Assembly: GCA_902557775.1 (NCBI GenBank)
Contig: CACEBD010000005.1
Coordinates: 1-49,413 of the forward strand
DNA length: 49,413 bases
Reading direction: 5' to 3'
Source: an uncultured Pelagibacteraceae bacterium
GTDB lineage: Bacteria > Pseudomonadota > Alphaproteobacteria > Pelagibacterales > Pelagibacteraceae
The position numbers and the translations under genes are program-made. Of this stretch, positions 1 through 49,413 are shown piece by piece. The notes beneath the pieces are model-generated. The model ran no database searches, was not told the origin of the DNA, and worked only from the letters and a program-made list of their open reading frames with translations. The stretch's first letter is position 1; each line of letters begins with the position of its first letter.

Positions 1-839
1 TTCAAACTAAACAAATTGTAAATCAAAATAATTTAGTGACTGTTTGTCAGGAAGCAAATTGTCCAAATATTACAGAATGCTGGAGCAAAAAACACGCGAC
101 ATTTATGATTATGGGTGACACATGTACAAGAGCATGTGCGTTTTGTGATGTTAAAACTGGAAAACCAACGGACTTAGATATTTTCGAGCCTACGAAAATT
201 GCAAAAGCAGTTAGTAATTTGAAATTAAAACATGTTGTAATTACATCAGTAGACAGGGATGATCTTGACGATGGTGGATCAGAGCATTTTTATAAAGTTG
301 TGAAAGCTACTAGAGAAAAAAATCCACAAACTTCTATTGAAGTTTTAACGCCTGATTTTTTAAGAAAAGGTGATGCTTATAAAAAAGTTTTAGAAGCTGA
401 CCTTGATGTTTTCAATCATAATATAGAGACAGTCCCAAGACTTTACACAACTGTAAGACCAGGAGCTCGTTATTTTGCTTCATTAGAACTTTTAAAGAAC
501 GCAAAAAAATTTAACAAAAAAGTTTTTACAAAGTCAGGAATAATGGTCGGTTTGGGTGAAAGCAAGGAAGAGGTAATTCAAGTTATGGATGATTTAAGAT
601 CTGCCGAAGTTGATTTTATCACGATTGGTCAATACTTGCAGCCATCACCAAAACATCATCCATTAAATCGTTATTACCATCCTAATGAATTTAAAGAGTT
701 TGAGCATATTGCAAAGACAAAAGGATTTTTACTTGTTTCTTCGTCACCTTTAACAAGATCTTCTTATCACGCTGATGAAGATTTTAGAAAATTACAGGAT
801 GCAAGAAATAAAAAGCTTGAATGTCTTCCGCATCAATAA
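1..839 (+). CDS. lipA: Lipoyl synthase, 5'-truncated by window edge
   Basis: Radical-SAM enzyme that inserts two sulfurs into octanoyl groups on lipoyl domains of 2-oxoacid dehydrogenases and GcvH. The reading frame is open from base 3 to the window edge, so the GTG at 36 is an internal valine and the true start lies outside. Visible are the LipA-specific auxiliary cluster cysteines ([12 protein letters not shown]), the radical-SAM CX3CX2C motif (CTRACAFC) just after it, and the C-terminal [12 protein letters not shown] segment typical of LipA. About 278 residues are present, against roughly 320 for full-length relatives. The stop overlaps the next gene by 19 bases, suggesting co-translation. 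Identification is secure. Confidence 0.97.
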
Positions 840-1264
840 AAAAAATCATCCCTTGTAAAAAAGAACAGTTAGTAAAAATGGTTCTCGATATTGAAAAATA
901 TCCAGAGTTTGTTCCTTGGTGTATAGAGGGGAAGGTTTATGATAAAAATGAGAGTGTTGATTTAATCACTTTTAATGGAGATTTAAAAGTAGGTAAAAGC
1001 ATTCTTAATGAAACTTTCTCAAGTCACGTGTCTTATTATAAAGAAAAAGACACCATAATAGTCACCAATCTTGATGGACCTTTAAAACATCTTAAAAATG
1101 AATGGAAATTTAAAGAGGTTAACAATTCGACACAGCTAGAATTTTTTATTGATTTTGAATTGAAAAATCCAATTTTGAATGGAATAATGAAAAAATCTTT
1201 TGAGCTTGGTTTGAATAAAATTGCCAAAGCATTTGAAGAAAGAGCAATTAAATTATATAAATAA
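821..1264 (+). CDS. RatA/COQ10-like START-domain protein
   Basis: 147-aa protein of the polyketide cyclase/START superfamily, like COQ10 (ubiquinone binding) and E. coli RatA. The diagnostic N-terminal segment is visible ([14 protein letters not shown]), followed by alternating beta strands and a final helix ([18 protein letters not shown]). In Alphaproteobacteria this family commonly sits directly after lipA, as here, where the genes overlap by 19 bases. Known role for the family is binding ubiquinone or its precursors to support respiration; the toxin role reported for E. coli RatA should not be assumed. The stop overlaps the next start by one base (TAATG). Confidence 0.88.
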
Positions 1265-1575
1265 TGTTTATAATATCCTTTTTACTAATTTTATTTATTC
1301 TCACATTTAAATTTTTATCCTCATATATTAAAACTATTAGAACTGGAGATCCCAACGAAACTAATCTGACTTATTGGATGTTTTCCTATGATTTTAAATC
1401 TCAAAACAAAGAGTGGGTTCCTGAAGACAAAAAATTATTAAAAAGAAAAAGGACTAGAAATTTTTTAGTTTTTATACTTTATATAATAGCTTTCAGTATT
1501 TTCTTGCTACTTAACAGTTTTACAGCCCATCTCTTAGATGTGATTGTTAATCCAGAATTTAGCTATCCCGTTTAA
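1264..1575 (+). CDS. Small two-TM membrane protein, unknown function
   Basis: 103-aa protein with an N-terminal transmembrane helix (residues about 2-20), a hydrophilic middle with a basic cluster (KKLLKRKRTRN, about 57-67), and a second hydrophobic helix (about 68-92). I do not recognise the family. It starts with a one-base TAATG overlap with the RatA-like gene and so is probably translated with it. Its 3' end overlaps the convergent pncC gene by 17 bases. The tight coupling argues it is a real gene. Confidence 0.6.
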   Translation: MFIISFLLILFILTFKFLSSYIKTIRTGDPNETNLTYWMFSYDFKSQNKEWVPEDKKLLKRKRTRNFLVFILYIIAFSIFLLLNSFTAHLLDVIVNPEFSYPV

Positions 1576-2038
1576 TCAATTGTGGTAATAAATTTAGAGT
1601 TTTTTTTACTGTTTGCTTTTGAATAAAAATTCTTCCTTTATTTTTAAAATTGCATTTATTAACCAAAACTTTTTTTCCAATTTTAATTCCAATATAAACT
1701 AAACCTACTGGTTTTTGTTTAGATCCACCTTTAGGGCCAGCTATTCCAGTTATAGAAATACAGACTTTTGAATTACTAATTTTACTTAAATTATTGACCA
1801 TAGCCAAACAACATTGAACACTTACAGCGCCATATTTTTTTATTATTTTTTTAGGTACTTTTAATATACTTGTTTTGGCTTGATTTGAGTAAGTGACTAC
1901 TCCCATAGTAAATACTTTTGATGATCCGCTTACTGATGTGATAACACTAGACAGCATTCCTCCAGTGCAAGACTCTGCAATTGCAAGTTTCATCCTTTTT
2001 CTTTTAATTAATGAGATTATCTTTTTATTTAAACTCAT
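1559..2038 (-). CDS. pncC: CinA-type nicotinamide-nucleotide amidase
   Basis: 159-aa stand-alone CinA C-terminal domain. The family deamidates nicotinamide mononucleotide to nicotinate mononucleotide in the pyridine nucleotide salvage cycle. The family signature is clear: AESCTGGMLSS near residues 19-29, VTYSNQAK, and SITGIAGPKGG. Length matches single-domain PncC (about 160 aa). Its start shares one base with the stop of pgpA upstream (TAATG), so ispDF-pgpA-pncC reads as one minus-strand operon. Confidence 0.9.
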   Translation of the reverse strand: MSLNKKIISLIKRKRMKLAIAESCTGGMLSSVITSVSGSSKVFTMGVVTYSNQAKTSILKVPKKIIKKYGAVSVQCCLAMVNNLSKISNSKVCISITGIAGPKGGSKQKPVGLVYIGIKIGKKVLVNKCNFKNKGRIFIQKQTVKKTLNLLPQLIKRDS

Positions 2039-2541
2039 TAGAAAAACTTTGATTTAATTACCATAAATATTATCAATGTAATGACAACATATAGACCTGC
2101 AACTACATCGTCTATTATTACCCCAAAACTATTTTTAAATTTTTTATCAAAAAAACTCACTGGAAATGGTTTTTTGATATCAAAAAATCTAAATAAAATA
2201 AAAATATATAAATAAAATAAAATTGACTCCTGGGGATCTTTCGTAGTTTCGTGTGCGATTTCATAAAGATAAATTGGAATGGATTGGCCAATAAATTCAT
2301 CTACTACAATTTCTTTAGGATCTTTGTTTTCATTATATTTAATGTATTCGGAGACTGCGTAAAATGAATATATAAAAACTAAAAACAAAATTAATAGTAT
2401 AATACTACTAGATAGATTAATTACATGAAATAGGCTATATAAAAAAATAGTTGTGACTAAAGAAGTTATAGTTCCTGGAGCAAATCTAAAAGATCCAATA
2501 CCAAAACATGTAACAAATAAATAATTTATATTTTTAATCAT
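2038..2541 (-). CDS. pgpA: Phosphatidylglycerophosphatase A
   Basis: Membrane phosphatase that converts phosphatidylglycerol phosphate to phosphatidylglycerol. PgpA features are present: FVTCFGIGSFRFAPGT near the N terminus, the VVDEFIGQ motif, FRFFDIKKPFP and the C-terminal IIDDVVAGLY. I chose the ATG at 2541 (MIKNINY, 167 aa) over the ATG nine codons upstream at 2568, because the shorter form begins right at the conserved region and overlaps ispDF by only 8 bases. Several hydrophobic helices fit a membrane location. Confidence 0.9.
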   Translation of the reverse strand: MIKNINYLFVTCFGIGSFRFAPGTITSLVTTIFLYSLFHVINLSSSIILLILFLVFIYSFYAVSEYIKYNENKDPKEIVVDEFIGQSIPIYLYEIAHETTKDPQESILFYLYIFILFRFFDIKKPFPVSFFDKKFKNSFGVIIDDVVAGLYVVITLIIFMVIKSKFF

Positions 2542-3679
2542 ATTTAATGACTGAGCATATAACTTCACTTGCTATTGCTTTTTCTTTTCCTATAAGACCT
2601 AATTTTTCGGTAGTTTTACCTTTAATATTAATCTGACTTGAGGAAATTTCACAAAGTTCAGCTATATTATTTATCATTTTAATTTTTAAATTTTTAATTT
2701 TTGGTGTTTGAGTAATAATATTTATATCAATATTATTTATTAAATATCCTCTTGCCTTAGTCTGTTTGATTACCTGTTTCAATAAAAAAGTTGATCTAAT
2801 ATTTTTAAATTTTTTATTTTTATCTGAAAACATTTGACCGATATCACCCATCTTACAAGCGCCTAAAATTGCATCAGTAACTGAATGAAGAACCGGATCA
2901 CCATCTGAGTGTCCCAAAGTTCCTATTTTAGATTTAATTTTTAAACCTGCTAAGTAAAGTTTTCTTTTAGGAACTAGCCTGTGAACATCAAATCCTATTC
3001 CAACACTTTGTTTAGATTTATAAATATTTCTTAGATTTTCAAAATCTGATCGATCGGTAATCTTAAAATTATTTTTTTCTCCTTGAATAAACTTAACTTT
3101 ATTTAGATCCATATATAAAGAAATATCATCATCTTTGTATTTACCCGAGTTGGTTTTATGTAAACGATATATTTCCTTCAAATTAAAGGCTTGTGGAGTT
3201 TGAGTTAAAAATAGATTATCTCTATTTTTTCCTACCAAGTATTCTTCCTTACTAGAATCTATTATTTGTTTAATTGCGTCTTGAATCTCTATTTTGGGAA
3301 TAACTGCTCTAGCATCAAGCATATTTCTCATTATTGATCTCATTAATTTTTCTGAAAAATTAGGTCGAGCAACATCATGAATTAAAACTTTCGAAGTTCC
3401 TTTTTGATTGTTCAAATGTTTTAAAGCATTTAATGTTGATTGTTGTCTAGTTTTCCCACCCACTATCATTTTCACATTTTTAAGTTTCAGGGATTTGACT
3501 CGTTTTAAGTCTTTTTTATTGTAAACGAGAACAATCTTTTTAATTTGTTTAAATCTACGTGCTTTGGCAATATTAATTTCAACTAATGATTTGCCTGCAA
3601 TTTTTTGATATGGTTTGCCAATATTAGACCTAAATCTACTGCTATTACCTCCAGCAAGAATAATTAAATAAAAACTCAT
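2534..3679 (-). CDS. ispDF: Bifunctional IspDF (MEP isoprenoid pathway)
   Basis: 381-aa fusion carrying two non-consecutive steps of the methylerythritol phosphate pathway. Residues 1-about 220 are IspD (2-C-methyl-D-erythritol 4-phosphate cytidylyltransferase; ILAGGNSSRF, then VLIHDVARP). Residues about 226-381 are IspF (2-C-methyl-D-erythritol 2,4-cyclodiphosphate synthase; GFDVHRL with metal ligands D231 and H233, then LGHSDGDPVLHSVTDAILGA). This fusion is common in Alphaproteobacteria. It is divergent from ntrY across 48 bases and heads the ispDF-pgpA-pncC operon. Confidence 0.96.
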   Translation of the reverse strand: MSFYLIILAGGNSSRFRSNIGKPYQKIAGKSLVEINIAKARRFKQIKKIVLVYNKKDLKRVKSLKLKNVKMIVGGKTRQQSTLNALKHLNNQKGTSKVLIHDVARPNFSEKLMRSIMRNMLDARAVIPKIEIQDAIKQIIDSSKEEYLVGKNRDNLFLTQTPQAFNLKEIYRLHKTNSGKYKDDDISLYMDLNKVKFIQGEKNNFKITDRSDFENLRNIYKSKQSVGIGFDVHRLVPKRKLYLAGLKIKSKIGTLGHSDGDPVLHSVTDAILGACKMGDIGQMFSDKNKKFKNIRSTFLLKQVIKQTKARGYLINNIDINIITQTPKIKNLKIKMINNIAELCEISSSQINIKGKTTEKLGLIGKEKAIASEVICSVIKYD

Positions 3680-3727
3680 GGTATAAACTTATATTATATT
3701 TATATAAATATTTAATGCTTATTTAGA

Positions 3728-5509
3728 ATGTTCAGAATTATAAAAAATTTTAATTGGATAATTTTATCCTCATTTTTATGTATTTTTATGGGGATTGTAA
3801 CTTTTTTAACCTTTATCAACGAGGGATTTGTTACCTTAACGGACAAAAATTTACAAACTTTATTAATTATTGATATTTTTCTGTTGTTAGTTTTTTTTGG
3901 ACTTATATTTAGAAATTTTTACAGATTTTACTACACAGGAAAAAAAAATAAAAAAGGGGCTCAGACAAATTTAAAATATATATCAATATTTTCTTTGTTC
4001 ACAGTTATGCCTTCTTTAATAGTTGCAATTTTTTCTCTTTTTATATTTAACTTTGGTATCCAAAATTATTTTGATAAGCAAATTACAAAAGCTGTAAATA
4101 ATTCGTACGATGTAGCAAAAAATTATCTTGAGGAAAGCAAGGAAAATGTTTTATCGGATTTAATTTTGATGAGTGTAGGCTTAAACCGAGCATCAGTTGA
4201 TTATTATTCAAATCCAAATCGTTTTAAAAATATAATGAGGGCTGAAAAAATTCTGAGAAGAGTAGACGATGTATATTTGATTGATAGTTTAGGCAATATA
4301 TTATTATCAGATGTCACAGATATTACAGATGAATTTATAGTTCCATCTGATGAAAACTATGAGCAAGTATTAGAAGGTAAACCAGTTTTCATTTCTAATA
4401 ATTTAGAAAACAAAACAACAGTAATGACTAAATTGAATACACTGGTTGATACATATCTATATATTTCTCGAAATATTGAGCCTGAAATTCTTAGATACTT
4501 AAATGAAACTGAAGAGGCGGTAAGTTTTTATTATTCTGTTGAAAACTCTCAAACTGGAATTAAAATTACATTTGCAATTATTTATATTATAGTTGTAACG
4601 TTATTATTATTTTTATCTACCTCAATTGCAATTACGTTTGCTTCAAGGTTAACCAAACCAATTATCAATTTAATTTCTGCTTCAGACTCTATTAGCAAGG
4701 GCGCTCTTGATGTAAAAGTTCCAGAGCTCGAGACTGATGAGGAGTTAAAACAATTAAATAAAAATTTTAATTCAATGATTCAAAGATTGAAGGAGCAACA
4801 AGACAAATTGCTTATTACTGAAAGATACGAAGCATGGGAAACAGTTGCAAGAAAATTAGCACATGAAATTAAAAATCCACTTACACCCATACAATTGTCG
4901 ATTGATAGTTTAAGAGAAAAATATAAAAGTAAGCTTTCTGAACACAGCCAAGAATTTGAAAAATATTTAGAAACAATCAATAGGCAGATTAAAGATATTG
5001 AAAAATTAGTAAATGAGTTTTCTAATTTTGCTAGAATGCCAAGACCAATTTTAAAAAAGATTAATATTATTGATGTAATAAGTAAGTCTTTGGACTTTGT
5101 TAAAATAACCTCTAAAAATTCTATAAATTTAATCAAAAAAAATAATTCAATTTTTATTAATGGTGACGAGGATCAATTAAATAGAGTTTTTATAAACTTA
5201 ATTAAGAATTCTGAGGAGGCGTTTTTAGAAAAATTAAAAAAAGAGCCTGATTTTAAAGGCAATATAGATATAGAAATATTGGAAAATAATGAATATATAG
5301 TTTGTAGGTTGACAGACAACGGCACAGGTATTACAGACGCTAAAAAAGCAATGACACCTTATTTCACTACTAAAAAAACAGGTACCGGACTAGGTTTGCC
5401 AATAGTTTCTAAAATAATAAATGAGCACTTAGGATATTTTTCAGTTAAAAATAAAAAAAATGGAAATGGAACTATTATTGATATTTCACTTCCTATAATA
5501 AATGTATAA
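3728..5509 (+). CDS. ntrY: NtrY-like sensor histidine kinase, no PAS domain
   Basis: 593-aa membrane histidine kinase. Hydrophobic helices lie at about 10-32, 43-62 and 84-110, then a roughly 165-residue extracytoplasmic region, another helix at about 276-305, a HAMP segment (about 305-355), the HisKA box with H379 (LAHEIKNPLTPIQL) and an HATPase domain (NLIKNSEEAF; DNGTGI; TGTGLGLPIV). Pairing with ntrX directly downstream (8-base overlap) identifies it as NtrY. It is shorter than typical NtrY (about 720-770 aa), since HAMP runs almost straight into HisKA with no PAS domain. The family responds to nitrogen, redox or envelope state; the signal here is not visible. Confidence 0.92.
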   Translation: MFRIIKNFNWIILSSFLCIFMGIVTFLTFINEGFVTLTDKNLQTLLIIDIFLLLVFFGLIFRNFYRFYYTGKKNKKGAQTNLKYISIFSLFTVMPSLIVAIFSLFIFNFGIQNYFDKQITKAVNNSYDVAKNYLEESKENVLSDLILMSVGLNRASVDYYSNPNRFKNIMRAEKILRRVDDVYLIDSLGNILLSDVTDITDEFIVPSDENYEQVLEGKPVFISNNLENKTTVMTKLNTLVDTYLYISRNIEPEILRYLNETEEAVSFYYSVENSQTGIKITFAIIYIIVVTLLLFLSTSIAITFASRLTKPIINLISASDSISKGALDVKVPELETDEELKQLNKNFNSMIQRLKEQQDKLLITERYEAWETVARKLAHEIKNPLTPIQLSIDSLREKYKSKLSEHSQEFEKYLETINRQIKDIEKLVNEFSNFARMPRPILKKINIIDVISKSLDFVKITSKNSINLIKKNNSIFINGDEDQLNRVFINLIKNSEEAFLEKLKKEPDFKGNIDIEILENNEYIVCRLTDNGTGITDAKKAMTPYFTTKKTGTGLGLPIVSKIINEHLGYFSVKNKKNGNGTIIDISLPIINV

Positions 5510-6869
5510 AGAAATTTTAGTAATAGACGATAATCCAGATATACGTAATCTTGTGAGCGGTATTCTCAAAGATCAAAATTTTAACGTAAGATCAGCTGCA
5601 AATTATGATCAAGCAGTTTTTGAAATAAATAAGAAATTACCTGATTTAGCTATCATCGATATCAAACTTGATAAAGTTGATAAAGATGGAATTGATTTGC
5701 TTAAACTTGTTACAAAAAAAGATAAATTTACTCCAGTAATAATGATTTCAGGCCACGCAACTGTGCAAATAGCTGTTGAGGCAACTAGACTTGGAGCATA
5801 TGAATTTATTGAAAAACCTTTTTCAAAAGAGAAAATTTTAAATTATATAAAGAGAGCTTTAGAGTCATCTCAACTTAAAAAGGAAAAAAATATTATTGAA
5901 AATAAACTTTTTCACTCATTTGATTTAATTGGCAATAGCCCATCTATAGTGAAAGTTAAAAAGATAATTGAAAAACTTTCAACAACTGAAAGCAGAGTTC
6001 TTATATCTGGACCAACTGGAACCGGAAAAGAACTCGTTGCAAGAAAAATTCATAAAAACTCTTTAAGATCAAAGGAACAATTTATAATTATTAATGCAGC
6101 TTTATTAAAAGAAAATACTTATGAAAAAGAGTTATTTGGAGAGGAATTTGAGGACGGAAATATATCTTTTGGCGCTTTAGAAAGAGCCAACAAAGGAACT
6201 CTACTTATAGACGAAGTCTCTGAGATTCCATACGAAACACAAGCAAATGTATTAAGAGTTTTAATTGACCAAAAGTTTAAAAGGTTAAATGGTTCTAAAG
6301 ACATAAATGTGAACATAAGATTAATTTCATCTACTGCAAAAAATCTTAGTGAATTGGTTAAAGAAAATAAATTTAGAGAAGATCTTTATCATCGATTAAA
6401 TGTAATACCAATTGAACTTACTTCTTTAAGCTCTAGAACAGAAGATATACCATTATTAATCAATTACTTTAAGAAAAAACTTTCAGAGATAAATGGTGTA
6501 CCCCAATCCAAAATAGAAATTAATAATGATAATTTATATACATACAATTGGCCAGGAAATGTGAGAGAGCTGAGGAACTTAGTTGAAAGAATTACTATCC
6601 TTACTGCAAATGAGAAAAAAAATGATATTAATAAACTGATTGAGGACATTTTAAATCCATCAAAATCATTGGATATAAATCAAAATCTTTTAGAAAAATC
6701 TTTCACATCACCTCTTAAAGAGGCTAGAAAGCATTTTGAAAAAGAATATTTACTGACTCAACTTAAAAAGAATCACGGAAATATCTCAAAAACTGCTGAC
6801 TTTATTGGTATGGAACGATCTGCACTTCATAGAAAATTAAAAGAGCTTGGAATTAAAGGCATAAATTAA
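5502..6869 (+). CDS. ntrX: NtrX-like response regulator lacking GAFTGA
   Basis: 455-aa regulator of the NtrC/NtrX type. The receiver domain has D9/D10, phospho-acceptor D53 and K105. The AAA+ domain has Walker A (GPTGTGKE, about 170-178) and Walker B (LLIDE, about 234-238). The C terminus has a Fis-type helix-turn-helix (ISKTADFIGMERSALHRKLK). Between ELFG (210-213) and Walker B the sigma-54-contacting GAFTGA loop is absent and the segment is short (EEFEDGNISFGALERA). This fits NtrX proteins that act without sigma-54. It overlaps ntrY by 8 bases and lies one base before trkA. Confidence 0.94.
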   Translation: MYKEILVIDDNPDIRNLVSGILKDQNFNVRSAANYDQAVFEINKKLPDLAIIDIKLDKVDKDGIDLLKLVTKKDKFTPVIMISGHATVQIAVEATRLGAYEFIEKPFSKEKILNYIKRALESSQLKKEKNIIENKLFHSFDLIGNSPSIVKVKKIIEKLSTTESRVLISGPTGTGKELVARKIHKNSLRSKEQFIIINAALLKENTYEKELFGEEFEDGNISFGALERANKGTLLIDEVSEIPYETQANVLRVLIDQKFKRLNGSKDINVNIRLISSTAKNLSELVKENKFREDLYHRLNVIPIELTSLSSRTEDIPLLINYFKKKLSEINGVPQSKIEINNDNLYTYNWPGNVRELRNLVERITILTANEKKNDINKLIEDILNPSKSLDINQNLLEKSFTSPLKEARKHFEKEYLLTQLKKNHGNISKTADFIGMERSALHRKLKELGIKGIN

Positions 6870-6870
6870 A

Positions 6871-8244
6871 ATGAATATAATAATATGCGGAGCCGGAAAA
6901 GTTGGCTTTTCAATAAGTAAACAATTATCTGCACAAGGACACTCCGTGACTGTGATAGATCAATCTTCTGAAGATATTAAAAAAATTAATGACACTCAAG
7001 ATGTAAAAGGAGTTGTTGGAAGAGCTTCTCTTCCGACAGTTTTGGAAAACGCTGGTGCTGAAAAAGCCGATATGGTTATTGCTGTTACGAGAAACGATGA
7101 AACTAATATGATAGTTTGCCAATTAGCTAGTTCACTATTTAATGTTTCAAAAAAAATCGCTCGAATAAGAACAAAAGATTTTTTAGAAGGAAAGTGGGGA
7201 AAATTATTTAATAAATCCAATATACCAATAGATGTAATCATTTCACCTGAAATTGAAGTAGCTAAATCTTTATATAGAAGATTGGAGGCACCAGGTGCTT
7301 TAGACAATGTACCATTTGGAAACAATAAAGTTAAAATGCTAGAAATTTCAATTGAGAAAAACTGTCCAATTAAAAATATACCTCTAAAAAAATTAACAGA
7401 AAAATTTCCAGATTTTAAAGCTAATATCATAGGAGCATTGAGAAAAGATAAATTCATCTATCTTAAAAAAAATGACCAAATATTAGAAGATGATAATATT
7501 TATGTTGTTATCAGTAGCGACCAACTGAACCCTATATTAAAATCCTTTGGTCACGAGGAGAAAATATCAAAAAATGTATTAATAATTGGAGGAGGAAATA
7601 TAGGATTAAATCTTGCTAAAATGTTAGAGGAAAATTTTGAAGATCTCAGAATTAAGATAATCGAAAAAGAAAAAAAAAGAGCCGAGGAAATTGCTAATGA
7701 ACTTTCCTCATCAATAGTGATTAATGGAGATGCGCTTGATGAAGAAATTTTGAAAGAAGCAAATTTAGAAGGGTCAGAAACTGTTTTTGCTTTAACTAAC
7801 GATGACGAAAACAATATGATGGCCTGCGTGCTTGCAGAAAAAACTGGGTTAAAAAAAAGAACTATAGCTATCGTCAATAAGTCAAATTATAATTTACTAC
7901 AAGACTCTCTAAATATTGATGATTTAGTTGACCCAAGAATGACAACAGTTTCAAGAATAATGGAACATGTCCATAGAGGAACTATAGGTACAGTTTACTC
8001 CGTGTTAGATGGTGAATATGAATTTATTGAAGCAAAAATTTTAGAAAAATCTGAATTACTAAATAAAAAAATTAGAGACTCCAACTTACCAGAGGATATT
8101 AGAATTGGAGCAATAGTTAGAAAAAACCAAGTAATAATTCCAAGATCAAATTTTATTTTCGAAAAAGATGATCTTGTAGTTTTTCTTGCTAAAAGAGAGC
8201 AATTGAAGGCTGTAGAAAATATTTTTAGCGTTGGATCAATTTAA
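6871..8244 (+). CDS. trkA: Trk potassium uptake NAD-binding subunit TrkA
   Basis: 457-aa cytoplasmic gating subunit of the Trk K+ uptake system, with two tandem RCK units. The first Rossmann motif is IIICGAGKVGFSIS (about 3-16), followed by VIAVTRNDETNMI. The second is VLIIGGGNIGLNLA (about 231-244), followed by ALTNDDENNMMA. Each is followed by a TrkA-C lobe. It starts one base after ntrX, an arrangement common in Alphaproteobacteria, and is followed after 5 bases by trkH. Confidence 0.95.
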   Translation: MNIIICGAGKVGFSISKQLSAQGHSVTVIDQSSEDIKKINDTQDVKGVVGRASLPTVLENAGAEKADMVIAVTRNDETNMIVCQLASSLFNVSKKIARIRTKDFLEGKWGKLFNKSNIPIDVIISPEIEVAKSLYRRLEAPGALDNVPFGNNKVKMLEISIEKNCPIKNIPLKKLTEKFPDFKANIIGALRKDKFIYLKKNDQILEDDNIYVVISSDQLNPILKSFGHEEKISKNVLIIGGGNIGLNLAKMLEENFEDLRIKIIEKEKKRAEEIANELSSSIVINGDALDEEILKEANLEGSETVFALTNDDENNMMACVLAEKTGLKKRTIAIVNKSNYNLLQDSLNIDDLVDPRMTTVSRIMEHVHRGTIGTVYSVLDGEYEFIEAKILEKSELLNKKIRDSNLPEDIRIGAIVRKNQVIIPRSNFIFEKDDLVVFLAKREQLKAVENIFSVGSI

Positions 8245-8249
8245 CAAAA

Positions 8250-9662
8250 ATGAATTTTAAAAGTATAAGCTTTTATTTAAGTTTATTTTGTTTTCCTATA
8301 AGTATATTAGCGTTTATAAATATTTTATACGCATCTTACTTTGACTATTTTTTAAGCATAAATTCTTATTTCGTTACTTTAACAGTTTCTTTGATTTTAG
8401 GATTTTTATTTTATTTTTTTGGTAAGAGTGGAACAAAAAAAATTAATTTTATAGATCAATTAATTTTAATAATTTTGGTTTATTTCTTAACAGGTTTCTT
8501 AATGTCTATACCCTTCTACCTAAGTAATTTTGAAGTTACTTTCATTAGTGCTTTGTTTGAAGCTATTTCAGGTTTAACAAGCACAGGTTTTTCGACATTT
8601 AAAAGTATAAAGTATTTAGATCCAACATTAATTCTTTGGAGGTCATCTTCACAGTGGATAGGAGGTCTATTTTTTTTAATCTTTTTGATTTTATTATTTT
8701 CTAATAAAACGTTCAATTATAAAATGACTAATCTTACTTTCTCTGGAGATAGTAATTTCAAGTCAGAAGAAAGCATAAAAAATAGTATATTAAGAATATT
8801 TATTATTTACAGTTTTTTAAGTTTTTTAATATTAGTTCTTTTAAGCATTTCAGAAATAAGATTATTTAATTCACTCAACCTTGCAATGACTTTAATTTCA
8901 AACGGTGGTTTTTTACCTTCAGATAGCTTAAATGAAATCATTAATTCAAATTTCCAAAAAATTATTTTAGCGCTTTCTTTAACTTTTTCTTTATTAAATT
9001 TTTATCTAATATTTAATATTTTCAATAAAAAAATTTTGCTACACCAGCATAAAGAGGATTTTTATCTATTATTTTTAGCATTTATTTTAATTATATTAAT
9101 TTATTTTAATAATTTTGATGGCTTAAATGTAATAATCAGTGTTATTAGTAGTCTTGCAAATTCTGGTATCACTTTATTAAAAACTGAAAACAACCTTAGT
9201 TTATATTTTTTATTAATAACAATTATTGGAGGCTCGTTAATTTCAAATTCATCAGGAATTAAAATGAGCAGATTCTATATTCTCTTAAAAATTACTGCAT
9301 CCGAAATTATAAAGTTGATAAGTCCAAATAGCGTTATAAACAAGACTATCTTTAATACTGACAACAAAATCACGGACGAAAATGTTAGGATATCTTTTTT
9401 AATATTTATTTCTTTTTTTTTAAGTCTGTTCATTTTATCTAGTTTACTAGTTTTTGATGATATTGGTTTTGAAAGATCTTTTAAATTATCTATTCTTGCG
9501 TTAACAAATACTGTTAATTCTGAAATGTATAGTTTGCAAAGTATAAATTTTGCAAATCTATTAACATCTTCAAAAATTAGTTTAATTTTATTTATGATAA
9601 TTGGAAAAATTGAGCTAATATCAATTCTTTTAATTTTCAAAAAAATATTATTTAAAGATTAA
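8250..9662 (+). CDS. trkH: TrkH-family potassium transporter membrane subunit
   Basis: 470-aa polytopic membrane protein, the K+ translocating partner of TrkA. TrkH/KtrB pore-loop motifs are visible: LFEAISGLTSTGFSTF, then MTLISNGGFLPS, then VISSLANSGITLL, and a fourth, weaker loop near ILALTNTVNSE. Most of the chain is hydrophobic helices, and the composition is rich in Phe, Leu, Ile and Ser. The fourth loop lacks the usual glycine-rich filter (LTNTVNSE), which is common in the asymmetric TrkH fold. The stop overlaps the next start by one base (TAATG). Confidence 0.92.
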   Translation: MNFKSISFYLSLFCFPISILAFINILYASYFDYFLSINSYFVTLTVSLILGFLFYFFGKSGTKKINFIDQLILIILVYFLTGFLMSIPFYLSNFEVTFISALFEAISGLTSTGFSTFKSIKYLDPTLILWRSSSQWIGGLFFLIFLILLFSNKTFNYKMTNLTFSGDSNFKSEESIKNSILRIFIIYSFLSFLILVLLSISEIRLFNSLNLAMTLISNGGFLPSDSLNEIINSNFQKIILALSLTFSLLNFYLIFNIFNKKILLHQHKEDFYLLFLAFILIILIYFNNFDGLNVIISVISSLANSGITLLKTENNLSLYFLLITIIGGSLISNSSGIKMSRFYILLKITASEIIKLISPNSVINKTIFNTDNKITDENVRISFLIFISFFLSLFILSSLLVFDDIGFERSFKLSILALTNTVNSEMYSLQSINFANLLTSSKISLILFMIIGKIELISILLIFKKILFKD

Positions 9663-10708
9663 TGTCAAAAATTGTTATTATTGGTGCAGGTGCTATGGGC
9701 TCAGCTTTTGCTTTACCTTGTTTAGACAATGATCATGAAATTAATATAGTTGGCACTCACTTAGAGAATGATTTCATAGATCAATTAAAAAGAAGTGATA
9801 ATTTACATCCTGGATTAAACACAAAAATTCCTAAAGAAATTAAAATTTTTAAATTCAAAGAATTTGATGAGTTATTAAAATCTAACGTAGACTTAATTGT
9901 TCTTGGTATAAGTTCTAAAGGTATCGAATGGGTTGCTGATCAATTAAGTAGACTTTTTAAAGATAATAAAATTCCAAAACTATTGATGCTTACAAAAGGA
10001 CTAAGTATTCATAATAATCAATACGAACTATTAGTAGATAAACTTGAAAGATTATTAGATGAAAGAGGGATAAAAAAAGTTGACATTTCTGCAGTAGGAG
10101 GACCTTGTTTAGCTACAGGATTAGCTAACAGAGTTCATTCAAGCGTTGTTATTGCAAATAAGGACGTTCAAACTGCCAAAAAAATAGCAGACATGCTTAA
10201 TACAAACTATTATCATACATCTCATTCAGACGATCTGAATGGAGTAGAGGTTTCAGCTGCAATAAAAAATATTTTTTCGATGGCTGTAGGTGCAGCGAAG
10301 GGTTTATGCAGTCAAAACATATCTAATGAGGCTAGAGAAAAAAACTATTTAAATACTGCATCAGCTTTAATTAAACAATCAATTCATGAAATGGAAATTT
10401 TTGTCGAGCACCTTAACGGTAAAAAAGAGACCGTCAAAGGTTTGGCTGGATTAGGAGATCTTTACGTTAGTTCGGGCGGTGGAAGAAACGCAAAAATGGG
10501 ATCTTACATTGGAGAAGGATTAACTTTTTCTGAAGCAAAAAAAACAAAAATGGAAAAGGTTACAGTTGAAGGAGCAGACCTTGCAAAAGAAATTGCAAAA
10601 AAGGTTAATGAAGATTTTGATCAAAAAAAATTACCTTTAATGCTGGGGATGATCAATGCTATTGTTGAAGACAAAAAACTAGAATTTAATTGGGAGGCTT
10701 TTAGGTGA
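9662..10708 (+). CDS. gpsA: Glycerol-3-phosphate dehydrogenase (NAD(P)), GpsA-like
   Basis: 348-aa cytoplasmic dehydrogenase interconverting glycerol 3-phosphate and dihydroxyacetone phosphate. The Rossmann motif IVIIGAGAMGSAFA is at 4-17. Further GpsA landmarks are LMLTKGLS, the SAVGGPCLATGLANR loop, and the catalytic lysine segment EVSAAIKNIFSMAVGAAKGL. GLAGLGDLYVS follows in the C-terminal domain. The N-terminal half is more divergent than usual. The 4-base GTGA overlap with glpK suggests it serves glycerol breakdown here, replacing a flavin-linked GlpD that is not seen in the window; that direction is inferred. Confidence 0.88.
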   Translation: MSKIVIIGAGAMGSAFALPCLDNDHEINIVGTHLENDFIDQLKRSDNLHPGLNTKIPKEIKIFKFKEFDELLKSNVDLIVLGISSKGIEWVADQLSRLFKDNKIPKLLMLTKGLSIHNNQYELLVDKLERLLDERGIKKVDISAVGGPCLATGLANRVHSSVVIANKDVQTAKKIADMLNTNYYHTSHSDDLNGVEVSAAIKNIFSMAVGAAKGLCSQNISNEAREKNYLNTASALIKQSIHEMEIFVEHLNGKKETVKGLAGLGDLYVSSGGGRNAKMGSYIGEGLTFSEAKKTKMEKVTVEGADLAKEIAKKVNEDFDQKKLPLMLGMINAIVEDKKLEFNWEAFR

Positions 10709-12186
10709 AAAAATTTATTATTTCAATTGATGCAGGAACAACTTCTAATAGATCAATTTTATTCGATATAAAAGGTAATCCAGTTTTTTCTTCACAAAAA
10801 GAATTTACTCAATATTTTCCAAAAAGTGGTTGGGTAGAACATAATGCAGATGAAATTTGGAAAACAACAATAAAAACTTTAAAAGACGTAATACAAAAAG
10901 CCAGAAGTTTAAAAGGTAAAATTTTAAGTATTGGAATAACTAACCAAAGAGAGACTACAGTTTTATGGGATAAAAAAACAGGAAAACCAGTTTATAAAGC
11001 TATTGTTTGGCAAGATAGAAGAACTGAAGAATTTTGTAAAAAGTTAAGAAAGCAAAATAAGGATACAATGGTTTTTAATAAAACTGGCCTTTTGATAGAC
11101 TCATATTTTTCAGGTACAAAAATTAAGTGGATTTTAGATAATGTCCCAAAAGCACGACAGTTAATGAATAAAAAACAATTGTTATTTGGAACAATTGATA
11201 GTTTTTTAATTTGGAGACTTACAAAAGGAAAAGTTCATGCAACGGATGCAACAAACGCAAGTAGGACAATGATATATAACATTTCCTTAAATAAATGGGA
11301 TGATGCAATATTAAATCTTCTTAAGATTAAAAAACATATTTTGCCAGAGGTAAAAGATTGTGCAGATGATTATGGTCAAACCCATCCGTCTCTAACTGGT
11401 AAACCAATTCCAATAAACGGAGTAGTAGGTGATCAACAATCAGCAACAATTGGCCAATGTTGTTTTGAACCTGGTTCTTTAAAAAGTACTTACGGAACCG
11501 GCGCTTTTGTATTATTAAATACTGGTTCTAAAAAAATTTACTCAAAAAATAGACTATTAACAACTATTGCTTACAGAATTAATGGAAAGACAACATACGC
11601 AATGGAGGGGTCTATTTTTATAGCTGGTGCTGGTGTTCAATGGTTAAGAGATAGAATGAAATTTTTCAAGAAAGCATCTGAAACAGAAAAAATAGTTAAA
11701 TCACTTCAAAACAACAATGATATTTATTTAGTTCCAGCATTCACTGGATTAGGAGCTCCTTATTGGGAAGCTAACGCTAGAGGAGTTTTAAGCGGCATTA
11801 CTAGAGATACAAGTCCTAAAGAAATAATTAGAGCTACAATCGAGGCAGTTGCTTATCAAACTCATGATCTGTTTGAGGCTATGAAACATGACGGTTTGAG
11901 ACCTAAAATTGTAAAAGTTGATGGTGGGATGGTAATGAATAATTGGTTTTCACAATTTTTATCTGACATAGTGAATGTAAAAGTATTGAGACCTAAAGTA
12001 CAAGAAACTACTGCTTTAGGAGCAGCCTTTATGGCTGGTTTACGGATAGGGATATACAAATCATTGAAAGATATTTCAAAAAATTGGAGTTTAGATAAAA
12101 AATTTTCGCCTAAAATGAAAAATAATTCTAGAACAATTCTAATTAACGGCTGGGAAAAAGCAGTCAAGAGAGCCTTAATAAATTAA
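10705..12186 (+). CDS. glpK: Glycerol kinase
   Basis: 493-aa FGGY-family kinase that phosphorylates glycerol to sn-glycerol 3-phosphate. Visible motifs are SIDAGTTSNRSILFD at the N terminus, SIGITNQRETTVLWDK, IVWQDRRTE, GDQQSATIGQ, STYGTGAFVLLNTG and VDGGMVMNNWFSQ. Length matches GlpK (about 495-505). The start is a GTG overlapping the gpsA stop (GTGA). It is followed after 106 bases by the glycerol-type ABC importer. Confidence 0.97.
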   Translation: MKKFIISIDAGTTSNRSILFDIKGNPVFSSQKEFTQYFPKSGWVEHNADEIWKTTIKTLKDVIQKARSLKGKILSIGITNQRETTVLWDKKTGKPVYKAIVWQDRRTEEFCKKLRKQNKDTMVFNKTGLLIDSYFSGTKIKWILDNVPKARQLMNKKQLLFGTIDSFLIWRLTKGKVHATDATNASRTMIYNISLNKWDDAILNLLKIKKHILPEVKDCADDYGQTHPSLTGKPIPINGVVGDQQSATIGQCCFEPGSLKSTYGTGAFVLLNTGSKKIYSKNRLLTTIAYRINGKTTYAMEGSIFIAGAGVQWLRDRMKFFKKASETEKIVKSLQNNNDIYLVPAFTGLGAPYWEANARGVLSGITRDTSPKEIIRATIEAVAYQTHDLFEAMKHDGLRPKIVKVDGGMVMNNWFSQFLSDIVNVKVLRPKVQETTALGAAFMAGLRIGIYKSLKDISKNWSLDKKFSPKMKNNSRTILINGWEKAVKRALIN

Positions 12187-12278
12187 CACACACCTTTAAG
12201 TTGTAATTTTTAAAAGTTTCTGCACTGTACTTTTCACATTAATTTTGGTTGAATATCAAAACTTATAACAACAACAAC

Positions 12279-12283
12279 GAGGG
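12279..12283 (+). promoter_or_regulatory. Ribosome binding site of glpV
   Basis: GAGGG lies 9 bases before the ATG at 12293, preceded by an unusual run of CAA triplets. The same ACGAGGGA context precedes the fbpA-type gene at 23857. The 106-base gap after glpK holds no gene and probably the glpV promoter; I see no clear -35/-10 pair. Confidence 0.65.
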
Positions 12284-12292
12284 AAATAATCT

Positions 12293-14026
12293 ATGTTTAA
12301 AACATTGAAGAGTATTTTAGCTGTTGCTGTTTCAATTTCTCTTTTAACTATTTCTAACGCTGTAGCTGATGGTCACATGGCTGCAATTAAGAAATGGTCA
12401 AATGGTGAGTTTAGTCTTTCAACAATTTCTGCAAAAGAAAGAGAGAAAGAACTTAATTGGTTTCATGATGCTGCAAAGCCGTTCAAAGGAATGGAAATAA
12501 ATGTATTATCAGAAACAATACCAACTCACGAATATGAATCAAAAGTTTTAACAAAAGCTTTTGAAGAGATAACTGGAATTAAAGTTAATCACCAGTTACT
12601 TGGAGAAGGAGAGGTAGTACAAGCTGTACAAACTCAAATGCAAACTGGAAGAAACTTATATGATGCATACATCAATGACTCTGATTTGATCGGTACGCAC
12701 TCAAGACTTCAGTTAGCAGTAAACTTAACAAAGTGGATGAAAGGTGAAGGTAAAGATGTAACTTTACCAACATTAGATATCGATGATTTCATCGGTAAAT
12801 CATTTACTACAGGTCCAGATGGTGATTTATATCAATTACCTGACCAACAATTTGCTAACCTTTACTGGTTCAGAAAAGATTGGTTTGACAGACCAGAAAT
12901 CAAAAAAGGTTTCAAAGCTAAATACGGATACGATCTAGGTGTACCAGTAAACTGGTCTGCTTACGAAGATATCGCTGAATACTTTACAAAAGACGTAAAG
13001 AATATCGACGGTGTTAGAGTATACGGTCACATGGACTACGGTAAGAGAGCTCCAGACTTAGGATGGAGAATGACTGACGCGTGGTTATCAATGGCTGGTG
13101 CAGGTTCAGTTGGTAAACCAAATGGTGTACCAGTTGACGAGTGGGGAATAAGAATGGAAAAAGGTTCTTGTAACCCAGTTGGTGCTGACGTAGCAAGAGG
13201 TGGGGCTGCGAATGGTCCTGCTGCCGTATATGCAATCAGAAAATGGGACGAGTGGTTAAGAGCTTATGCACCTCCAGGTGCTGCAGCGATGGACTTCTAT
13301 CAGTCTCTGCCAGCTTTATCATCAGGAAACGTTGCACAGCAAATTTTCTGGTATACAGCATTCACGGCATCAATGGTTGCTCCAAAGAGTACTGGAAACA
13401 AAACAGTTGATGATAACGGTAATCCTTTATGGAGAATGGGACCATCACCAAAAGGTCCTTATTGGGATGAAGGTATGAAGCTTGGTTATCAAGATGCTGG
13501 ATCATGGACTTTATTTAAGTCTACTCCAGTTGATAGAAGAAAAGCTGCATGGTTATACGCTCAGTTCGTAGTATCAAAAACTGTTGATCTTAAGAAAAGT
13601 GATGTTGGTTTAACTATCATTAGAGATAGTACAATCAACCACAAACACTTTACGAAGAGAGCTCCAAAACTTGGCGGACTTGTAGAATTCTACAGATCTA
13701 AAAACAGAGTATTGTGGTCACCAACAGGTATTAATGTTCCGGACTATCCGAAACTTGCACAAATCTGGTGGCAACAAATTGGAGATGTGAACTCAGGTGC
13801 GTTTACTCCACAACAAGCTATGGATCGTCTTGCAGAAGAGATGAACTTAGTTATGTCTCGTATGGAAGCTGCTGATAAAGCAAATAATACATACGGTGGA
13901 TGTGGTCCAAGATTATCTAAGCCAAAAGGAGCGGCTTATTGGTTGAAACAACCAGGATCGCCAAAAGCTAAACGTGATGAGAAACCTAAAGGTAAAACAG
14001 TTCCATTCGAAAGAGCTTGGAAGTAA
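12293..14026 (+). CDS. glpV: Glycerol ABC transporter binding protein, GlpV-like
   Basis: 577-aa periplasmic binding protein with an N-terminal signal peptide (about residues 1-25, ending SNAVADG). It is larger than usual (about 420 aa) for carbohydrate binding proteins and matches the size and context of GlpV from the rhizobial glpSTPQUV glycerol importer. The C-terminal half has tryptophan-rich segments (VPDYPKLAQIWWQQIGD). It lies between glpK and the importer genes and is followed by a stem-loop with a T run. It uses more C-ending codons (TAC, AAC, GAC, TTC) than its neighbours, suggesting strong expression. Glycerol as ligand is inferred from family and context. Confidence 0.87.
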   Translation: MFKTLKSILAVAVSISLLTISNAVADGHMAAIKKWSNGEFSLSTISAKEREKELNWFHDAAKPFKGMEINVLSETIPTHEYESKVLTKAFEEITGIKVNHQLLGEGEVVQAVQTQMQTGRNLYDAYINDSDLIGTHSRLQLAVNLTKWMKGEGKDVTLPTLDIDDFIGKSFTTGPDGDLYQLPDQQFANLYWFRKDWFDRPEIKKGFKAKYGYDLGVPVNWSAYEDIAEYFTKDVKNIDGVRVYGHMDYGKRAPDLGWRMTDAWLSMAGAGSVGKPNGVPVDEWGIRMEKGSCNPVGADVARGGAANGPAAVYAIRKWDEWLRAYAPPGAAAMDFYQSLPALSSGNVAQQIFWYTAFTASMVAPKSTGNKTVDDNGNPLWRMGPSPKGPYWDEGMKLGYQDAGSWTLFKSTPVDRRKAAWLYAQFVVSKTVDLKKSDVGLTIIRDSTINHKHFTKRAPKLGGLVEFYRSKNRVLWSPTGINVPDYPKLAQIWWQQIGDVNSGAFTPQQAMDRLAEEMNLVMSRMEAADKANNTYGGCGPRLSKPKGAAYWLKQPGSPKAKRDEKPKGKTVPFERAWK

Positions 14027-14046
14027 TTTAGGTTTAATCTAAATTT

Positions 14047-14074
14047 AAAGGGGGCTTAACGGCCCCCTTTTTTT
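14047..14074 (+). terminator. Stem-loop with T run between glpV and glpS
   Basis: Perfect 9-bp stem AAAGGGGGC / GCCCCCTTT with a 6-base loop (TTAACG), followed by further T residues, 20 bases after the glpV stop and 21 bases before glpS. It has the form of an intrinsic terminator. As the downstream genes are required partners, partial read-through that favours the binding protein is likely. Confidence 0.85.
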
Positions 14075-14094
14075 AAAACAGATTTCAAAAAAAT

Positions 14095-15159
14095 ATGAGC
14101 TTAGAATTAAAAAACGTAGAAAAAAAAATAGGGTTAGATACTCATATTTATTCAACAAATTTAAAATTAGAAAAAAATACAATTAACATTCTCTTAGGGT
14201 CTACTTTAGCCGGAAAGACGACTTTAATGCAAATTATGGCTGGCCTAGATAAACCAACATCAGGTGAGATTTGGTTTAACAATGAGAATGTGACAGGTAT
14301 GAAAGTTCAAAAAAGAAATGTCTCAATGGTTTACCAGCAATTTATTAATTACCCCAATTTCACAGTTTATGACAACATTGCATCTCCACTAAAAATTACT
14401 GGAGTAAGTTCAGATGAAACAAAACAAAGAGTTGGGAAAGTCGCAGAATTACTTAAACTCTCTGGAATGTTGAATAAAAAACCAAATGAGCTTTCTGGAG
14501 GACAACAACAAAGAACTGCTTTAGCAAGAGCACTTGTAAAAGACTCAGACTTAATTCTTTTAGATGAACCACTTGCAAACTTAGATTTTAAATTAAGAGA
14601 GGAATTGCGAGAAGAATTACCAAAATTATTTGAAAATAGAGACTGTATTGTAGTTTACGCAACCACAGAACCCTCAGAAGCACTACTCTTAGGCGGTAAT
14701 ACCGCAACGTTACAGGAAGGTAGGATTATTCAATATGGAAAAACTTTAGATACTTATAATAAACCTAACTCTCTGGTTTCAGCTCAGGTCTTTAGTGATC
14801 CACCAATGAATATTGCTAAAATAAAAAAATCAGGAGACCAGTGTTCATTTTTACAAAATGACATTCAATGGAAAACTAAATTAAATATCAAAGATGGTGA
14901 ATATAAAGTAGGTATACGACCCCACAATATTACCACGTATAAAGAGGGCAACAATACACTTGAGATAAAAGGTAAAGTTTTAATTTCTGAAATTAGTGGC
15001 TCTGAGAGCTTAATCCACTTTACAAACGGAAATTTGAATTGGGTTTCTTTATCTAACGGAGTTTTTCAAAAAAATGTTGGTGATGAGATGAATTTGTACA
15101 TGAATACAGATGAGTTTGTTTATTTTGATCAAAATGAAAGGTTAGTATCTAATGGCTAA
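14095..15159 (+). CDS. glpS: Glycerol importer ATPase GlpS-like, no switch His
   Basis: 354-aa ABC ATPase with C-terminal TOBE region, one of two non-identical ATPases of the importer. Walker A is present (GSTLAGKTT), as are Q-loop MVYQQ, a consensus signature LSGGQQQR and Walker B LILLDEPLANLD. The switch (H-loop) histidine is missing: VYATTEP stands where the partner has VYVTHDQ, so T191 replaces His. It overlaps glpT by 8 bases. The substitution suggests that its own Walker A site is the weaker site of an asymmetric dimer. Confidence 0.88.
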   Translation: MSLELKNVEKKIGLDTHIYSTNLKLEKNTINILLGSTLAGKTTLMQIMAGLDKPTSGEIWFNNENVTGMKVQKRNVSMVYQQFINYPNFTVYDNIASPLKITGVSSDETKQRVGKVAELLKLSGMLNKKPNELSGGQQQRTALARALVKDSDLILLDEPLANLDFKLREELREELPKLFENRDCIVVYATTEPSEALLLGGNTATLQEGRIIQYGKTLDTYNKPNSLVSAQVFSDPPMNIAKIKKSGDQCSFLQNDIQWKTKLNIKDGEYKVGIRPHNITTYKEGNNTLEIKGKVLISEISGSESLIHFTNGNLNWVSLSNGVFQKNVGDEMNLYMNTDEFVYFDQNERLVSNG

Positions 15160-16216
15160 AGTTACATTAAAAGGTTTAAGCCATAGTTATTTAAAAACTC
15201 AGTCTTCAGATGCTGACTGGGCAATCAGAGGAGTAGACATTGATTGGAATGATGGTGGCGCTTACGCTTTATTAGGCCCTTCAGGTTGTGGAAAGACAAC
15301 ATTGTTAAATATTATTTCTGGATTAATTACACCAACTAAAGGCGATATATTATTTGATGATAAAGTTATTTCAGGGTTAAATCCTGTAGAGAGAAATATT
15401 GCACAGATTTTTCAATTCCCGGTTATTTATGACACGATGACAGTGTATGATAATTTAGCTTTTCCTTTAAGAAATAGAAAAATTCCAGAGGAAGAAATCA
15501 AAGTAAAAGTTCACGAGATAGCTGAAATGTTAGAATTATCTTCAACATTAAATAATAGAGCTTCTGGTCTAACTGCAGATGGTAAACAAAAAATTTCACT
15601 AGGGCGTGGATTGGTAAGATCAGATGTAAATGCTATTATGTTTGATGAACCATTAACAGTAATCGATCCACATTTGAAATGGATTTTAAGATCTAAACTT
15701 AAAGAACTTCATCAAAAGATTAATAGAACAATGATTTATGTTACACACGATCAAACAGAGGCTTTAACATTTGCTGATCAAGTAGTTGTAATGCATGAAG
15801 GTCAAATTGTTCAAACAGGAACACCAGTAGATTTGTTTGAAAAACCAAAGCATACATTTGTTGGATATTTTATTGGTTCACCAGGCATGAATGTTTTACC
15901 TTGTCAAATTAAAGGAAATGATGTGATCGTTAATGGAAAAAAAATAGAAACTCACCAACAAATTAAAAAAAGTAATTTTAACAAGACAGAGGTTGGTGTG
16001 AGACCTGAATTTATATCTTTTAGCAATGAAGGAATTCCAGTTAAAATTTTATCGGTAAGCAATACTGGAAGGCATAAAATTGTAGATACTAAAAGTGAAA
16101 CCGGAAAAATTAAAATTATTGCAAAATCTAATGAAGATATACCTGCAGGATCTGCATTTTTAAAATTTAAAAAAGAATATACTTACACATATGGAGATAG
16201 TTGGATAATTGAATGA
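15152..16216 (+). CDS. glpT: Glycerol importer ATPase GlpT-like, degenerate signature
   Basis: 354-aa ABC ATPase with TOBE region, partner of GlpS. Walker A (GPSGCGKTT), Walker B (AIMFDEPLTVID) and switch histidine H199 (YVTHDQTEAL) are canonical. The signature is degenerate: SGLTADGKQK (138-147) in place of LSGGQQQR. This is the mirror image of GlpS, so a dimer would have one consensus ATP site and one degenerate site. Not the same as the MFS-type G3P transporter that shares the name GlpT. The end overlaps glpP by 4 bases. Confidence 0.88.
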   Translation: MAKVTLKGLSHSYLKTQSSDADWAIRGVDIDWNDGGAYALLGPSGCGKTTLLNIISGLITPTKGDILFDDKVISGLNPVERNIAQIFQFPVIYDTMTVYDNLAFPLRNRKIPEEEIKVKVHEIAEMLELSSTLNNRASGLTADGKQKISLGRGLVRSDVNAIMFDEPLTVIDPHLKWILRSKLKELHQKINRTMIYVTHDQTEALTFADQVVVMHEGQIVQTGTPVDLFEKPKHTFVGYFIGSPGMNVLPCQIKGNDVIVNGKKIETHQQIKKSNFNKTEVGVRPEFISFSNEGIPVKILSVSNTGRHKIVDTKSETGKIKIIAKSNEDIPAGSAFLKFKKEYTYTYGDSWIIE

Positions 16217-17079
16217 ATAAAACAATAAATCAAAAAGCATGGTTCTTTGTAATACCAGTATTTGTGCTGGTGGCCTTCAATGCCATTATTCCATTAATGA
16301 CAGTAGTAAACTATGCTTTCCAGGAAACTTTTGGGAATAATGTTTTTATGTGGGAAGGCACAAGATGGTTTAAACAAATCATGTTATCCGAAAGATTTCA
16401 CGCATCACTTGGTAGACAATTTTTATTTACATTTATAATTTTATTTATTCAAATTCCATTAGGAATAGCTATTGCGCTTACTATGCCTAAAGAGGGAATA
16501 GGAGTACCTGTTTGTTTAGTTTTAATGTCGATGCCTCTTTTAATTCCATGGAACGTTGTTGGAGCTATGTGGAATATTTTTGCGTTACCAGATATTGGTT
16601 TCTTGGGTCATTCACTTAATGCTTTAGGATTTGATTATAACTTTACTCAACAGATTGGTGATGCTTGGTTCACAACTATACTAATGGATGTATGGCATTG
16701 GACATCTTTAGTAGTTTTATTGTCTTATGCAGGATTAAGATCTATTCAACCTGCTTACTATCAAGCAGCAGAAATTGATGGAGCTAGTCGTTGGGCAATT
16801 TTTACGAAAATCGAATTACCTAAAATGAAAAAAGTATTAACGATTGCAATACTTTTAAGATTTATGGACAGTTTCATGATTTATACAGAGCCATTTGTTT
16901 TAACTGGAGGAGGTCCAGGCAATGCTACTGCATTTTTATCTATAGACTTAGTTAAAATGGCATTAGGACAGTTTGATCTGGGGCCAGCTGCAGCAATGTC
17001 ATTGATATACTTCTTTATAGTACTTTTAGTTTGTTGGGTATTCTACACATTAATGATGAGAAATGAGGAGAAATCATGA
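16213..17079 (+). CDS. glpP: Glycerol importer permease GlpP-like
   Basis: 288-aa inner-membrane permease of the binding-protein-dependent sugar transporter type, with about six hydrophobic helices. The ATPase-coupling EAA loop is readable as YYQAAEIDGASRWAIFTKIELPKMKKVL. It starts with a 4-base ATGA overlap with glpT and ends with a 4-base overlap with glpQ, so ATPases and permeases are translated as a unit. Confidence 0.88.
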   Translation: MNKTINQKAWFFVIPVFVLVAFNAIIPLMTVVNYAFQETFGNNVFMWEGTRWFKQIMLSERFHASLGRQFLFTFIILFIQIPLGIAIALTMPKEGIGVPVCLVLMSMPLLIPWNVVGAMWNIFALPDIGFLGHSLNALGFDYNFTQQIGDAWFTTILMDVWHWTSLVVLLSYAGLRSIQPAYYQAAEIDGASRWAIFTKIELPKMKKVLTIAILLRFMDSFMIYTEPFVLTGGGPGNATAFLSIDLVKMALGQFDLGPAAAMSLIYFFIVLLVCWVFYTLMMRNEEKS

Positions 17080-17876
17080 AGAAAGCTAAGTGGGTAGTTC
17101 CTACAATTTATATTATTTTCTTGATGCTTCCAATTTATTGGTTGCTAAACATGTCTTTTAAAACGACAACTGAGATTATAAACACTTACACATTATGGCC
17201 TCAAGAATTTACATTAGATAATTATAAAAAAATTTTTACCGACAGTACCTGGTATACTGGTTATCTTAATTCTATTTATTACGTAGTGATGAATACCGTG
17301 ATTTCAGTGGCAGCTGCACTACCTGCAGCTTACGCTTTTTCAAGATATAAATTTTTAGGGGATAAACATTTGTTTTTCTGGCTATTAACAAACAGAATGG
17401 CTCCACCAGCAGTATTTGCTTTGCCATTTTTTCAATTTTATTCATCAGTAAACTTGTTTGATACTCATGTGGCTGTAGCTTTATCACATTGTTTGTTTAA
17501 TATTCCTTTAGCAGTTTGGATTTTAGAAGGATTTATGTCTTCTGTGCCAAAAGAACTAGATGAAACAGCTTATGTTGACGGTTATTCATTTTGGAGATTT
17601 TTCTTCAAGATATTTATTCCAACAATCACTGCAGGCATAGGTATTACAATGTTTTTCTGCTTCATGTTTTCTTGGGTTGAATTATTATTAGCAAAAACAT
17701 TAACTGCGGTGGCAGCAAAACCGATTGCCGCAACAATGACAAGAACCGCCAGTACATCAGGATATGAATTAGGACTACTTGCTGCTGCAGGAAGTTTGAC
17801 AATTATTCCTGGTGCTATCGTAATTTATTTCGTAAGAAACTATATAGCTAAAGGATTTGCATTAGGAAGAGTATAA
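17076..17876 (+). CDS. glpQ: Glycerol importer permease GlpQ-like
   Basis: 266-aa second permease of the importer, MalG-like in size and layout. It has an N-terminal helix (VPTIYIIFLMLPIYWLL) and the EAA loop LDETAYVDGYSFWRFFFKIFIP. It overlaps glpP by 4 bases and glpU by one base (TAATG). Not related to glycerophosphodiester phosphodiesterase, which shares the symbol GlpQ in enterobacteria. Confidence 0.88.
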   Translation: MKKAKWVVPTIYIIFLMLPIYWLLNMSFKTTTEIINTYTLWPQEFTLDNYKKIFTDSTWYTGYLNSIYYVVMNTVISVAAALPAAYAFSRYKFLGDKHLFFWLLTNRMAPPAVFALPFFQFYSSVNLFDTHVAVALSHCLFNIPLAVWILEGFMSSVPKELDETAYVDGYSFWRFFFKIFIPTITAGIGITMFFCFMFSWVELLLAKTLTAVAAKPIAATMTRTASTSGYELGLLAAAGSLTIIPGAIVIYFVRNYIAKGFALGRV

Positions 17877-18232
17877 TGATGTTTAACGTTTTAAATGCTG
17901 CAACATGGGGTGATATGGCTAAAGAAAAAGATAAAAGCTTTTTCGAATTCGAATTTATCACTTGGATGGCATGGACTTGGCAGACAGCTGCATTTTTTTT
18001 ATTCATAGCTTTATGTTTAACAGCAATGGTTATCTGGGAAAAAAAATCACCAGGAGGAAACCCAAGAAAGGGAATTTTGGGATTAGACACAACTAGAGGC
18101 GATAGATTATTTATTTCATTGCTAGGCAGTGCATTCATTCATTTATTTTGGTTGGCGTTGGTTGGAAGCGTTTTATGGATTGCAACGATAATTTGTGTTG
18201 GTTATGCTGTAATTGTTTTTAAATACGTATAA
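17876..18232 (+). CDS. glpU: DUF2160-type small membrane subunit, GlpU-like
   Basis: 118-aa membrane protein with hydrophobic helices at about 29-50, 82-100 and 101-117. Conserved landmarks are FITWMAWTWQTAAFF and GLDTTRGDRLFISLLG. This family accompanies the rhizobial glycerol importer, where it is named GlpU; its exact role is not known. It has a one-base overlap with glpQ and abuts the methyltransferase gene with no gap. Confidence 0.82.
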   Translation: MMFNVLNAATWGDMAKEKDKSFFEFEFITWMAWTWQTAAFFLFIALCLTAMVIWEKKSPGGNPRKGILGLDTTRGDRLFISLLGSAFIHLFWLALVGSVLWIATIICVGYAVIVFKYV

Positions 18233-18922
18233 ATGAAATACTTAAATGAAGTTTTGGAATTTTTCGACATTTCAGATAATTATAGATCATATCAAATTGA
18301 ACTATTTGAGAATTATGTAGGAAAAGAAATTCTTGAGGTAGGAGCTGGACGAGGTAAGATTATTGAAATTTTGGCTCAAAATTCAGAAAAACAATTTACA
18401 CTTTTAGAACTAGACAAAAATTTTTTTGATATTTTAAATAATAAATTCAATTCAAAGAACATTAAAGTTTTGGAAGAAAGAACTCAAAATATTAAAGAAA
18501 ATAAATTTGATACAATTTTTTATTTAGATGTAATAGAACATATAGAGGATGATAAGTTTGAATTAGATACAGCTTACAATTTACTAAAAAAAAACGGTCA
18601 CTTAATCATTATTGTTCCAGCATTTCAAATTTTGTTTAGTAAATTTGATCAAAAAGTTGGCCATTTTAGAAGATATAGAAAAGAATTTTTTAAAAGATAT
18701 TCTGAAGAAAAAAATTTAAAAATTAAAAAATTAGTTTATTTCGACCTTTTAGGATTTTTTATAATTCTCTTTTCAAAATTATTAAATCTGACTAATTCAA
18801 ATAAAACAACATTAGGCATTAAAATTTGGAATTTTTTGATACCTTTATCTAGATTAATTGATAAAATTACTTTTCATTCTATTGGAAAAAGTATTGTTTG
18901 TATTTATGAAAAAAAAGGCTGA
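18233..18922 (+). CDS. Class I SAM-dependent methyltransferase
   Basis: 229-aa methyltransferase. The SAM-binding motif I is EILEVGAGRGKIIEIL (about 34-49), the acidic ribose contact is in LLELDK, and the post-motif region has DVIEHIEDD. The C-terminal region (VGHFRRYRKEFF, then a hydrophobic stretch FDLLGFFIILFSKLL) resembles methyltransferases found near cell-surface polysaccharide genes, so a membrane-associated substrate is possible. It starts directly after glpU with zero spacing, which suggests co-transcription but does not reveal the substrate. Confidence 0.72.
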   Translation: MKYLNEVLEFFDISDNYRSYQIELFENYVGKEILEVGAGRGKIIEILAQNSEKQFTLLELDKNFFDILNNKFNSKNIKVLEERTQNIKENKFDTIFYLDVIEHIEDDKFELDTAYNLLKKNGHLIIIVPAFQILFSKFDQKVGHFRRYRKEFFKRYSEEKNLKIKKLVYFDLLGFFIILFSKLLNLTNSNKTTLGIKIWNFLIPLSRLIDKITFHSIGKSIVCIYEKKG

Positions 18923-18970
18923 TATGTTATTTAACAAAATTTTATTTAGATTGAAATCTTTTATAAATGT

Positions 18971-18996
18971 GTTAAGAAATGAATTAGTTTCTTAAC
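18971..18996 (+). repeat. Perfect inverted repeat upstream of gap
   Basis: GTTAAGAAA / TTTCTTAAC, 9-bp arms with an 8-base spacer, ends 10 bases before the gap start codon. There is no T run, so it is not an intrinsic terminator. It may be an operator or a leader stem-loop of the gap mRNA. A TATAAA at 18962-18967 could be the -10 element just ahead of it. Confidence 0.6.
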
Positions 18997-19006
18997 TAAT
19001 ATAATC

Positions 19007-20011
19007 ATGTTTAAAATTGGTATCAATGGATTTGGAAGGATAGGTAGACTTATTTTAAGAGCTATCTTGGAAAATTATAAAAATAAAATTGAAGTAGTTG
19101 CTATAAATGATTTAGGATCTATTGAAACGAATGCTCATTTGGTAAAATATGATAGTACTCATGGAGTCATTAATGAAGAAATTGCTACTTCTAAAGACGG
19201 CTTTACAATCGGAAACCATAAGATAAAAGTTTTTGCTGAGAGGGACCCAGCTAAAATTCCATGGGGTAAAGTAGGTGTTGATGTAGTTTTAGAATGCACA
19301 GGTATATTTCTAGATAGGTTTTCAGCGGAAAAACATATCAAAGGTGGGGCCAAAAAAGTAATAATTTCGGCACCAGGCAAAGATGTAGATTTTACAATTG
19401 TTCAAGGTGTTAATAGCAATGAATTAAAAAAAAATCATAATATTATTTCAAACGGGTCTTGTACGACAAATTGTTTAGCTCCCGTAGCTATGGTTTTAGA
19501 AAAAACATTTGGTATAAGCTATGGTTATATGACCACAATTCACAGCTATACAGGTGATCAGAAACTTTTAGATACATTACATAAAGATTTAAGAAGAGCT
19601 CGTTCTACAGAAGGAGCAATGATACCTACCTCTACTGGAGCAGCTAAAGCGATGAGTTTAGTGCTTCCGAGTTTAAAAGGCAAGTTAGATGGAACAGCTA
19701 TAAGAGTTCCGACACCAAATGTTTCATTAATCGATTTAACATTAGTTACTGATAAAGAAGCAACACCTGAAAGTATTAATGAAGCTATGACTCAGGCTGC
19801 AAAAGGAGACTTAAAAGGTATCTTAGATGTAAACCAAAAACCATTAGTATCGAAAGATTTTAACCACAATCCACACAGCTCGATATTTGACGTTACACAA
19901 ACCCAAGTTATTAAAGGAAAATTCAGCAGAGTTCTCTCTTGGTACGATAACGAATGGGGATTTTCTAATAGGATGTGTGATACAGCTATTCAGATATCTG
20001 GTTTAATTTAA
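19007..20011 (+). CDS. gap: Glyceraldehyde-3-phosphate dehydrogenase
   Basis: 334-aa glycolytic/gluconeogenic enzyme. The N-terminal Rossmann motif is INGFGRIGR, the catalytic cysteine C152 lies in SNGSCTTNC, and WYDNEWGFSNRM is near the C terminus. INDLG follows the second strand, where cofactor preference is set; I would not decide between NAD and NADP from this. It stands alone on the plus strand and its last three bases overlap a convergent 57-aa gene. Confidence 0.97.
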   Translation: MFKIGINGFGRIGRLILRAILENYKNKIEVVAINDLGSIETNAHLVKYDSTHGVINEEIATSKDGFTIGNHKIKVFAERDPAKIPWGKVGVDVVLECTGIFLDRFSAEKHIKGGAKKVIISAPGKDVDFTIVQGVNSNELKKNHNIISNGSCTTNCLAPVAMVLEKTFGISYGYMTTIHSYTGDQKLLDTLHKDLRRARSTEGAMIPTSTGAAKAMSLVLPSLKGKLDGTAIRVPTPNVSLIDLTLVTDKEATPESINEAMTQAAKGDLKGILDVNQKPLVSKDFNHNPHSSIFDVTQTQVIKGKFSRVLSWYDNEWGFSNRMCDTAIQISGLI

Positions 20012-20181
20012 TTTTTAGATCTCTCAGCTTCTTCAATCAATCTAAGTGTACTTTTAGGAATATTTGAAGTATCAGATGTAATTAATGGTTGTTTTGAAAT
20101 TTTTTTATTTTTATCTTTGTTTATATTTTGAATATCATTAACTGCTGATAAAATTTCATCAATACTGTAATTATCTTCCAT
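20008..20181 (-). CDS. 57-aa gene downstream of pyk, PopZ-like N-terminal motif
   Basis: A 57-aa reading frame beginning MEDNYSIDEILSAVNDI. Its ATG shares one base with the pyk stop (TAATG), the coupling seen for most genes in this window, and it fills exactly the gap to gap, whose stop it overlaps. The N-terminal stretch SIDEILSAVNDIQN resembles the short helix at the start of PopZ/DUF2497 proteins (MEEILASIRRII), but the C-terminal PopZ domain is absent. The C terminus is helical and charged (LRLIEEAERSKN). Real gene likely; function unknown. Confidence 0.6.
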   Translation of the reverse strand: MEDNYSIDEILSAVNDIQNINKDKNKKISKQPLITSDTSNIPKSTLRLIEEAERSKN

Positions 20182-21593
20182 TAAGAACCCACTTTATAAA
20201 GTCTCACCATGTTTGTCATACCTGCCTTTCCAAAAGGTAAACCAGCAGTTATAACTACAAAGTCATTCTTCTTGATAAATCTTAGTTTTTTTATAATTTC
20301 TTTAGAAATAGACATCATATCTTTCCATCCATTCGCATCTCTACTATTTATAGATTGAACACCCCAAAGTAATGACACCTGTCTACTTACATTTATGTTC
20401 GGAGAAATAGTTACAATTTTTGCTGCTGGACGCATAGCAGAAACAAGTTTCGCAGATTTTCCTGAGTTTGAAAAAACAATTATAGCTTTTACGTCAGGAT
20501 TATAAGCCATATCTTTAACAGAAAGAAGAATAGATTTTACTGGGTCTTTGTTTGTAATAATAGAATTTTTAAAATCTTCTATGTGTTCTCGTTTATACTT
20601 TTCAGTTGATAGGATAGTTTGAGTCATTGTCGAAACAGCTTGGGTGGGAAATTTACCAATTGCTGCCTCTGCGGATAACATCACAGTATCAGCTCCTTGA
20701 AATATTGCGGTTGCAATATCATTAATCTCTGCTCTAGTAGCAGTATTATTTTCAATCATACTTTCTAACATTTGTGTCGCGACAATTACAGATTTAGAAA
20801 ATTGAGAACATTTTTTTATTAGACTTAATTGAACTTTTGGCACTTCACTATGGCCAATATCTATTGCTAAATCTCCTCGAGCAATCATTATGGAGTCTGT
20901 ATTTTGAATAATCTTTTTAATATTTTTTAAAGCATGTTTATTTTCTATTTTGGATATTATGCCCATATCTTTTTTAATCAATTTTCTTGTCTCAAGAATT
21001 AATTTTTCATTTTGCAAATAAGAAAGAGCAATCCAATTACACCCAAGTTTTACTGCAGTCTTAATATCCTTCCTATCTTTTTCAGTAAGTTTATTAAACG
21101 TTACATCTAAATTTGGAACGTGGAAACTCTTATTACTTTTAAGTATACAATTTTGACTTCGACATTTTGTTACAAGTGAATTTCCTTTTTTTCCAATTAT
21201 AGAGAAAAGATACTTTCCATCATCGATTAAAATTTTATTCCCTTTTTTTAACTTTTTAATAATTTTTGGATATGGAAAAGCTACTCTTTTTGTGTCTCCA
21301 GGTGTTTTTTTATTATCGAACACAAATTTTTGATTGAAACTAATTTTTTGATTTTCATTTTTAACTTTACCTATTCTCAGCTTTACACCTTGTAGGTCAG
21401 CTATCAGAGACAATTTTTTTCCATTTTTTTTCTCTACTTTTCTTATCCGTGAAATTATCTTATTTATCCCATTTGTGTTATGACTAAAATTTATTCTAAA
21501 TGCATCGACACCGAGATCCACAAGCTTTTTTAACTTATTTTCGCTATAAATTGCTGGGCCTAAAGTAGCTATAATTTTTGCTTTTTTTTCCAT
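20181..21593 (-). CDS. pyk: Pyruvate kinase
   Basis: 470-aa enzyme converting phosphoenolpyruvate and ADP to pyruvate and ATP. Landmarks are KIIATLGPA at the N terminus, FRINFSHN, IISKIENKHAL with the catalytic lysine, MIARGDLAIDIG and ADTVMLSAEAAIGKFP. The C-terminal domain is complete. It is divergent from pfkA across 65 bases, consistent with coordinated control of these two glycolytic steps, and coupled to a 57-aa gene downstream. Confidence 0.96.
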   Translation of the reverse strand: MEKKAKIIATLGPAIYSENKLKKLVDLGVDAFRINFSHNTNGINKIISRIRKVEKKNGKKLSLIADLQGVKLRIGKVKNENQKISFNQKFVFDNKKTPGDTKRVAFPYPKIIKKLKKGNKILIDDGKYLFSIIGKKGNSLVTKCRSQNCILKSNKSFHVPNLDVTFNKLTEKDRKDIKTAVKLGCNWIALSYLQNEKLILETRKLIKKDMGIISKIENKHALKNIKKIIQNTDSIMIARGDLAIDIGHSEVPKVQLSLIKKCSQFSKSVIVATQMLESMIENNTATRAEINDIATAIFQGADTVMLSAEAAIGKFPTQAVSTMTQTILSTEKYKREHIEDFKNSIITNKDPVKSILLSVKDMAYNPDVKAIIVFSNSGKSAKLVSAMRPAAKIVTISPNINVSRQVSLLWGVQSINSRDANGWKDMMSISKEIIKKLRFIKKNDFVVITAGLPFGKAGMTNMVRLYKVGS

Positions 21594-21658
21594 TAAGAGA
21601 TTTTTATGTTATAACACCACTTTTCTTAAAAAAAAATATTAAAGAAAAATTAATTTAA

Positions 21659-22744
21659 ATGAATAAAAAAATAGGAATTTTAACTAGTGGAGGTGATTGT
21701 GGAGGTCTTAATGCTGCAATTAGATCAATTTTTTATAGAGCAAAAAATAAATACAAAATGGATGTGTATGGAATAAGAGATGGGACTGCAGGCCTAATCA
21801 AGCGTCCAGTAGATGTTATGCAATTAACTCATAAAACTTTTGGAGGATACCTATTGAGACAAGGAGGAACTTTTTTAGGATCTACTAATAAAGGTAATCC
21901 TTTTAAAATTCCAACAAGTAACGGCAAACATGTCGATAAATCAAAAGAAATTATAGAGGGATACCATTCTATGAAACTTGATGGTTTAATAATTATCGGT
22001 GGAGACGGCAGTATGCAAATCTTAAAAAAATTAGCCAAAGATGGTGATATGAAAATAGTTGCTATTCCAAAGACAATAGATAACGATGTAGGGGCAACAG
22101 AAAGCTCGATTGGTTTTCATACCGCTGTGGATGTTGCAACTCAAGCATTAGATAACTTACAATCTACAGCAGCTAGCCATAGAAGATCTATGATACTTGA
22201 GGTTATGGGCCGTGATGCAGGACACATCGCACTTAATGCAGGTATAGCAGGAGGTGCAGACATTATTTTAATTCCTGAATTAAAGTATTCAATAGATGGA
22301 ATTATTAAAAAACTAAATTCTATGAAAAAAAATGATATTCAGCATTCATTAATAATAGTTGCTGAAGCGGTTAAAAAAGAGGATGGTTCACGAGTAGTTC
22401 ATAAATATATGGACGGTGAACAAAGACTCGGCGGCATTGGAGATTATATAGCCCAGGAATTGATGAGGAAAACGGATGTTGAATGTAGAGTAACATCACT
22501 TGGCCATGTTCAAAGAGGAGCTCCCCCGACAGCGAGTGATAGAATATTGGCTAGTGCTTTCGGAGTTTATGCTGTAGATTTATTAAATCAAAAAAAATTT
22601 GATAGAATGGTAGCATGGAGAGATAGGAGAGTAGTAGATGTTCCTATTGATGAAGGAATTAAAACTTACAAAAATGTTGAGAGAAAAGACTCTTTAGTTG
22701 AAACAGCTCTTTCATTAGGAATTTACTTAGGAGATGATATCTAA
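21659..22744 (+). CDS. pfkA: Phosphofructokinase, mixed ATP/PPi donor-site residues
   Basis: 361-aa PfkA-superfamily enzyme converting fructose 6-phosphate to the 1,6-bisphosphate. LTSGGDCGGLNAAIR is at the N terminus. The donor-site residues are mixed: GGDGS has G117, the residue typical of ATP enzymes, whereas PKTIDND has K138, typical of PPi-dependent enzymes and of some ATP enzymes of that lineage. Catalytic aspartates of TIDND, MGRDAGHIA and the C-terminal GHVQRGAPPTASDR are present. The stop overlaps the next start by one base (TAATG). Phosphoryl donor cannot be decided from sequence alone. Confidence 0.93.
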   Translation: MNKKIGILTSGGDCGGLNAAIRSIFYRAKNKYKMDVYGIRDGTAGLIKRPVDVMQLTHKTFGGYLLRQGGTFLGSTNKGNPFKIPTSNGKHVDKSKEIIEGYHSMKLDGLIIIGGDGSMQILKKLAKDGDMKIVAIPKTIDNDVGATESSIGFHTAVDVATQALDNLQSTAASHRRSMILEVMGRDAGHIALNAGIAGGADIILIPELKYSIDGIIKKLNSMKKNDIQHSLIIVAEAVKKEDGSRVVHKYMDGEQRLGGIGDYIAQELMRKTDVECRVTSLGHVQRGAPPTASDRILASAFGVYAVDLLNQKKFDRMVAWRDRRVVDVPIDEGIKTYKNVERKDSLVETALSLGIYLGDDI

Positions 22745-23520
22745 TGAAAGATAAATATTCAAATTTAGTTGCTAATAAACTTGTCAATGCATTCCTTAAA
22801 AATAAAATCATAAATCCTATTTCAAGCAAATACACAAAAAAACTTCCAAATGCTGATAAATTTAGAAAATTATGTGAAAGTAAAATAAAAAAACCAATTA
22901 TAGGCTTTAAGGCAGGGGGAACAGGGATACCAGTTATAAAAAAACTAAAAGAAAAAGAACCTTTCTATGCATCTGTATATAAACATAACGTTTTAAAAAA
23001 TAATAAATCTGTAAAAATAAATAAATACACTTTAGGAATTGAACTTGAAGTTTGTTTTCTTCTTAAAAAAAGTTTTTTTAATTTTAAAAATAAAATTTCA
23101 AAAAACAATATGAAAAAATTTATAAATTATATTGCACCATGCATTGAAGTAGTTGGCTATAGACAAAAGAAAAAAGGTATAAAGAGTTTTGGAGATTTAT
23201 GTTCTGATTTTGGAGCTAATATAAAGTTTATAATTGGTCCAAAAAAGAAATATAAAAATAATAATGTAAAAAATTTAAAAACAAATATTTCTAATTCAAA
23301 GATTAGACAATCCGTAAATGGAAATACCAATACTGTTTATATAAATCCGATGAATTCTTTATTATTCGTTTTAAAAAAACTTCAAAAAGATAGAGTAAAA
23401 CATAATTATGATTTTTATGTTTTTACTGGTTCATCTGTAGGAGTTGTTCCAATTCTTAGCAAAGGTATTTACAAGGGAAAAATTGACAAATTGGGATCAG
23501 TTAAAACTAAAATTAATTAG
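22744..23520 (+). CDS. 2-keto-4-pentenoate hydratase (MhpD) family protein
   Basis: 258-aa protein of the fumarylacetoacetase-like/MhpD family. PIIGFKAGGT matches the family's IGxKxGxT, and LGIELEVCFLL holds the acidic metal-ligand motif (ExE). A later ELV-equivalent region gives CIEVVG, then GDLCSDFGAN. The C-terminal FTGSSVGVVPI matches the family's TGxxTG-like segment. The protein is very lysine-rich. It is coupled to pfkA by a TAATG overlap, an odd partner for glycolysis; its substrate is unknown and may differ from aromatic breakdown intermediates. Confidence 0.72.
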   Translation: MKDKYSNLVANKLVNAFLKNKIINPISSKYTKKLPNADKFRKLCESKIKKPIIGFKAGGTGIPVIKKLKEKEPFYASVYKHNVLKNNKSVKINKYTLGIELEVCFLLKKSFFNFKNKISKNNMKKFINYIAPCIEVVGYRQKKKGIKSFGDLCSDFGANIKFIIGPKKKYKNNNVKNLKTNISNSKIRQSVNGNTNTVYINPMNSLLFVLKKLQKDRVKHNYDFYVFTGSSVGVVPILSKGIYKGKIDKLGSVKTKIN

Positions 23521-23728
23521 ACAAAAAATAGCCGCCAACCACTAAAATAATAATTCCTGAAATAAACTTAATATTTCTTAGAAATGATTGTTTTTTCTCA
23601 CTCTGAAATTTTCTTTTGGAAAGAAAATAGATATTTGTTTCAGCTTTATTTCTGAACTTAGGTCTTAAGGGAGATGGAATAGACTTATTCTCAATATTTT
23701 TAAATTTTTTGGGATTAATTTGCAACAT
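23513..23728 (-). CDS. Small tail-anchored protein, unknown
   Basis: 71-aa frame from the ATG at 23728 (MLQINPKKF); an ATG eight codons upstream is also open. The first 50 residues are strongly basic and the C terminus is one hydrophobic helix (FISGIIILVVGGYFLSN), so it would be tail-anchored. The last 8 bases overlap the convergent hydratase gene. I do not recognise the family. The basic-plus-helix layout and clean boundaries support a real gene, with moderate confidence. Confidence 0.5.
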   Translation of the reverse strand: MLQINPKKFKNIENKSIPSPLRPKFRNKAETNIYFLSKRKFQSEKKQSFLRNIKFISGIIILVVGGYFLSN

Positions 23729-23792
23729 AAGTCTATTAACTCCATTTCTCAAAAGTTATCAACAAATTTTACAATTCAAGAGTGCGTCAATA

Positions 23793-23821
23793 TTGCTAAT
23801 GATAATCATTCGCAGTATATT
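23793..23821 (+). promoter_or_regulatory. Putative promoter of the iron importer
   Basis: TTGCTA (23793-23798) and TATATT (23816-23821) are separated by 17 bases and would start transcription about 28 bases before the fbpA start. A Fur-box-like palindrome fills the spacer and a second lies just downstream, the geometry expected for repression by blocking RNA polymerase. Confidence 0.6.
23798..23810 (+). promoter_or_regulatory. Fur-box-like palindrome 1
   Basis: AATGATAATCATT, a perfect 6-1-6 palindrome identical to the core of the classical Fur consensus, placed between the putative -35 and -10 elements of the iron importer operon. Confidence 0.85.
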
Positions 23822-23840
23822 GTAAATGATAATCATTATC
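23822..23840 (+). promoter_or_regulatory. Fur-box-like palindrome 2
   Basis: The same 13-base AATGATAATCATT recurs at 23825-23837 and extends to ATTATC, giving about 17 matches to the 19-base Fur consensus and two overlapping 6-1-6 palindromes. Centres of the two boxes are 27 bases apart. The site ends 16 bases before the start codon. Confidence 0.88.
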
Positions 23841-23856
23841 AAATACGAGGGAAAAA

Positions 23857-24876
23857 GTGAAAAAAAAACTAATATTAAGCTATCTATTTTTAGTTGCATT
23901 CGCAGGCAGTCTATTTGCAAACGAAGTAAATATATTTAGCGCAAGACATTACGACTCTGATGTTCAACTTTATGAAAAGTTTACAGCTAAAACAGGAATA
24001 AAAGTAAATGTTGTATCAGGAAAGTCAGGTGCTTTAGAAAAAAGGATAATAGAAGAGGGAGCTGATAGTCAAGCAGATCTATACATCACTGCTGATGCTG
24101 GAAGACTTGGTGCTTTTGAAGCTAACCTCCAAGGGGGACTTACTAGTGCAGCTATTAAATCTGCTGTGCCAAGTAACTTCAGAACATCAAAATGGACTGG
24201 TATAGCGAAGAGAGCTAGGATTGTATATTTTGCCCCGGAAAGAGTGAGTGGTGCTGAATTAGCTGGTTTAACTTATGAAAGTTTAGCTGATCCTAAATGG
24301 AAAGGCAGATTAGTAATTAGAGCCTCAAATAATATTTACAATCAATCACTTGTAGCTTCATTAATTAAAAATAATGGAAAAGGTAAAATAGCTGATTGGT
24401 CAAAAGCTATGGTTTCAAATATGGCTAGATCTCCAAAGGGAAATGATAGAGCTCAGATACTTGCTGTTGCAGCAGGAGAAGCTGATATAGCTGTAGCTAA
24501 CACTTATTATTTAGCACTTATGCTTTCTGGAAAAAAAGGACCAGAACAACAAGCAGCAGCTAAAAAAGTAAAACCCTTCTTTCCAAATCAAGATGGAAGA
24601 GGAACTCATATGAATATTAGCGGTGCAGGACTTGTTAAAGGTGCACCGAATAAAGCTAATGCAATAAAATTAGTAGAGTTTTTACTAAGTGAGGAAGCTC
24701 AAAATCATATTGTAAATAATACATTTGAGTATCCAATGATAAAAGGTGTGTCTCCACATCCACTTGTTGTAAATATGGGATTAGATTTTAAACAAGATCT
24801 AAAAACAAAAGTTGTTAATTATGGAAAAAGACAAGCAGATGCTTTGGAAGTAATGACAGCAGCAGGCTGGAAATAG
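23857..24876 (+). CDS. fbpA: Ferric iron ABC transporter binding protein
   Basis: 339-aa periplasmic iron-binding protein of the FbpA/FutA family with a signal peptide (about 1-21, ending SLFA). NIFSARHYDSD begins the mature protein, and the paired iron-ligand tyrosines are Y217-Y218 (NTYYLAL). The start is GTG with an upstream GAGGG. Two Fur-box-like palindromes in front indicate induction under iron limitation. A permease and an ATPase gene of the same transporter type follow. Confidence 0.93.
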   Translation: MKKKLILSYLFLVAFAGSLFANEVNIFSARHYDSDVQLYEKFTAKTGIKVNVVSGKSGALEKRIIEEGADSQADLYITADAGRLGAFEANLQGGLTSAAIKSAVPSNFRTSKWTGIAKRARIVYFAPERVSGAELAGLTYESLADPKWKGRLVIRASNNIYNQSLVASLIKNNGKGKIADWSKAMVSNMARSPKGNDRAQILAVAAGEADIAVANTYYLALMLSGKKGPEQQAAAKKVKPFFPNQDGRGTHMNISGAGLVKGAPNKANAIKLVEFLLSEEAQNHIVNNTFEYPMIKGVSPHPLVVNMGLDFKQDLKTKVVNYGKRQADALEVMTAAGWK

Positions 24877-24884
24877 TTATTAAT

Positions 24885-24953
24885 TATATGAGGCGAACAA
24901 TAAAAAAAGAAATTAACTTGAATAAGTCTAAAACAGGTTGTTCGCCTTGTATG
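24885..24953 (+). repeat. Long-loop inverted repeat after fbpA
   Basis: AGGCGAACAA (24891-24900) and TTGTTCGCCT (24938-24947) are perfect 10-base inverted copies 37 bases apart. With flanking A-U and G-U pairs the stem extends to 24885-24900 / 24938-24953, about 16 pairs. The 5' arm contains the ATG of the 56-aa gene, so folding would hide its start. There is no T run. Confidence 0.65.
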
Positions 24954-25058
24954 TCAGAAGCCAGAAAAATGGAGCAGAAAATCTCTAATAGAAAGGTTTC
25001 TGAAATTAAAATTGAGGAAGTAAAAGTAATTGTATCCTCAATGTTTAAAAAAGATTAA
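24888..25058 (+). CDS. 56-aa CxxC mini-protein in the iron operon
   Basis: A 56-aa frame 11 bases after fbpA: MRRTIKKEINLNKS, then GCSPC (a CxxC pair, residues 18 and 21), then a charged helical tail ending SSMFKKD. Position inside an iron-controlled operon and the CxxC pair suggest metal binding or thiol chemistry, but I do not recognise a family. No good ribosome binding site is visible and the start codon lies in a stem (24885-24953). An internal ATG at 24951 would give a 35-aa product without the cysteines. Moderate confidence that it is translated. Confidence 0.5.
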   Translation: MRRTIKKEINLNKSKTGCSPCMSEARKMEQKISNRKVSEIKIEEVKVIVSSMFKKD

Positions 25059-25073
25059 AAGTTTGACGTCAAT

Positions 25074-25129
25074 TTCTCTGGCTTTAAATGCTAGCTATAT
25101 TCTACACTCAAGCCGCTTTAGCCAGAGAA
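25074..25129 (+). repeat. Second long-loop inverted repeat, upstream of fbpB
   Basis: TTCTCTGGCT (25074-25083) and AGCCAGAGAA (25120-25129) are perfect 10-base inverted copies with a 36-base loop. Part of the 5' arm, GGCTT (25080-25084), can pair instead with AAGCC (25110-25114), so two exclusive folds are possible. It lies 25 bases before the fbpB start and has no T run. Confidence 0.6.
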
Positions 25130-25154
25130 CTTTACATGATAACAAAATTAATTA

Positions 25155-26771
25155 ATGACAAAATATAATATATGGTTTTTTGGATCACTAATTGTAGCTG
25201 CAGTGGTAGCTATGCCTATTGTTACAGTTTTTTTTAGCTTTTTTAATGAAACAAGTAATTATTTCTATATTTTAAAAGAAACTTTTTTGCTTGATTATAT
25301 TTTTAACTCAATAACAATCTTATTATTCGTAATTTTTTTTACTTTTATTCTTGGTATTTTTTCTGCATACTTTGTATCATTTTATGATTTTCCTTTATCC
25401 AATTTTTTTAGTTGGGCACTGATTTTATCATTCGCAGTTCCAGGTTATATTTATGCATTTTCAATAATTGCTTTTTTTGAAAATTATGGCACGGCTTTTT
25501 CATTATTAACATTTTTATTTGGTGAAAATAATTATAATCCTGTTATTCCAAAAATAGATGGATTAATTGGAGCTATAATATCTATATCATTTTCTTTGTT
25601 TCCATATGTTTATGTATTGACGAGAGCATCATTTTATTATCAATCGAATAATTATATTGAAGTAGGAAAAAATCTTGGTCTTTCATCAAAAGAAACTTTT
25701 TTAAGAATAGTTTTGCCTTCAGCACGACCAGCGATCATTGCAGGTTTAGCTTTAGTATCAATGGAATGCTTGTCAGATTTTGGAACTGTATCATTTTTTA
25801 GTGTGAATACATTGACTACTGGAGTTTATAATTCGTGGCTGTCATTTGATGACTTAAATACAGCTAATCAAATATCTTTTATATTACTTATTTTTATTCT
25901 CTTACTTTACTCAATAGAAATTTATTCAAGACAAGAGGCAAAATATCATCAACCAGGCCGGGGTTTTAAGTCAATTACTAAAATTAAACTAACTGGAAAA
26001 AAGTCTATAATTCCAGTCGCTATTTGTTCTTTGATCTTTTTATTGAGTTTTATTTTTCCAGTTTCTCAAATGATTTATTGGACTGTGAAATTTCCAAAAT
26101 ATATTCAAGACATTGATATATTTAAAATTAACTTAAATACTCTGATGTTAGTGGGATTAGCTAGTGCCTTTATTGTGATAGTTTCTCTATTTATAAATTA
26201 TGGAAGCAGAATATCAAAAAGTAAAATTCTAAATTACCTTACAACTTTTTCCATTTCTGGTTATGCAATACCAGGAGTTATTCTAGCAGTTGCTTTTATA
26301 ACTTTTTTCTCAAATTTAAGTGATTTTTTTACAAATAATTTTAATTTTAAGACCTCAAAAAGTCTATTTATTGGATCTATTTTTGGATTATTATTGGCAT
26401 ATTTTATAAGATTTTTTTCATTATCTTTTAACGGAATAAAATCAAGTTATGAAAAAATTAATAATTCCATCGACGAAAGTGCCTATCTTCTTGGTTATTC
26501 TAAGGTTAATACATTTTTAAAAATCCATATTCCATATTTAAGCACAAATATAATTTTGATAATTTTGTTAATTTCTCTTGAGGTGATTAAAGAATTACCC
26601 ATGACAATGATTTTAAGACCTTTCAATTTTGAAACATTTGCAACTCAGGCTTATATATATGCCTCCCAAGATTTACTTGAAGCAGCTGCGTTACCATCTC
26701 TTTTTTTAATATTTTGGTCTACAATTTTGATACTTCTATCATCTAGATATATACTTTCAAAAAAAAATTAA
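25155..26771 (+). CDS. fbpB: Ferric iron ABC transporter permease (two fused domains)
   Basis: 538-aa permease with two tandem transmembrane domains, as usual for FbpB/SfuB proteins. Each half has an EAA-type coupling loop: YIEVGKNLGLSSKETFLRIVLPSARPAI in the first and IDESAYLLGYSKVNTFLKIHIP in the second. About 12 hydrophobic helices are visible. It follows the second inverted repeat and precedes the ATPase gene by 13 bases. Confidence 0.92.
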   Translation: MTKYNIWFFGSLIVAAVVAMPIVTVFFSFFNETSNYFYILKETFLLDYIFNSITILLFVIFFTFILGIFSAYFVSFYDFPLSNFFSWALILSFAVPGYIYAFSIIAFFENYGTAFSLLTFLFGENNYNPVIPKIDGLIGAIISISFSLFPYVYVLTRASFYYQSNNYIEVGKNLGLSSKETFLRIVLPSARPAIIAGLALVSMECLSDFGTVSFFSVNTLTTGVYNSWLSFDDLNTANQISFILLIFILLLYSIEIYSRQEAKYHQPGRGFKSITKIKLTGKKSIIPVAICSLIFLLSFIFPVSQMIYWTVKFPKYIQDIDIFKINLNTLMLVGLASAFIVIVSLFINYGSRISKSKILNYLTTFSISGYAIPGVILAVAFITFFSNLSDFFTNNFNFKTSKSLFIGSIFGLLLAYFIRFFSLSFNGIKSSYEKINNSIDESAYLLGYSKVNTFLKIHIPYLSTNIILIILLISLEVIKELPMTMILRPFNFETFATQAYIYASQDLLEAAALPSLFLIFWSTILILLSSRYILSKKN

Positions 26772-26784
26772 TATAATCTAATAA

Positions 26785-27855
26785 ATGACCAACAATTTTT
26801 TTGAGATTAAGAATGGTAATTTTACCGCAAGTGAAAAAAATAAAGTAAATAATGTAGATCTAGTCATAGAAAAACAAGGAGAGATTATTTCTTTGCTAGG
26901 TCCTTCTGGAATTGGCAAAACCACAATACTAAGAACGATTGCTGGTTTACAAAAACTTAGTGGAGGTAAAATTAAACTTAGAGATACTATTTTAGCCTCT
27001 GATGAAATCCATATTGAGCCAGAAAAAAGAAATGTGGCTCTTTCTTTTCAGGATAACTCTCTTTTTCCTAATTATAAAGTTATTGACAACATAAATTTCG
27101 GAGAAAAAAGATCTAATGGCCATGGATCAAATATAGATGTTAAAGAAATAATCAAATTATTAAGAATTGAACCCATATTGGAAAAATATCCTCATCAAAT
27201 AAGTGCTGGAGAAGCTCAAAGAGTCTCATTAGCTAGATCATTAATGTCAAAACCTGATTTATTATTATTGGATGAACCATTCTCAAATATTGATCAAAGT
27301 TTAAAAGAGGAAATACAGGTGTCTGTTAAAAAACTTTTAAAAAGAATAAATTTAACAACCATTATCGTTACTCATGACTCATATGAAGCTTTTTCGATGG
27401 CTGATAAATGTGGAATTATTTTAGACCAAGAATTAAAGCAGTACGATGTACCTTATAATGTTCACCATGAACCAAATTCAATTGATGTTGCTAATTTTTT
27501 AAATAAAGGAATTTTTATAGATGTTCAGGTCTTAGATAGCGAGTGTGCAGTACATAGATTAAAACATGATGAACTTGGTGAAATTAGAGGAAAATTATCA
27601 AACAATTTTCCATCGGGATCAAAGGTAAAATTACTTTTACAACCTGAAGATCTAATCCACGACGACCAAAGTAAATTAAAATTAGAAGTAGTAGACAGAA
27701 AGTTTAGAGGAACTAATTTTATATACACTCTTAAAACAAAAAAAGGAGAACATTTACCTGTATTTGTTCACTCTCATCATATTCATCAACATGAGAGATC
27801 CGAACAATTTGGTGTAAAATCTCCGATTTATATTGACCACCTAGTATGTTTTTAA
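26785..27855 (+). CDS. fbpC: Ferric iron ABC transporter ATPase
   Basis: 356-aa ATPase completing the iron importer. Walker A GPSGIGKTT, Q-loop LSFQDNSLFP, signature ISAGEAQR (a mild variant of LSGGEQQR), Walker B LLLLDEPFSNID and switch histidine in VTHDSYEAF are present. The C-terminal third is the usual TOBE-like regulatory region. It is followed by tRNA-Arg after 19 bases. Confidence 0.92.
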   Translation: MTNNFFEIKNGNFTASEKNKVNNVDLVIEKQGEIISLLGPSGIGKTTILRTIAGLQKLSGGKIKLRDTILASDEIHIEPEKRNVALSFQDNSLFPNYKVIDNINFGEKRSNGHGSNIDVKEIIKLLRIEPILEKYPHQISAGEAQRVSLARSLMSKPDLLLLDEPFSNIDQSLKEEIQVSVKKLLKRINLTTIIVTHDSYEAFSMADKCGIILDQELKQYDVPYNVHHEPNSIDVANFLNKGIFIDVQVLDSECAVHRLKHDELGEIRGKLSNNFPSGSKVKLLLQPEDLIHDDQSKLKLEVVDRKFRGTNFIYTLKTKKGEHLPVFVHSHHIHQHERSEQFGVKSPIYIDHLVCF

Positions 27856-27874
27856 GTAAATATAATAATATTTG

Positions 27875-27951
27875 GCGCCCTTAGCTCAGCTGGATAGAGC
27901 ATCGGTTTTCTAAACCGAGGGTCGTAGGTTCGAATCCTTCAGGGCGCGCCA
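27875..27951 (+). tRNA. tRNA-Arg (anticodon TCT)
   Basis: 77-base cloverleaf with encoded CCA. The acceptor stem GCGCCCT pairs fully with AGGGCGC, and the anticodon stem TCGGT/ACCGA closes loop TTTCTAA with TCT at 27909-27911. The T arm GTAGG/CCTTC has a U-U mismatch at its second pair. Reads AGA, a frequent arginine codon in this AT-rich genome. Confidence 0.95.
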
Positions 27952-27973
27952 ATCCTTAAAGTGGAAATTCACG

Positions 27974-29023
27974 ATGATTAAAATCAATTTTAAAAAAAAA
28001 TTCGAAGAATTTTGTAAATCAAAAAAATATGAGAGAAATGAAAAACAAATTGAAATAATCAATTTACTGGAAAAATTCCTTAACAGTAAAACAAAATCCT
28101 TACTTTTTTTCAAAAATACAAACTTTAAATCTTGCTTTTATCTACATGGTAACGTTGGTGTTGGTAAAACTATGATACTTAATTTCGTTTACGATATGGC
28201 AAAAGTAAATAAAATGAAAAGTCATTTTAATGAATTCATGATTAAATTTCATGATTTTAGACACGAAAAAAAAGATGAAAAATCAATAATTCAATTTGTC
28301 AAAAAACTTAAAAATAAGTACGAACTAATCTATTTGGATGAATTTCAAGTTACTAATATCGTTGATGCAATGATATTAGGTAAATTGTTTGAAACAATTT
28401 TTCTAGAAAAAATTAAAGTTATAATATCAACTAATACAAAACTTAATAATCTTTATATGGATGGATTACAACGTGAACAATTTGTACCTTTTATAGATAT
28501 TATAAAAAAAAACTCAACACAAAAGGAGTTACTTTTAAATGATGATTACAGAACTCAAATTAGAGATCAAAACCAAAAAATTTTTTATCCTTTAGACGAA
28601 AAAACCTTATTCACAATGAATCAAAATTTTAGAATTTTTACAAAGAGTTTAAAGAAAGAGGAAAAATCAATTATTACAAAAGGTAGAGAATTTAAAATCA
28701 AAAATTATTATGAGGGAGTAGCAAGATTTAATTTTAAGGAATTATGTGATCAGAATTTAGGAGCTGAGGATTATATAAACCTAGCCAATATTTGTAATCA
28801 TATATTTATTGAAGAAATTCCTAATTTTGATGAATATAACTCCAACCAACAATTAAGATTTATTACTTTAATAGATATTTTGTATGATAAAAAAATTAAT
28901 TTAACTTTATCAATGGTTTCAGATCTAAAAAAAATAAGTTCCTCTAAAAAACACTCCGAGGTTTTTAAAAGAACATTGAGTAGACTTTACGAAATGACTT
29001 TATCAAAAAATTCTTCATTTTAG
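27974..29023 (+). CDS. zapE: ZapE-type (AFG1-like) ATPase
   Basis: 349-aa P-loop ATPase of the ZapE/AFG1 family. Walker A is YLHGNVGVGKTM (about 56-67) and Walker B is LIYLDEFQV. Downstream family segments are VIISTNTKLNNLYMDGLQREQFVPFI and YYEGVARFNFKELC. In E. coli ZapE binds FtsZ at the division site; the mitochondrial relative acts in protein quality control. Its start is 22 bases after tRNA-Arg. Confidence 0.92.
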   Translation: MIKINFKKKFEEFCKSKKYERNEKQIEIINLLEKFLNSKTKSLLFFKNTNFKSCFYLHGNVGVGKTMILNFVYDMAKVNKMKSHFNEFMIKFHDFRHEKKDEKSIIQFVKKLKNKYELIYLDEFQVTNIVDAMILGKLFETIFLEKIKVIISTNTKLNNLYMDGLQREQFVPFIDIIKKNSTQKELLLNDDYRTQIRDQNQKIFYPLDEKTLFTMNQNFRIFTKSLKKEEKSIITKGREFKIKNYYEGVARFNFKELCDQNLGAEDYINLANICNHIFIEEIPNFDEYNSNQQLRFITLIDILYDKKINLTLSMVSDLKKISSSKKHSEVFKRTLSRLYEMTLSKNSSF

Positions 29024-29122
29024 GTTGTAATTCAAGGTATTTAGTTTAAATTAGTGATTATTATCCTAGATGTTGAGCCTCTTAAAATTGAAGTCACTTA
29101 AAAATAAATTATATTAAGTCTG

Positions 29123-29157
29123 TTTTGAATTCTTATTCAAAAATATTGTTAACAATA
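29123..29157 (+). promoter_or_regulatory. Two palindromes upstream of aapJ
   Basis: TTTTGAAT-TCTT-ATTCAAAA (29123-29142) is followed by the perfect 14-base palindrome TATTGTTAACAATA (29144-29157), which ends just before the AAGGA ribosome binding site (29161-29165). The rest of the 150-base gap after zapE shows no gene. The palindromes could be regulator sites or leader stems; AT-richness lowers confidence. Confidence 0.45.
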
Positions 29158-29173
29158 ATAAAGGAAATCTTAA

Positions 29174-30220
29174 ATGATGAAATCTATCAAAACTTGGATT
29201 TTAGTTGGATTTGCAACCTTGCTTTTGGTCGCTTGCGGTCAAGGTGGAGGAGGAGCAGGTTCTAAAAAATCTAAAACTTTAGAAAATACTAAGAAGGCTG
29301 GTTTTGTGAAGTGCGGAGTTTCACAAGGTCTACCTGGTTTCTCAAATGCTGATGCATCAGGAAACTGGTCTGGTATTGACGTGGATGTATGTAGAGCTGT
29401 TGCAGCGGCTGTTTTAGGTGATGCTGACAAAGTTAAATATACTCCTTTAAGTGCAAAAGAAAGATTCACTGCTCTAACATCTGGTGAAATTGATGTACTT
29501 GCACGTAACACAACTTGGACATTATCAAGAGATGCTGACATTGGTTTAACATTCGTTGGTGTTAATTTTTATGATGGTCAAGGTTTCATGGTAAGAAAAA
29601 ATTCTGGAATTAATTCTGTGAATGATTTCAAAAACGGTATTTCTGCTTGTACAAATACAGGTACAACTACTGAGCTTAACATGAGAGACTTCTTCAATTC
29701 TAAAAACATAAGCTACGAACCAATTGCTTTTGAAAAAGCTGATGAAGTTGTACAAGCTTATGATGCTGGAAGATGTGATACTTACACAACTGATAAATCT
29801 GGTTTAGCGGCACAAAGAACTAAAATGTCAAATCCAGATGAACACAAAGTATTACCTGAAACGATTTCTAAAGAACCATTAGGTCCTGTTGTAAGACAAG
29901 GGGATGCTGTATGGGAAGATATCGTAAGATGGTCTCTTAATACTATGATTGAAGCAGAAGAATATGGTGTTAATTCATCAAACGCTTCTAGCCTAAAAGA
30001 CTCTGAAAACCCAGCTATAAAAAGATTAGTTGGTGCCGAAGGAGAGTTAGGTGCTGCTTTTGGTCTTGATAATGACTGGAGCTTAAGAATTATCGAGCAA
30101 GTTGGTAACTATGGTGAAAGCTACAAGAAACATATAGCTGATACTGGAATTTTACCTAATAGAGGTCCTAATCAATTATGGACAAAAGGTGGAATTCTTT
30201 ACGTACCACCAGCAAGATAA
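29174..30220 (+). CDS. aapJ: General L-amino acid binding protein (lipoprotein-type)
   Basis: 348-aa binding protein of the AapJ/BztA/YhdW family, which captures a broad set of L-amino acids. The N terminus has a hydrophobic helix ending in a lipobox (LLVAC, C21) and then a Gly/Ser linker, so it may be lipid-anchored, unlike classical soluble AapJ. KCGVSQGLPGFS opens the mature domain, and the typical GAELGLDNDW-like segment near the C terminus (GAAFGLDNDWSLRII) is present. An AAGGA ribosome site supports the start. A stem-loop with T run follows. Confidence 0.93.
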   Translation: MMKSIKTWILVGFATLLLVACGQGGGGAGSKKSKTLENTKKAGFVKCGVSQGLPGFSNADASGNWSGIDVDVCRAVAAAVLGDADKVKYTPLSAKERFTALTSGEIDVLARNTTWTLSRDADIGLTFVGVNFYDGQGFMVRKNSGINSVNDFKNGISACTNTGTTTELNMRDFFNSKNISYEPIAFEKADEVVQAYDAGRCDTYTTDKSGLAAQRTKMSNPDEHKVLPETISKEPLGPVVRQGDAVWEDIVRWSLNTMIEAEEYGVNSSNASSLKDSENPAIKRLVGAEGELGAAFGLDNDWSLRIIEQVGNYGESYKKHIADTGILPNRGPNQLWTKGGILYVPPAR

Positions 30221-30234
30221 TTACTAATAAAATT

Positions 30235-30267
30235 AAAAAGGGCTGGATTTATCTGGCCCTTTTTTTT
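30235..30267 (+). terminator. Stem-loop with T run between aapJ and aapQ
   Basis: AAAAAGGGC (30235-30243) pairs with GCCCTTTTT (30256-30264), loop of 12 bases, T run to 30267. It lies 14 bases after the aapJ stop and 11 bases before aapQ. Form of an intrinsic terminator, probably leaky, raising binding protein over permease. Confidence 0.85.
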
Positions 30268-30278
30268 AATCTTAAATA

Positions 30279-31454
30279 ATGATTTTAAAAAAATTCAACA
30301 TTGAAAACAAAAAAGTAAGAGATTTAATTCCTCAAGCAATAACTGTTTTAGCTTTATTATCTGTAATTATTTATTTTGCTACTAATGCTCAAATTAACAT
30401 GGGTAATAGAGGGATATCTTTTGGATTTGGTTTTTTAAATCAAGAAGCATCATTTGATATTACATTTTCAATGATCGAATATGATGGCTCACACTCATAT
30501 GGAAGAGCATTTTTAGTAGGTTTATTAAATACAATTTTAGTCTCAGTAATAGGAATATTTTTTGCAACAATTATGGGAGTGGTGGTTGGTATATCTAGAC
30601 TATCAGATAACTACTTAATTGCTAAAGTAGCAGAGTGGTACGTAGAAATTTTTAGAAATATACCTTTAATCTTACAAATATTTTTTTGGTACTTTGCTGC
30701 TTTGAGAGCATTACCCTTACCTGAAAATGGTATAAGTTTTAATGATATTTCGTTTTTAACAATTAAAGGTTGGTACGTTCCAAAATTTATTTGGACAAAT
30801 TTCAATATTTTTCTTTTATCTGTAATAGCAGCGTTTATAGCGATATATTTTATTAATTCTTATGCAACTAAACAAAGAGAACAATTTGGAAAACAAATAC
30901 CAACAACAATTATTTCTTTGACAACATTATTATTAATACCTTTAATAACATTTCTTTTTCTTGGAGTATCTCTTACTTTTGAATACCCCGTTTTAAAACA
31001 ACTTTCTCCAACAGTATTTACTTATGCGGGTGGTGTTAGTATTATTCCAGAATTAATTGCACTAGCCCTAGCTTTATCAATGTACACAGCAACATTTATT
31101 GCTGAAAATGTTAGAGCTGGAATTTTGGGTGTTGGCAAAGGCCAAAAAGAAGCTGCAGCAAGTATAGGATTAAATAAAAATCAAATTTTAAAACTTGTAG
31201 TTATGCCGCAAGCATTGAGAATAATTATTCCACCAACTACAAATCAGTATTTAAATCTAACAAAAAATTCATCATTAGCAGCTGCTATTGCTTATCCAGA
31301 TATAGTATTAGTTTTCGCAGGCACCGCTTTAATGCAAACAGGTAGAGCGATCGAAATAATTTCTATTACTATGCTCACTTATTTAACTTTAAGTATTTCA
31401 ATTTCAATATTTATGAATTGGTATAATAAAAAAATGGCAATAAAGGAAAAATAA
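30279..31454 (+). CDS. aapQ: L-amino acid ABC permease AapQ/BztB-like
   Basis: 391-aa permease of the polar amino acid type (HisM family). VGLLNTILVSVIGIFFATIMGVVVGISRLS is the domain start and GVGKGQKEAAASIGLNKNQILKLVVMPQALRIIIPP is the coupling loop. The extra length between the first helices is normal for AapQ/BztB, which is larger than HisM. It overlaps aapM by one base (TAATG). Few bases separate it from the terminator-like stem, and no strong ribosome site is seen. Confidence 0.92.
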   Translation: MILKKFNIENKKVRDLIPQAITVLALLSVIIYFATNAQINMGNRGISFGFGFLNQEASFDITFSMIEYDGSHSYGRAFLVGLLNTILVSVIGIFFATIMGVVVGISRLSDNYLIAKVAEWYVEIFRNIPLILQIFFWYFAALRALPLPENGISFNDISFLTIKGWYVPKFIWTNFNIFLLSVIAAFIAIYFINSYATKQREQFGKQIPTTIISLTTLLLIPLITFLFLGVSLTFEYPVLKQLSPTVFTYAGGVSIIPELIALALALSMYTATFIAENVRAGILGVGKGQKEAAASIGLNKNQILKLVVMPQALRIIIPPTTNQYLNLTKNSSLAAAIAYPDIVLVFAGTALMQTGRAIEIISITMLTYLTLSISISIFMNWYNKKMAIKEK

Positions 31455-32707
31455 TGAATTTAATTGCAAAACCTTCAAAAGAGAATATTAAAACTTACGT
31501 CCCTATTGGATTGTTCCTTATCTCTTTTAGTTTATTAGATGTTTTTATTAATGCTTTTTTTAATTTTAATTTAATGGTTTTTTTACCTTCTCAATTAAGC
31601 TATTTTTTACCATTAATATTAGGCTTTATTGGTTTTTATCTTATAAGAATCGAATTTAGCGGTGTTCGTTCTTTAGATATTTTAAATAAAAATATAAATT
31701 CTAATAATTTTAACGCTTTATTAACGCTGTTCACAATTTTTATTATTATTAAATCTATTCCTCCAATGTTGGACTGGTTCATTTTAGAGGCTAATTTTGT
31801 AGGTAATTCAAAAGACGATTGCACAGGAGATGGTGCTTGTTGGGTTTTCATAAAAGTCTGGTTCAACAGATTTATGTATGGTCTCTATCCTGACTCAGAG
31901 CAATGGAGAATAAATACAGCTTTTTTAATCTTATTTGCTGTTGTAGGAGCCTCATTCTTCGTATCTGAAAAACTTAAAAAGTACTTTATTTTATTCTTAG
32001 TTTTTGTTTTCCCATTCTTAGGAATCAAACTTATTTCAGGTGGAAGTTTTGGACTTGAGTATGTTGAAAGTGCAGCTTGGGGAGGCCTTTCATTAACTTT
32101 CATTATTTCTGCTTTTGCAATACTTTTTTGTTTTCCAATTGGTGTAATTTTAGCTTTAGGAAGAAGATCATCCTTGCCAGCAATAAGATATATTTCTATA
32201 GGTTTTATAGAACTTTGGAGAGGCGTTCCTCTAATTACCGTTTTATTTATGTCAGCTGTAATGTTTCCTATGTTTTTACCTGATGGAACATTCATTGATA
32301 AATTGATTAGAGTTTTGATAGCAATTACATTATTTGAAGCTGCATACATGGCGGAAGTTGTTAGAGGAGGATTACAAGCTTTGCCAAAAGGTCAATATGA
32401 AGCTGCCAAGTCTTTAGGAATGGGCTATTGGAGAATGAACGCGCTAATAATATTGCCTCAAGCACTTAAATTAGTGATACCAGGTATAGCAAATACTCTT
32501 TTAGCTTTAGTAAAAGATACACCATTAATATTTGTAGTAGGGTTGATGGAATTAGCAGGTATGATAGGTTTAGCAAAAACTAATCCTAAATGGTTAGGAA
32601 TGGCAATGGAAGGCTATGTTTTTGCAGGTTTAGTTTTCTGGGTAATATGTTATGCAATGAGTAGGTACAGTCAAAATTTAGAGAAAAAATTAAGTACGGA
32701 AAGATAG
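31454..32707 (+). CDS. aapM: L-amino acid ABC permease AapM/BztC-like
   Basis: 417-aa permease, second of the pair. The N-terminal extension carries several helices and a loop with two cysteines ([10 protein letters not shown]) that could form a periplasmic disulfide. The HisM-type domain runs from about residue 200 ([30 protein letters not shown]), with the coupling loop [19 protein letters not shown] and [11 protein letters not shown]. It is followed by aapP after 2 bases. Confidence 0.92.
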
Positions 32708-32709
32708 TA

Positions 32710-33441
32710 ATGTCAAAAATAATTGAACTTAAAAATGTAAATAAATGGTTTGATAAGTTTCAAGTTCTAAAGGATATTGATCTTGAAGTAGCACCACAAG
32801 AAAAAATTGTTATTTGCGGACCATCTGGATCTGGTAAATCAACATTAATAAGATGTATTAATAGACTAGAAGAACATCAGGAGGGAAATATTATTGTTGA
32901 TGGTACAGAACTTTCTGAGAGCACAAAAAATATTGAAAAAATAAGAGCTGAAGTTGGAATGGTATTTCAACAATTTAATTTATTTCCCCACTTATCTATA
33001 TTAGACAATTGCTCTTTAGCACCTATATGGGTAAAAAAACTTCCAAAAAAACAAGCAGAAGAAATAGCAATGAATAATTTAAAAAGAGTTCAAATTGATG
33101 ATCAAGCTCTTAAATTTCCTGGGCAGCTATCAGGAGGCCAACAACAACGTGCTGCAATCGCAAGAGCATTGTGTATGGAACCTAAAATAATGTTATTCGA
33201 TGAACCAACATCTGCATTAGATCCTGAGATGATTAAAGAAGTTTTAGATGTAATGGTTGATTTAGCCAAAGGTGGTATGACGATGATAGTTGTAACACAT
33301 GAAATGGGTTTTGCAAAAGAAGTTGCTGATTACATGATTTTTATGGATGAAGGTAAGATTGTTGAAAGGGCTAAAACTAAAGAGTTCTTTGAAAATCCGA
33401 AATCAGACCGAACAAAATTATTCTTAAGTCAAATTTTATAA
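32710..33441 (+). CDS. aapP: L-amino acid ABC ATPase AapP/BztD-like
   Basis: 243-aa ATPase of the GlnQ/HisP type. Walker [11 protein letters not shown]-loop [10 protein letters not shown], signature LSGGQQQR, Walker [15 protein letters not shown] and switch histidine in [11 protein letters not shown] are all canonical. It ends the aapJQMP operon and its last 6 bases overlap the convergent cysteine-synthase-like gene. Confidence 0.94.
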
Positions 33442-34431
33442 CCACCTAGGTATAGGTAGATTATTTTTTTTTAAGAATTCTTTATTAAATATTTTGCTAG
33501 CGTATCTATTACCATGATCGCAAAGTATCGTTACTATCGTTTTTCCTGGACCCATCTTTTTTGCAAGTTTAATAGCACCAGCAATATTAATTCCCGATGA
33601 ACCACCTAACACAATTTTTTGTTTCTCTATTAAGTCATAAACTAATTTTAATGCCTCTGTATCATCTGTTTGAAAAGCATAATCTACCAAAGCTCTTTCG
33701 AAATTTTTTGTAATTCTACCCGTACCTATACCTTCAGTGATTGAATTACCTAAACTTTGTAATTTTTTTTCTTTAATATAAGAATATAATGATGAGCCCA
33801 TTGGATCTGATAAAGCAATTTTTATATTTTTATTTTTATTTTTAAGACCTATAGAAACACCAGCCAATGTACCACCTGTGCCCACAGCACATGTAAAACC
33901 ATCTATTGTACCTGCTGTTTGATTCCAAATTTCATTTGCTGTAGTTTGAATATGAGCTTCTGTATTTATTGTGTTATCAAATTGATTTGCCCAATAAACC
34001 CCATTTTTACTTTTTTTATCTAATTCATCAGCAATTTTTTTGGATTGTTTAATATAATTTTTCGGATTTGAATAAGGAACTGCATCAACCTCAATCAATT
34101 CTGCACCAAGTTTTTTTAAAGTTTCCTTTTTTTCAATAGATTGAGTGTTAGGAATAACTATTTTGAGTTTTAAGTCATATTCTTTACATACAACCGCTAA
34201 GCCAATTCCAGTGTTTCCAGCAGTTCCTTCAACTATCGTACCACCTTTGGTTATTTTCTTTTTTTTTAAGGCATCTTCTACAATAAAAAGAGCTGCTCTA
34301 TCTTTGACTGACTCACCTGGATTTAAATATTCAGCCTTTCCATAAATATAACATCCAGTCAATTCAGAGGCTTGTTTTAGTTTAACTAATGGTGTATTTC
34401 CAATTTGAGATATTATTGTGTTGTTATCCAT
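33436..34431 (-). CDS. cysK: Cysteine synthase-like PLP enzyme
   Basis: 331-aa fold-type II PLP enzyme of the cysteine synthase/cystathionine beta-synthase family. The PLP lysine is K43 ([10 protein letters not shown]). The substrate loop reads [12 protein letters not shown] rather than the EPTSGNTG of classical CysK, and VGTGGTLAG provides the phosphate-binding glycines. An EGT variant is frequent in alphaproteobacterial homologs annotated as cysteine synthase. O-acetylserine as substrate is likely but not proven; a different beta-substituted amino acid is possible. Confidence 0.78.
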
Positions 34432-34443
34432 ATCATTAAATAT

Positions 34444-35127
34444 ATGAAAAAACTTTTAGTTTCAATTGGTTTAATCTTGTTTTTCACACTAGAGAGCAAT
34501 TCACATGTAGATCATTATAAAAAATATAATTATTTGGAATATGAATTATTCAGAAACAATCAATTAATAGGCTACCATAAATATTCCTTTTTAAGAAATA
34601 ACGGAAATTTGAAGATAGAAAACGAAGTAAACTTTAAAATTACTAAACTTGGAATAGATTTATATCATTATTATGCTACAGGGGAAGAGTACTATAATAA
34701 TGGGGTATTTTCAGGTTTTAATTCTAAAACAAATCAAAATAAAAAAGAGAAATATGTAAAAATTAAAATTGATCCTAATGATAAAAATTTAATAATAGAT
34801 GGTTCTTCGTATAAAGGTAAAGCTGATAAAGATATTATTATTGGAACATGGTGGAACCATGAAATAGTACAAAAAAAGGCTCAAATAAGTGCAGTCTCAG
34901 GAAGAATAATAGAACAAAAAGTAGAATTTATTGGGAAAGAAGACATAAAAATTGGTGATAAAATTTATAAAACTTTAAGATTTAATTTTAGTTCATCAGA
35001 CCCAAGTTTATCAAAAGATAAAAAATTAAATACAGATATTTGGTATGAAGAAAACACATTTCTTTGGGTTAAAGCTGCTTTTGATAAGACTGGATATTGG
35101 GAATATAGGCTAAAAGATGCAAAATGA
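34444..35127 (+). CDS. Secreted DUF6134-like protein
   Basis: 227-aa exported protein. I chose the ATG at 34444, which begins the signal peptide MKKLLVSIGLILFFTLESNSH; an upstream ATG at 34405 would add 13 residues over the cysK 5' end. The mature part is beta-rich (YLEYELFRNNQLIGYHKYSF; KIDPNDKNLIIDG; TDIWYEENTFLWVKAAF) and resembles DUF6134 proteins of unknown function, likely a periplasmic beta barrel-like or lipocalin-like fold. It is divergent from the cysteine synthase gene. Confidence 0.65.
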   Translation: MKKLLVSIGLILFFTLESNSHVDHYKKYNYLEYELFRNNQLIGYHKYSFLRNNGNLKIENEVNFKITKLGIDLYHYYATGEEYYNNGVFSGFNSKTNQNKKEKYVKIKIDPNDKNLIIDGSSYKGKADKDIIIGTWWNHEIVQKKAQISAVSGRIIEQKVEFIGKEDIKIGDKIYKTLRFNFSSSDPSLSKDKKLNTDIWYEENTFLWVKAAFDKTGYWEYRLKDAK

Positions 35128-35187
35128 TAATTTTTATCACTTTATTTTATGGCTTTAGTCAATAGCAAAAAACAGTTTTTTTTGACA

Positions 35188-35210
35188 TTTTTGGACCCCC
35201 AAAAAAAAAA
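35188..35210 (+). repeat. Small G/C-centred inverted repeat with A run
   Basis: TTTTTGG and CCAAAAA flank ACCC, followed by five further A residues. It lies in the 143-base gap before the XRE regulator gene, next to a TTGACA (35182-35187). The A run is on the wrong side for a plus-strand terminator. No coding sequence is evident in this gap. Confidence 0.35.
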
Positions 35211-35270
35211 TTATATGTATTGCCAAAAAGTTCATTTTGAGGTTTTATTATTAAAAATTTAGGGAGTTCT

Positions 35271-35636
35271 ATGGAAGAAAATTTTAACATCCACTTAGGT
35301 AAAAAATTAAGAATGCGAAGACTATCATTAGGATTAACACAAACAAAAGTTGCACAAGCAATCAATGTTACATTCCAACAAATTCAAAAGTATGAAAAAG
35401 GTACAAACGGAGTTAGTTCAAACAGATTGATGCAGCTATCCCAGTTTTTAAAAGTTCCAATTATTTACTTTTTTGAAGACTATAAAGAGTTTAAAGATAT
35501 CAATTTAAGTGAAGAGACAAATGATGATCTAAACTATTCTTTTTTAAGCAGAACATTCTCTTCTTTATCAAAGGTGCAAAAAGAGAAAATTTTGCAAATT
35601 TTAAATAATGCTTCGAAATTTGAGAAAGTTGGGTAA
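35271..35636 (+). CDS. XRE-family transcriptional regulator
   Basis: 121-aa DNA-binding protein. The N-terminal helix-turn-helix of the HTH_3 type covers about 8-65 (LGKKLRMRRLSLGLTQTKVAQAINVTFQQIQKYEKG). The remaining 50 residues are helical and acidic-to-basic with no known domain. It resembles the small XRE regulators widespread in Alphaproteobacteria. An AGGGAG ribosome site precedes the ATG. The target genes are unknown. Confidence 0.88.
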   Translation: MEENFNIHLGKKLRMRRLSLGLTQTKVAQAINVTFQQIQKYEKGTNGVSSNRLMQLSQFLKVPIIYFFEDYKEFKDINLSEETNDDLNYSFLSRTFSSLSKVQKEKILQILNNASKFEKVG

Positions 35637-35637
35637 T

Positions 35638-35713
35638 TGGCTCCTCGGGCAGGACTCGAACCTGCGACCAATTGATTAACAGTCAACTGCTCTACCAACT
35701 GAGCTACCGAGGA
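35638..35713 (-). tRNA. tRNA-Asn (anticodon GTT)
   Basis: 76-base cloverleaf on the minus strand with encoded CCA. The acceptor stem TCCTCGG/CCGAGGA is fully paired, the anticodon loop is CTGTTAA with GTT, and the T loop is TTCGAGT. It starts just after the XRE gene stop, in convergent orientation. Confidence 0.95.
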
Positions 35714-35760
35714 ATAAATGGGAACATACTTTTTTTAATAAAATAAAACAACATTTTTTT

Positions 35761-35834
35761 TGGAGGCCACGCCCAGAATCGAACTGGGATAAAAGGATTT
35801 GCAATCCTCTGCGTAACCATTCCGCCACGTGGCC
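35761..35834 (-). tRNA. tRNA-Cys (anticodon GCA)
   Basis: 74-base cloverleaf on the minus strand with encoded CCA. The acceptor stem GGCCACG/CGTGGCC is fully paired, the discriminator is U as expected for tRNA-Cys, and the anticodon loop TTGCAAA carries GCA. It lies 47 bases from tRNA-Asn, probably in one transcript. Confidence 0.95.
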
Positions 35835-35840
35835 GTTGAT

Positions 35841-36917
35841 CTAAATAATACCATGATTCTTATCAGGTTTTATTCTATTTTTATCATTATCGAATAAATA
35901 TAACTTATTTTTTGGGAAGTAAATTGTAATATCTTTATCTGTTATATTATTAGTGCTTTTAATTCTAATTTCCTTATCATTCAAATGCGAATATATAATT
36001 TTTTCTGATCCCAAATTTTCAATAAGATCAACATTAATTTTAACAGAAAATTCACTTTTTTTTTCTAAAGAAATGTCTTCTGGTCTTATACCTAAATAAA
36101 GACCATTTTCAAAATTAAAATTTTCAATTTTAATTTCATTATTGAATAATCTGAATGTATCTTTGTTTATGATATCTTCAGTATCAACTTTAAAAATATT
36201 CATTTTTGGGTTTCCAATAAATTCAGCGACAAAAATATTATTTGGATTATTGTAAATATCATCAGGTGTTCCAGTTTGTTCAATTTTTCCTTTGTTCATA
36301 ATTACAATTTTATCAGCTAATGTCATAGCCTCAATTTGATCGTGGGTTACATAAACAATGTTACTCTTGAGTTTTTTATGTAGTTTTGAAATTTCAACTC
36401 TCATTTCTGATCTTAGGGCAGCATCTAGATTAGAAAGAGGCTCATCGAATAAAAATAATTTAGGATTTCTAGTTATAGCTCTTCCAATAGCAACTCTTTG
36501 TCTTTGACCTCCAGAGAGTTCCCTTGGTCTCCTATCTAAAAGTTCCTCGATTTTTAAGATTTTTGCAGCTTCAATTACTTTATTTTTAATATCATTTTTT
36601 GAAATTTTTTCTGATTTAAGACCAAAAGAAATGTTTTCGAAAACACTCATGTGAGGATACAAAGCGTACGATTGGAAAACCATTGCAATTTGTCTTTTTG
36701 ATGGAAGTAAATCATTTAATAGATTATTTTCTAAATGTATTTTCCCATTATCTATTTTTTCTAACCCAGCTATCATTCTGAGCAGTGTTGATTTTCCGCA
36801 ACCAGATGGACCCAACAATACTAAAAATTTTCCTTTTTCAACCTCTAGGTTAAATTTACTAATTACATTGTTTTTATCGAAAGATTTATCAATATCTTCA
36901 AATTTTAAAAAAGTCAT
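35841..36917 (-). CDS. Carbohydrate ABC importer ATPase (UgpC/MalK type)
   Basis: 358-aa CUT1-type ATPase. Walker A GPSGCGKST, Q-loop VFQSYALYPHMS, signature LSGGQRQR, Walker B LFLFDEPLSNLD and switch histidine in VTHDQIEAMTLAD are all canonical. The C-terminal TOBE region contains LYLGIRPEDISLE. It is divergent from the binding protein gene at 37038 across 120 bases, which together with permeases there makes one split transporter locus. Confidence 0.9.
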   Translation of the reverse strand: MTFLKFEDIDKSFDKNNVISKFNLEVEKGKFLVLLGPSGCGKSTLLRMIAGLEKIDNGKIHLENNLLNDLLPSKRQIAMVFQSYALYPHMSVFENISFGLKSEKISKNDIKNKVIEAAKILKIEELLDRRPRELSGGQRQRVAIGRAITRNPKLFLFDEPLSNLDAALRSEMRVEISKLHKKLKSNIVYVTHDQIEAMTLADKIVIMNKGKIEQTGTPDDIYNNPNNIFVAEFIGNPKMNIFKVDTEDIINKDTFRLFNNEIKIENFNFENGLYLGIRPEDISLEKKSEFSVKINVDLIENLGSEKIIYSHLNDKEIRIKSTNNITDKDITIYFPKNKLYLFDNDKNRIKPDKNHGII

Positions 36918-37026
36918 ATTATAGCAAATTCACAATCTTTTAATTTTATCAAACCTAGTATGCATTTTAATCATAGATAACTTCAATATCTTATTGTTAA
37001 ACTTAAATCATTATTTAAATAATTAA

Positions 37027-37033
37027 TAGGAGG
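37027..37033 (+). promoter_or_regulatory. Strong ribosome binding site of the sugar-type binding protein
   Basis: TAGGAGG lies 4 bases before the ATG at 37038, the best Shine-Dalgarno sequence I saw in the window. The 120-base divergent gap also holds the 14-base AT palindrome ATTATTTAAATAAT (37010-37023), of uncertain meaning. Confidence 0.7.
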
Positions 37034-37037
37034 AAAA

Positions 37038-38360
37038 ATGAGAAAATTAATAGCCATCATTTTTGCTTTGACTTTTTTAACGTCTAATAGTTTTGCCGAT
37101 ATTACTTTTTGGACTACAGAAGTTCAACCAGCAAGAATGGAAAAACAAATGGAAATGGCTAAATCATTTGAGTCCAAAACTGGAATTAAAGTTGAAGTTA
37201 TACCGGTAGAGGAGAAAGATTTAGGATCAAGAGCTACTGCAGCCGCAGCCGCAGGGAACCTTCCAGATGTAATTTATCACACACTTCAATATGTTTTACC
37301 TTGGGCAGAAGCTGGCATACTCGATGTAAATGCCAATAACGATGTTGTTAAAAGTTTAGGTAAAAAAACTTTTGCTCCAGGAGCATTGAACATGGCAAAA
37401 AAGGGTGGGAAAATTGCTGCAGTGCCAGTTGACGGCTGGACACAAATGGTAGTTTATAGAAAAGACTTATTTAAACAAGCAGGTCTAGAACCACCGACTA
37501 GTTATGAAAATATTACAAAAGCAGTAAAAGTTTTTTCAGGTGGAGATATGTTTGGATTTGTAGCTGCAACTAAAACTGATGAAAACTTTATGAGTCAAGT
37601 TCTTGAACATGTTCTTTTAGCAAATGGTGTTAACTTTGTTAAAAAGGGTGGAACAAAAAAACAAGGAAAAGCTCTTAAAAACTCTTTAGAGTTTTATAAA
37701 GTTATAGCTAAAGCGAGTCCTCCAGGAGAATTATTCTGGAAACAATCAAGAGAGCTATACTTTGCCGGCAAAACACCAATGATAATTTGGTCACCGTTTA
37801 TAATGGATGAATTAGCAGGACTAAGAGATTCAGCTCCACCAACAATAAACAGCGATCCAACATCACCTGAGCTTGCTTCTAAAACTGGTTTCATAACGAA
37901 TTTTAGTGGACCAAATAATAAGAAAGGCGCTGCATGGGCAGATGTAAGATATTTTGGTATTACAGCTGATGCAGATACTGACGAAGCTAAAAAATTTGTT
38001 GAGTATTCTATGGACGAAGGTTACACAAGTACGTTAGCTATCGCTCCTGAGGGTAAATTTCCAGTAAGAAGAGGAAATTCTTCAGATCCAGCTGCGTTTA
38101 CAAAAGCTTGGAGTAAATTACCAGTTGGTGTAGATAGAAAAAAACCATTAACCGAACTTTATTCACCTGATGTAATAAATAACATTGTTGCAGGATTAGA
38201 TACCGCAAATAGATGGGGTGTAAAAGAAGGTGAACTTTCAAGAGCATCGAAAATAATCAATGCTCAATTCTTGAATAGAATTACAAGAGAATACATTGAT
38301 GACCAAATAACTGTTGATGAGGCGGTTAAAAAAATTAACGCAGAATTAGCAAAATTCTAG
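37038..38360 (+). CDS. Carbohydrate-type ABC binding protein
   Basis: 440-aa periplasmic binding protein of the CUT1/UgpB-MalE type with a signal peptide (about 1-20, ending NSFA). Family segments include VIPVEEKDLGSRATAAAAAGNLPDV-like text spread over residues 54-80, and VPVDGWTQMVVYRKDLF. The C terminus has helical repeats typical of the family. Neighbouring permeases, an ATPase and a GH63-like hydrolase indicate a glycoside or glycosylated solute as ligand; the exact ligand is not readable. A perfect 16-bp hairpin follows. Confidence 0.88.
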   Translation: MRKLIAIIFALTFLTSNSFADITFWTTEVQPARMEKQMEMAKSFESKTGIKVEVIPVEEKDLGSRATAAAAAGNLPDVIYHTLQYVLPWAEAGILDVNANNDVVKSLGKKTFAPGALNMAKKGGKIAAVPVDGWTQMVVYRKDLFKQAGLEPPTSYENITKAVKVFSGGDMFGFVAATKTDENFMSQVLEHVLLANGVNFVKKGGTKKQGKALKNSLEFYKVIAKASPPGELFWKQSRELYFAGKTPMIIWSPFIMDELAGLRDSAPPTINSDPTSPELASKTGFITNFSGPNNKKGAAWADVRYFGITADADTDEAKKFVEYSMDEGYTSTLAIAPEGKFPVRRGNSSDPAAFTKAWSKLPVGVDRKKPLTELYSPDVINNIVAGLDTANRWGVKEGELSRASKIINAQFLNRITREYIDDQITVDEAVKKINAELAKF

Positions 38361-38372
38361 CAAATTTATTTC

Positions 38373-38407
38373 TTAAAAGCGGATAATAGGTTATTATCCG
38401 CTTTTAA
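38373..38407 (+). repeat. Perfect 16-bp hairpin abutting the permease start
   Basis: TTAAAAGCGGATAATA (38373-38388), loop GGT, TATTATCCGCTTTTAA (38392-38407). All 16 pairs are canonical, and the next base is the A of the permease ATG. Only four T residues lie in the 3' arm, so it is a poor terminator; it may shield the 3' end of the binding-protein mRNA or attenuate translation of the permease. Confidence 0.8.
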
Positions 38408-39667
38408 ATGAGTTCCACATTATCAAAAATAGAAAAAAAGACCGCATATACACTTCTTTTACCTGCTGTATGCCTGGTATTTGCAATAATTTTATTTCCA
38501 ATTTTTGCAAACGTCTGGATTAGTTTTAAAGAAGTTGGACTTAAAGATATAAGAATTCCCGAACCTAGGGCAAAAAAAATTGTAAAAAATATACAAGAAA
38601 GCAAATCTGAATTAAAAATTATCTATAAATTAAGAAATAGCTCTTTAATCCAAGATATCAGCGAAGTTAGTTTTTCAGATAAATTACCAAAAAATGTTGA
38701 ACCAGTTAATTTGGACAAAAGATGTGAATTTAAGTCACAAAAAGTTAAATGTTTTTTTGGAAATTGGGAGGCAGGCTATCGTGAAAATTTCGAAATTTTT
38801 GTAAAAGATGTGAATAACAATGTTATTAACAGTAAATATGTTAAATCTAATAAACCAGATTTGAATGGAAAATCAAATAACATTTTATTAACTACAGATT
38901 TTACTCTCAAAAATTTTAAAAACGTTTTTATTAATAACAATTTTTTTGAGCTTTTAATGACGACTTTTTACTTTACTTTTTTTGGAACACTTGGAGCTAT
39001 TTTACTTGGCATATTCGCTGCTCAACTTGTAAACCAAAAATTTTATGGAAGAACTTTTATGCGAAGTATACTGCTTTTCCCCTATGTAGGACCTGTGGTA
39101 GCTTTGGCTTATACTTGGACTTTACTCTTAGATCCTAATAGCGGTACAATAAATTCCCTATTAGTTAATTATGGTGTGATCGAAAAACCTATAAATTTAC
39201 TTGGACAAAAGTATTTGATTATTAATATTTTAGGATTTGAGTTGAAACTTAGATTAGCATTAACGACAGTGATATTTTTTGAGATATGGCGATATTTTCC
39301 TTTAGCTTTTTTATTTATATTAGCCAGACTACAAGCTATTCCAAAGGATCTTTATGAGGCTGCGGATGTAGATGGTGCTGGGCCATTTAGAAAATTCTTT
39401 TATATTACTCTTCCACAAATTACAGCGATTTTATCAATATTATTCATGATTAGATTTATTTGGAACTTTAATAAATTTGAAGATATATTTTTATTAACAG
39501 GCGGTGCTTCGGGTACTTTAACCTTACCAATAAGTGTGTATCAACAAGGATTTGCAATATCAAATATTGGAATGGGCTCAGCAGTTTCAATAGTAATCGT
39601 ATTATTATTAATAACTTTTATGATTATTTATTTTAAATTAATTGGAAAAAAGGCAAATGAAATTTAA
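38408..39667 (+). CDS. Carbohydrate ABC permease with inserted Ig/DUF11-like domain
   Basis: 419-aa permease, much longer than the usual 290-310. Helix 1 is at about 13-38, then a periplasmic insert of about 130 residues, then the regular permease helices from about 178 with the coupling loop PKDLYEAADVDGAGPFRKFFYITLPQI. The insert contains a DUF11-like pattern (FSDKLPKNVEP, then C106 and C115 flanking KSQKVK, then FFGNWEAG and ENFEIFVKD). The start codon directly abuts a hairpin, leaving no ribosome site. A MalF-like role in docking the binding protein is inferred. Confidence 0.87.
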   Translation: MSSTLSKIEKKTAYTLLLPAVCLVFAIILFPIFANVWISFKEVGLKDIRIPEPRAKKIVKNIQESKSELKIIYKLRNSSLIQDISEVSFSDKLPKNVEPVNLDKRCEFKSQKVKCFFGNWEAGYRENFEIFVKDVNNNVINSKYVKSNKPDLNGKSNNILLTTDFTLKNFKNVFINNNFFELLMTTFYFTFFGTLGAILLGIFAAQLVNQKFYGRTFMRSILLFPYVGPVVALAYTWTLLLDPNSGTINSLLVNYGVIEKPINLLGQKYLIINILGFELKLRLALTTVIFFEIWRYFPLAFLFILARLQAIPKDLYEAADVDGAGPFRKFFYITLPQITAILSILFMIRFIWNFNKFEDIFLLTGGASGTLTLPISVYQQGFAISNIGMGSAVSIVIVLLLITFMIIYFKLIGKKANEI

Positions 39668-40850
39668 ATCTTTAATAATAACTTTACTTGCATCATCAAT
39701 TTTTCTTACATTAATAATTTGCATATGGAAAATATTGGCAACTTTGCAAGGTTTAAGTTTTACAAATCTTAACTTTAATCTAAATTTACTATTATCACTC
39801 GGATTAGTTACAACTAGTTTATTTATTGGAAAAAAATTTAATCATAACTTAAAAATTTTTATATTATCCTTATCATTTACAATTTTATATACATTTTTAA
39901 ATGAAAACTCCCCTATGTGGTTTTCAGTAGGTATTTTTTTACTAATTTTATTTTTTACAAATAAATTGAAAAAATATGATTTAAAATATTTAAATCAGGA
40001 TTTTATATCTGAAAAAATTTTGTTTGAGTTTTTATCTTTATTTGCAATTGTATTTTTTGCATTAGTTATATTGTTTCCATTTTACATAATGTTTGTTACT
40101 AGCTTTAAAACGCAAACAGCTTTATTAATCAACCCGATTGATTTAAGTATTGATTTTTCAAAAAATATTTTTGAGATATTTAAATCTTACTTTGTTATTT
40201 TCAAAACATATGATTTTGGTAGATATATTATTACGAGCTCTTATGTATCAGTTGGAACTGTTTTAATAACTTTATTATTTGCAATCCCCGCAGCGTATGC
40301 TGTTGCAAGATTAAATTTCATTGGTAAGACCTTTCTTTCAACATCAATATTAATAATTTATATGTTTCCAGCAATAGTATTAGTAATTCCTTTATACACT
40401 GTTTTTAGTCAACTAGGTTTGAGGAATTCTGTGGAAGGACTACTAATAGTTTACACAGCAACAACTTTACCAGTAGCCATCTATATGCTTCAGGGATACT
40501 TCAAAAGCATACCTAAAGAAGTTGAAGAGGCGGGACTTATAGATGGACAAAATTGGTTTGGAATAATAATTAAAATAATAATTCCTCTCAGTTTACCTGC
40601 TATCGCTTCAGTATCGTTATATGTATTTATGATAGCTTGGAATGAATTTTTATTTTCCCTTATGTTTTTGGACAATCCAAAAACATTCACATTATCTAGA
40701 GCAATAAATCATTTAACTGGTGATGCTGAAACACCAAGGCAATATCTAATGGCTGGATCTGTGGTAGTTACTTTACCAATACTTTTAATTTTCATATATT
40801 TTGAAAAATATTTAGTTAGCGGTTTAACAGCTGGAAGTGTTAAAGGATAA
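39657..40850 (+). CDS. Carbohydrate ABC permease (MalG type, extended N terminus)
   Basis: 397-aa permease. I chose the ATG at 39657 (MKFKSLIITLL), preceded by GGAAAAAAGG, over an ATG five codons earlier. The first 120 residues hold about four extra helices not present in ordinary MalG proteins (about 280 aa). The core domain begins near VILFPFYIMFVTSFKT, with coupling loop PKEVEEAGLIDGQNWFGIIIKIIIPLSLP. It overlaps the first permease by 11 bases and the GH63-like gene by one base (TAATG). Confidence 0.88.
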   Translation: MKFKSLIITLLASSIFLTLIICIWKILATLQGLSFTNLNFNLNLLLSLGLVTTSLFIGKKFNHNLKIFILSLSFTILYTFLNENSPMWFSVGIFLLILFFTNKLKKYDLKYLNQDFISEKILFEFLSLFAIVFFALVILFPFYIMFVTSFKTQTALLINPIDLSIDFSKNIFEIFKSYFVIFKTYDFGRYIITSSYVSVGTVLITLLFAIPAAYAVARLNFIGKTFLSTSILIIYMFPAIVLVIPLYTVFSQLGLRNSVEGLLIVYTATTLPVAIYMLQGYFKSIPKEVEEAGLIDGQNWFGIIIKIIIPLSLPAIASVSLYVFMIAWNEFLFSLMFLDNPKTFTLSRAINHLTGDAETPRQYLMAGSVVVTLPILLIFIYFEKYLVSGLTAGSVKG

Positions 40851-42112
40851 TGAATAACTCAATTAAAGAAGCAAAGAGAACCTTAATAAATAACAGAAGA
40901 CTAAATTACACTTTACCCACTAATACTAAACTTTATCCAGCCCAATGGAATTGGGACTCGGCTTTTATTGCACTAGGATATTCTAATTTCAATTTAGACT
41001 ATTCATTTAAAGAACTTGAAACTCTGATTTCAGGTCAATGGGATGACGGAATGATACCACACATTCTTTTCCACATTAAAGATTTAAATTATACTCCTAA
41101 CTATAAAGCTTGGAAATGTGGTAAAAAAGTTCCCTCATCTGGAATAACTCAACCACCGATCTTGACAAGTATTTTAAGGATAATTTTTGAGAGACAAAAG
41201 TTTTCAAAAAAAGAAATAAAAAAATATAAACCTTTAATTTTAAAGATTAAAAGATATTTAGAATGGTTTATTAGATACAGAGATCCTAAACGTACTGGAT
41301 TAATTTCTATACTTCACCCATGGGAAAGTGGTTATGATAATTCTCCTTTGTGGGACAAACCGATGAGTAAGATCAAAACAGAGATGAATCTTAATTATAA
41401 GAGAAAGGATAATAAAATTGTGAACAAAAGCCAAAGACCTTTGAAAATTGATTATGATAGATATGTAACTATTAAAAATCATTTAAAGGAAATGAATTAT
41501 GATCCCAAAAAACTTTATTTCAAATCAAAATTTAATGTTGTAGATGTTGGATTTAATTCGCTTTTTCTAAAAGCTTTAAAAGATATGGATTTTTTACTCA
41601 GATGTATAGATAAACGAAATTCTTCCATAAAAAAATATATTCTTTTAAATGAGAGTAAACTTATAAAATTATTTAATTCAAAAAAAATGACATTTAAGAA
41701 TAAAGATATAAGAAATAATAGTTTAGTAGCTATACCTTCAATTACTAATTTTTTTATGCTATTTGCTGATCTAAATAATAATTCAATTAATAAATTATTA
41801 ATAAAAAGTTTAAAAAAATATAATAAAAATGATAAATATCTTTTTCCTTCAATAAATTCTAAACATAAATCATTCGAAGAAAAACGTTACTGGAGAGGGC
41901 CGGTATGGATTAATTGTAATTGGATTATATATCAAGGTTTAAAAAATAAAGATAAGAAGTTCGCAGAAACAATAAGAAAAAATACCTTGAATTTAGTCGA
42001 AAAAAAAAAATTTCGAGAATATTACAGTTGTAAGTCAGGTTTAGGAATGGGTGCTAAAAATTTTTCTTGGACTGCTGCCTTATACCTAGATTTTAAACTT
42101 AATAGTCAATAA
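40850..42112 (+). CDS. GH63-like glycoside hydrolase (mannosyl/glucosylglycerate type)
   Basis: 420-aa (alpha/alpha)6-barrel hydrolase without signal peptide, hence cytoplasmic. Segments YPAQWNWDSAFIALGY, SGQWDDGMIPHILFH and HPWESGYDNSPLWD match mannosylglycerate/glucosylglycerate hydrolases of family GH63. Candidate acid and base are D163 (ESGYDNSP) and E390 (FREYYS, followed by GLGAKNFSWTAALYLD). It is translationally coupled to the importer permease, so it probably cleaves what that importer brings in, releasing a hexose. A trehalase-like or other alpha-glycosidase specificity is possible. Confidence 0.75.
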   Translation: MNNSIKEAKRTLINNRRLNYTLPTNTKLYPAQWNWDSAFIALGYSNFNLDYSFKELETLISGQWDDGMIPHILFHIKDLNYTPNYKAWKCGKKVPSSGITQPPILTSILRIIFERQKFSKKEIKKYKPLILKIKRYLEWFIRYRDPKRTGLISILHPWESGYDNSPLWDKPMSKIKTEMNLNYKRKDNKIVNKSQRPLKIDYDRYVTIKNHLKEMNYDPKKLYFKSKFNVVDVGFNSLFLKALKDMDFLLRCIDKRNSSIKKYILLNESKLIKLFNSKKMTFKNKDIRNNSLVAIPSITNFFMLFADLNNNSINKLLIKSLKKYNKNDKYLFPSINSKHKSFEEKRYWRGPVWINCNWIIYQGLKNKDKKFAETIRKNTLNLVEKKKFREYYSCKSGLGMGAKNFSWTAALYLDFKLNSQ

Positions 42113-42143
42113 AATCTGATATATATCTATAGATATCAAAAAA

Positions 42144-44792
42144 ATGGAATTTAAAAAATATAATCATAGTAAAGTAGAAAAAAAAATCTCGGATTTTTGG
42201 ATTAAAAAAGGTTTATTCAAACCAAAAAAGAACAAATTAAATAAAAAATTTTCTATAGTAATTCCTCCACCTAATGTAACTGGTAGATTACATATGGGAC
42301 ATGCCCTTAACAATAGTCTACAAGATGTTTTAGTTAGATTTAATAGAATGAAAGGCCTTGAAACACTATGGCAACCAGGCACAGACCATGCTGGAATCGC
42401 AACACAAGCAGTTGTTGAAAATAACCTTTTAAAGGAAGGAATTAAAAAAGATGATTTAGGTAGAGAAAAATTTATTAAAAAAATATGGGACTGGAAAGAG
42501 GAATCTGGCGGAATAATTTTAGATCAACTTAAGAAATTAGGTTGTTCGTGTGACTGGTCAAGAGAGAGGTTCACCATGGACAAGGATCTTTCTAAAGCAG
42601 TAATTAAAGTTTTTGTTGATCTTTATAAAAATAAGCTAATTTATAAGGATAAAAAATTAGTCAACTGGGATACTAAACTTCAAACTGCTATTTCTGACTT
42701 GGAAGTAAACCAAAAAGATGTTCAATCTCAATTGTATTATATTGATTATACGATAGAAAACTCAGATCAAAAAATCACTATCGCCACCACCAGACCAGAA
42801 ACAATGATTGGAGATACCGCAGTTGCTGTAAATCCAAAGGATGAAAGATATGTTAATTTAGTTGGAAAAAATGTTCTTATTCCAATTGTTAATAGGACTG
42901 TCAAAATTATTTCTGACAATTACGCTGATCCTGAACAAGGTTCGGGAGCAGTAAAAATTACACCAGCACATGATTTTAATGACTATGAGGTAGGTAAAAG
43001 AAATAAATTACAAATAATTAATATTTTTGAAGAAAACGGTAAAATAAACAAAAATGGGATTAAAGAGTTTCAAGGTTTAGACAGATTTGAAGCAAGAAAA
43101 CTTATAATTAAAAAATTAAAGGACAAAGGTTCTCTTGTAAAAATCGAAAATATTAAAAATAAAGTTCCATATGGAGATAGATCAAACACTATAATTGAAC
43201 CTCTCTTAACAGAGCAATGGTTTGTTGATGCCAAAAAATTATCCAAAAAACCAATTAAGATAGTTAAAGAGGGCCTAACTACTTTTTTTCCAAGCAACTG
43301 GTCAAAAACATTTTTTCAATGGATGAATGATATTGAGCCTTGGTGTATATCTCGGCAGATTTGGTGGGGTCATAGAATACCTGCTTGGTATGATGAAAAT
43401 GGAAATATTTTTGTAGCTGAAAGCGAAAAAGAAGCAGTAAAACTAGCGAAGAAAAAAAATAAAAATAAACAATTTAAATTAAGACAGGAAACAGATGTTT
43501 TAGATACTTGGTTTTCATCAGCTCTATGGCCTTTTGCGACTCTTGGATGGCCAAACAAAACTGAAGAACTTAATAAATTTTATCCAACTTCTGTCCTTGT
43601 TACTGGTTTTGATATAATTTTCTTTTGGGTAGCAAGGATGTTGATGATGGGAAATTATTTTAAAAAAAATACACCTTTTCATAAAGTATATGTTCATGCC
43701 TTGGTAAGAGATGAAAAGGGGCAAAAAATGTCAAAGTCAAAAGGTAACGTAATCGATCCATTAGATTTAATAAATAAATATGGAGCAGATAGTTTAAGGT
43801 TTACTTTAATTTCGATGGCTTCCCCAGGACGAGATGTAAAATTATCAAAAGATAGAGTTACTGGAAATAGAAACTTTATAACAAAAATTTGGAGCGCAAA
43901 TAATTTTTTAAAACTTAATGATTGCAAATTAGATAAAAAGATAAATTTGACCTCAATTAAACTTCCAATAAACCATTGGATTTACAACGAATTTATAAAA
44001 ACACAAAATTTAATCACGAAAAACATTGAAATATTTAGATTTGATGAAGCTGCTAGATATGCTTATCAATTTGTTTGGCATTCTTATTGCGATTGGTATT
44101 TAGAGTTTTTAAAACCCATTTTTAATTCAAAAAATAAAAGTGAAATTAAAGAAGCTAAAGCTTTCTCATCATTTATGATGGCAAATATTCTTAGAATTCT
44201 TCATCCTTTTATCCCTTTTTTCACTGAGAACTTGTGGTCTTTAAATGCTTATAAAAAAATTTTCAATAATTATTTAATCAGTTCCAGTTGGCCAGATTTT
44301 AAGATAATAAATAAATTTAGCAAAAATCAAAATAATATAAATGATTTAATTGAAATAATTTCTAATATTAGATCTACTAAAGCAGAGTTAAAAATTACTC
44401 CAAAATTATATTGTGACATATTTTTTGATAATAAATCTGGGAAATTAAAGAAATTGGTAAATAAAAATATAAATTTGATAAAACAGGTTGGTAGAGTAAA
44501 TAATGTCCTTACAACAAAGATAAAAGATAAAAATTCAATAGATATCTTAGTTCTTAAGGAAAAACTCTCATTAAATTTTAATGAGGATGTAAATTTAGAG
44601 TCTCAAAAAGAGAGAATTTTACAAAAAATTGAGGTAATTAATAAAAAAATAACTAGTTTAAATAATAAGCTTAAAAATAAGGCTTATGTGACAAATGCAC
44701 CTAAAGAAATAGTACAAAATGATAAAAATTTAGTTAAAGAATTAACTATTGAAGATGGAAAATTAAGAAGTATTGTGTCTAGTATTAATTAA
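42144..44792 (+). CDS. valS: Valyl-tRNA synthetase
   Basis: 882-aa class I synthetase. The HIGH motif is HMGH (50-53, within PPPNVTGRLHMGHALN) and KMSKS is at 528-532. The editing domain contains TTRPETMIGDTAVAVNP. The C-terminal region is the usual valine-enzyme coiled coil (about 815-880), rich in Lys and Asn. Length is normal for a compact alphaproteobacterial ValS. The ilvD start follows the stop with no gap, linking valine charging with valine synthesis. Confidence 0.97.
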   Translation: MEFKKYNHSKVEKKISDFWIKKGLFKPKKNKLNKKFSIVIPPPNVTGRLHMGHALNNSLQDVLVRFNRMKGLETLWQPGTDHAGIATQAVVENNLLKEGIKKDDLGREKFIKKIWDWKEESGGIILDQLKKLGCSCDWSRERFTMDKDLSKAVIKVFVDLYKNKLIYKDKKLVNWDTKLQTAISDLEVNQKDVQSQLYYIDYTIENSDQKITIATTRPETMIGDTAVAVNPKDERYVNLVGKNVLIPIVNRTVKIISDNYADPEQGSGAVKITPAHDFNDYEVGKRNKLQIINIFEENGKINKNGIKEFQGLDRFEARKLIIKKLKDKGSLVKIENIKNKVPYGDRSNTIIEPLLTEQWFVDAKKLSKKPIKIVKEGLTTFFPSNWSKTFFQWMNDIEPWCISRQIWWGHRIPAWYDENGNIFVAESEKEAVKLAKKKNKNKQFKLRQETDVLDTWFSSALWPFATLGWPNKTEELNKFYPTSVLVTGFDIIFFWVARMLMMGNYFKKNTPFHKVYVHALVRDEKGQKMSKSKGNVIDPLDLINKYGADSLRFTLISMASPGRDVKLSKDRVTGNRNFITKIWSANNFLKLNDCKLDKKINLTSIKLPINHWIYNEFIKTQNLITKNIEIFRFDEAARYAYQFVWHSYCDWYLEFLKPIFNSKNKSEIKEAKAFSSFMMANILRILHPFIPFFTENLWSLNAYKKIFNNYLISSSWPDFKIINKFSKNQNNINDLIEIISNIRSTKAELKITPKLYCDIFFDNKSGKLKKLVNKNINLIKQVGRVNNVLTTKIKDKNSIDILVLKEKLSLNFNEDVNLESQKERILQKIEVINKKITSLNNKLKNKAYVTNAPKEIVQNDKNLVKELTIEDGKLRSIVSSIN

Positions 44793-46511
44793 ATGTCTAA
44801 AATTGATAAAAAAAAACTACCAAGTCGTCATACTTCGTTAGGCCCAGATAGAGCTCCACATAGATCTTTTTACTATGCAATGGGAGAAACCGAACAGGAT
44901 GTAGCTAAGCCGTTTGTAGGAGTAGTATCTACTTGGAACGAAGCTGCACCTTGCAATACAGCTTTAATGCGACAGGCACAATCCGTAAAAAAAGGAGTAA
45001 AACAATCTGGTGGAACGCCAAGAGAATTTTGCACTATAACCGTAACAGATGGTATTGCTATGGGTCACGAGGGAATGAAATCATCTTTAATTTCAAGAGA
45101 GGTTATAGCCGACTCAGCTGAACTGACAGTGAGAGGACATTGTTATGATGCACTAGTTGGTATCGCTGGATGTGATAAATCTCTTCCAGGCTTGATGATG
45201 TCTATGTTGAGGTTGAATGTACCTAGTGTGTTCATTTACGGAGGATCGATTTTGCCAGGGAAATTTAAAGGAAAAGATGTTACCGTTGTAGATGTGTTTG
45301 AAGCAGTAGGTAAACATTCCTCAGGCAAAATGTCTTCTGAAGAATTAAGAGAATTAGAATTAGTAGCTTGTCCAAGTGCTGGAGCTTGTGGAGGTCAATT
45401 TACAGCTAATACAATGGCGTGTGTGTCGGAAGCGATAGGTTTGGCTTTACCTTATTCAGCTGGGACGCCAGCTCCTTATGAGGAAAGAGATAAATATGCT
45501 TATGAAAGTGGTCAAGCGGTTATGAATTTATTAGAAAAAAAAATTAAACCAAGAGAAATAGTTACTAAGAAATCTTTAGAAAACGCAGCAACCATTGTGG
45601 CTGCAACTGGAGGCTCCACTAATGCAGCTCTACATTTACCTGCACTAGCTAATGAGATAGGAGTAAAATTTGATTTAATGGACGTTGCAAAAATATTTAA
45701 AAAAACTCCTTATCTTGCTGATTTAAAACCTGGAGGAAAATACGTTGCAAAAGACATGTGGGAAGCTGGCGGTGTTCCTATGTTATTAAAAACTTTGTTT
45801 GACGGAGGTTATATTCATGGCGAGTGTATGACAGTTACAGGTAAAACTATGAAAGAAAATCTATCTTATATTAAGTTTAATACTAATCAAAAAGTTTTAA
45901 GAGAATATAATAATCCGCTTTCTCCAGATGGGGGAGTTGTCGGATTAAAAGGTAATTTAGCTCCAGACGGAGCAATCGTGAAAATTGCAGGATTAAAAAA
46001 ATTACAATTTACAGGTAAAGCTAGATGTTTTGATAATGAAGAAGATGCAATGAAAGCAGTACAGACAAAAAAATATAAGGAAGGTGATGTAATAATAATT
46101 AGATACGAAGGTCCAAAAGGCGGACCAGGAATGAGGGAAATGCTTTCAACAACTGGAGCTATTTATGGACAAGGCAAAGGTGAAAAAGTTGCACTTATAA
46201 CTGACGGAAGGTTTTCAGGAGCTACCAGAGGTTTCTGTGTTGGTCACATTGGCCCAGAAGCTGCAATGGGTGGTCCAATTGCACTTCTTAAAAATGGAGA
46301 TGTAATAGATATAGACGCAAAAAAAGGATCAATTAATGTAAGGCTTACTAGCGCGCAATTAAAAGCTAGAAGAAAAAAATGGAAAGAAAAAAAATCAAGT
46401 TTTGGATCGGGAACGATTTGGAAATATGCTCAAACAGTAGGACCTGCTTATCTCGGTGCCCCAACACATCCAGGTAAGAAAAAAGAAGTTAAAGAATACT
46501 CGAAAATTTAA
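44793..46511 (+). CDS. ilvD: Dihydroxy-acid dehydratase
   Basis: 572-aa iron-sulfur enzyme of branched-chain amino acid synthesis, dehydrating 2,3-dihydroxy-isovalerate and -methylvalerate. Cluster cysteines sit in [20 protein letters not shown] and [16 protein letters not shown]. The C-terminal domain has [21 protein letters not shown]. It starts right after valS and overlaps the manC-like gene by one base (TAATG). Confidence 0.97.
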
Positions 46512-47713
46512 TGAAAATACGTCCAGTAATTTTGTGTGGCGGTTCTGGCACAAGACTCTGGTTTAATAAAAAACATCATCAACCAAAGCAGTTTATTGAT
46601 TTTGGAAATTGGACGTTATTCGGAAAAACTCTAGAGAGAATAAAAAATTCTATTTTTGATTATCCAATAATTAGTACTAATAAAAGATATATAGGAGAAA
46701 TAAAAAAACATTTAAGATTAAAAGGTTTTAAGAAATATAAGATTATTCTTGAACCATCGAAAAGAAATACTGCTCCTGCTATACTCAGTGCAACATTAAT
46801 AAAAGAAATACCTGAGAACCAACCCTTAATTTTTTTAACATCAGATCATTTAATAGAGAAAACAAACTTATTTAATAAATCGATTAAAAAACATAAAAAA
46901 TATCTTACAGATAAAAATATTTTTATATTTGGTATTAAGCCTTCATACCCTTCATCTGATTTTGGTTATTTTTTATCAAATCGGGTTAAGAATAAATACA
47001 AGGTTTCAAAATTTATTGAAAAGCCAAATTTTAAAAAAGCAAAAAAGATAATTAAAAAAAATGCTTATTGGAATTCAGGAATATTTTTCTTAACAAAAAA
47101 ATCAATAATTTATAACTTTAAGAAGTATCAAAATAAAAATTTTAATTATTGTTTTAATTCTGTAAATAAATCAAAATTTAAAAATAATGTTTATTATCTA
47201 AATAAAAATGACTTTTTAAAATGTAAGACAATTTCTTTTGATTATGCAATTTTGGAAAAATCAAAAGATATAAATGCTATTAACTTAAATATACCCTGGT
47301 CTGATTTAGGTAGCTGGAAAGAAATATGTAAAATCTATGATAAGCTAAAGGCTAAATATCAAAAAAAGAAAAATATTTTTTACAGACCTTGGGGCAGGTA
47401 TACAAATTTATACAAAGGTAAAAATTTTTTAATTAAAGAACTTTATGTAAAACCGAAAGGAGTTTTAAGTCTTCAAAAACACTTTCATCGTTCTGAACAT
47501 TGGGTTGTAACTCAAGGAACTCCAAAAATAACTTTAAATAGAAAAAAATTTTTTTTAAATACTAATGAAACTATTTTTATACCAGTTAAATCTATTCATA
47601 GAATAGAAAACCCATATAAAAAACCGGTAAAAATAATTGAAGCTCAATTAGGATCAATTTTAAAAGAAACTGATATAGTTAGATATCAAGATATTTACGG
47701 TAGAATTAAATAA
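46511..47713 (+). CDS. manC: Mannose-1-P guanylyltransferase/M6P isomerase-like (ManC)
   Basis: 400-aa protein with an N-terminal nucleotidyltransferase (PVILCGGSGTRLW, then PKQF) and a C-terminal cupin isomerase domain (RPWGRYTNLYKG; SLQKHFHRSEHWVVTQGTPKI). It makes GDP-mannose from mannose 1-phosphate. It is shorter than usual ManC (about 470) and the signature continues as LWFNKK instead of LWPLSR, so it is a divergent member. GDP-mannose would feed surface polysaccharide. It is coupled to ilvD and convergent with xthA (8-base overlap). Confidence 0.85.
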   Translation: MKIRPVILCGGSGTRLWFNKKHHQPKQFIDFGNWTLFGKTLERIKNSIFDYPIISTNKRYIGEIKKHLRLKGFKKYKIILEPSKRNTAPAILSATLIKEIPENQPLIFLTSDHLIEKTNLFNKSIKKHKKYLTDKNIFIFGIKPSYPSSDFGYFLSNRVKNKYKVSKFIEKPNFKKAKKIIKKNAYWNSGIFFLTKKSIIYNFKKYQNKNFNYCFNSVNKSKFKNNVYYLNKNDFLKCKTISFDYAILEKSKDINAINLNIPWSDLGSWKEICKIYDKLKAKYQKKKNIFYRPWGRYTNLYKGKNFLIKELYVKPKGVLSLQKHFHRSEHWVVTQGTPKITLNRKKFFLNTNETIFIPVKSIHRIENPYKKPVKIIEAQLGSILKETDIVRYQDIYGRIK

Positions 47714-48482
47714 TTTCAAGTTCGATTGGAGTATGATCAGATGGTTTTTCTTTTGCTCTTGGTTTTTTATCTATATTAATTGATTTTATATTTTCGATTA
47801 AACTGTTTGAAAGTAAAAAATGATCTATTCTCATACCATAATTTTTTTGCCAGGAGCCTGCAAAGTAGTCCCAAAAGGTATACTCTTGTTTTGTTTTGTT
47901 TATAAATCTATAAACATCTTTAAAACCTAGATTAATTAATTCTCTATATTTTTTTCTTATTTCCAATCTACCTAAAGCATCGTTTTCATATCTTTTAAAA
48001 TCATGAACATCTATTTCTTCAGGAATAATGTTAAAATCTCCGGCGATAAGAATATTTGAGTTTTTCTGAATTTTCTTTTTAACATTTGATATAAATTTTT
48101 TTAACCATTCTTTTTTATACTTATATTTTTTTGTATCTACAGGATTCCCATTTGGAACATAAATATTTATGAGTTCTATCTTTTTTTTTTTTAATTTTAA
48201 CTCAGCAGTAATAATTCTCGATTGTTTTAAATCATCTTTAATAAAGCTATTATTAATTTTCTCTAATTCTTGTTTAGAAATAATAGCAACGCCATTGTAA
48301 CTTTTTTGACCAAAAACATAAGAATTGTATCCAATATTTTTAAAATCTTCATAAGGAAAATTTTCATTTTGTGTTTTAATTTCTTGTAGAAATAAAATAT
48401 CAGGACTTGATTCTTTAATATACTCTAGAATATTAGTAATTCTTGCTCTAACTGAATTTACGTTCCATGAAGTTAATTTCAT
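47706..48482 (-). CDS. xthA: Exodeoxyribonuclease III
   Basis: 258-aa AP endonuclease/3'-5' exonuclease of the ExoIII family. I chose the ATG at 48482 (MKLTSWNVNSVRARI), because it shares one base with the upstream stop (TAATG) and begins at the conserved N terminus; an upstream ATG would add 10 residues over the neighbour. Motifs are LQEIKTQ, YNGVAIIS, NIYVPNG, IAGDFNIIPEEIDVHD, DYFAGSWQ and SDHTPIELEI. Confidence 0.94.
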   Translation of the reverse strand: MKLTSWNVNSVRARITNILEYIKESSPDILFLQEIKTQNENFPYEDFKNIGYNSYVFGQKSYNGVAIISKQELEKINNSFIKDDLKQSRIITAELKLKKKKIELINIYVPNGNPVDTKKYKYKKEWLKKFISNVKKKIQKNSNILIAGDFNIIPEEIDVHDFKRYENDALGRLEIRKKYRELINLGFKDVYRFINKTKQEYTFWDYFAGSWQKNYGMRIDHFLLSNSLIENIKSINIDKKPRAKEKPSDHTPIELEII

Positions 48483-48796
48483 TAAACTGAAAAAGAAAGA
48501 CCACAACCACATGAAGCTGAAGCTTTTGGATTTTTAATAGAAAAAGATTCTCCAATCATTTCTTTTTTAAAATCTACTATTGAGCCGGCTATAATATCTA
48601 ACGACTGTTTGTCAATTATAGCTTTATCAAATATAATATCATCTTTTTCTACTTTGCTATCAAAGCTAAAATTATATTTAAATCCAGAACAGCCACCACC
48701 TTGAACAGCAATTCTAAAATATTTTTTATTATCATTTTTAGTGATTTTATCTATCTGGTTTTTTGCACTATCAGTAAATTCTAATTTTTTTTCCAT
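48482..48796 (-). CDS. erpA: ErpA/IscA-type iron-sulfur cluster insertion protein
   Basis: 104-aa A-type carrier that delivers iron-sulfur clusters to target proteins. The three conserved cysteines are seen: one in GGGCSGFKY and two in the C-terminal SCGCG. The family segment FRIAVQGGGCSG is clear. ErpA and IscA cannot be separated reliably by sequence reading alone. It is coupled to xthA by a TAATG overlap and divergent from dgt over 31 bases. Confidence 0.9.
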   Translation of the reverse strand: MEKKLEFTDSAKNQIDKITKNDNKKYFRIAVQGGGCSGFKYNFSFDSKVEKDDIIFDKAIIDKQSLDIIAGSIVDFKKEMIGESFSIKNPKASASCGCGLSFSV

Positions 48797-48827
48797 AATT
48801 ATCTAGTATATAATCTATATAGTGAGC

Positions 48828-49413
48828 ATGCAAAAAAAAACAATCCAATCATTATCCAAATTAGCTGTTCCTTTAAAATCAAAAGGGCGTTTTTTTAAAG
48901 AAAATAAAACTCTTTTAAGGTCAGATTTTCAAAGAGACAGAGATAGAATAATCCACTCAACTGCTTTTAGGAGACTCAAACATAAGACCCAAGTATTTGT
49001 TAATACGTCTGGAGATCATTTCAGAACTAGAATTACTCACTCTCTTGAGGTAGCTCAAATAGCTAGAACTTTATCAAAATTTTTTAACTTGAATGAAGAC
49101 TTGTGTGAAACCTTAAGTTTAGCGCATGATTTAGGCCACACACCATTCGGACATGCTGGTGAAGATGCATTGAATAATTGCATGAGAAAATTTGGCGGAT
49201 TTGATCATAATATTCAAACTATAAGAATAATTTTATTTTTGGAAAATAGATATTACGAATTTAATGGTCTTAATCTCACATTTGAAACGTTAGATGGTTT
49301 ATTAAAACATAATGGACCAATTAAAAATTTAAAAAAATACAATAAAATTATAGGTAGAAATCATTTTAAAAATAAAATCAAATTTTCATTAAGCCCATCT
49401 CTGGAAGCCCAAA
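48828..49413 (+). CDS. dgt: dGTPase-like HD phosphohydrolase, 3'-truncated by window edge
   Basis: First 195 residues of a deoxyguanosinetriphosphate triphosphohydrolase-like protein; the frame runs off the window. The start ATG at 48828 is followed by [14 protein letters not shown]. The HD-domain metal ligands are H71 ([12 protein letters not shown]), and H100-D101 ([15 protein letters not shown]). [20 protein letters not shown] is the family N-terminal segment. It hydrolyses dNTPs to deoxynucleoside and triphosphate. In Alphaproteobacteria it is often next to an ErpA-type gene, as here. Confidence 0.93.

Follow-up and report, generated by a model that had tools for sequence, protein, structure and literature searches.

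A pair of ATPases encoded in the glycerol operon of an uncultured Pelagibacteraceae bacterium is supported, by sequence comparison, as a MalK-type importer heterodimer with one consensus ATP site and one conserved non-consensus site, a pair that is common to two importers. One-sided ABC sites are well known in exporters, and a degenerate site is reported for CUT2 importers; the present case is a conserved one in a MalK-type importer ATPase pair. The window analyzed is a stretch of 49,413 nucleotides, and all coordinates given below refer to it.

A glycerol-type operon with two MalK-type ATPases

The operon lies on the plus strand. It contains glpK (10705-12186), whose glycerol kinase product ties the operon to glycerol, and glpV (12293-14026), which encodes a substrate-binding protein of the SBP_bac_1 type. 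These are followed by two overlapping plus-strand reading frames for MalK/UgpC-type ABC ATPases of 354 residues each. The first, glpS (14095-15159), encodes a chain with a canonical signature and without the switch histidine, and the second, glpT (15152-16216), a chain with the switch histidine and a non-canonical signature. The permease genes glpP (16213-17079; EAA loop with AAxIDGA) and glpQ (17076-17876; EAA loop DETAYVDG) come next, and a small DUF2160 membrane protein is encoded at 17876-18232, all on the same strand. The GlpSTPQUV gene set of two ATPases, two permeases, DUF2160 protein, binding protein and glycerol kinase is thus complete in the window.

Excerpts of one report describe glycerol uptake through a GlpSTPQUV ABC system in Rhizobium leguminosarum VF39, and a system of this type in C. 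metallidurans that is not essential for growth on glycerol (PMC7912956). The VF39 set, like that of the window, has two ATPases, two permeases, a DUF2160 protein (presumably U), a binding protein and glpK; the gene order differs in that glpV stands upstream of glpS in the window. By this correspondence to the R. leguminosarum system, the product of the window operon is a putative glycerol importer.

Orthologous gene sets were found at 31 named loci of the glycerol type (L021-L051), some of which stop short of glpK or glpV. The order GlpS-GlpT-GlpP is uninterrupted at 31/31, and GlpQ and the DUF2160 protein come directly after GlpP at 30/31, the remaining locus (L045) having nothing after GlpP. 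The closest named relative among the matches listed is an uncultured Pelagibacteraceae contig with a GlpS that is 79% identical and an identical gene order, which makes a SAR11-type origin of the window probable. The window also encodes a UgpC-like ATPase with intact motifs at 35841-36917.

Both GlpS and GlpT score well above the cut-off of 25 bits for ABC_tran (PF00005; 105.2 and 78.2 bits, respectively) and have the Walker A, Q-loop and Walker B motifs of a MalK-type (CUT1) importer ATPase. The UgpC profile is matched near full length (residues 2-349 of GlpS and 1-334 of GlpT), and solved MalK-type chains are matched over residues 3-347 and 24-343. These full-length matches give both chains the domain plan of MalK/UgpC (CUT1) ATPases, including the C-terminal OB-type regulatory domain. 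Pfam recognized PF17912 in GlpT at 27.1 bits (cut-off 27) and found no match to PF17912 in GlpS. Neither chain reached the 432-bit cut-off of the UgpC subfamily (NF008653), the scores being 240.5 bits for GlpS and 285.1 bits for GlpT. The GlpT half of a predicted model of an ortholog pair superposed on Escherichia coli MalK chains (Z 35-37), consistent with a MalK fold.

The motif losses of GlpS and GlpT are predicted to map to one composite site

A preliminary description of this DNA had assigned an intact signature and a Thr in place of the switch His to GlpS, and an intact His and a degenerate signature to GlpT. Reading of the codons bears out all four assignments. GlpS has LSGGQQQR at 14491-14514 and Thr191 (ACA, 14665-14667) at the H-loop position, whereas GlpT has His199 (CAC) at 15746-15748 and LTADGKQK in place of LSGGQxxR at 15569-15592. 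In the pairwise alignment, His199 of GlpT stands opposite Thr191 of GlpS, and L140-T-A-D-G144 of GlpT stands opposite L133-S-G-G-Q137 of GlpS. Walker B Asp and the catalytic Glu (DE) are present in both chains, at 14563-14568 in GlpS and 15644-15649 in GlpT, and both chains retain the Walker A Lys.

The chains differ at three further motifs. Codon reading and alignment place Ile12 (14128-14130) at the A-loop position of GlpS, where GlpT has the aromatic Tyr13 (15188-15190). Walker A reads GSTLAGKT in GlpS (14197-14220) and GPSGCGKT in GlpT (15275-15298), and the D-loops are LANLD (14572-14586) and LTVID (15653-15667). These A-loop, Walker A and D-loop differences were absent from the preliminary description, as were the Glu in both chains, the conservation of most altered residues and the homologous pair in a second importer.

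According to excerpts of a published account, an ABC site is composed of Walker A, Walker B and the A-, Q- and H-loops of one chain together with the signature of the other (PMC7756269). From this composition, the A-loop, Walker A and H-loop changes of GlpS and the signature change of GlpT would lie in the same site. The earlier proposal that the missing His and the degenerate signature share one site follows in the same way, and the A-loop change of GlpS now joins them. The intact composite site, as read from the motifs, is GlpT Walker A and His199 facing GlpS LSGGQ. The D-loops are at the center of the interface and were assigned to neither site.

Conservation of the split across Proteobacteria

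Searches for GlpS homologs covered 142 genomes within the class and 398 within the phylum, together with a named genome collection and plasmids. An additional search of 385 class genomes with a divergent query contributed 24 new loci, from which 18 regions were retrieved. In the phylum search a wide gap separated orthologs (E ≤ ~1e-125) from paralogs (E ≥ 5e-91), and 85/85 orthologs were examined. The pair set was assembled from these 85 phylum orthologs, 13 matches, 80 loci of the named collection (taken from a total of at least that number), 4 plasmid matches and part of the divergent-query matches. The ATPases of 236 loci, a set that leaves out the DUF2160 loci L191-L220, were classed by similarity and then aligned.

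A GlpS-best or GlpT-best ATPase was present in 176 of the 236 loci, and each of these 176 had both. In the first scan 61 of 190 loci had yielded no pair; most of these contained paralogs or ABC proteins of other kinds. Removal of identical copies left 152 distinct pairs, or 151 by the core segment alone, where two genomes are identical. GlpS in the 152-pair table was chosen by Thr or Ser at the H-loop, and exceptions were tested separately with the motif filter off; no chain that breaks the split was detected in the 176 loci without this filter. Two pairs that were read directly (L147 and L177) also conform to the split.

The alignment of homologs at the H-loop and signature that the preliminary description had proposed returned no His in GlpS (0/152) and no LSGGQ in GlpT (0/152). 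The H-loop residue of GlpS is Thr in 141 pairs and Ser in 11, a hydroxyl residue in every case, and the LSGGQQQR signature is invariant (152/152). GlpS also retains Walker B Asp and the catalytic Glu, a Walker A of the pattern GxTxxGKT with its Lys and Thr, and a D-loop of the form L[AV]NLD, each in 152/152. An aromatic A-loop residue is absent from nearly all GlpS chains (Val 135, Phe 2, His 1 and 14 other non-aromatic residues). In GlpT the switch His, A-loop Tyr, catalytic Glu and LTVID D-loop are each found in 152/152. The GlpT signature is replaced by a motif of its own, L-[TSAG]-[APV]-D-x-K-Q-K, to which there are few exceptions. Asp occupies the position of the second signature Gly in 149 of the 152 chains, the Lys two places on and the Gln next to it are invariant (152/152 each), and the final Lys is found in 140 (otherwise Leu 6, Thr 5, Ile 1). 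The fifth signature residue is variable (Ala 53, Glu 32, Gln 32, Gly 15).

One composite site is therefore wholly consensus in 152/152 pairs (GlpT A-loop Tyr, Walker A, DE and His with GlpS LSGGQ), which substantiates the single consensus site of the preliminary description. The other site lacks both His and LSGGQ in 152/152.

The split spans Alpha-, Beta- and Gammaproteobacteria and one Streptomyces plasmid, the single locus, taken from plasmid records, that represents Actinomycetota. A second Streptomyces match (H43) was among the plasmid matches. The window pair and a plasmid copy from R. leguminosarum RCAM0626 (L248) share their ATPase motifs. A feature restricted to SAR11 was excluded by the GlpS and GlpT homologs in other Proteobacteria and on plasmids, and a local pseudogene or sequencing error was excluded by the conservation of the key motifs in 152 pairs with 0 violations. 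As judged from the alignments, the split is conserved and is not local decay.

The DUF2160 family was used for a search that was blind to the ATPases. This search was positive in 56 of 299 genomes, and comparison of the two lists by eye placed a GlpS ortholog in 56/56 of the positive genomes.

Common origin of the pair and its occurrence in a second importer

A quick tree was calculated with the motif columns removed from 86 rows, comprising 30 of the 152 pairs and 26 of 58 related MalK/UgpC-type paralogs. A single branch set off the GlpS chains and another the GlpT chains (SH-aLRT 99 and 100), and the paralogs stood apart (SH-aLRT 94). Pairwise identities among GlpS chains correlated with those among the GlpT partners (r = 0.85; 76 of the 152 pairs). 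These data bear on whether the two chains are partners at all. GlpS and GlpT might not pair with each other, one being a regulator or working with a different MalK-type ATPase, for instance the UgpC-like protein encoded at 35841-36917. The presence of that intact ATPase in the same window would fit such an arrangement, as would the fact that MalK-type ATPases, MsmX for example, can serve several importers. Against it stand the joint presence of both chains in all 176 loci, the matching GlpS and GlpT trees and losses that complement each other so that just one consensus site is left, and we give separate partners only a very slight chance. Mutual partnership is the reading followed below.

All 152 pairs go back to a single origin, and their agreement therefore demonstrates selection rather than repeated invention. 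For a single event, chance alone would place two losses in one site with a probability of roughly one half.

A divergent branch of 7 pairs belongs to a different operon, which encodes an alcohol dehydrogenase, a binding protein, two permeases and two ATPases; the split is present in 7/7. These pairs come from Kaistia, Ponticoccus, Ensifer, the Streptomyces plasmid and three genomes denoted G030, G675 and G663. The alcohol dehydrogenase of one locus (L249) is of the zinc type by Pfam, and another locus (L246) begins within the first permease. The binding protein and permeases of the Kaistia locus share 22-28% identity with GlpV, GlpP and GlpQ. G663, which belongs to the same family as the window, carries both the glycerol operon and the alcohol dehydrogenase-linked importer. 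Because the pair is common to two importers, the ATPase module would be older than either importer or have been passed between them.

The second importer also bears on the idea that the motif changes are functionless drift in a redundant subunit, with the importer running as one with a single weak subunit would. Drift would account for the variable fifth signature residue of GlpT and for the GlpS A-loop, where Val is found in 135 of the 152 chains. Most altered positions are strongly conserved, however, from the Alpha-, Beta- and Gammaproteobacteria to the Streptomyces plasmid, and they are conserved across two different importers. These observations make drift improbable and favor a second site that is maintained.

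A predicted heterodimer with one hydrolyzing site

A GlpS homodimer would lack the switch His and a GlpT homodimer would lack the signature, so that neither would have a consensus site, whereas the heterodimer would have exactly one. Among the sequence arguments for an obligate heterodimer, this one is the strongest. A model of an ortholog pair joined by read-through fusion was predicted with a mean pLDDT of 82.8 and a pTM of 0.68. Foldseek matched this model to chains containing two NBDs over 637-666 columns (TMt 0.65-0.76, rmsd 5.3-12.1). MalK, in contrast to the split GlpS/GlpT pair, is homodimeric, and both of its sites are intact. We consider it likely that GlpS and GlpT form an obligate MalK-type heterodimer in which one site hydrolyzes ATP and the second site is conserved and special.

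The GlpS-GlpT heterodimer would power a MalK-type (CUT1, type I) glycerol importer composed of GlpV, GlpP, GlpQ and the DUF2160 protein. ATP turnover would take place at one site, formed by the A-loop Tyr, Walker A, catalytic Glu and His199 of GlpT and the LSGGQ of GlpS. To the second site GlpS would contribute its Walker A and Glu, with Thr or Ser for His, opposite the L-T-A-D-x-K-Q-K motif of GlpT, and hydrolysis at this site may be slow or nil. Since the Walker A Lys and the Glu are retained, the second site probably still binds nucleotide. The Asp in place of Gly near the γ-phosphate and the absence of His suggest that hydrolysis there is slowed or stopped, and the catalytic Glu of GlpS would make slow hydrolysis possible. 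The conservation of most replacement residues points to a maintained clamp or switch. We infer the heterodimer, its single hydrolyzing site and the nucleotide state of the second site from these motifs.

A heterodimer in which both sites hydrolyze ATP is the main competing arrangement. The Glu of GlpS would work without His, and LTADxKQK would substitute for LSGGQ. The invariant Glu and Walker A Lys/Thr of GlpS agree with this arrangement, and so does the conservation of the replacement motif, with its near-invariant Asp and invariant Lys. An Asp for Gly near the γ-phosphate combined with loss of His is nevertheless expected to impair hydrolysis by an ABC ATPase, and the A-loop aromatic of GlpS is gone as well. 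Two hydrolyzing sites are thus rated unlikely, though less so than drift or separate partners, and a single hydrolyzing site is preferred.

Whether an ABC importer hydrolyzes one or two ATP per molecule imported is an old question. GlpS/GlpT is a relative of MalK in which evolution seems to have built a one-site machine, conserved over diverse bacteria, and a natural heterodimer with unlike sites would open the stoichiometry question to point mutations. To judge from the conserved replacement motif, a degenerate site can be a component that is actively kept, as opposed to a leftover. Occurrence of the pair in SAR11-type genomes of the ocean would also matter for how much energy marine glycerol uptake consumes.

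Asymmetric ATP sites in other ABC transporters

ABCB2/B3 (TAP), TM287/288 and CFTR are described as having one consensus and one degenerate composite site (excerpts of PMC7756269), and they are precedents that make a one-site motor of the GlpS/GlpT type plausible. The first two are exporters and CFTR is a channel. Two sources (PMC7544095, PMC7756269) name absence of the catalytic Glu as a hallmark of the degenerate site in exporters, and this residue is commonly changed in the proteins just named but kept in GlpS in 152/152 pairs. The retained Glu means that the pair is likened to the exporter group with a degenerate site and is not classed in it. No report of ATPase asymmetry in a glycerol importer was found among the literature matches listed, which mostly left out subscription papers.

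The preliminary description had called the split notable in an importer. Related MalK/UgpC-type ATPases were intact in 58/58 cases (SGGQ, His, aromatic A-loop and Asp-Glu), these being the chains from the fetched loci that scored >200 bits against the UgpC-like protein of the window, with lower-scoring chains left out. CUT2 and LivF/LivG-like ATPases are comparably asymmetric, and the claim of specialness among importers is softened to that extent. One degenerate ATP site is reported for the CUT2 importers RbsA and NupO, with loss of the second Walker A Lys in both and of the second Walker B acids in NupO (excerpts of PMC11466899). Both NBDs of RbsA and NupO are fused in one chain, and the Lys and acids that they have lost are retained in GlpS/GlpT.

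LivF/LivG-like pairs, from the branched-chain amino acid importer, were surveyed in the 30 top-ranking loci of a longer list (80 genomes) and in two loci of the window's genome. Among these 32 loci, which represent 30 distinct places, the complementary split was present in 31/31 that had both chains. The LivF-like chain has a [LM]SGG[EQ] signature and Gln at the H-loop (VEQNA), and the LivG-like chain has His and a [LF][PAS][YF]G signature. Both have the catalytic Glu, as do GlpS and GlpT. LivF/LivG is a different ABC family, and LivG keeps the second signature Gly, unlike GlpT.

The LivF/LivG split suggests an importer style of asymmetry in which Glu is kept and His and the signature are given up. 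A tentative extension, to which we assign distinctly less than an even chance, is that importers have their own asymmetric site, with His lost from one chain, LSGGQ lost from the other and the Walker A Lys and catalytic Glu kept in both. Such a site would have had two or more origins, one in LivF/LivG and one in the GlpS/GlpT clade with its glycerol and alcohol dehydrogenase-linked importers. One ATP would then be hydrolyzed per substrate, and the second nucleotide would be a held clamp.

The OppD/OppF-type NBDs of five genomes were sampled as Walker A/Walker B pattern matches in 30 listed loci, after removal of one spurious row. Counted by eye, 32/32 stretches had both the SGG signature and His, which excludes a split that is universal to two-gene importers.

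Complementary ATPase pairs in other ABC transporters

The split seen in GlpS and GlpT, the ATPase pair of the glycerol importer in which GlpS lacks the switch histidine and GlpT lacks LSGGQ, recurs in LivF/LivG-like ATPase pairs. The scan covered 32 loci, two on contig C3 of the window's own genome (L268 and L269) and the best 30 of a longer list (L300-L329), and the complementary split was found in all 31 that contain both genes. The LivF-like proteins have VEQNA at the H-loop and no switch histidine, and the LivG-like proteins have [LF][PAS][YF]G in place of LSGGQ. Adjoining ABC ATPases in Roseibium (L057:11313-12777, minus strand) are apparently split in the same manner, with LSGGQ and an H-loop glutamine in one protein and LSHGQ and the histidine in the other. 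This pair is possibly of the Liv or urea type.

A homologous asymmetric pair serves a second importer operon (L052, L245, L246, L247, L249, L251 and L252; the L246 sequence begins inside the first permease) that encodes an alcohol dehydrogenase, a binding protein, two permeases and two ATPases. The operon is present on a Streptomyces plasmid and in one genome of the window's family. In the glycerol importer permease GlpQ (17076-17876), the EAA loop is altered and is conserved as DETA..DG, whereas GlpP retains AA.IDGA; thus, the permease side is also asymmetric. The permeases of the second importer likewise have AA.IDG and DE[TM]A..DG.

Other genes in the window

An NAD-type glycerol-3-phosphate dehydrogenase (9662-10708) adjoins the glycerol kinase gene glpK. 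It is the sole PF07479 match in the genome searched, which is 82% complete and in which no GlpD-type DAO_C domain was found. This enzyme may be the route of glycerol breakdown. A further ABC ATPase (26785-27855) has the off-consensus signature ISAGE and an alanine at the A-loop position, retains the histidine, and adjoins a 538-residue permease-type protein (25155-26771).
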